Positions 1 to 64,000 of a DNA stretch of 64,000 nt are shown here, one piece after another; the first letter of the stretch is position 1; each line of letters begins with the position of its first letter. This DNA comes from Pirellulales bacterium. GTDB lineage: Bacteria; Planctomycetota; Planctomycetia; Pirellulales; JAEUIK01. The stretch spans positions 62,001 to 126,000 of the forward strand of contig JAIBBZ010000009.1 of assembly GCA_019694435.1 (NCBI GenBank), in the 5' to 3' direction. The notes beneath the pieces were generated by a model. The model did no database searches. It worked only from the letters and a program-made list of their open reading frames with translations, and was not told the DNA's origin. Position numbers and translations under genes: made by a program.

Positions 1-1627
1 GCAGCGACCGCAGCGCCCCCAACAGTCGCTCAGTGTCGCGCGGATGCAGGCCCACCGATGGTTCATCGAGCACATAGAGCATGTTGACCAGGCTCGAGCC
101 CAGGGCCGTGGTCAGGGCGATCCGTTGGGCCTCGCCGCCGCTGGTCGTGCGCATCGTGCGGTCGAGCGTCAAGTAGTCGAGCCCGACGGCGCAAAGGAAT
201 CCCAGCCGGGCGCGGACCTGTTCGAGCATCATGCGGCCGACCGTCTGTTGCCAGGCATTGAGCTCGAGCCGGGCAAAGAAGTCGGCAGCGTCGCGGATTT
301 TCAGCGCGCAGATCTGGGCCAGATTGCGACTGCCGATTTCCGTGGCCAGCGACTCGGGTCGCAGTCGGGCGCCGTTGCAGTCCGGGCACGGGTGGTAACT
401 TCGCCAGCGGCTGAGAAACACGCGGATGTGCATCTTGTACTTGCGCCGCTCGAGCCAGGCAAAGAAGCCGCGCAGGCCGCCGAACTTGCGGTCCGGGACG
501 CCTTCGTCGATCAGTCGGCGCGCCTCTTCGCCGAGCGTGGCATAGGGCACGTCGACGTCGATGCCATAGTCGCCGGCCAGCGTCAGCAACTCTTCCAGCT
601 CGTGGGCATACGAGGGCGTATTCCAAGGGGCGATCGCCCCTTCGCGAAGCGATTTGTTGGCGTCGGGAACGACGAGTTCCATGTCGACGTCCATCACGTT
701 GCCGAAGCCTTCGCAGGTAGGGCAGGCCCCCAAGGGGCTGTTGAAGCTGTACAGTCGCGGCTCAGGCAGGGGGTATTCCCGACCGCAGTGGTCGCATTGC
801 AGCCGGTTGCTAAAGGCGCTGCGGCGCCAACTTGTACCGTCGAACAACGTCTCGTGGCCCGGGGGCGCCGAATCGCCGGCGCCATTCGAGGCATCGACCA
901 GCACCACGCACGAACCGTCGCCTTTGGCAAAGGCCGTTTCGAGCGAATCGCGCAGGCGTTCGGCGGTTGTTTGGCCCGCGGTCAGGCGATCGACGATCAC
1001 GAGCCATTCGCCCTCCACGTCGTCCAGGGCCGCCGTCTCGTTGGTCAGGTTTCGCATGTGGCCGCCGGCGACGACTCGCACCAGGCCGTCTTCGCGCAGG
1101 GCCGCGACGAGTTCCTGGCGGTCGCCGCTCTCCGGGGTCCGCGCGAATGCCAGCATGAACCGTGTCCCTTGCGGCAGCCCGGCCAGCGTGGCGGCCACGG
1201 ACTGCGGCGTTTCGCGGCGCACCGGCAATCGGCAATCGAGACACACCACCTGGCCAATCCGGGCCATGAGCAGCCGCAGGTAGTCGGTGGTCTCGGTCAC
1301 CGTGCCGACGGTCGAACGGCTCGAGCGGCCGGGAGCCGTGCGCCCTACGGCGATCGCCGCCGGGATGCCGTCGATGCGTTCGGCCGTGGGCTTCTCGAGC
1401 TGCTCGAGAAATTGCCGCGTATACGCCGAAAACGTTTCGATGTACCGCCGTTGCCCCTCGGCATACAGCGTGTCGAACGCCAGGCTGCTCTTGCCGCTGC
1501 CACTCACGCCGCAAAACACGATCAGCCGGCGATGCGGCAGGTCGAGATCGATCCGCTTCAGGTTATGGACCTCGACCCCGCGGAGGCTGATCGTGCGTTC
1601 GATCGTCGGGCGGACCGGTGGGGGCAT
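1..1627 (-). CDS. uvrA: Excinuclease ABC subunit A (UvrA), N-terminal part, cut by window edge
   Basis: UvrA is the damage-sensing ATPase of nucleotide excision repair, acting as a dimer with UvrB in the cytoplasm. The reverse-strand translation starts at the ATG at 1627 (MPPPVRPTIERT) and runs 542 codons to the window edge. It shows the Walker A loop GVSGSGKSSL near residues 43-52, the SAYTRQFLEQ segment, a CDHC...CPTC zinc-finger region followed by the SFNSPLGACP hallmark, the ABC signature TTSGGEAQR and the Walker B stretch VLDEPSVGLHPRD. It stops after the first nucleotide-binding half, so the second ABC half lies outside the window. I cannot tell whether this is ordinary UvrA or the long tandem form seen in some bacteria. 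It is divergent from murD, with a 137-bp gap. Confidence 0.95.
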   Translation of the reverse strand, partial: MPPPVRPTIERTISLRGVEVHNLKRIDLDLPHRRLIVFCGVSGSGKSSLAFDTLYAEGQRRYIETFSAYTRQFLEQLEKPTAERIDGIPAAIAVGRTAPGRSSRSTVGTVTETTDYLRLLMARIGQVVCLDCRLPVRRETPQSVAATLAGLPQGTRFMLAFARTPESGDRQELVAALREDGLVRVVAGGHMRNLTNETAALDDVEGEWLVIVDRLTAGQTTAERLRDSLETAFAKGDGSCVVLVDASNGAGDSAPPGHETLFDGTSWRRSAFSNRLQCDHCGREYPLPEPRLYSFNSPLGACPTCEGFGNVMDVDMELVVPDANKSLREGAIAPWNTPSYAHELEELLTLAGDYGIDVDVPYATLGEEARRLIDEGVPDRKFGGLRGFFAWLERRKYKMHIRVFLSRWRSYHPCPDCNGARLRPESLATEIGSRNLAQICALKIRDAADFFARLELNAWQQTVGRMMLEQVRARLGFLCAVGLDYLTLDRTMRTTSGGEAQRIALTTALGSSLVNMLYVLDEPSVGLHPRDTERLLGALRSL

Positions 1628-1764
1628 GGCTTGTGTCCGGATCGCGGCAGCGAAACCCACGATTCTACCATCATGCGCGGATTGGCTGTAGCCGCGCGCG
1701 ACGAAGTGTGCTGGCGAAAACCGCGCCGAACGAGCTAGAATCTGCGGACGAAAACGCCTCCCGG

Positions 1765-5302
<3,538 letters not shown>

Positions 5303-5323
5303 GCGACGGCCCTGTGTTCGCGA

Positions 5324-6070
5324 TCAGCGGTACATACCCCCGTTGGGGCTGATCACCTGGCCCGTGACATAGGCGCTGTCGTCGCTGGCGAAAAACAGTG
5401 CGACCCCGGCCACCTCTTCCGCCGTGCCGAGGCGCCCCAGCGGTGTGTTCTGCAGCATGCCGGGTCGCCATTTCTCGGGCAATTGTGCGAGCATCTCGGT
5501 GTCGATCCAGCCCGGCGCGATGCAGTTGACCCGGATGCCGTGCGGGGCGACCTCGTGCGACAGACCCTTGGTAAAGGCGATGATCGCCCCCTTGGCCGCG
5601 GTGTAGGGTGCCGAGCCGGGCAGGCCGCGCAGACCGGCCACCGAGCCGAGCGTGATGATGTTGCCTCGGCCGCGCGGTTTCATCCGTCGCACCGCGGCGC
5701 GACAGCAGCGATAGGTGCCGCCCAGGTGGACGTCGACCGTGGCGTTCCAGATCTCATCGGTGACTTCTTCCAGCGGGCGCAGACCGCCGACCACGTTGCC
5801 GGCGTTGCACACCAGGATGTCGACCGGCCAGTCGCGCTGGTCCAGTTCGGCAAACAGCCGCTCGCAATCTTCGGCACGGGCCACGTCGGTCTCGACGACC
5901 AGCGCTTCGCGGCCGAGTTTGCGGACCTGCTCGGCCACTTCCTCGCCCCGCTCGCGGACCAGTTCGGCGATCACGATGCGCGCGCCCTCGGCGGCAAAGC
6001 GCAGGGCCATGGCCCTTCCGATCCCGGCGCCTCCCCCGGTGATGACGGCAGTCTGGCCTGACAGTTTCAT
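5324..6070 (-). CDS. SDR-family oxidoreductase (FabG-like)
   Basis: A classical short-chain dehydrogenase/reductase of 248 residues. The N-terminal cofactor loop TGGGAGIG (11-18), the NAG motif (CNAGN, near 89-92), catalytic Ser143 (LGSVAG), and Tyr156/Lys160 (YTAAK) are all intact, followed by the PG segment after the active site (APGWIDTEM). The family reduces or oxidises carbonyls with NAD(P)H in the cytoplasm; the substrate cannot be read from sequence, although FabG-like 3-ketoacyl or sugar dehydrogenases are closest in style. The ATG at 6070 was chosen because a GGGAG ribosome-binding site lies about 7 nt upstream and the SDR fold starts there; the frame extends further to 6115. Convergent with ligA, divergent from the next gene. 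Confidence 0.92.
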   Translation of the reverse strand: MKLSGQTAVITGGGAGIGRAMALRFAAEGARIVIAELVRERGEEVAEQVRKLGREALVVETDVARAEDCERLFAELDQRDWPVDILVCNAGNVVGGLRPLEEVTDEIWNATVDVHLGGTYRCCRAAVRRMKPRGRGNIITLGSVAGLRGLPGSAPYTAAKGAIIAFTKGLSHEVAPHGIRVNCIAPGWIDTEMLAQLPEKWRPGMLQNTPLGRLGTAEEVAGVALFFASDDSAYVTGQVISPNGGMYR

Positions 6071-6291
6071 GGCAATCTCCCGGGAGCGTGTGCGATGCGG
6101 CGTCGAGCAAGACACGTGATTCTAACAGACCTGCCGGCGATCGCGGCGATCGGTCGGGGTTGAAAGAATCGAGCTAAACCCTATTCTGAACGCAGGATAA
6201 GCTTGGAATTCGGCGAACGCTGGCGTTCGGCCGGTACTCGAGGCCCTGTTTTCCGTCCGGCGATTGCCCGGCCGCAAAGGACTTGCCCGCG

Positions 6292-7311
6292 ATGAGCACG
6301 AAGACCGTATCGCCCGCTGCCGTGTCGGTTCCCCAGTCTCAGGCGACGGGGGCCATCAGCCGGTTCATGGAGCACCACTACCGGCACTTCAACGCCCGGG
6401 AGATGCTCGACGCCGCCAAGGCCTGGAAGCGGCATCTCGACGGCGGCGGCAAGATGCTGATGTCGATCGCCGGTGCGATGAGCACGGCCGAACTGGGCCT
6501 GTCGCTGGCCAAGATCATTCGCGCGGGCAAGGTCCACGCGATCTCGTCGACGGCGGCCAACCTCGAGGAAGACATTTTCAACCTCGTGGCCCATAACGAG
6601 TATCGGATGGTGCCGCACTACCGAGACTTGTCGCCGGCCGACGAAACGCAATTGCGCGACGACGGTTTCAACCGCGTGACCGACACCTGCATTCCCGAGA
6701 CCGTCATCCGCCATCTCGAAGCGGTGATGCTCGATTACTGGGCCGAAGCGGGCCAGAAGGGCGAATCGTATTTCCCCTACGAGTATTTTTTCCGCGCCCT
6801 GCGCGAAGGGGCTCTCGACGAGCACTTCCAGATTCCGCGCGAGCACTCCTGGGTGGCCGCGGCGGCCGAGATGAACGTCGCGATTTACTCGCCCGGCTAC
6901 GAAGACTCCACCCTGGGCAATATCTTCGCGGCCCGCTGCTACGAAGGCAAAATCAAGTCGCACAACGTGATCAAGTCGGGCACGCAGCAGATGGAGCACC
7001 TGGTGCGCTGGTACGTCGAGACACAGCAGCAAAGCTCGATCGGCTTCTTCCAGATCGGCGGGGGGATCGCCGGCGATTTCGCGATTTGCGCGGTGCCGCT
7101 GATCGTGCAGGACCTGGAGCTCGACGTGAAGCTCTGGGGTTACTTCGCGCAGATCTCCGATTCGACCACGTCGTTTGGTTCGTACTCGGGCGCCGTCCCG
7201 AACGAAAAGATCACCTGGTGGAAGCTCGATCCGGACGCGCCGAAGTTCATGATCAACTCCGACGCCTCGATCGTGGCGCCGCTGATCTTTGCGTACTTGC
7301 TCGACGAATAG
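6292..7311 (+). CDS. Deoxyhypusine synthase-family protein
   Basis: A 339-residue homologue of deoxyhypusine synthase. Bacteria lack the hypusinated factor eIF5A, so members of this family in bacteria are thought to transfer an aminobutyl group to small polyamines (homospermidine-synthase-like or related guanidino-polyamine synthases). Family features seen: AGAMSTAELG near the N-terminus, the NAD-binding SSTAANLEEDIFN segment, the PGYEDSTLG block and the C-terminal SGAVPNEKITWWKL, whose lysine (about K311) aligns with the catalytic lysine of the eukaryotic enzyme. ATG 6292 is favoured because AAAGGA ends about 10 nt upstream; the TTG at 6283 sits too close to it. It is a single-gene unit. Exact substrate and product are unknown. 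Confidence 0.88.
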   Translation: MSTKTVSPAAVSVPQSQATGAISRFMEHHYRHFNAREMLDAAKAWKRHLDGGGKMLMSIAGAMSTAELGLSLAKIIRAGKVHAISSTAANLEEDIFNLVAHNEYRMVPHYRDLSPADETQLRDDGFNRVTDTCIPETVIRHLEAVMLDYWAEAGQKGESYFPYEYFFRALREGALDEHFQIPREHSWVAAAAEMNVAIYSPGYEDSTLGNIFAARCYEGKIKSHNVIKSGTQQMEHLVRWYVETQQQSSIGFFQIGGGIAGDFAICAVPLIVQDLELDVKLWGYFAQISDSTTSFGSYSGAVPNEKITWWKLDPDAPKFMINSDASIVAPLIFAYLLDE

Positions 7312-7345
7312 CGGCGCTTCGAGTCGCGGTGCTTCGAGCGGCAGG

Positions 7346-8269
7346 CTAATCCAACCGCGCGACGTTGATTTCTCGCGCGCGGGCTTCCAGCCGCGCCGGG
7401 TCGAAACGAGCCGGCAGTAGCTCCAGGGCATTTTCGGTCGCGGCCGCCATGCCCAGCCGAACGGCCTCGGGCATTTCGGCACCGCGCGTCAGCGACCAGG
7501 CCGCGATCGCGGCCAGCGAGTCGCCCGAGCCGATCGGATTGACGGCCTGAATCGACGGCGGCGCGAGCCGATAAGCGGCCGTCGCGGAACACAGCAGGGC
7601 CGGCTGCGCGCCGTGCGAAAGGAGCACCCATTGGGCGCCGCGTTCGTTGAGCTGGCGCGCGGCGCCGACGGCGTCCGCGTCGTCGGCGAGCGGATGGCCC
7701 AGCGTTTGCTCGAGCTCGTGCCGGTTTGGCTTGACCAGACGCGGCCGGCGGTGCAGGCAGGCCATCAACTCGGCTCCGCGAAAATCGAGCACGCTCTCGC
7801 CAGGCGTGTTGCCCAGCAGATCGTCGTAAAACGTGTAGGGCGTTCCCTGGGGCAGCGAGCCCGAGAGCACGGCCATCGGGGCCTCGAGCGCGGCCGCGCG
7901 ATAAACGTCAAGAAATCGCTCCAGTTCGTCGGCCGAAACCGCGGCGGCGTTCTCGACCAGCTCGGTCGTGGGCTCGCCGCCCGCTTCGAGCAGCGTCGTA
8001 CAGACGCGGGTCCGTCCGTGCGTCCAGATCCATTCGGCGTCGATGCCGGCCGCGGCAAACTCGTCGGCGATGGCCCGCCCGGTATCGCCGCCCAGCGTGC
8101 ACACGGTCTTCGCGGCTGCGCGCACCTGGGCGAGTGCCCAGGCGACGTTGATCACTTTGCCCGAGGCGCACCACGTCGCGGCCTGCGCGCGATTGACGGC
8201 GCCCCGTTGCCATTGTTCGAACACGAGAATCTGCTGCCAGGCCGGACTGAGTCCCGCGGCCACGATCAT
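7346..8269 (-). CDS. PfkB-family sugar kinase (1-phosphofructokinase/tagatose-6-phosphate kinase type)
   Basis: A 307-residue ribokinase-superfamily kinase. The substrate-binding N-terminal segment GKVINVA stands in place of the usual GKGxNvA, LSGSLPQG follows near the middle, and the C-terminal NPIGSGDS motif carries the catalytic aspartate and anion hole. The order and length match the FruK/LacC branch that phosphorylates hexose-1- or -6-phosphates, but the sugar cannot be assigned. ATG 8269 overlaps the TGA of the upstream iron alcohol dehydrogenase by ATGA, a typical translational-coupling junction, so the two enzymes probably act on connected metabolites. An open frame extends to 9265, but it is antisense-free coincidence inside the upstream gene. 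Confidence 0.9.
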   Translation of the reverse strand: MIVAAGLSPAWQQILVFEQWQRGAVNRAQAATWCASGKVINVAWALAQVRAAAKTVCTLGGDTGRAIADEFAAAGIDAEWIWTHGRTRVCTTLLEAGGEPTTELVENAAAVSADELERFLDVYRAAALEAPMAVLSGSLPQGTPYTFYDDLLGNTPGESVLDFRGAELMACLHRRPRLVKPNRHELEQTLGHPLADDADAVGAARQLNERGAQWVLLSHGAQPALLCSATAAYRLAPPSIQAVNPIGSGDSLAAIAAWSLTRGAEMPEAVRLGMAAATENALELLPARFDPARLEARAREINVARLD

Positions 8270-9456
8270 AAGAGTTGCTCCAAGAGGTTCCGCAGTGCCG
8301 CGTCGGATACCTCGACCGGGTTGCCGCTCATGCTGTTGCCGCGCGACTGGCGAACCAACTCGTCGAGCTGTTCCGCTCGCACCCCGACCTCGTTTAGCCT
8401 CTGCGGCAGGCCCAGCTCGCATTGCAGTTGTTCGACCGCCGCGATTGCCGCCTCTGCCCGCGACGCGCTGCTTCCCAGTGCGCCGGCCAGCACCTCGCCG
8501 ATGCAGGCCAGGTCTTCGCGGCGCTCGGACAGGTTGAACCGCATCGCGGCAGGCAGCATCAGCGAGCACGCCAGGCCGTGCGGCACGTCGCACACGACCC
8601 CGAGGGCCGCTGCCACGCCGTGGGCCAGCCCCAATCCGCCGTTGGCCAGAGCCAGACCCGACAGCATCGCGGCGTACGACATCCGCATCCGGGCCGGCTG
8701 ATCCAGAGGATCGACAAACGCGGTGGCCAGCGCCGAGACGACGCCGGGCATTCCCTCGAGCGCGAGATTGCGCGACAGCGGCGTTGCCCGGCGCGACACG
8801 TAGCTTTCGATTAATTGCGCGATCGCGTCCATGCCGGAGTGTGCCGTGACGATTGGCGGTGCCGACACACAAAGCTCCGGATCGACCAGGGCAATCCGCG
8901 CCAGCATCGCCTCGGAGCGTAGGCTCTTCTTGCACGGCGGCTGGGCAACGCCGATTACGGCGTTCTTGGTCGCTTCGCTCCCGGTTCCCGCGGTGGTGGG
9001 CATCGCGATCCAGGGCAGGGGGCTGGCCGCCAATTGCAACCCGCGGCCGACGCCTTCGAGATAGTCGCGCACGCTGGCCCGCGAGCTTTGTGGCACCAGC
9101 GCGGCCGACGCCTTCACAAGATCGATGGTCGAACCACCCCCCAAGGCGACCAGCGCGTCGCCGTGCCCTGCGCCGTCGTGACGGAGTTGTTCGACGATTC
9201 GATCGACGTCTTCGACTGTGGGCTCGCGCGATGGCGCTTGCAGCGTGACGACACGTGTCCCGCACGCTTGCACGTCGTCAACAATCCGTTCGACCACGCC
9301 ACTGGCCGCCAAGCCGCGCGAGCCAACCACCAGGATGGCTCGCTGGCAAAGCGACGCCAGCAGCGCGCCCAGTGCGCTACGCGATTGCCAACCGAACACG
9401 ATGCGGCCTGGCGCGGCGAATTCGAACGGGCCCAAGGAATTGACCGGGGTTTGCAC
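8266..9456 (-). CDS. Iron-containing alcohol dehydrogenase
   Basis: A 396-residue group III metal-dependent alcohol dehydrogenase, which interconverts alcohols or polyols and carbonyls with NAD(P). Seen are the N-terminal FGWQSRSALG segment, the nucleotide-binding GGGSTIDLVK, PTTAGTGSEAT, and a His-rich metal region with HSGMDAIAQLIE, GLAHGVAAALG and VPHGLACS, which supplies the expected histidine ligands. I chose GTG 9456 (VQTPVNSLGPF) with GAGG about 9 nt upstream; the frame is open to 9855 but the extension has no domain. It is the first gene of a two-gene operon with the PfkB kinase, joined by ATGA. The substrate is not evident. Confidence 0.9.
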   Translation of the reverse strand: MQTPVNSLGPFEFAAPGRIVFGWQSRSALGALLASLCQRAILVVGSRGLAASGVVERIVDDVQACGTRVVTLQAPSREPTVEDVDRIVEQLRHDGAGHGDALVALGGGSTIDLVKASAALVPQSSRASVRDYLEGVGRGLQLAASPLPWIAMPTTAGTGSEATKNAVIGVAQPPCKKSLRSEAMLARIALVDPELCVSAPPIVTAHSGMDAIAQLIESYVSRRATPLSRNLALEGMPGVVSALATAFVDPLDQPARMRMSYAAMLSGLALANGGLGLAHGVAAALGVVCDVPHGLACSLMLPAAMRFNLSERREDLACIGEVLAGALGSSASRAEAAIAAVEQLQCELGLPQRLNEVGVRAEQLDELVRQSRGNSMSGNPVEVSDAALRNLLEQLL

Positions 9457-9647
9457 GGAGATTGCACCTCGAGAGGCAGGCGCGCCGATTATAAGGTTTG
9501 GAGCGACGCTTGCCGCGCCGCGGCGTGCGAAGTGCCTATTCCCGCGGGGCGTCTCGCGCCGCGCAACCTCTCGCCGGTGGCCAGGAACGACGGCGTCGGG
9601 TACAGTGAAGGTGGCGTTGTGCAATTTGCGGCCGCGTTGAGTTTGTG

Positions 9648-10085
9648 ATGTCCCGGCGTCAAAGTCTCGAGCGTCATTGGGCACGACGCCTGCTGGCCAC
9701 GTATTGGCCCGCCATGTTTCTGGCCACGCATTGGCCGAAGCTGCACCTGGACAGCTCCGTGGCCCTGTTCTCGAACGACAAAATCCTGCATTGCGGCGCC
9801 TATGCGCTGTTGGCCGCGCTGGCGGGCACCGTGGCATGGCATCGCGCCGAGTCAAGGCGCGCTCGCCTGCGAGGATTTTTGCTGGTCGCGGTCGTGATCG
9901 CAGCCTACGGCGTCTTCGACGAAATCACCCAGCCGCTGGTGATGCGCAGCGCCGACCTGCTCGACTGGTGCGCCGACCTGGTTGGTTGCGCGATCGGGCT
10001 AGCCACCGCGGCAGGCTGGGGCTGGCTGCGCGATCGCATAAGCGCCGCGCCGGATCTTACAGCAGTCGAAGAGCCGGCGGCCTAG
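9648..10085 (+). CDS. VanZ-like membrane protein
   Basis: A 145-residue inner-membrane protein of the VanZ-like family. The pattern is intact: a first hydrophobic helix around YWPAMFLATHWP, NDKILHCGAYALLAAL, a middle helix (GFLLVAVVIAAYGVFDEITQ) and a C-terminal helix starting with the signature DLLDWCADLVGCAIG. VanZ itself affects teicoplanin resistance, but most relatives have no known role beyond the cell envelope. GTG 9645 directly precedes ATG 9648; ATG is preferred. It is divergent from the alcohol dehydrogenase (191-bp gap holding both promoters) and convergent with the TPR membrane protein. Confidence 0.85.
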   Translation: MSRRQSLERHWARRLLATYWPAMFLATHWPKLHLDSSVALFSNDKILHCGAYALLAALAGTVAWHRAESRRARLRGFLLVAVVIAAYGVFDEITQPLVMRSADLLDWCADLVGCAIGLATAAGWGWLRDRISAAPDLTAVEEPAA

Positions 10086-10128
10086 TTGCCGCCGTGGATC
10101 GTAAGAGCTGCCCGGGCTTTGAACCTGT

Positions 10129-12252
10129 TCAAGAGCGCGCGGGCGTTGGATCGCCGGGCAAGTTGAGATCCGGCAGCGCCAAGTCGGTGGCCCGGTACGG
10201 CGTCTTGTTCTTATAGCCGAGGGCGCGCTCGCGGATGGCCGCGGCCAGTGCGGCGTTTCCAGATGCAGCGGCCAGTTCTGCGGCGCGCGTGGCCGTCGCG
10301 GCGGCCTCGTCGAATTGCTGGTTTTCGGCCAGAGCGGCTGCGCGCAAGTCGAGCGCCACGGCCGAGGGGGGCTCGACTGCCACGAGCGGATCGGTCAAAC
10401 GCACGGCCTCGGGGCCATTGCGGAATTCCGCCGCCTTTTGCGTCGACAGGATCCAGGCCAGCTCTGCGGCTGCGGTCAGCCAGTCGGGACGCGCCCGCAC
10501 GACAGCCCGGTAGGCCTCGATCGCGGGCTCGAACTCGGCCCCGGTCGCGTGCAGGCGTGCCAGCGCCAAGCGTGCACCCGCAAAGGCCGGAGCAGCATTG
10601 CACGCCTGTCGCAGATGCACGACCGCGGCCACACGTTCATTGGACCGGACCAGTGACTGGCCCAGGTTGTAGTGCAAAATCGCGTCTTGAGGTGCGACTT
10701 CGAGGAGTCGATTGAAATACTCAATCGCGGTGCTTGGCTGACCGCGGCGTAGCTCGGCCAGGCCCAGGCCGCGCAAGGCCGCGACATTCTGCGGCTCGAT
10801 CTCAAGTGCGGCTCGGAAATGGGTCTCGGACTCGTCGTACCGGGCGAGCGCCTCGAGGGCCAGCCCCAGGTTGCCCTCGTCCAAGGCACTGTGCGGTTTA
10901 ATCGCCAGGGCCGCCAGGTAGTGGCTGGCGGCCGACGCATAGTCGCCGTCGCGCACGGCCACGGCCGCGAGCCGCTCGTGTGCAACCCAACTGCGTCCGT
11001 TGATGCTCAAGACATGGCGAAACAGCGTAGCATCGTTGCGCCAGATGTCCGTCTGCTTCCAGGAGAGCAGGGCCCAGGCCGCGAGCAGGATGCCGGCGGC
11101 GATCTTGATGCCGGGACGCGGAACGAGATTGAACAGCAGTGCCATGGCCAAGGCCGGGCCCAGCATGGCCAGGTAGGCATAGCGGTCGCCCACGGTCGAG
11201 ATCGCTTGAAAGCCGAAGGGGATCAGTCCGCACACCGGGAGCAACGCAGCGACGAACACCAGGGCCGCAGTCAGAAACCCGCGCGCGTGCGGCAATCGAG
11301 TCAGCGCCGCCAGCGCGATGAGCGGCAGCGGCCACATCAGGTAAACCCAGCCGCTCTGGAGGACCGACGCCGGCGAGCGTCCATAGTCGGGCGAAAGCCG
11401 CGCCGGTAGCAGCGTTTTCCACGCATAGAAGGTCAGTGCGTCACCGGCGATCATGGGCCGAGCCCAGGGTACGACCTGGGGCGTGCCACCTTCGGCGGTT
11501 TGTAAGCGGTTGGTGGCATACGCCAGCAAGGCGGCCAGGGCGAGCCAAGGCACGACCGACAACAGGGCCGCGCGCCAGGGACGCGCCAAGACGCCCAGCG
11601 ACAACGCCAAAGCCACGAGCGGAACCGCGACGGCTGCCGGCTTACACAACAGGGCCAATCCAAAAGCGATGGTTGCTGCAACGTAAGACAGTGCCGCGCG
11701 GCTGCCGCGCTGTTGGCAGTACACGTACAAGTTCAGCGCGGTCAACCCCAAGGCGGCCGCCAGCAAACCTTTTTGCTCCGATACCCAGCAAACCGTTTCG
11801 GTCTGCAAGGGATGCCAGGCAAACGCAAACGCACTCACTACCGCCGCGCGCCGATTGCGCACGAGCTGCCACAACAGGACTGCCACGAGCCCCGTGCACA
11901 CCGTATGTAGCACGAGGCTCGTTCCATGAAACACGGCCGGGTTGAACGTGACCGCATCGGTTGTGACCTGCCGGGCGACGGCCGCCTCGACGCCCATCAC
12001 CAGATAGGTGACCGGGATGTACAGATAGCCGTAGGGCTCTTGCCAGAACCGTAACAGACTCGCGAAGGTCGGCGGATTGAAATGCGGATTCTGGGCGATG
12101 TTGAACAGGTCGTCCCAGTTCAACAAGGCAAAGTTCCAGGAGGCAGCAAACGGCAGCGCGGCGACGAGAGACGCCGCCAGCAACGCGATCTGTCGGCCGG
12201 CGGTGTTTCCGACGGGCGAAGACGGCTCGGCGGAATGCGATGCGTCGTTCAC
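10129..12252 (-). CDS. Polytopic membrane protein with C-terminal TPR repeats (TMTC/GT-C-like)
   Basis: The 707-residue product has about ten hydrophobic segments over its first 400 residues, then tetratricopeptide repeats from about residue 420 to 640 (for example YLAALAIKPHSALDEGNLGLA and FRAALEIEPQNVAALRGLGLA). A short N-terminal loop NWDDLFNIAQNPHFN between helices 1 and 2, and HPLQTETVCWVSEQK later, resemble the TMTC O-mannosyltransferase and GT-C layout. A membrane glycosyltransferase acting on exported proteins is therefore plausible, but no donor or acceptor can be named. The start is GTG 12252, which overlaps the stop of the dehydrogenase gene upstream (GTGA), so the two are translationally coupled. 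Confidence 0.8.
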   Translation of the reverse strand: MNDASHSAEPSSPVGNTAGRQIALLAASLVAALPFAASWNFALLNWDDLFNIAQNPHFNPPTFASLLRFWQEPYGYLYIPVTYLVMGVEAAVARQVTTDAVTFNPAVFHGTSLVLHTVCTGLVAVLLWQLVRNRRAAVVSAFAFAWHPLQTETVCWVSEQKGLLAAALGLTALNLYVYCQQRGSRAALSYVAATIAFGLALLCKPAAVAVPLVALALSLGVLARPWRAALLSVVPWLALAALLAYATNRLQTAEGGTPQVVPWARPMIAGDALTFYAWKTLLPARLSPDYGRSPASVLQSGWVYLMWPLPLIALAALTRLPHARGFLTAALVFVAALLPVCGLIPFGFQAISTVGDRYAYLAMLGPALAMALLFNLVPRPGIKIAAGILLAAWALLSWKQTDIWRNDATLFRHVLSINGRSWVAHERLAAVAVRDGDYASAASHYLAALAIKPHSALDEGNLGLALEALARYDESETHFRAALEIEPQNVAALRGLGLAELRRGQPSTAIEYFNRLLEVAPQDAILHYNLGQSLVRSNERVAAVVHLRQACNAAPAFAGARLALARLHATGAEFEPAIEAYRAVVRARPDWLTAAAELAWILSTQKAAEFRNGPEAVRLTDPLVAVEPPSAVALDLRAAALAENQQFDEAAATATRAAELAAASGNAALAAAIRERALGYKNKTPYRATDLALPDLNLPGDPTPARS

Positions 12253-13241
12253 GGGCGGCGCCGCGATGCGACCTCAGGATTGACCCAATGCGGCAGCGGC
12301 TCGCCGCGCACTCCGGCCAGCAGGTTTGCCGCGGCGATCTCGGCCATGCCGTTGCGGCTGGTGACCGTAGCGCTGGCGATGTGCGGGACGAGCACACAAT
12401 TGGGTAAGAACAGTAACGGCGTCTGCGGATCGGGCGGCTCGGGATCGGTCACATCCAGGCCCGCGGCAAAGATCGTGCCGCGCTGGAGCGCCTCGATCAG
12501 GTCCGCCTCGACCACCAACGGTCCGCGCGCCGTGTTGACCAGCACCGCGGTCGGCTTCATCTTGCGAAACGCGGCCGCGTTGAACACTCCGCGCGTGGTG
12601 TCATTGAGATCGGCATGAATGGACACGAAATCGGACAACGAGAGCAGCTCGTCGAATTCGACCCGGCGGGCCCCCAATTGTTGTTCCGCATCGCGGTTGT
12701 GGTGCGGATCGCAGTAGACGATCTGCATGCCCCAACCCCAGTACATGCGCCGCGCCACGGCGGAGCCGATGCGGCCCATGCCCAGGATGCCCAGCGTCTT
12801 GCCTTCCAGGTCCTGGCCGATGTGGCCTAGCGGTTCCCAGGTCTTCCAGTGCCCTTGCCGCGCGTAGAGATGGCTTTCGAGAATCCGTCGCGAGGCGGCG
12901 AGCAACAGCGCCACGGCCAGGTCGGCCGTGGCCTCGGTCAAAACTCCAGGCGTGTTGCCCACGCAGACGCCCCGAGCCGTGGCGGCCGAAACGTCGATGT
13001 TGTTGAAACCCACGGCGAAGTTGCTGACGACCTTCAACCGCGGCGCGGCGTCGAGCAGCTCGCCGTCGATCTTCTCGGTGAGCAGTGCCAGCAGGCCATC
13101 GCAGCGGGCGACCTTTTCGAGCAGCACGTCGCGCGGCGGCGGCAGCGGCTCGTTCCACACCTCCGCGTCGCAGGCTTCGAGGACGCGCGCCAACCCCGCC
13201 TCGGGAATCCTCCGGGTCACAAACACCTGGGGACGAGTCAT
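12249..13241 (-). CDS. D-isomer-specific 2-hydroxyacid dehydrogenase (glyoxylate/hydroxypyruvate reductase type)
   Basis: A 330-residue NAD(P)-dependent dehydrogenase that reduces 2-oxoacids such as glyoxylate or hydroxypyruvate. The Rossmann loop GMGRIGSAVARR, NTARGPLVVEADL with the catalytic Arg, DVTDPEPPDP with the catalytic Glu and PHIASAT with the catalytic His are all present. The PHIAS...TRNGM ending and length suit the GRHPR branch, but substrate preference is inferred. ATG 13241 is chosen with GAGG five nt upstream; GTG 13247 would overlap that site. It is the upstream member of a coupled pair with the TPR membrane protein, which has no obvious metabolic link. Confidence 0.92.
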   Translation of the reverse strand: MTRPQVFVTRRIPEAGLARVLEACDAEVWNEPLPPPRDVLLEKVARCDGLLALLTEKIDGELLDAAPRLKVVSNFAVGFNNIDVSAATARGVCVGNTPGVLTEATADLAVALLLAASRRILESHLYARQGHWKTWEPLGHIGQDLEGKTLGILGMGRIGSAVARRMYWGWGMQIVYCDPHHNRDAEQQLGARRVEFDELLSLSDFVSIHADLNDTTRGVFNAAAFRKMKPTAVLVNTARGPLVVEADLIEALQRGTIFAAGLDVTDPEPPDPQTPLLFLPNCVLVPHIASATVTSRNGMAEIAAANLLAGVRGEPLPHWVNPEVASRRRP

Positions 13242-13286
13242 GTACACCTCGTGCGTTCGAACCGGTTGTCGGACCCGCGATCCTCG

Positions 13287-15119
13287 TCAGCCGGATCCGA
13301 GACTTTCATAGCGTGTAATTTGCGCGCCGACCAGCCGCAGGCTGCCGCGCCAAAAGTCCGGCTGGCGAATGTCGATCCCGAACCGCGCCGCCAAGGGCGC
13401 GGCGTAGTCCTGCCCGGTATCGCGCAGCAGTTCCCCGTAACGCGGCAAGAAGCTCGCGCCCTCGCGGCGATAGATGGCATACAGGCCGGTCGCGAACAGA
13501 TGGCCGAACGCGTACGGAAAGTTGTAGAAGTTGTCCTGGTACGCGTAGTAATGTGGCTTCCAAAGCCACATGAAGGGGTGATAAGTGGCCTCGTCGACCG
13601 CGTCGGCATAGGTCTCGCGCTGCGCCGCGAGCATCAGTTCGCAAAGTTCCTCGGGCGCCAATTCGCTCGCGGCCCTTCGTTCGAGCAAGGCCGTCTCGAA
13701 CAGGAACCGGGAACTGATATCGAGGCAGACCTGCGTCGCCCCGGTGAGCTGCGTTTCGAGGATCGCCAACTGCTCGTCGGGCCCGGCCGTGGCCAGGGCC
13801 GCCTCGGTGATCAGCGTCTCGCAGAAAATGCTCGCCGTTTCGGCCAGGATCATCGGGGCGCCGCGCAGCAAAGGGTCGAGGCCCGTTTGGCAGAAGTTGT
13901 GATAGGCGTGGCCCAATTCGTGGGCCAAGGTGCTCACGCCGTCGAAGCTGCCGTCGAAGTTGGCGAGAATCCGGCTCTGCTCGACGCGCATCACTTCCAT
14001 GCAAAACGCGCCGCCGCGTTTGCCGTCGCGCGTCTCGCCGTCGATCCAATGCTCGTCAAAGGCCCGGGCCGCAAACTCGCCTAGCTCGGGGGTGAATTGA
14101 GCGAACTTTTCGACGATGAGTGCACGCGCCTGGCTCCAGGTGAAGCGCCGCTGCGAAGCTCCCATCGGGGCGAACAGGTCCCACCATGGCAGCTTCTCGC
14201 GCCCGAGCTTTTGAGCCTTGCTGCGCAGATACCGACGGAACGCCGGGAAGTATTCGCGAATCGTGTCCAGCAGAGCGTCGAGAGTCGGCCGGTCGATCAG
14301 GTTGGCGTCGAGCGCCGCTGCCAGCACGCTGTCGCGCCCCCGGCGACGGGCCAGGTTGATCGCCGCCCCCTTGACGCTGTTCAGGCACGCGGCCACGGCG
14401 GTTTGCGCACTTCGCCAGCCGGCGAGTTCAGCGTGATACGCGGCCTCGCGCACCGCGGGGTCGGGGTCGGAGCAGAGATTGCGCACCGCCGTGATCGGCA
14501 GCGTCTCTTCCTGGTCGCCGCGCCGCAACTGCACCTTGATCTGGCTGGTGAGATTGCCCTGTAGCTTGCCGAAGGCGACCGGTCCATCGACGCACAATTC
14601 AGCCGCGAGCTCCTCGAGCGGCTCGCTCATCAGGTACCGGCTTTGCTCGGCCGCGCGGCGGAGAAAGAAACCGTGACGCGCGAGCAGTTCGCGGCCCGCG
14701 ATCAACTCGGTCAGCCGCGCTTCGAGCGATCCGATCCAGCCCTGCAATCGCACGAGCAGCGTACGCATGCGGGTGTTCAACGCTTCTAACCGCGACAATT
14801 CACGCTGGGCCTGCACATCGTAACTATCGGTCGTCAGCACGCCGTAGACGAACGACTCCAGCGTGCTGGAAAGCAAGACCAGGGCGCTGGTGCGCTGGAG
14901 CGCGGATTCAAGCACGTCGGCCAGCGTGATCGGCGATTCCGCGGGCGCAAGCTCGCGCCGGCGCACTTGCCCTTGATCGAAAAACGCCTCACAGGCGGCC
15001 AGGTCCTGACCGAGCCGCGCGACGTCCGCCTGGAATTCGGGCGAGGCGAGCGACGGGTAGATATTGGCCAGGTTCCAACGCGTGGGTTTGTCGTCGGGCG
15101 GAGTTTCGGCAGTGGGCAT
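13287..15119 (-). CDS. M3-family oligopeptidase (PepF-like)
   Basis: A 610-residue zinc metallopeptidase of the M3B/oligoendopeptidase F type, which cleaves short peptides in the cytoplasm. Seen: the N-terminal WNLANIYPSL segment typical of the family, an all-helical body, the HELGH zinc motif at residues 400-404 and the downstream glutamate in ASIFCETLITEAAL, followed by the conserved Y-rich C-terminal stretch (HYYAYQDNFYNFPYAFG). There is no signal peptide. ATG 15119 (MPTAETPPDD) was preferred to an upstream GTG at 15155. It is divergent from the CocE hydrolase gene, with 174 bp between them. Confidence 0.93.
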   Translation of the reverse strand: MPTAETPPDDKPTRWNLANIYPSLASPEFQADVARLGQDLAACEAFFDQGQVRRRELAPAESPITLADVLESALQRTSALVLLSSTLESFVYGVLTTDSYDVQAQRELSRLEALNTRMRTLLVRLQGWIGSLEARLTELIAGRELLARHGFFLRRAAEQSRYLMSEPLEELAAELCVDGPVAFGKLQGNLTSQIKVQLRRGDQEETLPITAVRNLCSDPDPAVREAAYHAELAGWRSAQTAVAACLNSVKGAAINLARRRGRDSVLAAALDANLIDRPTLDALLDTIREYFPAFRRYLRSKAQKLGREKLPWWDLFAPMGASQRRFTWSQARALIVEKFAQFTPELGEFAARAFDEHWIDGETRDGKRGGAFCMEVMRVEQSRILANFDGSFDGVSTLAHELGHAYHNFCQTGLDPLLRGAPMILAETASIFCETLITEAALATAGPDEQLAILETQLTGATQVCLDISSRFLFETALLERRAASELAPEELCELMLAAQRETYADAVDEATYHPFMWLWKPHYYAYQDNFYNFPYAFGHLFATGLYAIYRREGASFLPRYGELLRDTGQDYAAPLAARFGIDIRQPDFWRGSLRLVGAQITRYESLGSG

Positions 15120-15293
15120 GGCGATCTGGCTCGAGGCGACCAATCTGCGTTTCACGGGCGGTCCGGGGCCGCTGCAATGTACCCGCTGGCCAACGTTGGC
15201 GGCCAGGGTGCGGCAAGGCTATCATCGACCGCGCCGGCGGCTGCGCGTCTGCGCCGCGGGAGTTGACTTTTGATTGTCTGGGGAGGGTTGAAG

Positions 15294-16955
15294 ATGTCCT
15301 TGGTCAAGTCGCGCCGCCCGCAGTGGATTTTGCTTGCCGCGGCCGTGGTGCTGATGGGGTGGGCCGTTTCGCCGGCGGCCGGCGGACCGACCGAGTCGAT
15401 GGTGACCATGACCGACGGCACACGGCTGGCGGTCGACGTCTATTTGCCGGAGAACCGCGCGGCGAAGCTGCCGGCCATCTTCGTCAGCACGCCTTACAAC
15501 AAGTCGGGCGTGAAGGGATTCGCCGACGGTTTTCTGTCGCGCGGCTATGCGCTGGTCGTCGCCGATATTCGCGGCCGATTCAAATCGGAAGGCAACGACG
15601 CGATCATCTTTCACCATCACGGCTGGGCCAAGAACCACGACGGCCACGACCTGCTCCGTTGGATCGCCGCGCAAGAGTGGTCGAACGGCCGCGTCGGGTC
15701 CTACGGCGGATCGGCCGTCGGCATCACACAGAACATGCAGGCGCCCGGTGCCCCCGAATGTTTGCAGGCGCAGTACGTCGAAGTGGCGTTTTCCGACATG
15801 TATAGCCAATGCGCCTATCAGGGCGGGTGTTTTCGCCAATGCCTCTTGGAGGGCTGGCTGAAGGCCACGCAGATGGACCCGGAGAATCTCGCGTCCTTTG
15901 TCGCGCATCCCAACAAGGACGCCTTCTGGGCCGAACTCGATCCCGAATCGCAGGCCGCGCGCGTCAACGCGCCCGGCGTGTACGTCGGCGGGTGGTACGA
16001 CATCTTCGTACAAGGCACGATCAATTCGTTCACTTCGATTCAACAACAAGGGGAGCCCGGCGCGCGCGGACGCTGCCGGCTGGTTCTGGGGCCCTGGGCG
16101 CACGGCACTTTTGACGAGCTGACCTATCCGCCGAACTCGGAGCGGCGCCACGTCAAAGCGGCGGATCATTACCGCTGGTTCGACGCCCTGCTGAAAGACA
16201 CGGACAACGGCGTCGCGCAGGATCGGCCGGTGCACTACTACGTGATGGGTGACCCGACGGACAAGGAAGCACCAGGCAACTACTGGCGCGCCGCGGCCGA
16301 CTGGCCGCCGCCGGCCGAGGCGACCGCGTTCTTTTTTCACGCCGATGGCAAGCTCACGCGGCAGCCGCCCACCAGCGCCGGCACGTCGCGCAGCTACCGC
16401 TACGATCCGGGGAACCCGGTGCACACGATCGGCGGACAAAACCTGCTGATTCCCAAGGGGCCCATGGACCAGCGGCGCATCGAGGAGCGCGAAGACGTGC
16501 TGCTCTTCACCAGCGACCTGCTGGCCGAGCCGCTCGAAGTCACCGGGCGCATCACGGCACGGCTGTTCGTCTCCTCGGATTGCCCCGATACGGACTTCAC
16601 GGTCAAGCTGTGCGACGTCTATCCCGATGGTCGCTCGATGCTGGTGACCGATGGAATCTTGCGAGCCCGGCATCGCGTATCGCTGGCGAGCGAGGATTTT
16701 CTGACGCCCGGCGAGGTCTACGAGCTGGCGGTCGATCTGTGGAGCACTTCGCTGGTCTTCGCGCGGGGGCATCGTCTGCGCGTCGCCGTGTCGAGTTCGA
16801 ACAGTCCGCGATTCGAGCCCAATCCGAACACGGGCCACGCGTTTCGGGCCGACAAGGAGCAGCGCGTGGCGACGAACACGCTGCACCTGGCCGCCGACCG
16901 GGCGTCGCACATCGAACTGCCCATTTATCGCGGGCCGGAAGATCGCGAGCCCTGA
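15294..16955 (+). CDS. Exported CocE/NonD-family (S15-type) hydrolase
   Basis: The 553-residue product begins with an N-terminal signal peptide (basic MSLVKSRR, hydrophobic ILLAAAVVLMGWAV, then SPAAGG). An alpha/beta-hydrolase core of the cocaine esterase/X-Pro dipeptidyl-peptidase family follows: VADIRGRFKSEG, then the nucleophile elbow GSYGGSAVG. The C-terminal half is the PepX_C jelly roll (LEVTGRITARLFVSSDCPDTD). The family includes esterases, glutaryl-acylases and amidases, so the substrate is open; export suggests action on outside compounds. ATG 15294 has GGGAGG about 7 nt upstream. It is convergent with the acetamidase-family gene. Confidence 0.9.
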   Translation: MSLVKSRRPQWILLAAAVVLMGWAVSPAAGGPTESMVTMTDGTRLAVDVYLPENRAAKLPAIFVSTPYNKSGVKGFADGFLSRGYALVVADIRGRFKSEGNDAIIFHHHGWAKNHDGHDLLRWIAAQEWSNGRVGSYGGSAVGITQNMQAPGAPECLQAQYVEVAFSDMYSQCAYQGGCFRQCLLEGWLKATQMDPENLASFVAHPNKDAFWAELDPESQAARVNAPGVYVGGWYDIFVQGTINSFTSIQQQGEPGARGRCRLVLGPWAHGTFDELTYPPNSERRHVKAADHYRWFDALLKDTDNGVAQDRPVHYYVMGDPTDKEAPGNYWRAAADWPPPAEATAFFFHADGKLTRQPPTSAGTSRSYRYDPGNPVHTIGGQNLLIPKGPMDQRRIEEREDVLLFTSDLLAEPLEVTGRITARLFVSSDCPDTDFTVKLCDVYPDGRSMLVTDGILRARHRVSLASEDFLTPGEVYELAVDLWSTSLVFARGHRLRVAVSSSNSPRFEPNPNTGHAFRADKEQRVATNTLHLAADRASHIELPIYRGPEDREP

Positions 16956-16980
16956 CTCGGAGCGTGGTGACGGTGGGCGA

Positions 16981-17868
16981 TCAGCGCGCCGCGAGGTAGC
17001 GCTTGGCGAGCTTCGTGGCCACGGTGCCGTAGGCGTAGTAGCCGACCGAGATCTGGCCCACGTGCGTGAGCAGGTCATAGGCTCGCCAGCGATCCCAGCC
17101 ATAGTCGGCTTCCAGCCACTGAATCAGCCAGGCATAAGCCTGGGCGATCGAGCGTTCCATCGGGCAGCCGGTCGCCACGGTCATGATCTCGTCGGCCGTT
17201 TCGATGCGCGGGCCGGGCAGCAAGTGCGCCTTGCGCAGGTCGATGCGCAAGGTCGATACTGCGGGCATCTCCAGCCCGCTCGCCGAGAGCTCACCGTGGC
17301 CCATCGCGGCGTGCGCATCGCCCACGTAGAGCAGGCCGCCGGGTACGAACACCGGCAAGTAGATCGTGCTGCCGGGCCGCACCTCGACCAGGTCGAGATT
17401 GCCGCCATGGATGCCGGCGGGCAGGGTCGTCGGCACGCCGAACTCCGGCGCGGTGCCGATGCAACCCAGCATGGGGCGATACGGAATGGTGCACGTCTCG
17501 CTCCAATAAATCTGGCCGTCGCGAATCGGGCACACGTGCGTGCCGTGCGGGCACTCGTCGCCGAGCCATTCGGCGAGTTGCCGCGGGTCGCTTGTGCGCG
17601 TGGCGCATTGGCCGATCAGCGGTTCAATCGCGTCGATGGTCACCGCCAGGGCATCGCCCGGCTCGGCACCATTGATCCAGATTGGGCCGGTCTGGGGATT
17701 TCCCAAAGGCGCCTTGCGCTTGTCGCGCCGATCGGCGTCGGTGCGGATCTGGCCGCTGAAGGCGTCCTCGGTCTCGACCGCGACGGTTTCGCCCGGGTCG
17801 ATCTGGAGCCGTGGCTCGCTGAAGCGGCTGAATTCGTAGTACAGCGGTCCGAGGGTCAGGCGTTGCAT
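16981..17868 (-). CDS. Acetamidase/formamidase family protein
   Basis: A 295-residue FmdA/AmdA-family protein, cytoplasmic with no signal peptide. Family features: the GPIWINGAEPGDALAV segment near residue 65, the CIGTAPEFGVPTTLPAGIHGGNLDL block, the acidic and His-rich VGDAHAAMGHGE and a conserved C-terminal region. The family hydrolyses formamide or acetamide to ammonia and the acid. Some members act on other short amides, so only the class is claimed. ATG 17868 has GAGAAA about 6 nt upstream. Transcribed toward the CocE gene and divergent from the quinone oxidoreductase. Neither neighbour suggests a defined amide pathway. Confidence 0.9.
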   Translation of the reverse strand: MQRLTLGPLYYEFSRFSEPRLQIDPGETVAVETEDAFSGQIRTDADRRDKRKAPLGNPQTGPIWINGAEPGDALAVTIDAIEPLIGQCATRTSDPRQLAEWLGDECPHGTHVCPIRDGQIYWSETCTIPYRPMLGCIGTAPEFGVPTTLPAGIHGGNLDLVEVRPGSTIYLPVFVPGGLLYVGDAHAAMGHGELSASGLEMPAVSTLRIDLRKAHLLPGPRIETADEIMTVATGCPMERSIAQAYAWLIQWLEADYGWDRWRAYDLLTHVGQISVGYYAYGTVATKLAKRYLAAR

Positions 17869-18056
17869 CGCGGGTTTCTCCAGCAGGGCCTCATCGTAGC
17901 TCGCCGGTGGCCGACGCGCGTCTAAAATCTCTCGTGGCTCGGCTGTTGCGAAGCGCGCCGGCGAGGATCATGATTGACCCGCCGCAGGCGCCACGATTCG
18001 CGAATGCGGCAACCGACTGGGACAAATTCGATCCGCGTTGTGGAAAGTCAGCCCCG

Positions 18057-19031
18057 ATGAAGGTGCTCGAGATTCAGCGTTTTGGCGGCCCGGAGGTCAT
18101 GCAGTTGAACGATGCACCCGTGCCACAGCCGGGGCTCAAGCAAGCGCGCATCCGGGTCGAGGCGGCGGGACTGAATTACTCGGACATCATGATTCGCGAG
18201 GGCAAGTACCTCGACCGGATGAATCCTCCGCTGCGCTTGGGGCGCGAGTTTTGCGGCGTGATCGATGCACTCGGCGAGTCGCCCGGGCCGTGGACCGTGG
18301 GGCAACGCGTCGTCGGCACGGTGCCGGGCGGCGCGATGGGCGAGTTCGTCTGCGCACCGACGCCGGCGCTGTTGCCGTGCCCCGAGGGTCTGTCCCCCGA
18401 GCATGGTGCCGCATTCCTGATCGCCGGCCTGACCGCGATGCACTGCATCGACGACTGCACGCGTGTGCAAGCGGGCGAGACGGTGCTGATTCATGCCGCC
18501 GCCGGCGGCGTGGGCACGATCGCCATCCAGATTGCCCAAGCCCGCGGCGCGAAGGTCTTCGGCACCGCGTCGAGCGAAGCCAAATGTCGCCAGATCCGCG
18601 AACTGGGTGCCGAGGCAATCAATTACTCGGAGGGCGATTGGGTGGCCCGGTTGCGCGATCTGACCGGCGGCCGCGGCGCCGACGTGATCCTCGAGAGTGT
18701 CGGCGGCGACGTGTTTCGCCGCTCGTTCTTCGAGGCGTTGGCCGACTTCGGCCGGATGGTCGTCTACGGCCTCTCCAGCGGCCAGATGGTCCAGTTGGCC
18801 TCGATCGATCTGCTGGCTTCGAACAAGACCATCGGCGGCTACTATCTGGGCAGCTATTTCCCCAGGCATCTTGATCGCGTCGCCCTGGCCACGGGCAAAC
18901 TGATGCAATTGCTGGGCGAGGGCAAGCTGAAATTGATCGTGGGGCAGACGTTCCCCCTGACCGAAGCCGTGGCCGCATTCAATCTGATGCAGAACCGTCG
19001 GAACATCGGCAAGGTCGTGATCAAGCCGTAG
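18057..19031 (+). CDS. MDR-family quinone oxidoreductase-like NAD(P)H dehydrogenase
   Basis: A 324-residue zinc-free medium-chain dehydrogenase/reductase of the quinone oxidoreductase group. The N-terminus MKVLEIQRFGGPEVMQL is the classical start; PCPEGLSPEHGAAF, the cofactor loop HAAAGGVGTIAIQ and the GGRGADVILESVGGD segment follow. Structural zinc cysteines are absent, as expected for this group. The family reduces quinones or enoyl ketones with NADPH in the cytoplasm. The open frame reaches back to 17907, but the extra 50 codons have no family match and GGAAAG lies before ATG 18057. The 3' flank has only an imperfect GC-rich hairpin (about 19032-19064) without a convincing T run. Confidence 0.9.
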   Translation: MKVLEIQRFGGPEVMQLNDAPVPQPGLKQARIRVEAAGLNYSDIMIREGKYLDRMNPPLRLGREFCGVIDALGESPGPWTVGQRVVGTVPGGAMGEFVCAPTPALLPCPEGLSPEHGAAFLIAGLTAMHCIDDCTRVQAGETVLIHAAAGGVGTIAIQIAQARGAKVFGTASSEAKCRQIRELGAEAINYSEGDWVARLRDLTGGRGADVILESVGGDVFRRSFFEALADFGRMVVYGLSSGQMVQLASIDLLASNKTIGGYYLGSYFPRHLDRVALATGKLMQLLGEGKLKLIVGQTFPLTEAVAAFNLMQNRRNIGKVVIKP

Positions 19032-19354
19032 GCGGCGAACGCGTGTTCGTCCGCCGCCGCTTTGGTTGCGATCCGCCAAGTGTCCAGTTTTCTGATGCGC
19101 AGTTCGCCTGGCACCGATCCCATTTTCGGCGGCAGCGAGCCGCCGCCCGACACGATTGGACAACGTCAGGTTCGCGCGCGGCACCGACGATCGCGTCGAT
19201 TGCGTACGATTCGAGTAAATAAATCGGACCGTGGTCCAATTCGAAACCGTTGTTGTGCGGACCCCTGGCGCGACCCGATTCTGGCCGAGCCTGGGACGCG
19301 GCGTCTTGCAGCAAAGTGCGAGATTTCTCGGGTTTTGTCCGGCGCGCAATTCTC

Positions 19355-19384
19355 TTGACCGTTGACCGCCCTCTTGCATAGGAT
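19355..19384 (+). promoter_or_regulatory. Candidate sigma-70 promoter for the micro-ORF unit
   Basis: TTGACC at 19355-19360 is followed after 18 bp by TAGGAT at 19379-19384, a fair match to a housekeeping promoter. Transcription would begin near 19391 and give a leader of about 95 nt before the extended Shine-Dalgarno element. A second TTGACC at 19362 has no suitable -10 partner. The 19032-19354 stretch upstream has no credible gene; it holds only small GC-rich inverted repeats. Confidence 0.45.
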
Positions 19385-19486
19385 GCCCTGGCTTTCGGAG
19401 TCGGGGCTAACGTGGTCTCGGCTTGGCTAGAGAAGATCCTGGGGAGCCGCTTCTGGTGCGGCAGGACCGGGATTGGATTTAGTAAG

Positions 19487-19500
19487 AAAGGAGGTGATCC
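19487..19500 (+). promoter_or_regulatory. Full-length 14-nt Shine-Dalgarno element
   Basis: The bases AAAGGAGGTGATCC are the exact reverse complement of the universal bacterial 16S rRNA 3' end (GGATCACCTCCTTT). The GGAGG core ends 8 nt before the ATG at 19503. Ordinary genes here use 4-6 matching bases, so a complete 14-nt match is exceptional and is the reason the ten-codon ORF is taken seriously. Homology to 16S DNA ends at this point, so it is not an rRNA gene fragment. Confidence 0.85.
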
Positions 19501-19502
19501 GC

Positions 19503-19535
19503 ATGTGTAGTGGTGACCAGAGGTGGCTCGGATAA
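19503..19535 (+). CDS. Ten-residue micro-ORF (MCSGDQRWLG) behind a perfect SD
   Basis: ATG 19503 to TAA 19533-19535 encodes MCSGDQRWLG. It is placed 8 nt after the complete anti-SD complement at 19487-19500 and lies inside a unit bounded by a candidate promoter (19355-19384) and a strong terminator (19615-19661). A short hairpin, GCAGCC paired with GGCTGC, follows the stop codon. It could be a translated micropeptide, a leader peptide, or a decoy that loads 30S subunits on a small RNA. Nothing about its function is known to me. The downstream symporter begins 155 bp after the terminator, so attenuation of that operon is one option; an independent small transcript is another. Confidence 0.55.
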   Translation: MCSGDQRWLG

Positions 19536-19614
19536 CGAGCAGCCGACGGGCTGCCCGCGGCGCGTCCTCGTGACGTTTCCTGCTATCCGCAGCCACAGTC
19601 TGACGATCGATTCA

Positions 19615-19661
19615 GAAGGAGCCGGCCGAGGCATCGCCTTGACCGGCTCCTTCGTTTTTTT
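19615..19661 (+). terminator. Strong intrinsic terminator
   Basis: An 11-bp perfect stem, GAAGGAGCCGG (19615-19625) with CCGGCTCCTTC (19643-19653), closes a 17-nt loop and is followed by G and seven T residues (19655-19661). It is the best intrinsic terminator in this half of the window. It ends the micro-ORF transcript rather than the quinone oxidoreductase gene 580 bp upstream, and would block read-through into the symporter operon unless an alternative fold forms. Confidence 0.85.
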
Positions 19662-19815
19662 GCGATGCCGGCTCCGCGCTCGCAGGCGGTTGCGATCGGG
19701 GAGACCGTTCCCTTTCGTCGGCGCGGTGTGGTACGATCGGCCACCGTTCGCCCCGCCCCCTTCATCCTGCTGGGCGGACTGGGCACGACGCTCTGCAACC
19801 TGCCGCCATACGACG

Positions 19816-21399
19816 ATGGACGACGTCTTTCGCCAGCTCTTACCGATCGATCTGGTCATTGTGCTGGCCTATATGGTCGGCGTGCTGCTGATCGGCATTT
19901 TCTACAGCCGCTACGTGTCCTCGACGGGCGACTTCTTTCTCGCCGGCAAGACCCTGCCTTTTTGGGCCATTGGCATTTCGATCGTGGCCAGCGATATCGG
20001 GGCCGTCGATCTGATCTTTGGTTCGGGCGGCACGTACCGCTTCGGTATTGCCCAGTTCAATTTCGACTGGCTCGGCTCGATGCCGGCGCTGCTCGTGGCG
20101 GCCTTTATCTTTGTGCCCTATTACTGGCGGGCCGGCGTCTTCACGATCCCTGAGTTTCTGGGCCGGCGCTACAACGGCACCGTGCAGTGGATCCAGGCGA
20201 TCATCTGGTTCATCTACATGGCCGTCAACGTGGCGATCATGCTCGTGGCCGCGGCCACGGTGCTCAAAGAGGTGCTCAACCTCCGTGAGCCCTGGCAAGA
20301 GGACCTCGCCATCTGGACCACGGCCATCATGATCGGGCTGTACACGATCTCGGGCGGCTTAGGGGCGATCGTCATTACCGACATCATGCAGGTCGTGGTG
20401 ATGCTCGTCGGCGCCGGGTCGCTCGTGTTCTTGAGCGTTTGGGAAGCCGGCGGACCACAGGCCATGGTCGACAAGATCCAGGCCCAGGGACCGGCCACGG
20501 AGCATTTCTTTCGCCTCGTCGTGCCGCACAATGCCGATTCGCCCTACCCCTGGACGGGCATCGTCTTTGGCCTGGGGCTGGTCATGTCGACCGCCTACTT
20601 CGTTGGTAACCAGGCGGTGCTACAACGTGTCCTCGGCGCGCGGACCGAATGGGACGCCAAGGCCGGGATGATCGTCGCCGGGCTGTTGAAGCTGTTGATT
20701 CCGCTGCTGATGTTTGTGCCCGGCCTGGCCGCGCGGGCGCTATATCCGAATCTCGAACAACCCGATCGCGCCGTGCCGCTGATGGTCAACGAGCTGATGC
20801 CCTCGGGGCTCAAGGGCTTGATGTTTGCGGCGTTCTTCGCCGCGCTCATGTCGAGCGTCGATTCGTATCTCAACTCCTGCGTCACCGTGTTCCTGTCGGA
20901 TATCTATCACCGGGTGCATCATGCGATTTTCAAGCGGCCGCTCACCGATCGGGCCGGCCTGCTCCTCGGGCGCATCTTGACGGCGGTCTTGCTGGTGGGG
21001 GCCGTGCTGTATGCCCCCGTCCTCAAGGAACGTCGCGAAGCCACCTATATTCTCGTGCAAGACATGCTCAGCCTGTTCCAGGGACCGACGCTCGCCATCT
21101 TGCTCTTGGGTATTCTCTGGGCGCGGACGACGGGCTGGGGCGCGCTGGCCGGATTGCTCTCCGGCGTGGCGACGACGGGCACGCTGAAAATCATCGGCGA
21201 CGAGGTCTTTCCGTCGCAAAATCCGTTCCTGTTCGTGGCCTTCTGGTCGTTCGTCGTCACGATGGTTGTCACCACGGTGGTCAGTCTGCTGACCAAACCC
21301 GAGCCTCCCGAAAGGTTGCGCGGCCTGGTCTATCGCCAGGTGCTCAGCGATCAAGACGCGCAGCGGCTGCTGCGCGACCAGGTGGGAGACGCCTCGTGA
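19816..21399 (+). CDS. Sodium:solute symporter (SSS family)
   Basis: A 527-residue inner-membrane transporter with about 13 hydrophobic segments. The N-terminus (IDLVIVLAYMVGVLLIGIFYSRY), the GDFFLAGKTLPFW block, AIGISIVASDIGAVDLIFG and FFAALMSSVDSYLNS are typical of the SSS family, which imports sugars, amino acids or organic acids with Na+. The substrate cannot be told. ATG 19816 begins at the first transmembrane helix; the frame upstream to 19510 is unsupported and would run through the terminator. The stop overlaps the next gene's GTG start (GTGA), so symporter and small membrane protein are coupled. Confidence 0.92.
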   Translation: MDDVFRQLLPIDLVIVLAYMVGVLLIGIFYSRYVSSTGDFFLAGKTLPFWAIGISIVASDIGAVDLIFGSGGTYRFGIAQFNFDWLGSMPALLVAAFIFVPYYWRAGVFTIPEFLGRRYNGTVQWIQAIIWFIYMAVNVAIMLVAAATVLKEVLNLREPWQEDLAIWTTAIMIGLYTISGGLGAIVITDIMQVVVMLVGAGSLVFLSVWEAGGPQAMVDKIQAQGPATEHFFRLVVPHNADSPYPWTGIVFGLGLVMSTAYFVGNQAVLQRVLGARTEWDAKAGMIVAGLLKLLIPLLMFVPGLAARALYPNLEQPDRAVPLMVNELMPSGLKGLMFAAFFAALMSSVDSYLNSCVTVFLSDIYHRVHHAIFKRPLTDRAGLLLGRILTAVLLVGAVLYAPVLKERREATYILVQDMLSLFQGPTLAILLLGILWARTTGWGALAGLLSGVATTGTLKIIGDEVFPSQNPFLFVAFWSFVVTMVVTTVVSLLTKPEPPERLRGLVYRQVLSDQDAQRLLRDQVGDAS

Positions 21400-21710
21400 C
21401 GCTGCTGGCGACGATCACCGATCGGCTCGCGGACGCCTGGCACCAAGTGACCGCGGTGTTGCACGAACACCTCGCCCCTGCGCTGCGTTCCCTGCAGCTG
21501 CCGATGGACGACTTTTTCAATGCTCTGCCCCTGTGGGCCGGCAAAGTGGCATTGATGGGCCTGTTCATCTCGGCGGCCATCTGGTCAATGTCGCTCAAGC
21601 GGTCGTTTGTCTATCTGGGCGCACCGGACCAGGCGCGCTGGCGCGACCTGCGTTTGTGGGCCTTGGCAGTCTTGGCGCCCTATGTGCTGATCTACTGGTG
21701 GCTGGGTTAA
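21396..21710 (+). CDS. Small membrane protein coupled to the SSS symporter
   Basis: GTG 21396 overlaps the symporter stop by GTGA, with AGGTGGGAG just upstream. The 104-residue product has an amphipathic N-terminal half and two hydrophobic segments (VALMGLFISAAIWSM and LRLWALAVLAPYVLIYWW). No known domain is recognisable. The tight coupling and matching strand suggest an accessory subunit or assembly partner of the transporter; that is inference from position only. Confidence 0.7.
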   Translation: MTLLATITDRLADAWHQVTAVLHEHLAPALRSLQLPMDDFFNALPLWAGKVALMGLFISAAIWSMSLKRSFVYLGAPDQARWRDLRLWALAVLAPYVLIYWWLG

Positions 21711-21715
21711 CTGGT

Positions 21716-21949
21716 ATGAGTCACGACGAGATCGATGATCGCGACGCCACTTCGCTGCTCATGTTGGGGGCGTTCTTCGCGGCGATGGGCGTGCTGGTCC
21801 TGGTGGCCACGTATTGGACGGTCGGGCGATTTCATGCCATGGTGGTCAATGTTTGTGCCGGCACGCTATTGAGTCTCATCGGAATCGGCATGTACTCGCT
21901 CGGACGCCGCCAGCGCGCCGCCGCGCGAGATCACGGCCGGTCGAACTGA
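21716..21949 (+). CDS. Small two-helix membrane protein in the symporter operon
   Basis: ATG 21716 lies 5 bp after the preceding stop. The 77-residue product starts with an acidic segment (MSHDEIDDRD), then has two hydrophobic helices (LLMLGAFFAAMGVLVLVATYW and VVNVCAGTLLSLIGIGMYSL) and a basic tail (GRRQRAAARD). No domain is recognised. It is the third cistron of a compact operon: symporter, two-helix protein, two-helix protein. A role with the transporter is inferred from the spacing. Confidence 0.7.
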   Translation: MSHDEIDDRDATSLLMLGAFFAAMGVLVLVATYWTVGRFHAMVVNVCAGTLLSLIGIGMYSLGRRQRAAARDHGRSN

Positions 21950-21982
21950 CGCGACCGCACTCGCGGCTCACTCGAGAAACAC

Positions 21983-22600
21983 GTGTCTCGCTTCATCCAG
22001 CCCACGGTCGATCGCGCGACGGCCTGGCGCAAGCTGCATCGCCCCGGCGGGCTGGCCATCGCGTGGGCCTGGGTGCGCCGGCACCCCGATCCGCGGCTGG
22101 ATCCGCTGCGGACCAAGGGTGCGCCCCTGTTGCGGCTGGTCTACTTGCCTCGTTACCTGGTCGGGGCCAACGTGCAGCGCGGCGATCAAGCCTGGCAGGT
22201 GCATGCCTTGGTCGACGCGATCGACGGTGTCGCCTCGCTGCTCAAGGGCCCCTTGCTGGACCTCGAAACCGAGTCGATCGCCACGCCGTTCAAGCCGCTG
22301 ATCGACGCTGCACAAGCGGCTACTTCGGCCGAGCGCCTGATTCGTCAAATGAGTGATCGGTATGCGCGCTGGAGTTGGCGGCCGACCCAGATCGGGCTGG
22401 CCGCCGTCGAGCCTGTTTATTACCCCTTCTGGGCCTACTACTGCGAGCGGGGCAAAGGTATCCTGGACGTCTCTTTGTACGACGCCTGGGCAGCTTGTGC
22501 GGTCGGTGCGCGTGTCAAAGCGGCTTATCTGACCGCGCTGGCGTCGGTCGAGCGGCCGGACGCACCGGCCCGCGCCGCTGAATTGCCCCCACTCCCCTGA
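21983..22600 (+). CDS. Conserved hypothetical protein with YYPFWAYY motif
   Basis: The 205-residue soluble-looking protein starts at GTG 21983 behind GAGAAA and follows the symporter genes after 33 bp. I do not recognise a named family. Notable segments are LVYLPRYLV near residue 55, followed by a QRGDQAWQVHALVDAIDG stretch, and a related-looking second half with VEPVYYPFWAYYCERGKGILDVSLYDAWAAC. The two Y-P aromatic motifs, each followed by a D-A segment, suggest two copies of one small beta-rich fold. No signal peptide or membrane helix is seen. It ends 10 bp before the GH35-like gene, so co-transcription is likely. Confidence 0.65.
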   Translation: MSRFIQPTVDRATAWRKLHRPGGLAIAWAWVRRHPDPRLDPLRTKGAPLLRLVYLPRYLVGANVQRGDQAWQVHALVDAIDGVASLLKGPLLDLETESIATPFKPLIDAAQAATSAERLIRQMSDRYARWSWRPTQIGLAAVEPVYYPFWAYYCERGKGILDVSLYDAWAACAVGARVKAAYLTALASVERPDAPARAAELPPLP

Positions 22601-22610
22601 GCAAGCCTCG

Positions 22611-24809
22611 ATGAGCGACTACCAATATCGCGACGGTCGATTCTGGAAAGACGGCCGCCCTTTCTTTGCCATTTGCAGCGACTACCAGTACTACCGCGAC
22701 CGCCGCGACAATTGGCGCGATCGTCTGGAGAAGCTCAAGGCTGCCGGCGTCAACGTGATCACGTTCTACACGCCGTGGCGTCATCACCTGCGGATCGTCG
22801 ACGGCGTGCGGACCGTCGATTTCGACGGCCGCACCAAGGACAGCCGCGACCTGCGCACGTTTCTCAAGCTGATTGAAGAGCTGCAACTGCTGATGATCGT
22901 CAAGCCGGGGCCGTTCGTGCACTCGGAACTGAACGTCGGCGGGCTGCCCGACTTCGTCTGCCCGCAACACAACAAGGAGATTCCGCCGGCCCGGCGGCAT
23001 CACGGCCGGGCCTGCCGCTGGACCTACGACAACAGCGAGCTGCCGGCCCCGTTCGATCCGACGTTCGACGGACTCGTCGCCGAATATCTCGGCGCGGTGG
23101 GCCGCGAGATTGAGCCGTACTGCCGCCCCGGCGGGCCGGTGATCGCGATCCAGATGAACGACGAGACGATCTATTGCACGTCGAACGATCCACCGTGGCA
23201 CATCGGGTACGAACCGTCGGGCATGCGCTATTACCACGGTCTGTTGACCGAACGTTACGGCGACCTGGCCACTTACAACCGCCTGCACGGCACCAGCTAC
23301 GCAGCCTGGGAGTTCGTGCCGGGCCCGAAATTGCCGGTTATCGGCCAGCCCGGGGCCCCCGAACGCCCCGGCCCGCAGCGCAGCGAAGACCTGCTGCTCT
23401 ACGTCGATTGGGCCGAGTATCAATGGCGGCTGCGGCGCGACTTGTATGTCCGCTACGAGCAGTACCTGGGCATCAAGCTGCCCTACCTGACCAACTACGC
23501 CGGCATCACCCCGCCCATCGAAGAAAACGTGCCCGACTTGAAGGACGAGGCAAAGGAGCCGATTCCCGGCGATTATGCGCGACTGTATTCCGAGTGGTGG
23601 TTTGCCCATAACCGCGTCGATCAGGATCTCGACGCATACGAATACGGCATGATCAGTTGGCTCGGCGTCGCGGCCTACGATCGCGACGTGTTCGACCGCT
23701 ATATCAATACGGCCCGCCGCGCCCGCGGCGTGAACATGGAGGAGAACTGGGGCTTCGGCACCTTGTACGACGCCCGCAGCCGCGACCCGATCGTGCCGTT
23801 TTTCCAGACGCTGGCTTCGCTGGCCGGTGGCGCGACGGGGTACGACATTTTCGTCGGCGTCAGCACCGACTACTGGGACGACGAGCTGGACCGCATCACG
23901 AAGCTGCAATGCCCGACGTTTCCGTCGCACGCCCCGATCGACGAGCACGGCAACCTGCGGCCCATGTACGACACGATGACGATGCTCAACCGTTGGTTTG
24001 CGGAGCACGGCGAAGCGCTGCTCCAGTGCGAGCCGGAGATCGACGTCGCCTATCTGCTCTACGCGCCGTATGCGGCGGTTTCCTCGTGGGTGCCCGACGA
24101 ACGGTACTGGCACGTCGCCGGACATGCGATTCCGCGTTGCGGTCACCAAGCCTTCGAAGCGTTTTCCAAGTCGCTGCAAGCGGCGGGCTATTCTTTCGGC
24201 ATGTTCGAGCTGGAGGCCGCGACGCCGGCACGGCTGCATCAGCCCGGGGCGCTGGCCATCCACACGGCGTTCTTCATGGACGAGCCAGAGCAGCGCCGTT
24301 TGGCCGAGTTCATCGAGTCGGGCGGCCGGCTGTTCATCTCGGGTGAGCTGCCCGAGGTCGATCTGCAGTGGCGCTCCTGCACGATCTTGAAGGCGGCGGT
24401 CGAGCGCGCTGCGGCCGCCGGGCCGGGGTCCAAGGTGCACTATCGCCGCGAGAACCTCTTTGCCGACGGACGATTCGCCGAGGTGCTGCGTGCGGCCGGT
24501 GTGAATACAAACGTGACCTACGCCGAAAACATGCGGGCCTACGTGCACCGCAGCGAGCGCGACTACTTCGTGTTCTTCTTCAACTTCGATGCCGCCGGCC
24601 AGCACGACAAGTGGATCGAGTTCTACGGCCAGCGCCTCAAGCTGCGGCTCGGCTCGAAGACGAGCGGCGTGCTTCGCGTTCAGGACGGCAAGCTCGTCGC
24701 CTGGATGGTCAAGGCCAAGAACGAGGTCGAAAACCTCGTCGATTCGGTGAGCTTCGAATTGGACCGACAACACGTCGACGGGACCGGCGATTTCAGTTCG
24801 GCAGGTTGA
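22611..24809 (+). CDS. Glycoside hydrolase family 35-like enzyme (beta-galactosidase fold)
   Basis: The 732-residue product resembles GH35 beta-galactosidases. There is an N-terminal TIM barrel beginning FWKDGRPFFAICSDYQYYR, then AAGVNVITFYTPWRHH, KPGPFVHSELNVGGLP and GGPVIAIQMNDE at residues 175-185. In GH35 the last segment normally reads QxENE; here it is QMNDE, keeping the final glutamate (Glu185) that would be the acid/base. NMEENWGF near residue 380 could supply the nucleophile. There is no signal peptide, so it probably acts inside the cell on an imported saccharide, consistent with the symporter upstream. The substrate is unproven. Confidence 0.8.
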   Translation: MSDYQYRDGRFWKDGRPFFAICSDYQYYRDRRDNWRDRLEKLKAAGVNVITFYTPWRHHLRIVDGVRTVDFDGRTKDSRDLRTFLKLIEELQLLMIVKPGPFVHSELNVGGLPDFVCPQHNKEIPPARRHHGRACRWTYDNSELPAPFDPTFDGLVAEYLGAVGREIEPYCRPGGPVIAIQMNDETIYCTSNDPPWHIGYEPSGMRYYHGLLTERYGDLATYNRLHGTSYAAWEFVPGPKLPVIGQPGAPERPGPQRSEDLLLYVDWAEYQWRLRRDLYVRYEQYLGIKLPYLTNYAGITPPIEENVPDLKDEAKEPIPGDYARLYSEWWFAHNRVDQDLDAYEYGMISWLGVAAYDRDVFDRYINTARRARGVNMEENWGFGTLYDARSRDPIVPFFQTLASLAGGATGYDIFVGVSTDYWDDELDRITKLQCPTFPSHAPIDEHGNLRPMYDTMTMLNRWFAEHGEALLQCEPEIDVAYLLYAPYAAVSSWVPDERYWHVAGHAIPRCGHQAFEAFSKSLQAAGYSFGMFELEAATPARLHQPGALAIHTAFFMDEPEQRRLAEFIESGGRLFISGELPEVDLQWRSCTILKAAVERAAAAGPGSKVHYRRENLFADGRFAEVLRAAGVNTNVTYAENMRAYVHRSERDYFVFFFNFDAAGQHDKWIEFYGQRLKLRLGSKTSGVLRVQDGKLVAWMVKAKNEVENLVDSVSFELDRQHVDGTGDFSSAG

Positions 24810-24834
24810 CCGTAGCTCGCACCGGAGCTGGACG

Positions 24835-25446
24835 ATGAACGCCATTCCCCGGCAGATTGATTTCGAACGCTTATACGAAGGGCAGCCGCGCTGGGACATC
24901 GGCCGGCCTCACCGGGCTTTCGAGGTGTTGGCCGACCGGATCAACGGATCGATCGTCGACGTCGGCTGCGGCACTGGGGAAAACTCGCTGGCCTACGCGG
25001 CCCGAGGTCACGAAGTGCTCGGCGTCGACTTTATCCCCGCCGCGATCGCTCAAGCCCGTGCCAAAGCCGAAGCCCGGCGCGTGGCCGTCGAATTCCTCGT
25101 TTACGACGCGCTGCAACTCGCCGCGCTGAACCGTGTGTTCGACCAGGCTTTCGATTCGGGCCTGTTCCACGTGTTCGACGACGCCGACCGTGCACGATAC
25201 GTCGATCAATTGGCCCAGGTCGTCCGGCCCGGCGGGTGGCTGTTCTTGTCTTGTTTCAGCGATGCCGAGCCACCGGGAGAAGGGCCGCGTCGCGTCAGTG
25301 AAAGTGAGCTGCGCGACAGCTTCACGAGCGGCTGGACGATCGAATCGATCCGCCCGACGCGCTACGAAGTGACTCCGGTCCCGGACGACTTGACCTTCAG
25401 CAAGAGCGGCCCGCGGGCGTGGTTCTGCGAGATTCGCCGGGTCTGA
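24835..25446 (+). CDS. Class I SAM-dependent methyltransferase
   Basis: A 203-residue cytoplasmic methyltransferase. The SAM-binding motif I VDVGCGTGENSLAYAARG is followed by an acidic strand end (LGVDFIPAAI), motif II-like DQAFDSGLFHVFDD and the post-II VRPGGWLFLSCFSD. The overall length and the C-terminal half resemble thiopurine or small-molecule methyltransferases rather than RNA enzymes. It starts 26 bp after the GH35-like gene with GAGCTGG upstream and may be in the same transcript. The methyl acceptor is not deducible. Confidence 0.87.
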   Translation: MNAIPRQIDFERLYEGQPRWDIGRPHRAFEVLADRINGSIVDVGCGTGENSLAYAARGHEVLGVDFIPAAIAQARAKAEARRVAVEFLVYDALQLAALNRVFDQAFDSGLFHVFDDADRARYVDQLAQVVRPGGWLFLSCFSDAEPPGEGPRRVSESELRDSFTSGWTIESIRPTRYEVTPVPDDLTFSKSGPRAWFCEIRRV

Positions 25447-25533
25447 GTGCGCGTGTCGCCGTGCTGCTTGACACTTTGCATGCACCCTCGCAAGATGCGC
25501 GGCGGGCACGAGGCGAGTTTCCGAGGCGGATGC

Positions 25534-26724
25534 ATGACGATGCGGAGCTTCATCCTGAGAGTGGCCCGCGGCGTACGCGCCGGCTGGCTGATGCTGGGGC
25601 TGTCGCTGGCCTTGTTAATCGTGCTGGAGCTGGTGACGCGCGTGGTGCTGGCGAGTCGGGCCGAAAAGGCCGAATCGTTTTCCCAGGCCGAAAGCTATGG
25701 CGGCGCGCCCTGGGCCGAAGAGTATGTCCGCGAGTTGGAGCAGGTGGTTGTCACGCGCTGGTGGCCCGAGGCCTATTGGAACAGCCGCCCCTTTGCCGGC
25801 CGGCATTTTCACATCGACGACCGGGGTGTGCGCGCGTCCTGGAATCCTCCGGACGCGCAGGCCGAAACAGCGAACCCCCCGCGAAAAGTGCGCGTGTTCA
25901 TGTTCGGAGGGTCGACGACGTGGGGCGAAGGCGCCCGCGACGACTATACGATTCCCTCGTGTCTGGCCCGATCGCTCGCGGCCAGCGGGGTCGAGGACTT
26001 CACGGTCGAGAATTTTGGCGTGCCAGGCTATGTCAGCGCGCAGGAAGTCATCCGCCTGACGCAGGAATTGCGGTCCGGTAATGTGCCCGACGTGGTCGTG
26101 TTCTACGACGGTGCCAACGACGTCGTTTCGGCCTGTCTCAATGGTCGCGCCGGAGTATCGATGATCGAGAAGCCGCTGGCCGACGGCTCTTGGAACGGCC
26201 TCCGCAACAGCCTGGCCGTCGTCCGCGTGGTGCGGTTCCTGGCCCATCGTGCAGAATGGATCGACAGTGCCACGGTCGACGGCGAGCTGGCCGCCGGCGT
26301 GGTCAGCCAATACCAGGCGAACATCGACCTGGTGCGCCGGCTGAGCGAAACGTACGGGTTCACGGCCCTGTTTTTTTGGCAGCCGGTGTTGTTCAGCAAA
26401 CCTCATCTCACCACGGCCGAGGAGCAGCGGCAGTTGTTCGAGGATGCCCTGAGCTATGGCGGTACCGAAGAGGTCTTCTTCACGGGCTATGCCGTGCGCG
26501 ATTTTTTTCGCGACGTCTACCGGCGCGCTCTGGCCGAAGTCCGTGTGCCCGGGTGGCATGATCTGAGCGGGCTGTTCGACGAAGAACGTGGCGCGGCGTT
26601 TATCGACTATTGCCACACGTTCGAGGCTGCGAACGCCAAGATCGGCCAGCGCCTGGCCCAAGACGTGGCGCCTCTGGTCCGCGCCCGTCAACAGCCTCGC
26701 GCCGAGCAGCAAAGCGCCCCGTAG
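25534..26724 (+). CDS. Membrane-anchored SGNH/GDSL hydrolase
   Basis: A 396-residue protein anchored by one N-terminal transmembrane helix (LMLGLSLALLIVLELVTRVV), with the rest outside the membrane. The SGNH blocks are in order: FGGSTTWGEG with nucleophile Ser127, NFGVPGY with the block II glycine, YDGANDV with the block III asparagine, and a C-terminal DYCH near residue 366 with the Asp/His pair. Such enzymes are esterases or O-acetyl-removing enzymes for polysaccharides or lipids. ATG 25534 with GAGGCGGA upstream is preferred over the open frame from 25447, which adds an improbable Cys-rich leader. Convergent with the DegT aminotransferase gene. Confidence 0.87.
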   Translation: MTMRSFILRVARGVRAGWLMLGLSLALLIVLELVTRVVLASRAEKAESFSQAESYGGAPWAEEYVRELEQVVVTRWWPEAYWNSRPFAGRHFHIDDRGVRASWNPPDAQAETANPPRKVRVFMFGGSTTWGEGARDDYTIPSCLARSLAASGVEDFTVENFGVPGYVSAQEVIRLTQELRSGNVPDVVVFYDGANDVVSACLNGRAGVSMIEKPLADGSWNGLRNSLAVVRVVRFLAHRAEWIDSATVDGELAAGVVSQYQANIDLVRRLSETYGFTALFFWQPVLFSKPHLTTAEEQRQLFEDALSYGGTEEVFFTGYAVRDFFRDVYRRALAEVRVPGWHDLSGLFDEERGAAFIDYCHTFEAANAKIGQRLAQDVAPLVRARQQPRAEQQSAP

Positions 26725-26734
26725 CAGCTACGCG

Positions 26735-27964
26735 TCAGCCGGCCAGCTCGGCCGCATGAGCCTGGATCTTGCGGATCGCCGCGGCAACTTCGCGCATGTC
26801 CTGCTCGTCGCCGAGCAGGGCATATTGCGGCAGCCAGTAGCTTTCCCAGGCGGCACTCTTGGTGTTTGGATACGCCGCGCGCAAAAAGGCATGGTCTTGC
26901 CGGGCCTGATCTCCGCACAGTCGATGGCGATAGCTGCCATTCTGGAACAAGGCCAGGTCGTGCACGGGCGGATAGGCGGCCTGATTGGGAATGCCTTCGG
27001 CCTTCATCGCGGCGATGAACTTTTCGGTCGGTGCGCCGCCAAATGCGTCGGCATGATAACGGAAGATATACGCGTAATGTCCGTTGCGGGTACACCGCTC
27101 GTCGCAGCGCTGCGGCGTCACGCCGGGGATCTCGGCCAGCAGCCGATCGAGCAATTGGGCATTTGCATGCCGGCGGCTGGTCTGTTCGTCGAGTCGCGTG
27201 AGTTGCGCGCTGAGCACCGCGCCCTGCCATTCGCTCAGCCGGTAGTTCGAGCCATAGCTGAAATGGGCATAGAACCACTCGCCGGGTAGCCGGCCGCAAT
27301 CGTGGGCGCTGCGGGCCTTGCGCTCGAACTCGTCGTCGTTCGTGATGATGAGGCCGCCTTCGCCGGCCGTCATCAGCTTGCTCGACTGGAAGCTGAAAGT
27401 ACCGCAAATGCCGTGCGTGCCCACCTTCTTGCCGCGCCATTCGCTGCCGTGGGCATGGGCACAGTCCTCGACCAGGAACAGGCTGTGACGCGCGGCGATC
27501 TCGTTGAGCCGGTCGAGGTCCGCCGGATGGCCGCCGAGGTGTACGGCGATGATGCCCTTGGTGCGCGGCGTAATGGCCGCCTCGACCAAGTCCGGGTCGA
27601 TGCATTCCGTATCCCGGCAAATATCGACCATCACCGGCATGGCGCCCGCGAACAGCACGGCGCTGGCCGTAGCGACGAAGGTCGAGTCGGGCACGATCAC
27701 CTCGTCCCCGGGACCGACGCCCAGCGCTGCCAGCACCACCTCGATGGCGTGCGTGCCGTTGGTGATGGCGATGCCGTGCTTGGCCTGATGGTACGCGGCA
27801 AAATCCTGCTCGAACTTCAGCGTGCGCGTGCCCGGCGTGCGCCACCAGACGCGGCTTTCGAGCACTTCGAGCAAGGCCGTGCGCTCGCGTTCGTCGAAGA
27901 TCGGCCACTGGGGAAACGGCTTGGTCTTGGTCGCTGGACCGCCGCGGAGGGCAAGCTGAGGCAT
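26735..27964 (-). CDS. DegT/DnrJ/EryC1/StrS-family aminotransferase
   Basis: A 409-residue PLP enzyme that aminates keto-sugars or inosose-like ketones, usually for glycans or secondary metabolites. Seen: TNGTHAIEVVLAALGVGPGDEVIVP, STFVATASAV, the PLP-pocket VEDCAHAHG and the Schiff-base lysine Lys196 in SFQSSKLMTAGEGG. The subfamily resembles the AHBA-synthase and inosose-aminotransferase type (N-terminal LALRGGPATKTKPFPQWP). It stands alone, with no sugar-nucleotide genes beside it, so its pathway is not visible here. Confidence 0.92.
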   Translation of the reverse strand: MPQLALRGGPATKTKPFPQWPIFDERERTALLEVLESRVWWRTPGTRTLKFEQDFAAYHQAKHGIAITNGTHAIEVVLAALGVGPGDEVIVPDSTFVATASAVLFAGAMPVMVDICRDTECIDPDLVEAAITPRTKGIIAVHLGGHPADLDRLNEIAARHSLFLVEDCAHAHGSEWRGKKVGTHGICGTFSFQSSKLMTAGEGGLIITNDDEFERKARSAHDCGRLPGEWFYAHFSYGSNYRLSEWQGAVLSAQLTRLDEQTSRRHANAQLLDRLLAEIPGVTPQRCDERCTRNGHYAYIFRYHADAFGGAPTEKFIAAMKAEGIPNQAAYPPVHDLALFQNGSYRHRLCGDQARQDHAFLRAAYPNTKSAAWESYWLPQYALLGDEQDMREVAAAIRKIQAHAAELAG

Positions 27965-28112
27965 GTTCGCGTGATCGTCAGGGGGGACAGGAAGGATAAA
28001 AAGATCGCCCGGGCGGGCACCCCAAATGTCCCGAGCCGCGGCGGCGTGTCAACCCGTGCCCCCGGCGAACCTGGCGACAGGGAAAGCATTCGACGACCGC
28101 ATTCTTCCCCGG

Positions 28113-28667
28113 CTACGAGCTGGGCCGGCCCAGCGGCAGGCCCAACATGGCCAAGGCATTGAGCACCAGCCCATGCCGGATGGCTCCGTCGCGAACCAGT
28201 TTCGGCACATCGACGACCGGCACCGTCACCACCTCAATGCGTTCGAACAGGTCGGGCTCGGGCGCCGCGACGCGCACCGCGTTTTCGGCGACGAAGAAGT
28301 GGCAGAGGTTGTTTTGAATCGCCGGATTCGGCCAGACCGAGCCCAGCGGCGCGATCCGCTCGGCCTCGTAGCCGGTTTCCTCGCGCAACTCGCGCGCCGC
28401 GGCCACGATCGGCGCTTCGGTGCCGTCGATCATGCCGCCGGGTATCTCCAGCGTCACCTCGCGAACGCCGTGGCGGAATTGCCGAATCAGCACCATCTGC
28501 CCATCGGCTGTCAGCGGCACGATGTTGATCCAGTCGGGGCAATTCAACCGCACGAACCGCCGTTGGTTCCCCTCGGGCTCGACGCGATACAGGTCGTGCT
28601 CGAGCTGAAAAATCGTGTGATCGGACACCGTCTGCGATTCGAGCAGCGTCCAATGTTTCTCGGGCAT
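28113..28667 (-). CDS. NUDIX hydrolase (ADP-ribose pyrophosphatase-like)
   Basis: A 184-residue NUDIX enzyme. The full Nudix box is visible in GGMIDGTEAPIVAAARELRE followed by ETGYE, matching GX5EX7REUXEEXGU. The preceding VLIRQFRHGVREVTLEIP is characteristic of ADP-sugar pyrophosphatases, which cleave ADP-ribose to AMP and ribose-5-phosphate in the cytoplasm. ATG 28667 has GGGAG about 7 nt upstream; the frame extends to 28748 without support. It is on the same strand as NIPSNAP but with its own Shine-Dalgarno. Confidence 0.92.
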   Translation of the reverse strand: MPEKHWTLLESQTVSDHTIFQLEHDLYRVEPEGNQRRFVRLNCPDWINIVPLTADGQMVLIRQFRHGVREVTLEIPGGMIDGTEAPIVAAARELREETGYEAERIAPLGSVWPNPAIQNNLCHFFVAENAVRVAAPEPDLFERIEVVTVPVVDVPKLVRDGAIRHGLVLNALAMLGLPLGRPSS

Positions 28668-28748
28668 CAAACACTCCCTGCTGGATCCCGCTCGCTGCGC
28701 TTCGCCGATGGGCACGCTGCTCGGTGCCTCGAAGCGCGCAGCGCGCAA

Positions 28749-29159
28749 TTACTTGAGCGCCGAATAATCGGTGGGCGTCAGAAACTTGGAAATGACTTTC
28801 TTGACGATGGGGCCGTCCTTTTCGGAGGCCTCGCGCACGGTCTTCCACTCGGGATCGGCCATGAACGCCTTCCACGACGCGGCCCGGGCCTCGGCGCTCG
28901 GGTAGGCCAGCAGGTAGATCAGCGTATCGGCGGCCTCGGGGCCGTCGGCCGGCACCCAGTAGCCAATGTTCGTCATGCCGTGCTTTTCGAACAGCTTGGT
29001 CGTATGCTCGCGGAACCGCTTGTGCAGGGCCTCGAGTCGCCCTTCGTGGCAGATATAGGTCCGCAGTTCGTAGTAGCGCGGGGCTGCGTCTTCGGCACGC
29101 GCGGTCTGCGACGTCAGGCAAACGGCCAACACCATGGCGGCAAGCGACCAGCGGATCAT
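28749..29159 (-). CDS. Exported NIPSNAP-family protein
   Basis: A 136-residue secreted protein. The signal peptide is clear (MIRWSLAAMVLAVCLTSQTARA, cleaved after ARA). The mature part starts YYELRTYICHEGRLEALHKRF and contains GMTNIGYWVPADG, the normal NIPSNAP ferredoxin-like fold. Bacterial members are of unknown biochemical role. ATG 29159 has GGAGG about 9 nt upstream. It follows the DUF1501 gene on the same strand after 70 bp, a common setting in planctomycetes, where exported NIPSNAP proteins are numerous. Confidence 0.88.
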   Translation of the reverse strand: MIRWSLAAMVLAVCLTSQTARAEDAAPRYYELRTYICHEGRLEALHKRFREHTTKLFEKHGMTNIGYWVPADGPEAADTLIYLLAYPSAEARAASWKAFMADPEWKTVREASEKDGPIVKKVISKFLTPTDYSALK

Positions 29160-29229
29160 CGGATAGACCTCCAGCAAGAAGTTTCTGCGGCGGGAACGAC
29201 GGGGGCCGCTAGTGTAGCCGACGGGGCCG

Positions 29230-30591
29230 CTATCCGACCAATTGTCGGATCGGCTGACCACCTTCGGTGACGATCGGGGTCGGGCGGCCCTGGGGGCTCG
29301 TCCAGTGTGCCGCCGGATCGATGCCCAGATGGGTAAAGACGGTCGCGGCCAGGTCGCCGGGGCGCACCCGGTCGCTGGCAATTGCGTAGCCCCGCGCATC
29401 CGTGCTGCCGATGACCTGCCCGTGGCGCATGCCGCCGCCGGCCACGACCATCGACATGCAGTTGGTCCAATGATCTCGACCGCGTTGCTTGTTGATCACT
29501 GGCCCACGGCCAAATTCGCCCAGCATCAGCACCAACGTCGAGTCGAGCAGGCCACGGTCCTCAAGATCGTGCACCAGGGCGTGCAGCACCCGGTCGATCG
29601 TTGGCAGAATCGGCGTCAGGCCCTTTTCGATGCCGCCCCAGCGCACGTCGTCACCGTGGTGATCGAAATAGCCCCAGGCGCCGCTGACGACGACAAAGGT
29701 CACGCCGGCTTCCACCAGGCGCCGCGCCAAGAGTCCTTTTTCGCCGATGCTGGTGCGCCCGTAGGCATCGCGTACGGCGTCGGTTTCTCGGGCAACGTCG
29801 AAGGCCTGCTCGACGCGCCCGTCGAGCACCATCTCGAATGCCATCTGTTGATACCGGTCAAGATGGTCGAGCGTGCCAGTCTGATCGGTGGTACGGCGCA
29901 ATTGATCGAATTGGTGGCGCAGCACGCTGCGGTCCTGCAAGCGCGGGGCACTGATGCCCTTGGGCATCTTGAGCCGGCCCCCCAATTCGGCGCCCTTCAC
30001 CGGTTGGAAGGCGTTGCCCAATTGCCCCGCGCCCCAGATATCCGAGACCCAGGAATCGGCCAGGCCGACAAACGCCGGCATGCTGGGGTCGTTCGGGCCA
30101 CGGAACCGCGCGGCGATCGAGCCCATCGAGGGGTAGCCGGCGCCGTCGTTGCCGTCGTCGGTGCGCCGGGCCAACTCGTTGCCGGACTGAAAGGTGATGG
30201 GAGTGTGATTGCTCGCCGAACAATCGACTGACCGAATGACCGTCAACTTGTCCAGCAGGGCCGCCTGGAGCGGCAAATGCTCGGAGAACTGCACACCTGG
30301 CAAGCGCGTGGCGATCGGCTGGTAGGGGCCGCGGATTTCGGCCGGCGCGTTCGGCTTGGGGTCCCACATGTCGATGTGACTGGGACCACCCGAAAGCCAG
30401 AACATGATCACGGCCTTGTGGTCGTTCGATTTTGTCGGCGCGCTATCGGCCGCCGCGGCGCGCAGTCGCAAGGCGTCGGCCGCCGAAAGCCCCGCCAGGC
30501 CGGCGAGACCTGTTTGTAGAAACCAACGGCGCGAACCGACGCGAATTAAATCGTGTGGCGGCGGAGCGAGTTGGGGCCACCGGTGCGCCAT
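29230..30591 (-). CDS. DUF1501 Tat-exported protein, copy A
   Basis: A 453-residue DUF1501 protein (sulfatase/alkaline-phosphatase-like fold). A twin-arginine signal, SRRWFLQTGLAGLAGLSAADAL, lies near residue 20. Family blocks follow: FWLSGGPSHIDMWDPKPNAPAE, GVQFSEHLPLQAAL, the VIRSV segment, a central RGPNDPSMPAFVGL, the GEFGRGPVINKQRGRDHW motif and the end block. DUF1501 proteins normally pair with DUF1549/DUF1553 cytochrome proteins; no partner is next to this one. ATG 30591 is the only good start. It sits 45 bp downstream of copy B on the same strand, so the two are probably one operon. Confidence 0.92.
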   Translation of the reverse strand: MAHRWPQLAPPPHDLIRVGSRRWFLQTGLAGLAGLSAADALRLRAAAADSAPTKSNDHKAVIMFWLSGGPSHIDMWDPKPNAPAEIRGPYQPIATRLPGVQFSEHLPLQAALLDKLTVIRSVDCSASNHTPITFQSGNELARRTDDGNDGAGYPSMGSIAARFRGPNDPSMPAFVGLADSWVSDIWGAGQLGNAFQPVKGAELGGRLKMPKGISAPRLQDRSVLRHQFDQLRRTTDQTGTLDHLDRYQQMAFEMVLDGRVEQAFDVARETDAVRDAYGRTSIGEKGLLARRLVEAGVTFVVVSGAWGYFDHHGDDVRWGGIEKGLTPILPTIDRVLHALVHDLEDRGLLDSTLVLMLGEFGRGPVINKQRGRDHWTNCMSMVVAGGGMRHGQVIGSTDARGYAIASDRVRPGDLAATVFTHLGIDPAAHWTSPQGRPTPIVTEGGQPIRQLVG

Positions 30592-30636
30592 GAAGGTCCA
30601 TCAATCCCGCTAAGAACGTGTGGGCTGCCTGTTGCG

Positions 30637-32016
30637 TCAAACCAGCTCGGCGATGACTTCACCCGAGTTGTTCACCGGCACGGGGCGACCCGAGCGGTTC
30701 ACGAAATGCCCCGTCGCGTCGATGCCCAGCACGTGGTAGAGCGTCGCCAGGATATCGGCCGGTTTGATCGGTCGTTCGGCAGGGAACTCCCCGCGCGAAT
30801 TGGTCGCCCCGACCGCAATGCCGCCGTTGAGTCCGCCGCCGCCCATCAGCACGCTCATCGCGTTGCCCCAGTGGTCGCGGCCGGGCGTGCCCATGCTGAG
30901 CGGCGGTCCGCCGTTGCCGCCGTTGTTGAGCCGCGGCGTGCGGCCGAATTCGCCCATCACCACCACCACGACGTCGTCGAGCATGCCGCGCTCCGACAGG
31001 TCGGCAATCAACGTCCCGATCGATTGGTCCATCGCCGGAAAGCGATTCTTCAGGCCCCCTTCGAGATCCCAGTGATGGTCCCAGCCACCGTTGTGGATGG
31101 TGACGAACGTCACGCCGGCCTCGACGAGTCGCCGGGCGAGCAGCGCCGACTGGCCGAACGAATTGCGGCCGTAACGCTCGCGCACTTCCGCGGGCTCGCG
31201 GCTGATATCGAACGCCACCCGGGCCGTGTCGCCGGTCAGCATCGAGAAGGCCGCCTGGTTGAACGCGTCCAGACTTTGCATCAAGCCGGAGCGATCGGCC
31301 TCGCGTTCGACGCGATCGAGCGACGCCAGCAATTGGCCGCGGTTTTCCAATCGGCCCAGTGGCATTTCCCCGGGCAGATTCAAATTCGGCACGCTGAAAT
31401 TGTCGGCGTTCGGATCGCCCCCCGTTTCGAACGGATCGTAGCTGGCGCCGAGAAAGGCCCCGCTGTTGTAGCCCGGCCGCAGACCAACGGTCATCGAGTG
31501 TGGCACCGCGACATAGGCCGGCATGCCGGGACGATTCGGGCCGCGCAGCTTGGTGATGATCGAGCCGGCCGAAGGATACTGCGGATCGAGATTTTGTGAG
31601 TTCGAGCCCAGATAGCCGGTGAGCATCCAGTGGGCCGCGGCGAAATGGTCGCCGTTGTCGTGATGCACCGAGCGAATCACCGACACGCGATCCATGACGC
31701 GTGCCTGGTGGGTCAACAATTCGTTGACGCGGATCCCGGGGGCCGTCGTCTCGATGGCGCTAAATGGGCCGCGAAATTCGGCCGGGGCGTCGGGCTTGGG
31801 ATCGTAGGTTTCCATGTGGCTCGGTCCGCCGTCGAGCCAGTAGAGAATGACCGACTTGCCGTTCGACGGCCGGCCGGCCGTGTTGGCTGCCGCCTTGCTG
31901 CGCAAGACATCGGCCAGGCTGAGTCCCGAGAACCCTAGCAGCCCTATTTTGAGCATGTCGCGCCGGCGAACTCCGTCGCAACGGCCGCGGACGATCGGGC
32001 CAGAAAGGGTCAGCAT
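30637..32016 (-). CDS. DUF1501 Tat-exported protein, copy B
   Basis: A 459-residue paralogue of copy A. The twin-arginine signal is VRRRDMLKIGLLGFSGLSLADVL, followed by LYWLDGGPSHMETYDPKPDAPAE, GIRVNELLTHQARVMD, VIRSVHHDNGDH and the conserved GEFGRTPRLN...GRDHWG pair. The C-terminal GVDATG-type ending (LYHVLGIDATGHFVNRSGRPVPV) is standard. It likely acts in the periplasm or paryphoplasm; the activity of the family is not established. Divergent from copy C with a 332-bp gap between start codons. Confidence 0.92.
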   Translation of the reverse strand: MLTLSGPIVRGRCDGVRRRDMLKIGLLGFSGLSLADVLRSKAAANTAGRPSNGKSVILYWLDGGPSHMETYDPKPDAPAEFRGPFSAIETTAPGIRVNELLTHQARVMDRVSVIRSVHHDNGDHFAAAHWMLTGYLGSNSQNLDPQYPSAGSIITKLRGPNRPGMPAYVAVPHSMTVGLRPGYNSGAFLGASYDPFETGGDPNADNFSVPNLNLPGEMPLGRLENRGQLLASLDRVEREADRSGLMQSLDAFNQAAFSMLTGDTARVAFDISREPAEVRERYGRNSFGQSALLARRLVEAGVTFVTIHNGGWDHHWDLEGGLKNRFPAMDQSIGTLIADLSERGMLDDVVVVVMGEFGRTPRLNNGGNGGPPLSMGTPGRDHWGNAMSVLMGGGGLNGGIAVGATNSRGEFPAERPIKPADILATLYHVLGIDATGHFVNRSGRPVPVNNSGEVIAELV

Positions 32017-32348
32017 GGTACTTTCTCCAGGGGGCGACCGAGACCGAACCCCTCGTCTCCGCCGGGGTCAAGAGACGATTTATCCATAAGTGGTTGTTGA
32101 TCATACCGCTGGGACGAGGCGAAGAGCAACAAAACTTGAACCTCGAGAGAATCTTTCGGAGCCTAGCCCGGGTCGCGAGCATCCAATCGCGCGGCCCGCG
32201 CAAAGTCTATGCAAGGTGCGGCTTATGGCGTGCCTAGGACGGCGCGCGGGGTAGTCGAATGCGCCTCGGGCAATTAGACTTTTGGCTGCCGCGAGGCTCG
32301 ACACCGAAGCGGTCCCGCCTTGCCGTCCCACCTCGGAGATAACCCCCC
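32017..32348. other. Intergenic region between divergent DUF1501 genes
   Basis: These 332 bp separate the ATG of copy B (reverse) from the GTG of copy C (forward) and must hold both promoters. Near 32080-32105 there is a relatively AT-rich patch (TTATCCATAAGTGGTTGTTG), the most promoter-like stretch for the reverse gene. GGAG before 32349 serves as ribosome-binding site for copy C. I see no RNA gene, repeat or additional coding region. Confidence 0.5.
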
Positions 32349-33737
32349 GTGCTGACGATCTACGGTCCGCGGCAGCGTTACTGCGACGGCCTTTCGCGGC
32401 GTTCGTTTTTGCGCATCGGCGCAGGGGCCGTCGGAGGTTTGCTCGCCGGAGGAGCGATCCGGCCGCAGCTTTTCGCCGGCGATTCGATCGCTGCGGTCGC
32501 CAACCAAGTGGCCGGTCCCGCGGGCGGCGGACCGCACAAGGCGCTGATCATGGTCTACCTCAGCGGTGGGCTCGCGCATCAGGATTCTTTCGATCCGAAG
32601 CCCGATGCCCCGGCCGAGGCCCGCGGCGAGTTCGCGCCGATTTCGACGCGGCTGCCGGGCGTGCAATTCACCGAGCACCTGCCACGGCTGGCCGCCATGG
32701 CCGACAAACTGGTCGTCTTGCGCAGCATCGTCGGCCAGCGCGACGAACATTCGAGCTTTCAGACCCTGACCGGTTATCCGATGGACGTCAGCCAGCGCGA
32801 GGGCCGGCCGAATCTAGGCTCGGTCGTGGCGCGCGTGCAGGGGGCCACGAGCCCCATCATGCCCCCGTTTGTCGACTTGTTCCCGACGATGCAGCATCGT
32901 CCGTACAACAGCCCGGGGCCGGGCGTGTTGGGGCGCGATTTTGCCGGGGTCAAGGCCGACGGTGAAGACCTGGCCAGTATGAAGCCGCGCTTCGTCTCGC
33001 ACGAACAGATGCGCAACCGCCGCGCCTTGCTCGGCGAGATCGACCGCTTGCGACACGAACTCGACGCGGCAGCCACGAACCCGGAGACCGCCGCCACGGA
33101 TATGGACCCGGTCTATCGCCGGGCGTTCGACGTGCTCGACTCGAACCGGCTGGTCGACGCGCTCGATCTCGCCAAGGAATATCCCCAGGTCCGCGAGCGC
33201 TACGCCGGTGGCTCGGCCAATCATCAAGGCGACGGGGCGCCCTTGCTCAACGAGCACTTCCTGATGGCTCGCCGCCTGGTCGAGGCAGGCGTGCGCGTGG
33301 TGACCGTGGCCTACGGCTTCTGGGATACGCACGGCAACAATTTCGGCCATCTGCGCGGCAACCTGCCGGTGTTCGATGCCGGCATCTCGACGCTGATCGA
33401 TGATCTGCACGCCCGCGGGCTCGATCGCGACGTCACGGTGTGCGTCTGGGGCGAGTTCGGCCGGACACCGAAGATCAACGCCAACGCCGGCCGCGACCAC
33501 TGGGCGCCGGTGAACGGCGCGCTGTTGGCCGGCGGGGGCTTGCGCACCGGACAAGTGGTCGGCTCGACCGACAAGCTGGCCGCCTATGCCCTCGAGCGTC
33601 CGATCCATTTTCATGACGTGCTGGCCACGCTGTACGACCGCCTGGGAATCTCGCTCGAGACGCTGTTGCGCGACGCCCAAAACCGGCCGCAAAGACTGCT
33701 CCCCGACACGGCCCGCGTGATCGGCGAGATCGTCTAG
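32349..33737 (+). CDS. DUF1501 Tat-exported protein, copy C
   Basis: A 462-residue DUF1501 protein starting at GTG 32349. The twin-arginine motif is LSRRSFLRIGAGAVGGLLAGG; later blocks are VYLSGGLAHQDSFDPKPDAP, GVQFTEHLPRLAAMADKLVVL, a middle RGPN-equivalent, and GEFGRTPKINANAGRDHW. Its last 123 bp (33615-33737) recur 2 kb downstream at 35778-35900 with six differences, so a second copy of this gene once stood there, or this end was duplicated. There is no DUF1549/DUF1553 partner adjacent. Confidence 0.92.
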   Translation: MLTIYGPRQRYCDGLSRRSFLRIGAGAVGGLLAGGAIRPQLFAGDSIAAVANQVAGPAGGGPHKALIMVYLSGGLAHQDSFDPKPDAPAEARGEFAPISTRLPGVQFTEHLPRLAAMADKLVVLRSIVGQRDEHSSFQTLTGYPMDVSQREGRPNLGSVVARVQGATSPIMPPFVDLFPTMQHRPYNSPGPGVLGRDFAGVKADGEDLASMKPRFVSHEQMRNRRALLGEIDRLRHELDAAATNPETAATDMDPVYRRAFDVLDSNRLVDALDLAKEYPQVRERYAGGSANHQGDGAPLLNEHFLMARRLVEAGVRVVTVAYGFWDTHGNNFGHLRGNLPVFDAGISTLIDDLHARGLDRDVTVCVWGEFGRTPKINANAGRDHWAPVNGALLAGGGLRTGQVVGSTDKLAAYALERPIHFHDVLATLYDRLGISLETLLRDAQNRPQRLLPDTARVIGEIV

Positions 33738-33986
33738 CTCGCCTCGCGCCTGATACCGCAAGCGTGCCCGTCGAGTGGCCACGTTACAGCACGCGCCTCG
33801 TGCCTCGGCGAGTGGGTATTCGTCCAAATCCGTGGCGCACAGTGGAGGATCTTGAGGACATGCGGCAATCCACCGAGCCAGCAAAAGTGTTCTCAGGCAG
33901 CCGCAAGGTGATTCAGCCCCGGCTCCCGCTTCCCGGGGCGCGTTGCCTAACCGCGGCTGCGTTCGGATCGCATTTGGTTCCTGACA

Positions 33987-34128
33987 TGCTCTGTAGAAAA
34001 GCTACCTTGCAACGCCTCGCTCGTATCATGTCCGCAAATGCCAATTGCTATTCTCTCGAGGAATTCGGGGCAACCAACTTGCGCACCGCGGAGTGATGCG
34101 ACCAAGATCAGGGGTTTTCTACAGAGCA
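33987..34128. mobile_element. 142-bp MITE-like insertion with 14-bp inverted repeats and 9-bp target duplication
   Basis: The element is bounded by perfect 14-bp terminal inverted repeats: TGCTCTGTAGAAAA at 33987-34000 and TTTTCTACAGAGCA at 34115-34128. The nine bases TTCCTGACA occur immediately outside both ends, at 33978-33986 and 34129-34137, a perfect target-site duplication. It has no coding capacity, so it is non-autonomous and would depend on a transposase elsewhere. A 9-bp duplication is typical of IS4- and IS1-type transposases. The insertion sits just beside a RAYT transposase fragment. Confidence 0.85.
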
Positions 34129-34150
34129 TTCCTGACACCTTTTCTGCTGC

Positions 34151-34315
34151 CCAAAAGCCGCAGACCCGTAGCGGCACCTTGGCCAAGGTCTCCGCCAGTG
34201 CCTCTTCGAACGCTTCGTAGTCGCGGGCCTTGTCGAACAACCGCATCCGCCCCACGCCACGATTCAGCACATGATAAACGAACCCACCCGGTGCGGCTCG
34301 CGCGGTTCCTGGCAT
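34151..34315 (-). pseudogene. REP-associated tyrosine transposase (RAYT, IS200-like) fragment
   Basis: Reverse-strand translation from ATG 34315 reads MPGTARAAPGGFVYHVLNRG, then VGRMRLFDKARDYEAFEEAL, up to PLRVCGFW. This is the N-terminus of the Y1/TnpA_REP family, which mobilises REP repeats. Similarity ends at about 34151, before the second HUH histidine pair and the catalytic tyrosine, so it is inactive. The frame continues into unrelated sequence and the MITE-like insertion. It is flanked by the short repeats described at 34355 and 34501, consistent with a decayed RAYT/REP locus. Confidence 0.8.
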
Positions 34316-34354
34316 GGCCTTGATCGGAACCACGATCCCGCAACCAGGCAAGAA

Positions 34355-34378
34355 TTGGACCTGTCCCCGTTTCTTCCC
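34355..34378 (+). repeat. Short repeat unit, outlying copy
   Basis: One copy of the unit TGGACCTGTCCCCGTTT followed by CTTCCC. It differs by one base from the copies at 34501-34561, 120 bp away. Its position just upstream of the RAYT fragment suggests a REP-type repeat mobilised by that transposase family; this is inferred. Confidence 0.7.
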
Positions 34379-34500
34379 GCAGCGCGGCACACCCTACGGC
34401 AGCACGTCATGGATCGCGTCGACCGCCGCCGCCCTTGGGCTCCAAGCCACGCTCCGCGCGCCCGGCCGCCCGCGCAAGGCTTCGCTCTCGGATTCGTAAA

Positions 34501-34561
34501 TTGGACCTATCCCCGTTTATTCCCTGGACCTGTCCCCGTTTATTCCCCCCCGTTTATTCCC
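34501..34561 (+). repeat. Tandem cluster of GGACCTGTCCCCGTTTATTCCC-type repeats
   Basis: Two adjacent near-identical units (34501-34524 and 34525-34547) plus a third partial unit (34548-34561, CCCCGTTTATTCCC) lie head to tail in the same orientation. The first differs from the second by an A for G in CCTRTCC. The array borders the truncated end of the IS630 transposase fragment, so it may mark the deletion or insertion breakpoint. I treat it as a REP-like array associated with the RAYT fragment at 34151. Confidence 0.75.
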
Positions 34562-34563
34562 CC

Positions 34564-34795
34564 TGGCAGCCAGCGGCCCGGCGACGAGGATGTCGCAGAG
34601 CTGGTGGCATTAGTCTTCCGACAAGCGGCGCGCGGCGGGCTTGGGAGTCTTGGGCTTCAAGGCCGCGACGCCACCGCCGCGAAAGGCCTTGATCCAGCGT
34701 TTCACACTCGAACGGCTGACGTGCAGCCGCTCGGCGACAGCATCCTGGGTCGATCCATCTTGGAGCAACTCCACGGCCACACGACGGAGGACCAT
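34564..34795 (-). pseudogene. IS630-type transposase, N-terminal remnant with in-frame stop
   Basis: From ATG 34795 (GGGAGG about 6 nt upstream) the reverse strand encodes MVLRRVAVELLQDGSTQDAV, then AERLHVSRSSVKRWIKAFRG, a helix-turn-helix typical of IS630-family transposases. A TAA at 34610-34612 follows RRLSED; beyond it the same frame continues CHQLCDILVAGPLAA, which is the expected family continuation. Similarity then stops at the repeat array near 34563, and the DDE catalytic domain is missing. A palindrome, GCACCGTA-C-TACGGTGC, at 34833-34849 upstream could be part of the original element end. Confidence 0.75.
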
Positions 34796-34832
34796 CCAAG
34801 TCCTCCCGGCTGCGCGAAGAAGAAGGGCTCAT

Positions 34833-34849
34833 GCACCGTACTACGGTGC
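34833..34849. repeat. Short perfect inverted repeat near the IS630 remnant
   Basis: GCACCGTA and TACGGTGC (8-bp arms) are separated by a single C, 38 bp upstream of the transposase remnant's ATG. It could be part of an insertion-sequence end or an operator for the transposase. The rest of 34850-35069 holds no recognisable gene. Confidence 0.45.
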
Positions 34850-35069
34850 TAGCGATAGGGTCGGTTCAGAGAGAGCGCAGGGAAGAGTAAGTCCTTGTTG
34901 CCCCTGAACACAGGGACGATCGAAGAGTACATTCGTGTAGAGCGGCCGGACCTATTACCGAAGATGGGCCGAACTGGTGGGGACCAATAAACCGCCGCGC
35001 GTTAACCGATGTCCTCTACAAGGGACCGCGTATTGATCAGCTGGACACTTTAGAGAGGAATGCACAAGG

Positions 35070-35558
35070 ATGATTGAAAATAACGTGGGACGCGAAAGTA
35101 CGCGATGGATGATCCGGTGGTGCTTGTGTTGCGTGCTGGTGTTGTGGTCGGCATCATTCGGGAGGGCGGAGGTCACAAAGATGTGGCGGGTCGTACCAGT
35201 GGATTTAGATAGCCCTGTTCTGAAACTGGCTCCCGCAGAAGTGCCAAAGAGGAGTGGATCGCATTCTTATGGATCTTCTGTGACTCTGGTATTGGAATGC
35301 GAGGCCGGGGTCCCAATGGCCATTGCTGGAATGGAGGCTCCGCCCGCGACCCTCGACATCAGCGTGTACGAGTTCAGCGGGGACCTCGGTCACCCTAAGG
35401 GACAAGAGATCAGTGTGGACGGGGGTAATGGACGTGGTCGGGACCACGTCAGTGTCGTGATTTGGGTTCCTAAGGCAGGTGTGAAATATATCGTGTACGT
35501 CAATGGCGACAGTGGACCGCGACTTAAGATACGCTCGGTGAGCAAACCAAAGCAGTGA
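35070..35558 (+). CDS. Exported hypothetical protein in the accessory island
   Basis: A 162-residue protein, not recognised. After a basic start it has a hydrophobic signal segment (WCLCCVLVLWSASFGRA) and a mature part that looks beta-rich: SVTLVLECEAGVPMAIAG, LDISVYEFSGDLGH, and VVIWVPKAGVKYIVYVNGD, like a lipid- or sugar-binding pre-peptidase (PPC-type) beta-sandwich. ATG 35070 has GAGAGGAA about 9 nt upstream. Base composition is visibly less GC-rich than the neighbouring genes, and it lies between transposase fragments and a duplicated gene end, so it may be acquired DNA. Confidence 0.6.
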   Translation: MIENNVGRESTRWMIRWCLCCVLVLWSASFGRAEVTKMWRVVPVDLDSPVLKLAPAEVPKRSGSHSYGSSVTLVLECEAGVPMAIAGMEAPPATLDISVYEFSGDLGHPKGQEISVDGGNGRGRDHVSVVIWVPKAGVKYIVYVNGDSGPRLKIRSVSKPKQ

Positions 35559-35624
35559 GGCTCCTGACGGGCAAGTCAACGATGGCTAAGGCGCGGCAGA
35601 CGTTTCTAATCGAGGTCCATCAAC

Positions 35625-35900
35625 ATGTCGGCGACGTCGAGATGCCCAATTTGTGGAGGTCGAGTCATCGTCGGATCGGTTGATCATTGCCCGAACTGCC
35701 AAGCCAAGAGGTCTACCATTGGTCGAGGACCTAAAGCAGAAAAGGTTCCAGGAACCTTTGGTACTGTTAGTTCCTGCGACGTGCTGGCCACGCTCTACGA
35801 CCGCCCGGGAATCTCGCTCGAAACGCTGTTGCGCGACGCCCAAAACCGACCGCAAAGACTGCTCCCCGACACGGCCCGATTGATCGGCGAGATCGTCTAG
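35625..35900 (+). pseudogene. Chimeric ORF: zinc-ribbon start joined to a duplicated DUF1501 gene end
   Basis: The open frame from ATG 35625 begins SRCPICGG...DHCPNCQ, a four-cysteine zinc ribbon, and ends with CDVLATLYDRPGISLETLLR, then DAQNRPQRLLPDTARLIGEIV. The last 123 bp (35778-35900) match the end of the DUF1501 gene at 33615-33737 with six mismatches and stay in the same reading frame. The first part is unrelated to DUF1501, so this is a fusion created by recombination. A weak start site and no domain linking the halves suggest it is not functional. Confidence 0.7.
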
Positions 35901-35960
35901 GTTCAAGAACCACCGTCGGGCCCGCCCTACAAAATCGGCGGGCCGTGGTCCATGCGGCTA

Positions 35961-36006
35961 TTGACTGCACATGGGTCGCGGCTATCATTTAACCAGACGG
36001 TTAAAT
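35961..36006 (+). promoter_or_regulatory. Promoter with overlapping ArsR-type operator for the AHSA1/VOC operon
   Basis: TTGACT (35961-35966) and TATCAT (35983-35988) are spaced 16 bp and form one of the best sigma-70 promoters in the window. A perfect 8-bp inverted repeat, ATTTAACC-AGAC-GGTTAAAT (35987-36006), overlaps the -10 and start region, where a dimeric repressor would block transcription. ArsR-family repressors commonly control AHSA1 genes through such sites. No regulator gene lies nearby, so it must act from elsewhere. Confidence 0.75.
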
Positions 36007-36021
36007 TAATGGAGGCCCCTC

Positions 36022-36483
36022 ATGGCAGAGTCTACGACGGACAGCCCGCCAAAACTTGTGCTGCACCGCACCTTGCGGGCGCCGCGCGAACGCGTCTTTC
36101 GCGCCTGGACCGATCCGCAGCAGTTGTCCCAATGGTTTGCGCCAGCGCCGGACATGGACCATCCGATCATGGAGGTCGACTTCCGCGTCGGCGGCCGGTA
36201 TCGGATTGGGATGCAGCGGCCGGGCGCGCCGCTCTACATCGTGGCCGGCGAATACCGCGAGATCAGCCCGCCGCGGCGGCTGGTGTTCACCTGGCAGTGG
36301 CAGAACGAAGGCAGCCTGCGCGATGAGACCCTCGTCACGGTCGAGCTCTTGGATCACGACGGCGGCACCCGACTGGTGCTCACGCACGAGCTGCTGCCGA
36401 CTGAAATCGACCGCACCAAACACGGCGAAGGCTGGACCGGCTGCCTCGATCGGCTCGAGCGCTTCCTGCCGTCGCTCTGCTAG
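36022..36483 (+). CDS. SRPBCC/AHSA1-domain protein
   Basis: A 153-residue START-like ligand-binding protein of the activator-of-Hsp90-ATPase (AHSA1) group. Typical segments: LHRTLRAPRERVFRAWTDPQ, LSQWFAPA, the VDFRVGGRYRIGM strand, GEYREISPPRRLVFTWQW and the C-terminal HGEGWTGCLDRLERFL helix. Bacterial members bind small hydrophobic molecules and are usually co-regulated with an ArsR repressor. GGAGG is placed 6 nt before ATG 36022. It is first in an operon with a VOC protein and is controlled by the promoter/operator at 35961-36006. Confidence 0.92.
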   Translation: MAESTTDSPPKLVLHRTLRAPRERVFRAWTDPQQLSQWFAPAPDMDHPIMEVDFRVGGRYRIGMQRPGAPLYIVAGEYREISPPRRLVFTWQWQNEGSLRDETLVTVELLDHDGGTRLVLTHELLPTEIDRTKHGEGWTGCLDRLERFLPSLC

Positions 36484-36525
36484 ACATCAGACATCTTTTT
36501 TCTTTACCCCCAGGAGTTACGCATC

Positions 36526-36888
36526 GTGGGAAATCCATTCTGTCACTGCGAGTTGAACGCCAACGATCTCGACGTGGCCCGCGAGTTCTACGGCAAACTG
36601 TTCGATTGGAAGATTGAGGGCATTCAGATGCCCGATCGCATGTACTACATGATTCACGCCGGCGAAGGGACCGGGGGCGGGATCATGCAGAACCCGATGC
36701 CCAACGTGCCTTCGTTCTGGCTGTCGTATGTGCTCGTCGACGACTTGAAGGCCGCGACCGACAAGGCCCGCAAGCTGGGCGCGACGATCATGCTCGAAAA
36801 CCATCCGGCCGGCGATTTTGGGTCGTTGACAATCTTTACCGACCCTCAGGGCGCCGTGCTGGGCCTCTGGCAGCCGAAAGAGCGCTGA
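36526..36888 (+). CDS. VOC-family (glyoxalase-like) protein
   Basis: A 120-residue single-domain vicinal-oxygen-chelate protein starting at GTG 36526, with CAGGAG about 9 nt upstream. It begins FCHCELNANDLDVAREFYGK and LFDWKIEG, has GTGGGIMQNP in the middle and ends FTDPQGAVLGLWQP, the usual short lyase/dioxygenase fold. It follows the AHSA1 gene after 42 bp and is most likely co-transcribed from the same promoter. Pairing of a ligand-binding AHSA1 protein with a VOC protein suggests handling of a small reactive or toxic compound; the substrate is unknown. Confidence 0.92.
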   Translation: MGNPFCHCELNANDLDVAREFYGKLFDWKIEGIQMPDRMYYMIHAGEGTGGGIMQNPMPNVPSFWLSYVLVDDLKAATDKARKLGATIMLENHPAGDFGSLTIFTDPQGAVLGLWQPKER

Positions 36889-36994
36889 GCCGGCGTCGCG
36901 TGGAAGGTCCAGGTAGCTGATTGGCCCCCGGCAGCTCGCAGCGAGTCGCCGGGGGCAGCTACGCTACGTTCCGGCCCGTGATCCGGCTGCGCTG

Positions 36995-38428
36995 CTACGC
37001 GATCAGTTCCGGTACGATGCGACCGTGAATGTCGGTCAGCCGGAAATCGCGGCCGGCAAAGCGGTAGGTGAGCCGGGTGTGGTCGAAGCCGAGCAGCGAG
37101 AGCATCGTGGCGTGCAGGTCGTGAACGTGGACCTTGTTCTCGACGGCCTGGAAGCCGAACTCGTCGGTGGCCCCATAGGCCTGGCCGCCGCGCGCTCCGC
37201 CCCCGGCCAGCCACACGCTGAAGCCGTAGTGGTTGTGGTCGCGGCCGTTCACCTTGCCGGCATTGGCCCCGGCCTGCGGCAGCTCGACGGTGGGCGTCCT
37301 TCCGAATTCGCCGCCCCAGAGCACGAGCGTCGATTCGAGCAGCCCGCGCTGCTTGAGATCGGTCAACAGCGCGCCGATGGCCTGGTCGCATTGCCGCGCG
37401 AGAGTGCGGTGATTGGCTTCCAAGTCGTCGTGGTTGTCCCACGGCTGGCCGGCGCCGTGCCAGAGCTGCACGAACCGCACGCCGCGCTCGACGAGCCGCC
37501 GGGCGATGAGAATCTGGCGGGCCTGAACGCCGGGGCCGTACAGATCGAGGATGTGCTGCGGCTCGCGGCTGACGTCGAAGGCCTCGGCGGCTTCGATCTG
37601 CATGCGATAGGCCAGCTCGAACGAGTGGATCCGCGCTTCGAGGGCCGCTTCCTCGCGCCGCTCGGCCGCATGCCGGGCATTCAACTCGGCCAACAAGTCG
37701 AGCTGGCGGCGCTGCGGCTCCAGGCCCAGCGCGTTGTTGCGAATGTTCTGGATCAGCCGCTCGATTTCGGCGTGCTGACTGTCGATGTAGGTCGCCTGGT
37801 AGGCGCCGGGCAAAAAGGCCGATTGCCAGTTCTCGGTGCTCTTGATCGGGTAGCCGCCCGGGCACATGGCGATGAAGCCGGGCAGGTTCTGATTCTCGGT
37901 GCCGAGGCCGTAGGTCACCCAGGAGCCCATGCTCGGGCGCACCAGACGTCCATCGCCGCAGTTCATCAGCATCAGCGAAGGTTCGTGATTCGGCACGTCG
38001 GCATGCAACGAGCGGATCACGCACAATTCGTCGGCATGCCGCGCCACCTGCGGAAAGATCTCGCTGATCTCCAGCCCGCTGTCGCCATGCCGGGTGAACT
38101 TGTAGGGCGAGGGCATCGCCGCCCCGGTCTTGCGCTCGGTGCGCAAATTCTCGGTCGGCAGCGCCTGGCCGGCATACTTGGCCAGCGACGGCTTGGGATC
38201 GAACGTGTCGACGTGCGAAGGGCCGCCGTTCATGAACAGGTGGATGACGTGCTTCGCCTTGGCTGGAAAATGGGGCGGCCGCACGGCCAGCGCATCGATC
38301 GGCGCAGCGGCTTGCGTCTCGGCCGACAACAGCCCGGCCAGGCCCAGCAGCCCCAGCCCGGTGCCACCGCGTTGGAGGAGCTCGCGGCGACTCAGGCGTG
38401 GCAGATCGAATGGCGGGGGCTGGTTCAT
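36995..38428 (-). CDS. DUF1501 Tat-exported protein, copy D (paired)
   Basis: A 477-residue DUF1501 protein. The Tat signal is LSRRELLQRGGTGLGLLGLAG near residue 10. Family blocks include LFMNGGPSHVDTFDPKPSLAKYAG, CVIRSLHADVPNHEPSL, GEFGRTPTVELPQAG, and the C-terminal LLGFDHTRLTYRFAGRDFRL typical of the copies that sit in operons with cytochrome-linked DUF1549/DUF1553 genes. ATG 38428 has GAGGCGAG upstream; the frame extends to 38590 without support. Its partner gene ends 37 bp upstream on the same strand, so the pair is a normal planctomycete operon. Confidence 0.93.
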   Translation of the reverse strand: MNQPPPFDLPRLSRRELLQRGGTGLGLLGLAGLLSAETQAAAPIDALAVRPPHFPAKAKHVIHLFMNGGPSHVDTFDPKPSLAKYAGQALPTENLRTERKTGAAMPSPYKFTRHGDSGLEISEIFPQVARHADELCVIRSLHADVPNHEPSLMLMNCGDGRLVRPSMGSWVTYGLGTENQNLPGFIAMCPGGYPIKSTENWQSAFLPGAYQATYIDSQHAEIERLIQNIRNNALGLEPQRRQLDLLAELNARHAAERREEAALEARIHSFELAYRMQIEAAEAFDVSREPQHILDLYGPGVQARQILIARRLVERGVRFVQLWHGAGQPWDNHDDLEANHRTLARQCDQAIGALLTDLKQRGLLESTLVLWGGEFGRTPTVELPQAGANAGKVNGRDHNHYGFSVWLAGGGARGGQAYGATDEFGFQAVENKVHVHDLHATMLSLLGFDHTRLTYRFAGRDFRLTDIHGRIVPELIA

Positions 38429-38465
38429 ACTCGCCTCGGGCGAATCGGCCTGACTGTGGGTGCGA

Positions 38466-41339
38466 TCAGTCGACAAACGCAAACTCGTTGGAACACAGGA
38501 GCACTTGGGCAAACTGCTCCCACGGAGCAAGCTCGGGCGTGGCGTCGGCGGCGGCCGCGGTGAGGAACTGCTCGGCCGCGGCGAACTCATTCTCTTGCGG
38601 GTCGCGCGCCAGGGCCAGACGGTACAGCGCCGTCACGCGCGGTCGCACGTCGCCGGCCGAGCTCGTCGTTCGCGCCGCCAACTGCTTGGCCTGGGCAATC
38701 ACGAACTGCGAGTTCATCAAGAACAGCGCTTGTTGGGGTACGGTGGTGACCGACCGCTGCGGCGTGCTGACGTCGGGGTTCGCAAAATCGAAGATCCGCA
38801 GCAGTCCCGGCAAGTCTTGCCGATCGAGAAAACCGTACAGCGTGCGACGGCCGGTAAACGGCTCGGCGAACAGATCGACCGGACGGCCGCCGAGCGACAG
38901 ATCCAACGTGCCCGAAACCGCCAATAGCGAATCCCGCAGGGCCTCCCACTCGAGCCGCCGCGGGAGCGTGCGCCACCACAGCCGATTTTCAGGATCTACC
39001 GCCATCGCATCTTCGCGAGGCAGGCTGGCCTGCTGATAGGTCCGCGATAAGACGATTTCGCGATGCAACTGCTTGACCGACCAGCCCGTGGCCACGAAGC
39101 GCGCGGCCAGGTAGTCGAGCAGCTCGGGATTTGTCGGCGGTTCGCCGCGGGCGCCAAAATCGCCCGGCGTCGGCACCAGCGATGCCCCAAAATGGTGCAT
39201 CCACACCCGGTTGACCATGACCCGCGCCGTGAGCGGGTTGTCGGCGCTGGCAATGGCCCTGGCCATCTCCAGCCGGCCGCTGCCTGGGCCGAAATTGGCC
39301 CGTTGCTGGCTCGACAAGACTCCGAGGAATCGCCGCGGCACTTCATCGCCTGGCCGGCCCGGGTTGCCCCGAAGGAAAACGTGCGGCTGATGTGGCGTGG
39401 GGTTGTCGGCCAAGGCCATGGCTCGCGGCGGCGACTCGGGGCTTTGCGATTGCAACTCCTCGATGACCCGCGCGAGCTGGCCGTACTTGGCTTGTGTCTG
39501 GCGGTCGAGGAGCCCCGAGATCTCGTCGCGAGTCATGGCGGTCGGCGTCCCCTCGCCGAAGAGCACCTGGCGCAACTCCTCGGCCGCCGCGTCGGGTAGC
39601 GCGGCCGGTTGCTGACCGTCCGGCCCCGGCGGCAGAGATTGCCAGGCACGGTAACTGTTCACGAGCAATTCGCCATAGCGGGCCGCGAGATCGGCCGGTG
39701 ACTGCGGCGGGCGATCGGTGAGCGCCTGGCGCACCAACGGGTTGGCATTGGCCACGGGCAACGTCGTGCCGGCGACTTCGCCTTTGCCGGCGGCCGCCGC
39801 GGCCAGTTTGCTCGAAAGATCGCGCGCGGCATCAGCGAATTGCTCGCCCGGCAGGGCAGCGAAGGCATGCCAAAGGCCGAACACCGGATGCGCTGCGTTC
39901 GTTTTCTCTTTGAGGAAGCGCCGCCAGCGTTCGACGACCGCCGGCCGGACTTCGCCAGGCGAGAACGAAAGCATGGCATCGTCCTTGTCGACGACGACCG
40001 CCGGCTTCAGGGCCTCGGCCAGATAGGCGCCTGCGCTGGTGCGCAGCTCGTCCAACAGGCGCGGATGCTCCGTGTTCAAAAACTCGTCGAGTGCCGCCTG
40101 GCGTTTGCCCAGCTCCGCTTGGAAGGCTTGATAGGCCGCGGTTTCCTCCGGCATTCCGACCAGCGGCAGCTCCTCCGGCTCGTGCGTGCTGGCAAACACA
40201 CCGTACAGCGAGTAGTAATCGGCCTGCGGGATCGGATCGTACTTGTGATCGTGGCAACGGGCGCAGCCGACGGTCAGGCCCATCAGCCCGCGCGTCGTGA
40301 CATCAATGCGATCGTCGATAATGTCGTGCGGATTGAACATGAACCGCCGGCCGAGCGTCAAAAAGCCCAGGCCCGCCAGCGGGCGCTTGTCATCGCCCAG
40401 CGGCAGCAGGTCGGCCGCGAGTTGTTCGATCAGGAACTGGTCGTACGGCAGATCGTCGTTGAAGGCCCGGACGACGTAATCGCGATAGGTGTAGGAAAAC
40501 GCATACTTCGGGTCCTGCGTGAAGACGTAGCCCTTGGTGTCGGCGTAACGTGCCACGTCGAGCCAGTGTCGCGCCCAGCGTTGCCCATAAAGCGGCGATT
40601 CGAGCAGCCGATCGACGGCGTCTTCGTATGCCTGGGGCGAGCGATCATTTTCGAACGCCACGACGTCTTCATAGGTCGGCGGCAAACCGGTGAGATCGAC
40701 CGTCACGCGCCGGAGCAGCGTGCGTCGGTCCGCCGGTGCCGAAGGACGTAACTTGGCTTGCTCCAAGTGGCTGAGCACGAAGTGATCTACGCCGGTCAAC
40801 GGCCATTCGCCGTCGGCGACCGGCGGCGGTGCTGGCATCTTCACAGGGCGCAGCGACCAGTGATCCTGGCGGAAACGTTGCGTCCGCTCGTCCAGCGTTT
40901 CCACATGCTGGGCGGCGTCAGCAGGCCAGGGCATTCCCATGGCAACCCAGGCCGTAAGGTCGGCGATTTCAGCGTCGGTCAGCTTGCCGGCGGGGGGCAT
41001 TTGCAGATCCCCCGTATAGGCGACCGCTTCGATCAGGCGGCTCGTACGCGGATCTCCCGGCACCGCGGCGGCGCCAGAGTCGCCACCCCGAGCGATGCCC
41101 TCGCGGCTGTCCAGCCGCAGGCTCGACTCCTGCTTGCCCGGACCATGACACTCCCAGCACTGGTTCGCGAGCAGCGGGCGGATCTTGGTCTCGAAGAACT
41201 CAATCGCCGCGGGATCGGCGGCGGCCACGGGCTCATCGGCGAGAGTCGCCGCGGGTGAAAACACCCAAAACGAGATCAGCCAAACGGCCCCGGCGAGCAA
41301 AACCGATGGCGTAAAGCGGCGATGTTCCATCGTGGCCAT
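38466..41339 (-). CDS. PSCyt1/DUF1549/DUF1553 cytochrome-type exported protein
   Basis: A 957-residue exported protein with a signal segment ([23 protein letters not shown]) and one haem-attachment motif CWECH (61-65) in an N-terminal planctomycete cytochrome-c domain, confirmed by [24 protein letters not shown]1549 follows (for example [19 protein letters not shown] and [17 protein letters not shown]), then the long DUF1553 domain ([20 protein letters not shown]). The activity is unknown; the family is thought to link redox with polymer degradation or surface attachment. ATG 41339 has GAGG six nt upstream. It forms an operon with DUF1501 copy D. Confidence 0.93.
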
Positions 41340-41491
41340 CAATTGCCTCGTTCCCCGGTTGCATATCGCAATCGAGCGCCGATCCATCAACGCCCGTCGA
41401 TCTGTTGTGCGATAGTCTACGCGGAAGCCGGGGTGACGGTCAATTTGGCGGATTGTCGCGTCGGCTGCACAACGCAAACAGGGCCAAGGGC

Positions 41492-42850
41492 TTAGGGACG
41501 ATTGGCCACCTGTTCCAGTGCGTCGATCAAGCACTGTTCCACCAGCGCGCAAAGTTCGTCGATTTGCGCCTCGGTGGCGATGACGGCCGGTGCCACAGCA
41601 AACCAATCGGGATCGATCCGTAGGATGATTCCGCGCTCGATGGCCGCGCGCCGCAACGCGTTGCCGAGCTTGCGTTCGGGCGGGAAGGGCCGGCCGGTGA
41701 CCGGGTCTTCGACCAGTTCGACGCCGCGCAGCAGTCCACGTCCGCGAACTTCTCGAATACACCCCAGCCGCTTGAGGCCTTCGAGCTTGGCTGCCAGGTA
41801 CTCGCCGAGCACGCGGGCGCGTTCGACCAGCCGTTGCTCGACGATCTCATCGATCACGGCCAACCCGGCCGCCGCCGCTAATGGGTTCCCCGAATAGGTG
41901 TGCCCGTGCGCAAAGTGACGATCGCTGTCCGCGCGTCCGACAAACGCCGCCGCCATGTCGCCGCGGGCGATCATGGCGCCCAAGGGCACGACGCCGCTCG
42001 ACAGTCCCTTGCCGGAGCAGATCAGATCGGGCGTGACGCCGATCGCCTGCGCCGCAAACATCCCTCCGGTACGGGCAAAGCCGGTGATGATCTCGTCGAA
42101 AATCAATAACACCTGGTGGCGATCACAGATTTCGCGGATCAGGCGAAAGTAATCGTCAGTCGGCGTGCTGATGCCGCCCGTATTGCTGATCGGTTCGAGA
42201 ATCACCCCGGCGACTGTGTCCGGGTCTTCATGAACGATGACGTCTTCGAACAACTGGGCACAAAACCGGTTGCACGCTTCCCAATCGCCGAACCGATCGC
42301 GATAAGCCAGCGGGGGCATGACCTTCAAGAACCCGCCCGGCAGCGGCTCGAACTTGGCCGTGCGCTTGCCGGTGCCGCTGGCGGCCATCGCTCCGAACGT
42401 GCCGCCGTGATAGCCGCGGTACAGGCTGACGAACTTGTGCTTGTGCGGGTGATCCGATTGGCGAAAGTACTGGCGGGCGAATTTCAGTGCGGCTTCGACC
42501 GATTCGCTGCCGCCGCTGAAGGGCTTGGCGAAATTCAGCCCTGCCGGTGCGACTTCGCCGAGCCGTTCAATGAAATCGAGCGTGATGGTGGCAATGCCGT
42601 GCAGCGGCGGCGCGAGTGTCAGTTGCCCCAATTGCCGGCGGACCGCCTCGACGACCCGCGGGTGCCCGTGTCCGAGCACCGCCACGAAAATGCCGCCAAT
42701 GGCGTCGAAGTATCGTTTGCCCTCGACGTCCCAGTAATACAGCCCTTCGGCGCGCTCGACGACCAGCGGCAAGTCGACAAAGTCGCTCGTCGCGCGGTAG
42801 TCGAGAAACGTGCGGGCCAGCAACTTCTCGTGACGAGGGGAAAGCTTCAC
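41492..42850 (-). CDS. Class III aminotransferase (aspartate aminotransferase-family fold)
   Basis: A 452-residue PLP-dependent aminotransferase. The conserved blocks are intact: VGGIFVAVLGHGHPRVVEAV-type N-terminus, FSGGSESVEAALKFARQY, YRGYHGGTFGAMAASG, IFDEIITGFARTGGMF with Asp252, and the PLP lysine Lys281 in LICSGKGLSSGVVPLG. The group includes ornithine, GABA, beta-alanine and diamine aminotransferases, so the donor cannot be fixed from this alone. The start is GTG 42850. It stands as a single gene with no amino-acid pathway neighbours. Confidence 0.92.
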   Translation of the reverse strand: MKLSPRHEKLLARTFLDYRATSDFVDLPLVVERAEGLYYWDVEGKRYFDAIGGIFVAVLGHGHPRVVEAVRRQLGQLTLAPPLHGIATITLDFIERLGEVAPAGLNFAKPFSGGSESVEAALKFARQYFRQSDHPHKHKFVSLYRGYHGGTFGAMAASGTGKRTAKFEPLPGGFLKVMPPLAYRDRFGDWEACNRFCAQLFEDVIVHEDPDTVAGVILEPISNTGGISTPTDDYFRLIREICDRHQVLLIFDEIITGFARTGGMFAAQAIGVTPDLICSGKGLSSGVVPLGAMIARGDMAAAFVGRADSDRHFAHGHTYSGNPLAAAAGLAVIDEIVEQRLVERARVLGEYLAAKLEGLKRLGCIREVRGRGLLRGVELVEDPVTGRPFPPERKLGNALRRAAIERGIILRIDPDWFAVAPAVIATEAQIDELCALVEQCLIDALEQVANRP

Positions 42851-43028
42851 GGCATCGACCTGGAGGACTTCGTGACTCGGATGTTCCTGCCCAGCGGGAG
42901 GCGATCATACACCCAATCGAACAAAACCGCCCGCCGCCGCGGGCCCGTTAGGGTATCCGCGACGACGGGCAAGAAGAGGCCGTCAGGAAACATCCAGCCG
43001 CGAATCCATCCGCTATTCGGACGAGCGA

Positions 43029-43745
43029 TTAGCCGGCGCGGCGCCGCCGTCGCCGCCAGGTGACCGCGAGGCCCGCCGCGCCGATCGCGGCCAACATCAG
43101 CGAACTCGGCTCCGGCACCGGGTTGCACATATTCTCTTCGACCCAGGCGATGGCCGCGTCGTGATCGACTTCGGACATGTTGTTGTTGAAGACGAGATAG
43201 AAGGGATCCGACTCGGCGACGCCGGCATGGTTGCTGAAGATTGACATCTTCATCAGGTAGATACCGTCGTCGGCGGGCGAGCTGAGCAAATACTCCAGGT
43301 GCCGGTGCCAGGTACCGTCGGCGGCCACCGGCAGAGTGAAGCCCGTCACCGTCGACGTCGAAATCGGCGTCAGCACATCGGGCAGCGGGCCGAAGCCGAC
43401 GCCCATCCGCTCGCTGGAAAAAGCGTCAAAATCGCTGCCGTCCCAGGCGCGCACGGCGTCGAGCAGCCTGAAGCCGTTGCTGCTTGGCACGGGAAAAGTT
43501 CCGGCCGTCGAATCGAAGCCCGGCTCATCGGCAAAGTTGGGAAAAATTTCGCCGAGCTCGACACCAAACACACACTGTTGGGCGAACTCATCGTTCGCGC
43601 CGAGCGCGCCGGGCACGATCTGGCCGCCTTGCACTTTGAGGACGATGTCCCCGGCGTGCTGTGCCAGCGCGGAGGGTGGGGTGCCGACGATCCAGGCGAA
43701 GGCGGTAATCAGCGGCAGAAGTTTTTGGAACAGGTTGCGACTCAT
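43029..43745 (-). CDS. PEP-CTERM-sorted exported protein
   Basis: A 238-residue surface protein. It has an N-terminal signal (MSRNLFQKLLPLITAFAWIV, cleaved after ALA) and a perfect PEP-CTERM tail: VPEPSSLMLAAIGAAGLAV followed by TWRRRRRRAG. The tail is recognised by an exosortase and removed during export. The mature part is about 170 residues, beta-rich, of no recognised family, with a C-terminal half that looks like a beta-sandwich (WHRHLEYLLSSPADDGIYLM). ATG 43745 has GGAGA upstream. Function unknown; probably extracellular or surface-attached. Confidence 0.9.
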   Translation of the reverse strand: MSRNLFQKLLPLITAFAWIVGTPPSALAQHAGDIVLKVQGGQIVPGALGANDEFAQQCVFGVELGEIFPNFADEPGFDSTAGTFPVPSSNGFRLLDAVRAWDGSDFDAFSSERMGVGFGPLPDVLTPISTSTVTGFTLPVAADGTWHRHLEYLLSSPADDGIYLMKMSIFSNHAGVAESDPFYLVFNNNMSEVDHDAAIAWVEENMCNPVPEPSSLMLAAIGAAGLAVTWRRRRRRAG

Positions 43746-43946
43746 CGTAGGGTCTCCAAGTAAGACAAATGCAAGCAGGGAAAAGAACTCGTACAGCGTC
43801 GTGCTCTGCGCACCGGCGAGCGCGCAGCTAGATCCGCAGCGTCGTTCCAGGACGCAGTGCGGCGCCGAGCAGCCGTCGCCGGCAGGGCCAGCGATCGTGC
43901 CAGGCGATCGAACGGCTAGTTCACGAGCGTTTCCACGGCGCGACGA

Positions 43947-44711
43947 TCATTGAGTCAGAAAGGCCGAGTTGGGCTTGGCAAAGTTCCAGCCCTCGTCCGC
44001 CCAGCGGTGAAGAATCGCGTCGGGCCACAGTTGCACGTGGCCATCCGCGAACAGGTAATGCGCCAGACCATTCGTCTGGTGATCCGGCGTCTGGTGCTTC
44101 AGGTAGTTGGTGCCGTAGTGGCGATCGGGCGAAATCTCGTTCGTGATCGCTATCCAGATGGTCTTGTCACGCAAGTTGCTCTTCGAGAACCAGGTCTTGG
44201 CGTGGATATGCTCGTTGTGCAGCGAGATATCGGCTTTGCCGGCGATCTCGAACGCCAGAATCGTCGTCGACATCGACTTGATGTAATTCCGATTGGTGAT
44301 GGCCACGCGCAGGCCCGCACGGCGCACAGGCTCCGGGTCGGAAACGGTGACGTAGTCGTTCAGCACATAGCTGGTCATCCGCGCTTCCAGCCGTTTGTCG
44401 CGTTGCGGATCGTCGGGACAAATGCGGACCTCGTCGACATTCTCCAAGTACGGCGCCAGCAGATGGATCCACGAGTCGCGGATATCCTGATCGAGGCTGT
44501 CGTGCATCGTGCCTGGAAACTGCCCGTTGAAGGCGTTTCCATACATCGTCACGGCCAGCCCGATTTGGCGCAGATTGTTCGCGCACTCGGTCTTGCGACC
44601 CGAAGCACGCGCCATTTGCACGGCCGGGATCAAGAGCCCGATCAGCAGGCCGATGATGCCCAGGACAATTAGCAGTTCGATCAACGTAAATGCACTGCGG
44701 CGCGCAAACAT
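43947..44711 (-). CDS. Type IV prepilin-like protein (DUF1559-type)
   Basis: A 254-residue pseudopilin-like protein. The N-terminus MFARRSAFTLIELLIVLGII has a prepilin peptidase site before Phe8 with Glu12 at position +5 of the mature protein, followed by a hydrophobic helix. CANNLRQIGLAVTMYGN and a C-terminal HYLFADGHVQLWPDAI are hallmarks of the planctomycete DUF1559-type family, which is usually expanded. It is presumably processed and inserted in the membrane or exported by a type II-like system. ATG 44711 has GAGG upstream. Confidence 0.92.
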   Translation of the reverse strand: MFARRSAFTLIELLIVLGIIGLLIGLLIPAVQMARASGRKTECANNLRQIGLAVTMYGNAFNGQFPGTMHDSLDQDIRDSWIHLLAPYLENVDEVRICPDDPQRDKRLEARMTSYVLNDYVTVSDPEPVRRAGLRVAITNRNYIKSMSTTILAFEIAGKADISLHNEHIHAKTWFSKSNLRDKTIWIAITNEISPDRHYGTNYLKHQTPDHQTNGLAHYLFADGHVQLWPDAILHRWADEGWNFAKPNSAFLTQ

Positions 44712-44867
44712 GGCCTCACCCTCGCGCAGGACTGCTAGACTCGTGAATGCCGCGCCGAAAGCTTCAAACGCAAGCGACGGACCTTCGGCGCGAGCAGAGC
44801 GTCAGCCACGCCACGAGGGCAGCACTCGGCGCAGACTGCGGCGCCGAGGAATGCCGAGGAACGCGGC

Positions 44868-45380
44868 CTAGACGACCTTGGGCGGCCCGCGCGGATGGAC
44901 GGTAAGCAGGCGCACACCGCTTACCTGGACTGAGATGACCACGGGCCGGTCTACGGCCGGGCCTTGCAGATGCAAGACGACGGTCGTGACGTTGCGGTCG
45001 CAGGCCTGCGAAAGGAGTTTGCAAATCGAGCATTCGTCGGATGTCGGCGAGTCGGACGGCGCATCGTGCTCGTGTCCGGAGCGATGCTCCGAATCGCCGT
45101 GGTGATGCTCTTCGTGCTCGTGCGCGCCAGGGCCATGGTGACACTCACTGTGCTCGGCAGCGAGGAGGTGCGGTCCCGCGTGTGCACACGGGTGGCCGCA
45201 ATTGCCCGCCGGGCCGTGCCAGCCATAGCTCGCCACACCCATGGTCACATAGGCGGCCAAGGCGACGTAGCGAGCGGCGATGGAGCGCGAAAACGACACG
45301 GCAACGGTTGAGGCAAAATGCTTGCAGATGCAAATCGATTGCGGATAATACGCCTGCTCTGCGGCCCCGTCAACGGTCAT
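44868..45380 (-). CDS. His-rich exported or membrane protein, metal-related (DUF2946-like)
   Basis: A 170-residue protein. After a hydrophobic segment (YVALAAYVTMGVASYGW), the central part is very rich in His, Glu and Asp (for example HEHEEHHHGDSEHRSGHEHD), then comes a SDECSICKLLSQA cysteine pair like those of DUF2946 proteins. Such proteins are usually found with copper or nickel resistance genes and probably bind metal in the periplasm. I use ATG 45380; a GTG at 45299 just before the hydrophobic helix is an alternative start. It is divergent from the CopZ-like metallochaperone gene, supporting a metal role. Confidence 0.7.
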   Translation of the reverse strand: MTVDGAAEQAYYPQSICICKHFASTVAVSFSRSIAARYVALAAYVTMGVASYGWHGPAGNCGHPCAHAGPHLLAAEHSECHHGPGAHEHEEHHHGDSEHRSGHEHDAPSDSPTSDECSICKLLSQACDRNVTTVVLHLQGPAVDRPVVISVQVSGVRLLTVHPRGPPKVV

Positions 45381-45493
45381 CCGCCAAAAAAACTCGCAAC
45401 GTCTCCGCCAACAGCCACTCTTGGCCCATGCGCAAGGGATGAGTTAGCCTGAGACGTCAGCTCTAGACCATCGCGACGCCGGAGTGACGTGCC

Positions 45494-45940
45494 GTGAACA
45501 AGGCCTTTGTCCGCGAACCGGACGACCTGCAGACGGCGCGCTGCCCGCGCTGTGGTTCGCCGGGAGTTGCGGTCGGACGGGAAACGCTCGCGGCACAATT
45601 GATGCCCGAAGCGGCTGCGGCGCTGGGCGATGCCGCGTGGTTTTGTCCTTTTCCGCGCTGCGATGCCGCCTATTTCAACGTGCTGGAGCGGGTGGTGAGC
45701 GTCGATTCCCTGCGCCAGCCCGTTTATCCCAAGGACCCGGCCGCGCCGGTCTGCCCATGTTTCGGGCTTACGCTCGACGACATCGATCAAGACCTGGCCG
45801 AAGGCGGCGTGCGACGCGTTCGAGCGACGATCGAGCGTGCCAAGTCGCCTGAGGCTTGCTGCCTGGAGCGTTCGCCGACGGGCCGTAGTTGTATTGCCGA
45901 CGTTCAGCGGTACTACATGCAGCGGCGCGGGGGCAGTTAG
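45494..45940 (+). CDS. CopZ-like Fe-S metallochaperone
   Basis: A 148-residue cytoplasmic protein of the putative iron-sulfur cluster-binding metallochaperone family, related to the N-terminal half of archaeal CopZ. It has CPRCG at 17-21, FCPFPRCDAAYFNV near 50, the CPCFGLTLDDIDQDL block and C-terminal CCLERSPTGRSC, giving the pattern of cysteines expected for Zn and [2Fe-2S] sites. The family delivers copper or protects against it. The GTG start at 45494 has GGAGTG about 7 nt upstream. It is divergent from the His-rich gene; the pair looks like a small metal-handling unit. Confidence 0.8.
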   Translation: MNKAFVREPDDLQTARCPRCGSPGVAVGRETLAAQLMPEAAAALGDAAWFCPFPRCDAAYFNVLERVVSVDSLRQPVYPKDPAAPVCPCFGLTLDDIDQDLAEGGVRRVRATIERAKSPEACCLERSPTGRSCIADVQRYYMQRRGGS

Positions 45941-46106
45941 CCCAGCGGCCGGCCGCTGCAGTGGCAGATTAGGAAAAGGTTTATTTCCAGGGCGAGGGAA
46001 CGAATCGCGCCACGTCTCCGTCTAATCCCTGGTGGAATCTCCCCATGGGCGGGGTAATATGGTGTTCCTCCGCCGGATGCAGGGATTCACCGCAAGGAGT
46101 CACGTG

Positions 46107-46607
46107 ATGCGAACATTTCGATGGAGCTTTGTCGGGCTAGGGTTGGTGCTGGCCGCGCAGCCGGCCGTGGCCGACGACCCGCGTAGTTCCCAGCAGCAGC
46201 GTCCAACGGCCCAAGCCGTACAGGCCGAGGCGGCGCCCGCCGAGATCAATCACTTGAAGGTCCGCAAGGGCTTCAAGATGGCCGTAAAGTCGGCAACTCA
46301 TCCGGTGGCGATGAAACCTGACACGGCCCGCACTCCGGCGCTGCGTTCCGGGGCAACCAATTCCGGCGCGGTTAAACAAACCCGCCTGGCCCCCGAGGCC
46401 AAGGCAGCCGCTGCGGCTGCCAAGCCTGTGAAAGTCGCACCGGGCGAAAAAGTCAATAAATTGAATCCCGCCCGCGCGGCGCGGATGAGCGGCATGATGC
46501 GTTCTCTCAGTGCATCCGTGGCGAAGCCGATTGCGCAGGGCGAGGCGATCGGCGGCGAGCGCGGCGCGCCGACCAACGCGAATCCGCCGATGGGCGCAGG
46601 CAATTAG
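46107..46607 (+). CDS. Exported Ala/Lys-rich hypothetical protein
   Basis: A 166-residue protein with a signal peptide (MRTFRWSFVGLGLVLAAQPAVADD). The mature part is low-complexity, rich in Ala, Lys and Pro (AEAAPAEINHLKVRKGFKMA, AAAAAKPVKVAPGEKVNKLN), basic overall, with no known domain. ATG 46107 is chosen because AAGGAG lies 7 nt upstream; earlier starts to 46032 add an unlikely leader. Function unknown. The downstream 46633-46655 hairpin could end its transcript. Confidence 0.65.
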   Translation: MRTFRWSFVGLGLVLAAQPAVADDPRSSQQQRPTAQAVQAEAAPAEINHLKVRKGFKMAVKSATHPVAMKPDTARTPALRSGATNSGAVKQTRLAPEAKAAAAAAKPVKVAPGEKVNKLNPARAARMSGMMRSLSASVAKPIAQGEAIGGERGAPTNANPPMGAGN

Positions 46608-46632
46608 TCAGATTGTCGTTGGCAGGTTTTGC

Positions 46633-46655
46633 TCCGGCCCCTCCGCAGGGCCGGA
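46633..46655 (+). terminator. Possible hairpin terminator
   Basis: TCCGGCCC and GGGCCGGA form an 8-bp stem with a 7-nt loop (CTCCGCA), but the following run is only ATTTCAT, so it may be a rho-dependent or stabilising hairpin rather than an efficient intrinsic terminator. Confidence 0.35.
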
Positions 46656-46756
46656 TTTCATGATCCAGGGCCAGGGCCGAGACGGAATTCGGATGTGTTG
46701 AACGGATCGGACCATCGGACTTTCGGCCCCTACTTTCCGCGAGGAGCACTTCTTCC

Positions 46757-47305
46757 ATGACGCACTGCCCGTTTGCTCGATTTCTCTCCGCGGCCACGGT
46801 GGCCGGAATGTTGTTCTGCGGGACCTCGGTGGCGCTGGCCCAGCGCTCGAACCCTGATGGTGCGGCCCCGGCCGCCACGTCCAAGGCTGGCTCGCTGCAG
46901 GAATTGCTCGATCAGAGCGCCTTTGCTTACAAGAAAATGGAAGACGGTCGCTTTCGCGTGACCGTCGAATCGAGCGGCACGGTGTCGGTGATCATCGCCT
47001 CCGATCCGTCGCTCTGGAAAGACAACGAAGGGAACGACGTCCGGACGGTTTTCATCTTCCGCTGGATCGCCGATTTGCCGGAAGGCTTCAAGCCGTCGGC
47101 CGAGTTTCTCAGCAAGATTCATGAGATCAATGACGCGCGCTATCTGGGCCGTTGCTGCATCAACAAGTACGGCATCTACTACGCCAGTGATTTCTGGCTC
47201 CGTACGGCCGATAAGCTGAGCCTGGAAGACGAGTTTTACGCCGCCCACTACGGCGCCGAGTTTATGGCCAAGGAACTGAAGCCGTTCCTGCAAAGCGAAG
47301 AATAG
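46757..47305 (+). CDS. Exported YbjN-like domain protein
   Basis: A 182-residue exported protein. A signal peptide (MTHCPFARFLSAATVAGMLF, cleaved after ALA) precedes a mature domain of about 130 residues resembling the YbjN/type III-chaperone-like fold (SFAYKKMEDGRFRVTVESSG, SVIIASDPSLW, FIFRWIADLPEGF, CCINKYGIYYASDFWL). Such domains are often regulatory or chaperone-like, but in exported planctomycete proteins the role is unknown. ATG 46757 has GAGGAG about 10 nt upstream. A strong terminator follows at 47335-47395. Confidence 0.7.
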   Translation: MTHCPFARFLSAATVAGMLFCGTSVALAQRSNPDGAAPAATSKAGSLQELLDQSAFAYKKMEDGRFRVTVESSGTVSVIIASDPSLWKDNEGNDVRTVFIFRWIADLPEGFKPSAEFLSKIHEINDARYLGRCCINKYGIYYASDFWLRTADKLSLEDEFYAAHYGAEFMAKELKPFLQSEE

Positions 47306-47334
47306 TCGGGCGCGCCGGCGGCGCGACGGCATCT

Positions 47335-47395
47335 CGCGGGCACGGCCTGGGTTTCGCCTCGAAGCGAAGCCAGGGCTGTGCCCGCGGCCTTTTTT
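47335..47395 (+). terminator. Intrinsic terminator after the YbjN-like gene
   Basis: A long hairpin pairs CGCGGGCAC...GGCCTGG with CCAGGGC...GTGCCCGCG, continued at the top by TTTCGC/GCGAA, and is followed by GGCC and a T6 run (47390-47395). It is 30 bp downstream of the stop at 47305 and would cleanly separate this gene from the PQQ-propeller gene, whose start is at 47517. Confidence 0.85.
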
Positions 47396-47516
47396 GCCGG
47401 CGACGTGTTTGGCGGGTTGTCGTTCGATTTCTAGAATGTCGCCAGACCATTCGCCTGCTCCGTGCCGCGTGGGGTGGCAACGGGCTGCTGTTGAAGGTCA
47501 TGGGAGGCTCGTCTGC

Positions 47517-49133
47517 ATGATGGAAGAGCAACAACAAGCTCCGGTGCGTCGTTCTCACCGCCTCTGGTTGGCCGGATTGATCGTTGCTGCCGCGGCGGCG
47601 GGGATCGTCGGTTTGCGTTTGGTGCCAGAAGATCGCATGTCGGCCGATGTCGCGGGGATGTACGTGACGTTTGTCGTGGCCGGTGCGCTGGCGGCGCTGG
47701 CAGCCTGGTTTGTAACGCTGAGCCGCTATGCGCTGTGGGCGCGCATGGGCTTCTTGGGAATGCTCGCCGTGGCGGCCGGGCTGTGGTTTGCCGCGGTGCG
47801 CCGGGTGGATCTGACCGGCGATATGCAAGTGAAGCTGGAGTTTCGCTGGGAGCCTTCGCGCGACAGTCTGCTGGCAGCGCATCGGCAACAGGTGGGTGAA
47901 GCCGAGGCCTTGGCTGTCGATCTGGTGGCGGCGCCGGGCGATTGTCCCGAGTATCGCGGCCGCGCCCGAGACGGCGTCGTGCAGAGTCCGCCGTTGCAGC
48001 GCGATTGGAATTCGCCGCCGCCGGCGCTCTGGCGCCAGCCGGTCGGCGGCGGCTATGCGGCGTTCGTGGTCGTGGCCGGCAACGCGATCACCATCGAACA
48101 GCGCGGCCCAAAGGAAACGGTCGTGTGCTACGACGCTGCCACGGGCAAAGAGCACTGGCGTTACGAATACGACGCGTTGTTCAGCGAGCAACTGGGCGGC
48201 GACGGTCCACGCGCCACGCCGAGCGTCGCCTTCGGCAAGGTCTACACACTGGGTGCGACCGGGCATCTGGCCTGCCTCGAAGGCCGCACGGGCAAGCCGC
48301 TCTGGGAGCACGATATTCTCGACGCGGCGCAGGTTGCCAATCTGACCTGGGGCATGAGCGGTTCGCCGCTCGTTTGCGACCAGTTGGTGATCGTCAACCC
48401 GGGCGTGCAGAAGGGGAGTGAGAACAGTCGCGGGGTACTGGCTTTTGATGCCGGGGACGGCCATCTGGTGTGGAGCGCCGGCCATACCCAGGGCAGCTAC
48501 GGCTCGCCCATGCTGGTGACCCTCGCCGGCGCGCGGCAGATCCTGATCTTCGATGCCGGCGGTCTGGCGGCGCACGATCCGGGTGACGGCCACGAGCTTT
48601 GGCGCTTCGATTGGCGCAGCGATTTCGACATCAACGCCGCGCAGCCCATCGCGCTGCCTGATGATCGGTTGCTGTTATCGTCGAACGCCGGTACGGCCGT
48701 GGTGCAGGTGAAAAAATCGGCCGACGGCAAGTTCGCCGTCGAACAGCGGTGGCGCAACCGCGAGCTGAAATGCGACTACGCGTGCCCGGTGGTGCGCGAG
48801 GGTTACGTCTACGGTCTCGACAAGGGCATTCTGACGTGCCTGGCTCTCGAGGACGGCAAACGTCAGTGGAAGAAAGGCCGGTATGGGCACGGGCAGATGC
48901 TCTTGTCCGGCGATTTGTTGATCGTGCTGGGCGAAGAAGGGCAGTTGGCGCTGGTCGAAGCGCAGCCCCAAAAGCACGTCGAATTGGCGCTGCTCAACGA
49001 GGCCGTGAAGGGGCGGACCTGGAACAATCCCGCGCTGGTCGATGGCCGGTTGTACATCCGCAACCATCTGGAGATGGCCTGCTACGATCTTCGCGCCCCG
49101 GGCAGCGCGCCTGGTCCGGCTGTGCCGCAATAG
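47517..49133 (+). CDS. Membrane-anchored PQQ-like beta-propeller protein
   Basis: A 538-residue protein with three N-terminal membrane helices (LWLAGLIVAAAAAGIVGL, MYVTFVVAGALAALAAWFV, MGFLGMLAVAAGLWFAA) and a long outer domain of PQQ-type propeller repeats (YDAATGKEHWRYEYDALF, CLEGRTGKPLWEHDILD, FDAGDGHLVWSAGHTQG, CLALEDGKRQWKKGRYG). The repeats carry the usual DxxTGxxxW pattern. There is no dehydrogenase active site, so it may be a scaffold or sensor. ATG 47517 has GGGAGG about 9 nt upstream. Stands alone; a strong terminator lies just upstream. Confidence 0.85.
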   Translation: MMEEQQQAPVRRSHRLWLAGLIVAAAAAGIVGLRLVPEDRMSADVAGMYVTFVVAGALAALAAWFVTLSRYALWARMGFLGMLAVAAGLWFAAVRRVDLTGDMQVKLEFRWEPSRDSLLAAHRQQVGEAEALAVDLVAAPGDCPEYRGRARDGVVQSPPLQRDWNSPPPALWRQPVGGGYAAFVVVAGNAITIEQRGPKETVVCYDAATGKEHWRYEYDALFSEQLGGDGPRATPSVAFGKVYTLGATGHLACLEGRTGKPLWEHDILDAAQVANLTWGMSGSPLVCDQLVIVNPGVQKGSENSRGVLAFDAGDGHLVWSAGHTQGSYGSPMLVTLAGARQILIFDAGGLAAHDPGDGHELWRFDWRSDFDINAAQPIALPDDRLLLSSNAGTAVVQVKKSADGKFAVEQRWRNRELKCDYACPVVREGYVYGLDKGILTCLALEDGKRQWKKGRYGHGQMLLSGDLLIVLGEEGQLALVEAQPQKHVELALLNEAVKGRTWNNPALVDGRLYIRNHLEMACYDLRAPGSAPGPAVPQ

Positions 49134-49243
49134 CGAAGGTGCGCGTGTAGCAGCGGTGCTTGGGCGGTGTCGGCGCCCTCGGTTCGACACGGCTCGAAGC
49201 GGGGCGCGCGGAGAGGTGCGCGAACGATCGAGCGTCGTTCGGC

Positions 49244-49432
49244 TCAAGCCGTCGCGGCCGACAGGGCGTTGAGTTCGCGGTCGCGCTTCTGCATCTCGTC
49301 GAGCACGATCGGGTGCCATTCCCGATTGCGCAGCTCGTCCGACACGTAATTCTCGCGCGCCCAACGGCGGAGCCGCAGTTCCTCGATCACGTCGACTTCG
49401 AGCGCGGGACTTTCAATCGTAGCGGTGGTCAT
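49244..49432 (-). CDS. Small acidic/basic hypothetical protein
   Basis: A 62-residue product, MTTATIESPALEVDVIEELR followed by LRRWARENYVSDELRNREW, with a coiled helical look (alternating E/R, many L) and a C-terminal EMQKRDRELNALSAA. No domain is known to me. It has a plausible Shine-Dalgarno (GGAGAA) about 11 nt upstream of ATG 49432. It is in the reverse strand between convergent and divergent units, so it is its own short transcript. Coding potential is moderate. Confidence 0.55.
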   Translation of the reverse strand: MTTATIESPALEVDVIEELRLRRWARENYVSDELRNREWHPIVLDEMQKRDRELNALSAATA

Positions 49433-49828
49433 TGCAGTTTGGTTCTCCGGGTCGAGCTGCCAGGGCCCCCGTGTGATGGGCTTGTGCTCTCTGCTGAAAA
49501 TGAACGCCAGTCGTTCGTCGATGCCAATGCCTCAGGAACTGCCAGGTGCCCCAAACGAGTGGGGGTGAAACAAGCCATCGTATCGGCACTTCAGGCGGGT
49601 GAGAACACTTCCCTCGAATACGTACTCCGTGATTTTTCGGTTGGGAAGAAATGTTTTCTGTCCCAGTTTGCCCAACCCAATTGGTTTGCGGAAACCCTAG
49701 GGTTTGAAAGCTGTTAGAGCAAATGGTTCGGGTTGGCGGTCGCCTTGCATGGGGTAGCTCGCTTGCACGGCCAGGGGTGGGTGCTAGCATTGAATAGTGT
49801 TCAAAAGTTCAGTATTTTGCCAGGCGTC
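49433..49828. other. Intergenic region upstream of imuA with palindrome and SOS-like repeat
   Basis: These 396 bp are less GC-rich than the flanks and contain no gene I trust. A 14-bp perfect palindrome, AAACCCTAGGGTTT, is at 49692-49705. Directly upstream of imuA, GTTC-AAAA-GTTC (49799-49810) forms a short direct repeat, near a weak promoter (TTGCAC 49763-49768, TAGCAT 49785-49790). In several phyla the imuA operon is LexA-controlled through GTTC-type repeats; the spacing here (4 nt) differs from the alpha-proteobacterial GTTCN7GTTC, so LexA control is only suggested. Confidence 0.35.
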
Positions 49829-50605
49829 ATGAGTTCCATCTCGGCTGCCGATTCTCGCCGTCAAACTGTCGAGCGCCTGGCCGAGCAGGTCCGGTGCTTC
49901 GAGAGCCCGCGCATCGACCCGGCCGGCATCGTACGGACGGGCTGTACGGCGCTCGATCGCCTGCTGCCGCAGAGAGGGTTTCGCCGTGGTGCGTTGATCG
50001 AGTGGATCGCCGCCGTACAGGGGGGAGTCGCCACCACCTTGGCCCTGGTCGCGGCTCGCGAGGCCTGTGGCGCCGCCGGGCATTGGGCCGTGATCGATCC
50101 GGCCGAGACTTTTTATCCACCGGCCGCTCAGGCCTGGGGGCTGCCTTTGGATCGCCTGGTCCTGGTGCGGCCGGGCCGTGCGGACGAGGCCCGTTGGGCA
50201 ACCGATCAGGCCCTGCGCTGCCCGGGGCTGGCTGCCGTCGTGGCCTGGCCCGAGACGCTCGATCCCCACACGTTTCGACGCTGGCAGTTGGCCGCCGAGC
50301 AAAGCGGAGCGATCGGTTTGTTGCTGCGTCCACCGCCGGCGCGCCGCGAACCGACGTGGGCCGATCTGCGGTTCGGGGTCGAACCGCGTCCGAGCGGCGC
50401 GGGGTGTCCCCGGGTTCGCGTCGAAGTCTGGCATGCCCGCGGTCCGGGGCGCGGCCGCAGTCTGGAGCTGCTGATCGATCATGAAACGCACCACCTGTCT
50501 GCCTGTGGCCCCGAGTCCTCCCTTGCCGGCGGCGCTGCGTGTGGCGTGCCTGTGGTTCCCCGCGTGGCCGCTCCAGCGCCGGCGTGCCGCGTCGCAGGAG
50601 GTTGA
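49829..50605 (+). CDS. imuA: ImuA (RecA/SulA-like mutasome protein)
   Basis: A 258-residue RecA-like accessory protein of the ImuA-ImuB-DnaE2 mutasome, which carries out translesion synthesis after DNA damage. It shows TGCTALDRLLPQRGFRRGAL, the ALIEWI strand, an ATP-site-like region (GGVATTLALVAAREA) with a degenerate Walker A, and a DPAETFYPPAAQAWG block. ATG 49829 is chosen: it begins the homology and lies just after the GTTC repeat. Its 3' end overlaps imuB by 125 bp in another frame, typical of this operon. Confidence 0.85.
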   Translation: MSSISAADSRRQTVERLAEQVRCFESPRIDPAGIVRTGCTALDRLLPQRGFRRGALIEWIAAVQGGVATTLALVAAREACGAAGHWAVIDPAETFYPPAAQAWGLPLDRLVLVRPGRADEARWATDQALRCPGLAAVVAWPETLDPHTFRRWQLAAEQSGAIGLLLRPPPARREPTWADLRFGVEPRPSGAGCPRVRVEVWHARGPGRGRSLELLIDHETHHLSACGPESSLAGGAACGVPVVPRVAAPAPACRVAGG

Positions 50606-52076
50606 GCGGGCGCGGCCGCTGATCTTGTCGCGCGCCGATGCTCGGCGCGGGCTGGTCATCGTCGCGGCCAGCGAAGAACTGGTCGCGCGCGGCGTGCATC
50701 CCGGCCTGCCGCTGGCCGAGGCGCAGGCCCTGTTGGCCCACGATGCCCGCGGTCTGGCGCCGATCGTCGAAGAACACGATCGGTTGGCCGATCGCCAGGC
50801 GCTCGTAGCGCTGGCCCAAGCGTGTCATGTCTTCAGTCCTCAAGTGGCCGTGGCCGACGATCGCGACGATGCGATCTGGCTGGAACTCACCGGCCTGGCC
50901 GGCTTGTGGGGTGGCGAAGAGCCGTGGCTGAGCCAGTTGGCCGCGCACCTGGCGCCGGCGGGCTGGGTTTATACCGTGGCCATTGCCGACTCGTTCGCCG
51001 CGGCCTGGGCGCTGGCCCGGTTCGCCGCGCAGCCAGGCACACCGCAAATCATCGCGCCAGGAACCACGGCCGAGGCGGTGGCCAGTTTGCCGATCGAGGC
51101 GCTGCAATTGAACGACAACACCTGGCAGACGCTGGCCCGGTTGGGGTTGCGCGAAGTGGGACAATTGATCGACTTGCCGCGCGGCTCGCTCGCCGCGCAC
51201 GTGGCCGCGCAGGTTCCTCGCCGGCTCGACGATTTGCAAGGTCGCGCGGCCGAGGTGCTCGAAGGTGTGGCGCCCGCCACGCGTCACGAAGCCGCCGCGG
51301 CCTGGGAGTTGCCCCTGGAAGATCTCGAAATCCTGCTGCGCGAACTGGAGCGGTTGTTGGCCCGCGTGGCCGAGCAACTGGCCGCGCGCCATCGGGGAGC
51401 CACGCAGGTCCGCGTTGCCTTGGGCTGTGCCCCGGCCGAGCCGGTCGTGATCGACCTGCACTTGTTTCGCCCCAGCCTCGACGTGCGGCACTGGCTGGAG
51501 CTGGCCCGGTTGCAGCTCGACCGGCGGCGGCCAGGCTCGGGCGTGCTGTCGGCGCACGTCGAGGCCCGTCGCATCGCGCCACGCGAGCAGCGGCAGCTCG
51601 AGTTGTTTTCCACCGGCACGCGCGACGCCGCTCCGCGGCAACTCGACGAACTGCTGGGCCGTTTGATCAGCCGCCTGGGATATCGGGCCGTGTCGCGCGT
51701 CGAGTTGCTGCCCGAGGCTCAGCCCGAGCGTGCCTATCGCACACGCTCGGTGGTGGCGCCCGTGTCGCGCGGCGGCCGGCGCCGGCGCGCCGCGACCGCG
51801 TCGTGGCCTTTGCGCCCGGCGACCCTGCTGCCGCTGGCCCGACGGCCGTTGGCGGTGCGTTGTTCGCCGCGGGGCGCGTTGCAGGCTTTTCGCTGGCAGG
51901 GTCGCGAATTGCCCGTCGCGCACTGCTGGGGGCCCGAGTGCATCGAGACCGGCTGGTGGCGCGGGCGTTTTGTCCGCCGCGACTATTACCGCGTCGAGCT
52001 CGACGACGGCCGCCGGGCCTGGCTGTTTCGCCGTTCGGCCGATGGCGGTTGGTTTTTGCACGGTTGGTTCGATTGA
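50481..52076 (+). CDS. imuB: ImuB (inactive Y-family polymerase, mutasome hub)
   Basis: ImuB (531 residues) is a Y-family polymerase-like protein that lacks the catalytic acidic residues and serves as the hub, binding the beta clamp, DnaE2 and ImuA. The sequence shows ACLWFPAWPLQRR in place of the polymerase start, LLAHDARGLAPIVEEHD, TGLAGLWGGEEPW, the LARLGLREVGQLIDLPRGSL helix-hairpin-helix and the clamp-binding motif QLELF at residues 372-376. ATG 50481 overlaps imuA by 125 bp; no strong Shine-Dalgarno is needed for coupled translation. The final part ends WFLHGWFD, as usual. Confidence 0.9.
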   Translation: MKRTTCLPVAPSPPLPAALRVACLWFPAWPLQRRRAASQEVERARPLILSRADARRGLVIVAASEELVARGVHPGLPLAEAQALLAHDARGLAPIVEEHDRLADRQALVALAQACHVFSPQVAVADDRDDAIWLELTGLAGLWGGEEPWLSQLAAHLAPAGWVYTVAIADSFAAAWALARFAAQPGTPQIIAPGTTAEAVASLPIEALQLNDNTWQTLARLGLREVGQLIDLPRGSLAAHVAAQVPRRLDDLQGRAAEVLEGVAPATRHEAAAAWELPLEDLEILLRELERLLARVAEQLAARHRGATQVRVALGCAPAEPVVIDLHLFRPSLDVRHWLELARLQLDRRRPGSGVLSAHVEARRIAPREQRQLELFSTGTRDAAPRQLDELLGRLISRLGYRAVSRVELLPEAQPERAYRTRSVVAPVSRGGRRRRAATASWPLRPATLLPLARRPLAVRCSPRGALQAFRWQGRELPVAHCWGPECIETGWWRGRFVRRDYYRVELDDGRRAWLFRRSADGGWFLHGWFD

Positions 52077-52133
52077 GCCGCGCCGCCGGCGCAGGGAGGG
52101 CCATCGCGGCGCGTGCAGGCGAGGAACAATCCC

Positions 52134-55100
52134 GTGGATGGTTATGCCGAATTGCACTGCAAGTCGAACTTTTCGTTTCTCGAAGGCGCCGCGCATCCGG
52201 CCGAACTCGTCGAGCGCGCGGCCGAATTGGGCTATCAGGCGCTGGCGATCACCGATCGTCACAGCGTGGCCGGTGTGGTGCGTGCGCACACGGCCGCCAA
52301 GCAGGTCGGCTTGCCGCTGTTGATCGGGGCCGAGATCGCGCCGGTCGATGCCTCGCCGGTCGTGCTGCTGGCCATGAATCGTCGCGGTTATGGGCGACTG
52401 TGCCGTTTGTTGACTCTCGGCCGGCGGCGCGCCGAAAAGGGCCAGTGCCAGCTGTTGTTCGCCGACGTCGCCGCGCACGCCGACGATCTGCTGGCCTGCG
52501 CGCCCTTGGTCGAACGCGACGCGGAACCCGCTTCGGCCGATCTCGCCGAGCGCGCCGCATCGGGCAGCGCCCGCTTGCGCAGCCTGCCTGCCGATCGTGG
52601 CGACTTGGCGAGCGCCGCCTGGCAAGGCGGCGAAAAACTCGTTCACCCGTCCTCGTTGCACGGCTATCGCGAGGTGTTTGGCGATCGCTTGTATGCCCTG
52701 GCCGAGCTACACCAAGGCCCCGACGACGAGGCCCGGCTGGCCCAGATGCTGCGCCTGGCCGAGGCGGCGCGGCTCCGGGTCGTGGCGGCGGGCGACGTGC
52801 ATTTTCACACTCCCCAGCGGCAGCCGTTGTGCGACGTGTTGCACGCCGTGCGCCACGGCTGCACCGTGGCCGAGGCCGGGCGGCGGCTGTTTCCCAACGC
52901 CCAGCGCCACCTCAAGCCGCTCGCCGCGCTGCGCGCACTCTTTGCCGCCGCGCCGGAGCTGGTGGCCCGTACCGTCGAGGTGGCCGCCCGCTGCCGTTTT
53001 TCGCTCGACGAGCTGCGCTACGAGTATCCCGAGGAGCTGGTCCCGACCGGCCGGACGCCGGCGGCGCACCTGGAGCAGCTCACCTGGGAGGGCGCCCGCC
53101 AGCGCTGGCCCGAGGGCGTGCCCGAGCGGGTCCGCCAATTGCTTGTGCACGAGCTGCGGTTGATCGCCGAGCTGAACTACGAGGCCTATTTTCTCACCAT
53201 CTGGGACCTGGTGCGTTTTGCGCGTGGGCGCGACATCCTGTGCCAGGGCCGCGGCTCGGCGGCCAACTCGGCCGTGTGCTATTGCCTGGGCATCACGTCG
53301 GTCGATCCCGATCGGATGGACGTGCTGTTCGAGCGGTTCATCAGCCGCGAGCGCAACGAGCCGCCCGATATTGACGTCGACTTCGAGCACGAGCGCCGCG
53401 AAGAGGTGCTGCAGTATCTCTATGAAAAGTACGGCCGCGAGCGGGCCGGCATGACGGCCGAGGTGATCACCTACTGTGTCCGCTCGGCCGTGCGCGACGT
53501 GGGCAAGGCGCTCGGCCTGTCGCTCGATCGGCTCGACGTCCTGGCCCGGCATCTCGACGGCCATCGCCACGATCCCGAGCTGCCGCGGCGCCTGCAAATG
53601 GCCGGGCTCGATCCGCAGTCGACCGTCGCCCGGCAACTGTTGGCGCTGGTCGACGAGCTGGCCGGTTTTCCCCGGCACCTGTCCCAGCACGTCGGGGGCA
53701 TGGTGCTCACGCAGGGGCCGTTGTGCGAGCTGGTGCCGATCGAGAACGCGGCCATGGAAGGACGCACCGTGATCCAGTGGAACAAGGACGATCTCGACGA
53801 GCTGGGCATCTTGAAGGTCGATTGCCTGGCGCTGGGCATGCTCACGGCCCTGCGCAAATGTTTTGCCCTGGTCGAGCGGCACGCCGGTCGCCGGCTGTCG
53901 CTGGCCGAATTGCCCGAGGGCGATCAGCGCGTTTACGACATGATCTGCCGGGCCGACACGGTCGGCGTGTTTCAGATCGAAAGCCGGGCCCAGATGAGCA
54001 TGCTCCCCCGGCTGCGCCCGCGGTGTTTTTACGACCTGGTAATCGAGGTGGCCATCGTTCGCCCGGGGCCGATTCAGGGCAACATGGTGCATCCGTATCT
54101 GCGCCGCCGCGCGGGCGAAGAGGCCGTGAGCTATCCGAGCGACGCCCTGCGGCAGGTGCTTGAAAAAACGCTCGGCGTGCCCCTGTTCCAGGAGCAGGCC
54201 ATGCGGCTGGCCGTCGTCGCGGCGGGGTTCACGCCCGGCGAGGCCGATCAGTTGCGCCGCGCGATGGCCGCCTGGCGCCGGCCCGGCTTGATCGAACAGT
54301 TTCAGCGGCGGCTGATCGACGGGATGCGGGCCAACGGACTGACGCAGGAATTTGCCGAGGTCGTGTTCCGGCAGATTCGCGGCTTCGGCGAATACGGCTT
54401 TCCCGAGTCGCACGCCACGAGCTTTGCCTTGCTCGTTTATGCCTCAGCGTGGTTGAAGCATTACTACCCGGCCGCCTTTGCCGCGGCGGTGATCAACAGC
54501 CAGCCGATGGGTTTTTATGCGCCGGCCCAACTGGTGCGCGATGCCCGTGCCCATGGCGTCGAGGTCCGGCCGGTCGACGTCACGGCCAGCGATTGGGACT
54601 GCACGCTCGAGCCGGGAGCTGTCGATCAAGAGCCGGCCGATCGGGCGTCGACCGACGATGCCCACGAAGGCCAGCGCGCCGCTTCGCCGTGGGCCCTGCG
54701 GTTGGGGCTGCGGCTCGTGGCGGGACTTTCCGAAAAGCAGGCTCGCGCGATCGAGACGGCCCGGCGACGGCAGGCCTTTGCGTCGCTCGACGACCTGGTG
54801 CGCCGCGCGCGGCTGCCGCGGCCGGCGCTCGAGCGCTTGGCCGAGGCCGACGCTTTGCGCGCGCTGGCCGGCGACCGCAGACAGGCCCTGTGGCGCGCGC
54901 TGGGACAGGCCAAAAAAACCGGCACGATGCCGCTCTTGGACGAGTTGCCCGACGACGAGGGGCCCGACGTCGTGCTCCCCGGACTTTCGCCGCCGGCCGA
55001 GGTAGCGGCCGACTATCGCACGGTCGGGCTGTCGCTACGCTCGCACCCGTTGTCGTTCTACCGCCGCGAGCTCGACCGTCTGTACGTGCTGCCGGCCGAA

Positions 55101-55406
55101 CGGCTGGCGACCTGGCCGACCGACCGGCCGGTAAGTGTGGCGGGCCTGGTGCTCGTGCGGCAGCATCCGTCGACCGCCAAGGGCATCATCTTCATCACGC
55201 TCGAAGACGAGACGGGCGTGGCGAACCTGGTGATTCATCCGAGCACGTGGCAGCGCCACTACCGCGCCGGCCGCACGGCGACGGTGATGCTGGCCCAGGG
55301 GCGCCTCGAACGCCGCGACGAGGTGATTCACGTAATCGTGTCGAAGCTCGAAGACCTGACCCGAAAACTACCGGGCATTCCGAGCCAATCGCGAGATTTT
55401 CGGTGA
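52134..55406 (+). CDS. dnaE2: Error-prone DNA polymerase III alpha subunit (DnaE2)
   Basis: DnaE2 (1090 residues) is the catalytic subunit of the mutasome and copies past damage with low fidelity. The N-terminal PHP domain starts YAELHCKSNFSFLEGAAHP with TDRHSVAGV; the polymerase core has CQGRGSAANSAVCYCLGI, the catalytic PPDIDVDF pair of aspartates, HVGGMVLTQGPL and FPESHATSFALLVYASAWLK. The OB domain is at the C-terminus (VAGLVLVRQHPSTAKGIIF). GTG 52134 is favoured with GAGGAA about 7 nt upstream; the in-frame GTG at 52113 has a more distant site. It is 57 bp after imuB, in one operon. Confidence 0.93.
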   Translation: MDGYAELHCKSNFSFLEGAAHPAELVERAAELGYQALAITDRHSVAGVVRAHTAAKQVGLPLLIGAEIAPVDASPVVLLAMNRRGYGRLCRLLTLGRRRAEKGQCQLLFADVAAHADDLLACAPLVERDAEPASADLAERAASGSARLRSLPADRGDLASAAWQGGEKLVHPSSLHGYREVFGDRLYALAELHQGPDDEARLAQMLRLAEAARLRVVAAGDVHFHTPQRQPLCDVLHAVRHGCTVAEAGRRLFPNAQRHLKPLAALRALFAAAPELVARTVEVAARCRFSLDELRYEYPEELVPTGRTPAAHLEQLTWEGARQRWPEGVPERVRQLLVHELRLIAELNYEAYFLTIWDLVRFARGRDILCQGRGSAANSAVCYCLGITSVDPDRMDVLFERFISRERNEPPDIDVDFEHERREEVLQYLYEKYGRERAGMTAEVITYCVRSAVRDVGKALGLSLDRLDVLARHLDGHRHDPELPRRLQMAGLDPQSTVARQLLALVDELAGFPRHLSQHVGGMVLTQGPLCELVPIENAAMEGRTVIQWNKDDLDELGILKVDCLALGMLTALRKCFALVERHAGRRLSLAELPEGDQRVYDMICRADTVGVFQIESRAQMSMLPRLRPRCFYDLVIEVAIVRPGPIQGNMVHPYLRRRAGEEAVSYPSDALRQVLEKTLGVPLFQEQAMRLAVVAAGFTPGEADQLRRAMAAWRRPGLIEQFQRRLIDGMRANGLTQEFAEVVFRQIRGFGEYGFPESHATSFALLVYASAWLKHYYPAAFAAAVINSQPMGFYAPAQLVRDARAHGVEVRPVDVTASDWDCTLEPGAVDQEPADRASTDDAHEGQRAASPWALRLGLRLVAGLSEKQARAIETARRRQAFASLDDLVRRARLPRPALERLAEADALRALAGDRRQALWRALGQAKKTGTMPLLDELPDDEGPDVVLPGLSPPAEVAADYRTVGLSLRSHPLSFYRRELDRLYVLPAERLATWPTDRPVSVAGLVLVRQHPSTAKGIIFITLEDETGVANLVIHPSTWQRHYRAGRTATVMLAQGRLERRDEVIHVIVSKLEDLTRKLPGIPSQSRDFR

Positions 55407-55529
55407 GGACCGAGTGAACCTGGGTCTCGGATCGGGCAGCCTGGAAGCGGCCGTCTGTGCGCTCAGGACACGCCCTCCTGAGCATGCACAATGGTAGCCG
55501 GTGTCTGTCACGCCGCCGAGCGATCCAAA

Positions 55530-56015
55530 TCATCGGGCCAACGGTGCCAGCTTTTCGTCGGTAGCCGACCCAGTAGCCGGCTCCGGTGCATGCGCTGGTT
55601 CGGCTTGTTGTTGCGCAACTCGTGGCCGCTGGAGAGAGGCCGACATTTCCCGCCGGATTTCCTGTATTTGTGTCTGGATTTGCTTCAGTTCATCAACTTC
55701 GGTTTGCGGAGACTGCGTTTGATAAATCGTAAGAAGCAATACGCCAATACCGGCCCAGAATGCGGCGGCCAAGCCCTGTCCGTGCTTCAAGTCCTCTTTG
55801 TGCGCCGGGTTACCGTCGAGCCACGGGTAAAGGTAGGAATACTCAACAATAAACCAAATCGGTGGGCCGAATGTCCACACGATCGCATTTAGCATGCGCC
55901 AGAACTCACTAGTCGGAGACCCATAGGCTTTAAAGGCTCCAATGATGGCGATGAGTAGGCCGCCGCTGGAGACCAAGGTGCGGATGCGCCACAAATTCCG
56001 CTCTTTACCTGACAT
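55530..56015 (-). CDS. Hypothetical three-helix membrane protein
   Basis: The 161-residue product has three hydrophobic helices (TLVSSGGLLIAIIGAF, AIVWTFGPPIWFIVEYSYLY, LAAAFWAGIGVLLLTIY), then a soluble coiled tail (EVDELKQIQTQIQEIRREM). No family is recognised. ATG 56015 fits the first helix; GGGAG is about 12 nt upstream, and the frame continues to 56084 without a better start. It is convergent with dnaE2 and lies between it and the integrase remnant, in AT-richer accessory-looking DNA. Confidence 0.6.
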   Translation of the reverse strand: MSGKERNLWRIRTLVSSGGLLIAIIGAFKAYGSPTSEFWRMLNAIVWTFGPPIWFIVEYSYLYPWLDGNPAHKEDLKHGQGLAAAFWAGIGVLLLTIYQTQSPQTEVDELKQIQTQIQEIRREMSASLQRPRVAQQQAEPAHAPEPATGSATDEKLAPLAR

Positions 56016-56199
56016 TGTTATTGCATGCTCCCTAGTTCCGGCCCGAACTTGTTTATAGGATAACCAACGTAACACCTGTAGCATACAAGGATGTCAGCCC
56101 ATCTGCAGGCGGCCGAACCTCGGAAGTCGCAATTTGCGCCTATATCAGTTTCTCGCTGAGTGACAGGCTGTTTCCGCCTGACGCGCATCGCCTTGTCGA

Positions 56200-56315
56200 G
56201 CGAGAACGTCAGCGGGGCTGCGAAGGCCGCATTCTCCTCGTTTTTGGGGTGAAAACCATCGTGGTGCGTACGTCCTCGTGGCCGATAGGTAGACCTGTAT
56301 CGCATCCGGCCAACA
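56200..56315 (-). pseudogene. Tyrosine recombinase (integron-integrase-like) C-terminal remnant
   Basis: The reverse strand encodes, across shifted frames, the end of a tyrosine recombinase. One frame gives GHEDVRTTMVFT, the helix with the box II residues around GHxxVxTTMxYTH (the catalytic Tyr is changed to Phe here). A second frame then continues KRGECGLRSPADVLARQGDA, which matches the GVRSPLD-type end of integron integrases. At least one frameshift separates them and upstream sequence is scrambled, so it is not active. The rest of 56016-56603 holds no gene I recognise. Confidence 0.7.
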
Positions 56316-56603
56316 TTGCGACTCACGCAAGTTGTAACGTCGAAGTTCCTTGATTTCGATGGAGTGAAGTCGCGGTGCTCATTGCTTAAGGACGAACCGT
56401 CCTAGGCTGAATGTGCCAGGACAAGAAGGCCGCAGCAAACACGACTATCCGATTCTGCTTCGCAAGTTGTGCAAAACAGGGTGAATCTCTGGCGGTCTTG
56501 CGCGGAGCAAAATGCCCTGCAACTCACAACGAAATACGAGCAGCGCGACACGAGTGCCAGCTCGTCAACGTTCTCTGCTGCATGACCATCCGCCCGTCGC
56601 CGC

Positions 56604-57494
56604 TCAATCGAGCCGGATCGTCCCGAGCACTGCCAGGTGGTCGGTGATTTGGGGGCCGGCGAGGTCGAGGATCGTCGATTCGGCCCGCACGTCGCCGAAC
56701 GTCAGGAGGTAGTCGATCCGCTTGTTTGGCTGCTGGTCGTTGCGAGTCGTCGTGGTGAGTGCGCCGGGCCGCTGCTGATAGGTGTCGCGGGCGCCGTCGA
56801 GCTGTTTGAAAATCACCTCGTAGGCCGCCGCGTCGGTCGAGCGGATGTTGAAGTCGCCGGCCAGGACGGCCATCTCGTCCCGCCGGTCGCCGACGAATTT
56901 ACGGATGAACTCGCGGCATTCGCGGAGCTGATCGGGCTGGACCGACGGATCGCGCTTGCCGCCCGCCTGCAGGTGCGTCGTGAACACCGCCACGCTGCGG
57001 CCGTGCTTCGTCAGCCGGACGCCGACGATCCCTTTGCGAGCCAGCTTGTCGGCGCCGATCCCGCGGGTGAATTCCTGGTAGGCGAAATCCTCGAGCGGCA
57101 GTTGACTGAACACCATCAACCCCGAGGCCTGCATCACGGCCACGCCGGCGCCGAGGTCCGGCGCGTGCTTGACGTGAGGATACTTTGCGGCCAGGTCCTG
57201 GATCAGCCGATCGCGTGCCTTGACCGACCAGATCTCCTGCAACAGCACGACGTCGGGATCGTCCTCGAGCTCGATCAGGGCCTGCGCCAACCTTGCCGCC
57301 CGCTCGGTTTCGTCGGCCAGAATCTCCTGCTTCTTCTCCTTGAGCTTCTCGGGATAGAGCGCGAGGACCTGCTGCGGAAAAATGCCGGCGTTGTTGGACA
57401 GGACCCTGAGGCTGTTGTCGGCCGTCGACGGCTCGTCGGCCCATGCGCTGCTCGCAACAACCAACACCATCCCGGCCGCCAACAACACTCGCAT
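56604..57494 (-). CDS. Exported sphingomyelinase-type phosphodiesterase (EEP family)
   Basis: A 296-residue exported enzyme of the endonuclease/exonuclease/phosphatase superfamily. A signal peptide (MRVLLAAGMVLVVASSAWA) precedes NNAGIF, DVVLLQEIW with the metal-binding Glu87, ADKLARKGIVGVRL, TTHLQAGG, AVLAGDFNI and ITDHLAV with His286. The order, spacing and the ERAARLAQAL, DRLIQDLAAKYP segments match bacterial neutral sphingomyelinases more closely than DNase I types. It would cleave sphingomyelin-like or other phosphodiesters outside the cell. ATG 57494 has AGGAG about 10 nt upstream. Last of three same-strand exported enzymes. Confidence 0.85.
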   Translation of the reverse strand: MRVLLAAGMVLVVASSAWADEPSTADNSLRVLSNNAGIFPQQVLALYPEKLKEKKQEILADETERAARLAQALIELEDDPDVVLLQEIWSVKARDRLIQDLAAKYPHVKHAPDLGAGVAVMQASGLMVFSQLPLEDFAYQEFTRGIGADKLARKGIVGVRLTKHGRSVAVFTTHLQAGGKRDPSVQPDQLRECREFIRKFVGDRRDEMAVLAGDFNIRSTDAAAYEVIFKQLDGARDTYQQRPGALTTTTRNDQQPNKRIDYLLTFGDVRAESTILDLAGPQITDHLAVLGTIRLD

Positions 57495-57655
57495 GACGTC
57501 AAACTCCTCTCCGCAAAGTCGCGATGATCTCTGTCGCGACGGACTCCGTCGCACGCGAATGCCGCCCGGAGGCACTGCGACCGCCATGCAATACGTCGTC
57601 ATTTTGGGATTGCGTCCCTGCAATCTAGCAGCCCCTTGAATTCTTCAACGGGATG

Positions 57656-59686
57656 CTAGGGTCGATCGACGAGCCGCCAGTGCTCGTCGAAAAACCCGGC
57701 GGCGACGATTTCGCCGGGCCCCCGGCTCGTCGCAGGGACGCGCGTATCGACCAACGCCCAATCGGGGAGCTTGGGCACTTGTCGCGCGTTGCTCAAATAG
57801 TCGTACTCGCGAAAGGTGAAGCCGCTGTTCAGCACGACGTAGCGTCGCGGGTTCAGCGGATTGGGGTAAATCAAGACCGGCATCACGGCCTCGACCGCAT
57901 AGCTTTGCTGCCCGACATGCAACTGTTCTTGCTCCCAGCGAATAGGAAGCTGATCGGCGATCCGGGCCAGCACGCGATTGCTTTGCGGGTCGCCCCAGAG
58001 GACCAGGTTGCTGTCGGCAATGTCGGCATCCGTCAGGGCCGTGTCGTCCTTCACGCGCGCGTCGCCGCGGAATTGCTTCCGCCAATGCTCGATCGCGTGC
58101 TTCATTTCGGCATCGACCCAGGCGGCCGTCCGCTCGTGCGGCGTCGAGCCCGTCGGGCGCACCATGACGAACGAATCGAGGAACGCATCGTCAATCGGCC
58201 CCTGCAGGCCGGGGATCTTGCGCAGCGGATCGTCGCCCCCCGGCGGACCGACGCGCCAACCGTCGGCCGACTTGTGAAAGTCGGCCACCCAGGAACGGTC
58301 GGTTTGCACGGCGGGCGCTTCGAGCGCGTAGCCGTCGATCTGCACTGTCGGATGCTGGGTGTTGTCCAGGGGGCAGCCGCCGCTGGGCATCGATATCCGC
58401 AGCGCCGATACGTTCCCGGTTGCCACCTTCACCGTATGCGCGTCGATGATCTCGGCGTCGACGCGGGCACGCTTCCAGTGTTCCTCAAGGCCCTCGAGGC
58501 GGATCCAGAGACACTCGGGATAACGGAGCGTGAACGTCGTAAACCGCACCCGCTGCGGCACCGGGTTTCGACCGCGGGCCACGATCGCATCGATGCGGCG
58601 GTTGATCTCTTCCTTGGCTTGCGGGTGATACGAATGGGCCGTGTTGGGCCCGATCACGTGTGTCAGTTCCATGCCCTCGGCACGCAGGGCGGTAGCCATG
58701 ATGTCGGCGGCCTGCTTTTGCCGATCGACTTCCCCGCTGTACGCCACGGTCGGACAGTTGAACAGGTTCGCCGCATAGTCGGTGCAATCGTAGAGCTGCC
58801 AAAGCGTTTGCTCGTACCAGGGCGGGGCCACCTGTTCGCTTTGAAACACCCGCAGGAACTCGCGCGTCTCGGCGAAACCGGCTCCCGGCGCTGCGGCCGC
58901 GAACCGACCCGGGTAGTGCACGGCGAACTGCCAGCAAGCGGCGCCGCCCATCGAAAAGCCGCGAATCACGACGCGATTGTCGTCGATCGGGTAGCGCCGC
59001 TTGACGTCTGCGAGCGCTTCGAAGAGATCGATCTCGCCGGCGAATTTGTTGGCGTTGCAATAGCGGCCGTAAAGATGCACGACGAACGCGTCGGGGGGCG
59101 TGAACTGGCCCGGGGACGAGTCCGCGATAAAGTTCAGCTCGCTGAGCGTCTCGCCTCGGCCATGGCACCAGAAATCGAGCCGATGCGCACGTTCGCTCGC
59201 GGGGTCATAACCCGGCGGAATCACGATCCGGTAGGGCTGAATCGAACCGTCGATCTTCGAGACGTAGGCGTGCACTCGCACGGCCTGCGTCGCAATCGCT
59301 TTCCCGTCATCGAGCCGCTCTCCCTTGGCGAGCAGGCTTGCCAGCTCCTCGCCGCGCGCGAGTAGTCTGTCGGCGACCTCGATCTCGCGAGGCTGGAAGA
59401 ATTCGCCGTACTGCAGCGCGTAGCGCACCGCCTTGGCATAGATTTCGACATCCGGCAACTGGGCGACCAGCTCGGGGTGCTCGCGCCCTTGATCGCGCAA
59501 GGCGGCGAGCTGGGAGTCGAGGTGGGCCAGCGCTCCCTGCAATCGCTCGGCGTCTTCGGGCGCGACCGCGATGCCCGCCGGAGGTACCGGCCGCACCGTG
59601 CCTGCGTTGTTGTCGGCCGGTCCATCGGCCCTGGCGATTGCCATCGCGGTCATCGCCAGCACGGCAGCCAGGCAGATACTCTTCAT
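57656..59686 (-). CDS. Exported alpha/beta-hydrolase (prolyl-oligopeptidase-like)
   Basis: A 676-residue exported protein. The signal segment is MKSICLAAVLAMTAMAIARA. An N-terminal helical region is followed by an alpha/beta-hydrolase core: HRLDFWCHGRGETLSEL, the nucleophile elbow RGFSMGGAACWQFAV, CPTVAYSGEVDRQKQAA and NTAHSYHP, which would supply Asp and His. A long C-terminal beta-rich part follows (VKVATGNVSALRISMPSGG). Similar planctomycete proteins are annotated as prolyl oligopeptidase or carboxylesterase family. Substrate unknown. ATG 59686 has weak GGTGAT upstream. It lies between the ceramidase-family and phosphodiesterase genes on the same strand. Confidence 0.85.
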   Translation of the reverse strand: MKSICLAAVLAMTAMAIARADGPADNNAGTVRPVPPAGIAVAPEDAERLQGALAHLDSQLAALRDQGREHPELVAQLPDVEIYAKAVRYALQYGEFFQPREIEVADRLLARGEELASLLAKGERLDDGKAIATQAVRVHAYVSKIDGSIQPYRIVIPPGYDPASERAHRLDFWCHGRGETLSELNFIADSSPGQFTPPDAFVVHLYGRYCNANKFAGEIDLFEALADVKRRYPIDDNRVVIRGFSMGGAACWQFAVHYPGRFAAAAPGAGFAETREFLRVFQSEQVAPPWYEQTLWQLYDCTDYAANLFNCPTVAYSGEVDRQKQAADIMATALRAEGMELTHVIGPNTAHSYHPQAKEEINRRIDAIVARGRNPVPQRVRFTTFTLRYPECLWIRLEGLEEHWKRARVDAEIIDAHTVKVATGNVSALRISMPSGGCPLDNTQHPTVQIDGYALEAPAVQTDRSWVADFHKSADGWRVGPPGGDDPLRKIPGLQGPIDDAFLDSFVMVRPTGSTPHERTAAWVDAEMKHAIEHWRKQFRGDARVKDDTALTDADIADSNLVLWGDPQSNRVLARIADQLPIRWEQEQLHVGQQSYAVEAVMPVLIYPNPLNPRRYVVLNSGFTFREYDYLSNARQVPKLPDWALVDTRVPATSRGPGEIVAAGFFDEHWRLVDRP

Positions 59687-59892
59687 GCAAATCACCAGGG
59701 CCGAGAAGTGGGATCGAAAGCCGAGGAAAGGCACATGTTAGCCCATGCCGCATCGCCGGGCGACAACGCGCCGACGTCCTCGGCGCACCGCTCCGCCCGC
59801 GCGCAACGAGCTACCTAAACGGCTATCCGGCGATCCGCCGGCCGTCTTCGCCATGCGTACGGAGGTGCTGGCGCAGAACGCTGCCAGTGGGC

Positions 59893-61200
59893 CTATTTGC
59901 CGCCGGCGGCTCCCGGACGCGGCGAATCGGTAATCAGCTTCATCGCGTGCTCGATCAGCAATTCGCCGGTCATCTCGCCCAGCGAAGTCTGCGAGATGTA
60001 GTCGTAGCGCTCGAAGCTTTTGAAGTCGACCTTGGTGAGGATGTAGCCGAAGGCGTCGTTCGTCAGGCCGAACAGCAAATTGTGTTCGCCCTTCATCTGC
60101 CGCTTGAGATAGAAGCCGATGTTGGGAAGCGCCTCGCCCGGGATCGTCAGGATCTGCGCGTTGCCCACGTTTACGAGGTTCATCCGCGTGGTGATCGACT
60201 TGTCGTCGTTGTGCGGATACTTGAGCGGCGAACCCTGAATGATCAGCCACATCAGCCGCGACTCGACCGGGAACTTGGCTGCGAGCGCATAGCAGGCCAA
60301 GGGCGGATCGGCCTGCGGCTTGGCATCTTTCACGATCCGCTCGGCCTCGGACGCCATCAGCTTGCCGATCCGCAGGCACTCCTCCCAGGTCCGCGCATCG
60401 TGCCAACGCGCCTTGGCCGGGTCCGACGGCTGGTCGAGCAGCCGGTTGTCGGCCGTGATCATGCCCCCTTGCGCACCGTTGAAGAACAGCCCCATGCCAC
60501 CGAGATCGGCTTCGAGTTGATCGCACAACGGGCCGACCAGGTCGGGGCTGAGCACGCCCAGCTCGTTGCCGAGCACTTCGGGATGAATCGCGTAGTTGAC
60601 CAGCGTGCCGATCGACTTACCGTCGGACGCGACCGCTTGAATGACGCTCATTCGCGGGTCGTACAACTCGGGAGCGTAATAGTTGTAGGCGATCTTCCCT
60701 TGAGCCTCGCCCGTGGCAATCTTCAACTCGGCCGGCTGCAGGTGATCGAGCGCCTCGTTGATCGCTTTGGCCGCCTGGTTGCAGACGAAGTCCATGTATT
60801 CGAGGTTGCCCGACACTTTGCCGTCGAAACCGGGAAACCCGTAGCAGTCCGGTGCGCTGTGCGTGTGCGTCGAGCCGATCAGGATGTTCTCGGCCGGGAT
60901 TCGCGGCACCTGCTTGTGCACCCGCGCACACAGCACCGAGGGGAACCCGAGCAGATCGAGCTGCACGAACGCCACGCGGGTGTCGCCCTGTTCGAACACG
61001 ATGGCCCGGGCCGTCAGATCGCCTTGTTTCGACTTGGACGGTTTGCCCGGGCCGACACCGCCGGAGATCGGCAACAGCGGGTCGGGCGTGATGATCGCCT
61101 TGCCGACGCCGGCCTTAAACTCGGCGTGCGCGAGCGATGCCATCGAAACCAAGGAAGTTGAAACAACGAAGAGCAAGCTCAGCGTGACGATTCGCCGCAT
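59893..61200 (-). CDS. Exported neutral/alkaline ceramidase-family protein
   Basis: A 435-residue exported protein with signal MRRIVTLSLLFVVSTSLVSM. The mature part starts AEFKAGVGKAIITPDPLLPISG, the typical neutral ceramidase opening, followed by VQLDLLGFP, the metal-site GSTHTHSAPD at 109-118, NYAIHPEVLG and FFNGAQGGM. In characterised ceramidases the last block contains the nucleophilic serine (GDVSP); here it reads GGMIT, so ceramide hydrolysis is not assured. The protein is shorter than classical enzymes and lacks the C-terminal Ig domain. ATG 61200 has AAGGTG about 8 nt upstream. Confidence 0.85.
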   Translation of the reverse strand: MRRIVTLSLLFVVSTSLVSMASLAHAEFKAGVGKAIITPDPLLPISGGVGPGKPSKSKQGDLTARAIVFEQGDTRVAFVQLDLLGFPSVLCARVHKQVPRIPAENILIGSTHTHSAPDCYGFPGFDGKVSGNLEYMDFVCNQAAKAINEALDHLQPAELKIATGEAQGKIAYNYYAPELYDPRMSVIQAVASDGKSIGTLVNYAIHPEVLGNELGVLSPDLVGPLCDQLEADLGGMGLFFNGAQGGMITADNRLLDQPSDPAKARWHDARTWEECLRIGKLMASEAERIVKDAKPQADPPLACYALAAKFPVESRLMWLIIQGSPLKYPHNDDKSITTRMNLVNVGNAQILTIPGEALPNIGFYLKRQMKGEHNLLFGLTNDAFGYILTKVDFKSFERYDYISQTSLGEMTGELLIEHAMKLITDSPRPGAAGGK

Positions 61201-61333
61201 GATGCACACCTTAGAGTACGAGGACAACGGACGCGATTGCGGGCGATTATAGGTTCGCCGCAGCCGAATTGCTCGCCCGGGTGCGCAATACTCTCGGGCC
61301 AGCCGAATGACGCCGGGGCAGGGCCGGCGGCGG

Positions 61334-62458
61334 CTAGTAGATCAGCCCGCCGCGCAACAGCAGGGTGTCGTCCGGCGAAAAGTTGCCGGCGTCGCTGAGA
61401 TATTCGACCTCGCGGCCGAACACGTAACCAATTTCGGTCCGCGTGGACAGGCCCGTCGTAACCTGGCGCTCCAGGCCCAGCAGCAGTCGATAATCACGCA
61501 GCGTGGCGACGTCTTCGGTTCCATTGGCCCGCAGAATCGCATACGAGCCGCCGCCGAATTCGGTGCCCACGTACCACCACCACTGCGCGTCGCCGGGGGG
61601 CCCCAGCGCCCAGGCCACGCGCGGGCGCGGGAAGAGCAGCTCGACCTTGGTCATGCCGTCGGGACTGTTCCACATGAAGCCGGCCGCCGGCAGCAGGCTC
61701 ACGTCCTCGCGATCGAGATAGACCACACCGAGCAGGAACTTGGTCGTTTCGGACCAGTTATAGATGCCGATGCCGCGGCCCTGAATCCGCAGTCCGCGAG
61801 AATCGCCCGATTGGAAGTCGCTATAGAGCCACGGTGCGATGGCCAGGTCGGCCGTCCAACGCTCGTTAATGGGAGTCAGCCAGCGAAACTCGACGCCGGT
61901 GTCGTACAGCCGTGCGGGCAGATCGCTGACGGTCGGGCCGTCGAGATAGTGCACCGCGAAGCCAGGCGACACCAGAAACGGCGGCCACACGCCGGGAATT
62001 GGCACCGCCAGTGTGGCGCGTGCATCGAGCGTCGAAATGCCGAGCCCCTCGGAACCGCCTCCCGCGAGCCACGTGCCGGTAAAGCTCGCCCGCTGCAGCA
62101 TGCCTTCTTTAGCGCCCGGCGGAGTGAGGCGACTTTGGGTCAGGGCATTCGGCGCGGCCGGCGCCGGCCCGGCGTAAACCGGCGGCTCGACCGGCTCTGG
62201 ACCGAGCCACTCTTGCTGGGGCGCCATGCCGCTGACGCGCTCGATGCCCGAGGCCGCCACGGACGTCTGCCCGGCCTGAGCGAGCGGCATTTGCTGAGGC
62301 AACGCGACCGCCGCAGGAGGCGGCGCAAAGAGCGACGGCGGCGTGGCCGCGGGGAACTGCTGCGCAGCGGCGTGGGGCATGCCGATCGCCAGACAGGCGA
62401 TCAACCACCGCGCTGGCGTGGCTCCGGCGGCGCGGGCCTGGGAAATGAGGCGGCGCAT
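61334..62458 (-). CDS. Outer-membrane beta-barrel-like protein, copy 2 (DUF6268-like)
   Basis: The 374-residue product starts MRRLISQARAAGATPARWLI, a signal-like segment followed by a proline/glutamine-rich linker (PQQMPLAQAGQ). The C-terminal two thirds is a repeated beta-strand pattern with aromatic residues alternating (GVWPPFLVSPGFAVHYLDGP, WWWYVGTEFGGGSYAILRA, TRTEIGYVFGREVEYL) and ends LLLRGGLIY, as in outer-membrane barrels. It is paralogous to the upstream gene (positions of GYVFxREIxY and FxxDDTxxxRxG match). ATG 62458 overlaps the preceding stop (TGATG). Confidence 0.75.
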   Translation of the reverse strand: MRRLISQARAAGATPARWLIACLAIGMPHAAAQQFPAATPPSLFAPPPAAVALPQQMPLAQAGQTSVAASGIERVSGMAPQQEWLGPEPVEPPVYAGPAPAAPNALTQSRLTPPGAKEGMLQRASFTGTWLAGGGSEGLGISTLDARATLAVPIPGVWPPFLVSPGFAVHYLDGPTVSDLPARLYDTGVEFRWLTPINERWTADLAIAPWLYSDFQSGDSRGLRIQGRGIGIYNWSETTKFLLGVVYLDREDVSLLPAAGFMWNSPDGMTKVELLFPRPRVAWALGPPGDAQWWWYVGTEFGGGSYAILRANGTEDVATLRDYRLLLGLERQVTTGLSTRTEIGYVFGREVEYLSDAGNFSPDDTLLLRGGLIY

Positions 62459-63624
62459 CAGAACGCCACGCCCGCGCGAATCATGAACGTATCGCCGGGA
62501 TCGAAATCGGTCGGGTCGACCTCGTACTTGATCTCGCGGTTGAACACATAACCGATTTCAGCCCAGCCGCGCGGACCCTGAAAACGCAGCCACTCGATGC
62601 CCAGGCGAATGCGGATATCGTTCAAGTCGAACGAGTCCTTGGTGCCCGAGGCACGGGTGATGGTCCACGAGCCGCCCCCGTATTCGCCGGCCAGGTAGAG
62701 CCAGAGATCGGTGTTGCCGACGGTGGTGAGGCGTTCGGAGAGCTTGGGATAGGGGAACACCAGCTCGTAGCGCGTGTCAGGGTCGGGTGTCCAGATCACG
62801 CCGCCGGCCGGCAGGAGTTTGACGTTGTTGCGATCGAGGTAGACGATACCGGCCGTCAGCTGCCAGGCCTGGTTGAGCGTGAGCACGCCGAGGCCCCGGC
62901 CCAGGAATCGCATGCTGTGATTGTCGAAATAGGAGAAGTCGGTATAGGCCCCGATGCGAAAGCCCAGATCGGCGCCGACGGTGGGACTGAACTGCGGCCG
63001 CCAGGCCGTATCGAGGTAGGCGTCGTAGATCTGCGCAGGCAGGTCGGGACCACCGCCGGGCGGCGTTTCCGGGCCGTCCCAAAGGTGGAGTGAAAAGCCG
63101 GGCGTAATCAAGAACGGCTGCGGTGCGCCGAACAGCGGAACCGCAAACGTGGCGGCCAGGTCCGTGTCGTTCATTTCGACGTCGAGACCGCCGTTGCCGT
63201 AGATATAGGTCTGCTGGATGCGAATTTCTTGCAGGAACTTCGTCGCGCTGGCCGGCAGCCAGCTACTGGGCTGCGTGAAATAGTTCTGCTGCGGCGCCAA
63301 GGTCGGCGGTTGCAGCGCCGGGTCGCCGTAGATGTCCCACTGCGGCGTCGGTGCCTGGATCGTGCCCGGGAGCGTCGCTCCGGGCGGCGTATAGGTCGGC
63401 GGGGTGCCTGGCGGCAGATACTGCGGTGTTCCGGGCGGCGCGTATTGCTGCGCGTAAGGCGGCGCGTAGGGTGCCGGGGTGCCCGGCGCCTCGGCCACGG
63501 GCGAGGGAAACGTCACGCGTTGGGCATTCGCGCAGGGCGACAATGCCACACAACTCCAAGCCGCGAAGAATCCGGCCCGAAGGCGTACCGAGCTCTTTGA
63601 ACGCCACGCCGCTAGCAACTGCAT
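62458..63624 (-). CDS. Outer-membrane beta-barrel-like protein, copy 1 (DUF6268-like)
   Basis: A 388-residue paralogue of the next gene on this strand. A signal segment (AGFFAAWSCVALSPCANAQR) is followed by a low-complexity linker of PPGTPQYLPPGTPP type repeats, then barrel-like strands (FAVPLFGAPQPFLITPGFSL, TDLWLYLAGEYGGGSW, WAEIGYVFNREIKYEVDP) and a C-terminal phenylalanine (MIRAGVAF), the outer-membrane insertion signal. ATG 63624 has AGGTG about 6 nt upstream. Its TGA shares a base with the ATG of the downstream copy, so the two are translationally coupled. Confidence 0.75.
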   Translation of the reverse strand: MQLLAAWRSKSSVRLRAGFFAAWSCVALSPCANAQRVTFPSPVAEAPGTPAPYAPPYAQQYAPPGTPQYLPPGTPPTYTPPGATLPGTIQAPTPQWDIYGDPALQPPTLAPQQNYFTQPSSWLPASATKFLQEIRIQQTYIYGNGGLDVEMNDTDLAATFAVPLFGAPQPFLITPGFSLHLWDGPETPPGGGPDLPAQIYDAYLDTAWRPQFSPTVGADLGFRIGAYTDFSYFDNHSMRFLGRGLGVLTLNQAWQLTAGIVYLDRNNVKLLPAGGVIWTPDPDTRYELVFPYPKLSERLTTVGNTDLWLYLAGEYGGGSWTITRASGTKDSFDLNDIRIRLGIEWLRFQGPRGWAEIGYVFNREIKYEVDPTDFDPGDTFMIRAGVAF

Positions 63625-63829
63625 CAAGGCACCTGGAGGGTTCCGGGCGAAGGTTCTTATCCGGGGCCGGAAAATGGGTCAAGGTCGATCGGCCCGTTGG
63701 GGCGCCAGCAACGCGCTCGCGCGGCGACTGTCGAGCCACGGCTCGTTGTCTTCCAGGCGCGATTCGGTACGATAGCGGCCTTGTGCCAGCGTGCGGCGTT
63801 CGCCGGCGCTTTCTGGAGTCGAGGCCCCG

Positions 63830-64000
63830 ATGAACACACCGGATGTGAGCGACGTTCAGGCCCGCAAGACGGCCATTCGCGAGCAGGCGCACGCCCGTCG
63901 CCGCGAGCAAGAGAACAAAGACGAGCTGAGCGCAGTCATCTGCGAGCGATTCCTGGCCTTGCCGGCCTATCAGCGGGCACGGACCGCGATGTTCTACGTC
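63830..64000 (+). CDS. 5-formyltetrahydrofolate cyclo-ligase, N-terminal part, cut by window edge
   Basis: The first 57 residues of a cytoplasmic folate enzyme that converts 5-formyl-THF to 5,10-methenyl-THF using ATP. It begins MNTPDVSDVQARKTAIREQA followed by HARRREQENKDELSAVICER, then FLALPAYQRARTAMFYV, matching the family's start (KxxxRxxxxxxR, SxxIxxxLxxLPxYxxAxxVxxY). The rest is outside the window. ATG 63830 has TGGAG and GAGG upstream. It is divergent from the beta-barrel pair. Confidence 0.8.
   Translation, partial: MNTPDVSDVQARKTAIREQAHARRREQENKDELSAVICERFLALPAYQRARTAMFYV

Follow-up and report, generated by a model that had tools for sequence, protein, structure and literature searches.

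Comparison of related loci identified a stand-alone small RNA gene, with a predicted promoter and terminator, in a 64,000-nucleotide stretch of DNA from a Pirellulales bacterium (hereafter the window, that is, the whole stretch analyzed). The same comparison established that the gene normally occurs once per genome and that it keeps a short open reading frame (ORF) together with two helices, P1 and P2. We infer, with a probability of about 50%, that its ~270-nt RNA could act in trans as a structural switch gated by the ribosome. The earlier note on this DNA had pointed to a transcript, framed by a promoter and a terminator, that combines a match to the whole anti-Shine-Dalgarno (anti-SD) sequence with a micro-ORF. 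Such a discrete RNA, with a near-complete anti-SD match, is indeed recovered here and is conserved in relatives. The 14-nt SD, the ten-codon ORF, the promoter and the terminator all lie where that note had placed them (Table 1), as does the run of seven T residues (19655-19661), although the terminator stem, given there as 11 bp, comprises 17 pairs with interruptions (19615-19632 with 19636-19653). The predicted RNA folded with z = -4.35, better than 200 of 200 shuffles, and almost every copy in the window's clade, the nearest relatives among them, has the TTGAC/TAnnAT promoter elements 125-142 nt upstream of its GGAGG.

Table 1. Predicted parts of the small RNA locus, in window coordinates
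Feature	Position	Strand	Evidence
Sigma-70-like promoter TTGACC-N18-TAGGAT	19355-19384	+	9/12 consensus; 0.1 expected in shuffles
Predicted transcript, ~270 nt	19391-19661	+	Promoter and terminator positions; 5' end inferred from promoter
5' hairpin with conserved GCTAACGTGG (19406-19415)	19398-19424	+	Alignment of relatives; fold
Second 5' stem domain, weaker conservation	19426-19483	+	Fold
Extended SD AAAGGAGGTGATCC	19487-19500	+	Exact complement of own 16S 3' end
Ten-codon ORF MCSGDQRWLG and stop (ATG 19503, TAA ending 19535)	19503-19535	+	ORF of 9-15 codons in 80/80 distinct planctomycete/Sumerlaeota copies
GAGGTGG conserved within ORF, in three reading frames across clades	19520-19526	+	Comparison of copies
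Helix P1, 5' strand, over ORF 3' half into stop codon	19519-19534	+	Fold; covariation
Hairpin P2, AGCC-GACG-GGCU	19539-19554	+	96.5% paired; each of the five pairs shows compensatory changes
Variable hairpin P3, within P1	19562-19576	+	Fold
Helix P1, 3' strand, with conserved GCAGCCAC (19589-19596)	19584-19601	+	Alignment of relatives; covariation; fold
Intrinsic terminator, GC-rich stem and T7	19615-19661	+	Sequence; fold

A 101-base query gave matches in 17 of 58 related genomes, a count that includes the source genome and one locus (L018) matched over its 3' part only. The alignment of these relatives retained the TTGAC..TAnnAT promoter, the 5' hairpin with its GCTAACGTGG loop, the SD, the ORF, the AGCC-GACG-GGCU hairpin, a downstream GGCAGCCA and the terminator. 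A covariance model built from 15 planctomycete copies, R1, found matches in 63 of the 297 genomes of the order Pirellulales and in 47 of the 294 genomes of a Planctomycetota sample, both being lower bounds under the strict filters applied, and nearly always exactly one match per genome (G016, in the order, has two). The conservation of the SD and micro-ORF for which the earlier note had suggested searching related genomes was thus found at both levels. The weakest matches were accepted on the full architecture, ordinary strong SDs reaching E ~1e-4 with R1; those in Gemmiger, Prevotella and Desulfobacterium (E 5e-5 to 5e-3) proved on reading to be ordinary or coincidental strong SDs and were rejected. 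The same architecture was present in Sumerlaeota, and a Chloroflexota sample gave no match with it. Judged by these comparisons, the RNA gene is conserved across Planctomycetota, normally as one copy per genome where it is found; a literature search returned no paper describing this planctomycete RNA.

The ORF of the locus is kept, whereas its peptide is not. Each of the 80 distinct copies read out from planctomycetes and Sumerlaeota has a start codon 5-11 nt past GGAGG and then a stop after 9-15 codons, compared to a mean of 10% and a maximum of 22.5% in shuffles. The encoded peptides are nearly constant within the window's clade, MCSG(N/D/I)QRWL(A/V/G), but unrelated between clades (MCSGNQRWLA, MEYDCSSQRGGTA and MSSSRTREVAAR), since the clades translate shared nucleotides in three different frames: GAGGUGG yields QRW in the window's clade, RGG in the Blastopirellula/Planctomycetales-like clade and EVA in both Sumerlaeota and Actinobacteria, and the near-identical ACCAGCGAGGTGGCTG gives QRGGC in the planctomycete locus L157 versus SEVA in Sumerlaeota. 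Moreover, where the stop is shifted by one base relative to GAGGUGG, the start is shifted likewise. Within the window's clade the constancy reaches synonymous sites too, as would be expected under RNA constraint, and a peptide conserved in one reading frame, the mark of a small-protein gene, was not found among the clades compared. Since start and stop move together and the ORF is kept while its frame varies, selection appears to preserve not a peptide but an ORF translated up to a stop in this position. This suggests that what matters is the translation event and not the peptide it yields. Three actinobacterial loci (L086, L119 and L120) have no ATG, GTG or TTG; by eye, their EVA-register frame is open from an AUC or CUG spaced from the SD as expected of a start, a hint that they may initiate at a non-canonical codon.

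The fold was evaluated as 17 proposed pairs (P1a, P1b and P2) over an alignment of 92 copies. These pairs were kept in 82.4% of cells and 13 of the 17 showed changes on both sides, with a covariation of 0.295 compared to 0.166 +/- 0.007 in shuffles (reached by 0 of 500) and to at most 0.06 when the pairs were slid. Every pair of P2 showed compensatory changes. As R1 lacks the seven P1a pairs (GGUGGCU with AGCCACC), these had no influence on how the copies were aligned. RNAalifold alone recovered P2 only, and P1 thus rests on the named-structure count, single-sequence folds and the first alignment; on this comparative evidence, P1 is a covarying helix that pairs the 3' half of the ORF and its stop codon with the downstream GCAGCCAC. 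When the P2 3' arm was instead paired with GCAGCC, 86.9% of cells were paired and 18 double changes counted, versus 84.4% and 7.8 in shuffles; this test, weak because its columns are shared with P1 and P2, puts the pairing modestly above its controls. Another candidate, GGCU with the P2 5' arm, was rejected for lack of covariation.

The GGAGGTG core of the SD was nearly invariant in the same 92 copies. The source genome has the 14-mer AAAGGAGGTGATCC twice, once at this locus and once (C9:34562) as the antisense of its 16S rRNA 3' end; the full complementarity claimed for the 14-mer in the earlier note is therefore exact for the source organism. AAGGAGGTGNTC at start-codon distance occurs in only one other place in the 6.1-Mb assembly. 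In the RGG clade, a (G)GATCACC-type sequence (GGATCACC, the 16S 3'-end motif) precedes the terminator in 21 of 38 copies, compared to a shuffle mean of 0.55 and maximum of 4; outside this clade it was found in 1 of 42 copies, and the window's clade is without one. Because this 16S 3'-end copy is paired with the SD of the same RNA in the predicted folds of L039, L100 and L130 (the latter from Thalassoglobus neptunius KOR42, a cultured planctomycete), our data suggest that SD accessibility may be regulated in at least one clade. In L046-L049, the SD variant GTTCC goes with a downstream GGAACCTC and not GGATCACC, a pattern that would fit a masking copy changing along with the SD sequence.

The closest described RNA is Ms_IGR-5 (Rfam RF02471), a stand-alone actinobacterial RNA with GGAAGGAGGUGGUCC in its 5' part, an ORF of ~12 codons, GAGGUGGCUG, a stop codon, GCAG(U/C)CACC and a terminator. 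The planctomycete RNA presents the RF02471 parts in the same order (extended SD, 9-15-codon ORF, GAGGUGG, stop, GCAGYCACC, terminator). Differences are also seen: Ms_IGR-5 uses the EVA frame whereas the planctomycete RNAs use QRW or RGG, and the Rfam model is without the planctomycete 5' domain. A pattern scan of named genomes, in which loci were chosen by shared motifs, collected planctomycete, Sumerlaeota and actinobacterial loci, and Rfam assigned seven of its actinobacterial loci to RF02471. To avoid this choice by motif, the planctomycete-only R1 was run, as an independent check, on 27 loci selected by Rfam alone; it matched 26 of them where Rfam places the RNA (E 2e-6 to 0.07 over 87 kb). 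In the reverse direction, the RF02471 gathering cut-off of 45 bits was reached in 0 of 118 planctomycete order genomes; three weak best RF02471 matches (G068, G030 and G085) coincide with R1 loci, and the window, below the RF02471 cut-off, gave no match to any Rfam family, RF02471 included. Given the R1 result on the one hand and the cut-off on the other, the planctomycete RNA and Ms_IGR-5 are probably homologues with the same working parts, and the window RNA is not filed as a member of RF02471.

In Streptomyces avermitilis, Ms_IGR-5 is reported as a transcript of its own (PMC8780764); it is also reported to be expressed in S. lividans (PMC8079986) and to carry ribosome footprints in two mycobacteria, M. 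smegmatis and M. abscessus (PMC4974804). The authors of the last study caution that noncoding RNAs often carry such footprints, which do not prove translation. The earlier note knew of no described system of this exact form; this has to be qualified, as Ms_IGR-5 has the form, though no known function. In the planctomycete 5' hairpin (window 19406-19415 and its equivalent in L038-L049), a UAACG(U/C) or UUACGC loop motif is conserved; the Rfam model of Ms_IGR-5 contains nothing equivalent, and it is possible that this loop constitutes a separate binding site.

We propose the following sequence of events for the switch: (i) a ribosome would bind through the near-complete anti-SD match and translate the 9 to 15 codons, whatever their amino-acid content; (ii) upon reaching the stop codon, which lies within P1 (GGUGGCU..UAA with GCAGCCAC), it would open this helix; (iii) the RNA would hence have two states, one closed (P1 and P2) and one in which a ribosome sits on the ORF and the GCAGCCAC arm is unpaired; and (iv) the freed arm could re-pair with the P2 3' arm or with another RNA. 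In the large sister clade, the GGATCACC copy would mask the SD of its own RNA and thereby set the ease of occupation. The supply of free initiating ribosomes would then be what the RNA reports or responds to. We infer that the opening of P1 during translation is the function of the RNA and that the output is exerted in trans.

In trp-type attenuators, too, a short ORF has a strong SD, and its translation could select among alternative hairpins. Unlike them, the planctomycete RNA has neither a conserved downstream gene nor runs of a regulatory codon, and its terminator lies apart from the helices that would switch. The rnTrpL/peTrpL system of Sinorhizobium meliloti provides a terminated, trans-acting RNA with a leader ORF (PMC7298713). 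It originates from a trp attenuator and yields a functional peptide, whereas the planctomycete RNA is without a downstream operon or conserved peptide.

Other readings of the locus account for part of these observations. The RNA could be a ribosome sink, whose extended SD would capture and hold 30S subunits or ribosomes and which would act by sequestration, as the earlier note had envisaged. The near-complete anti-SD match is kept family-wide, the second SD-like GAGGUGG within the ORF could slow the ribosome, and the E. coli RyeG small RNA, able to sit on 30S/70S (PMC8058203), offers a precedent; RyeG differs in being a prophage gene for a 48-residue bacteriostatic peptide. We nevertheless consider a sink unlikely: a single chromosomal copy would have to be very abundant to matter, and sequestration needs neither a fixed-length ORF ending in P1 nor a covarying helix over the stop codon. 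An RNA that engages ribosomes thus remains from that proposal, but a plain sink leaves the 9-15-codon length and the stop-codon helix unexplained. The highly loaded micropeptide also suggested there (MCSGDQRWLG in the window) appears improbable, although the ORF is always present and its product near-constant in the window's clade, as unrelated peptides arise between clades from three-frame reading of the same nucleotides and the clade's constancy extends to synonymous sites. Either of these two explains less of the data than the switch.

The remaining alternatives concern the surroundings and the origin of the locus. The earlier note had also considered a leader controlling the symporter operon, and the symporter (Pfam SSF) does start, on the same strand, at ATG 19816, the 155 bp after the terminator being confirmed. 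A leader or attenuator of this operon is nonetheless very improbable: a strong predicted terminator lies between, no symporter was matched beside any of the ~130 related loci searched, flanking proteins are common to close relatives only and differ between genera, and flanking genes vary in strand among relatives, often being opposite. The conserved downstream gene that marks a cis-acting leader or attenuator is thus missing from the related loci; with flanks not conserved and no symporter near relatives, the RNA is, on the comparative evidence, a separate gene and not a symporter leader. We practically discount two further origins, chance and the displacement of a 16S 3'-end antisense copy: the 14-mer equals 16S antisense, but the similarity ends after the SD, hence the rejection of a 16S antisense fragment, and the conservation of 70-130 nt with covariation across a phylum refutes chance.

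Returning to the ribosome-gated switch, a broader reading, which we put forward more tentatively than the switch itself, is that of an ancient RNA class common to Planctomycetota, Sumerlaeota and Actinomycetota. In such a class, peptide-agnostic translation of a mini-ORF would be the input, occupancy would flip the RNA between two folds and release a trans-acting arm, and the lineages combining the SD with a 16S 3'-end copy would possess a self-masking sensor of initiation capacity. Ms_IGR-5 has so far been an orphan actinobacterial small RNA in Rfam; with a planctomycete and Sumerlaeota relative, the class would be far older and wider than one Rfam family, and what selection appears to keep in it is the SD, a short ORF whatever its sequence, and a helix covering the stop codon. 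The orphan RNA would then allow a direct test of whether, in a stand-alone RNA, bacteria use the act of translation itself as a signal, regardless of the peptide made.

Elsewhere in the window, the Rfam tRNA model has no match, so that a tRNA-Ser called by ARAGORN at 63304-63378 may be false or degenerate; its anticodon, ACT, is an unusual one for AGU.
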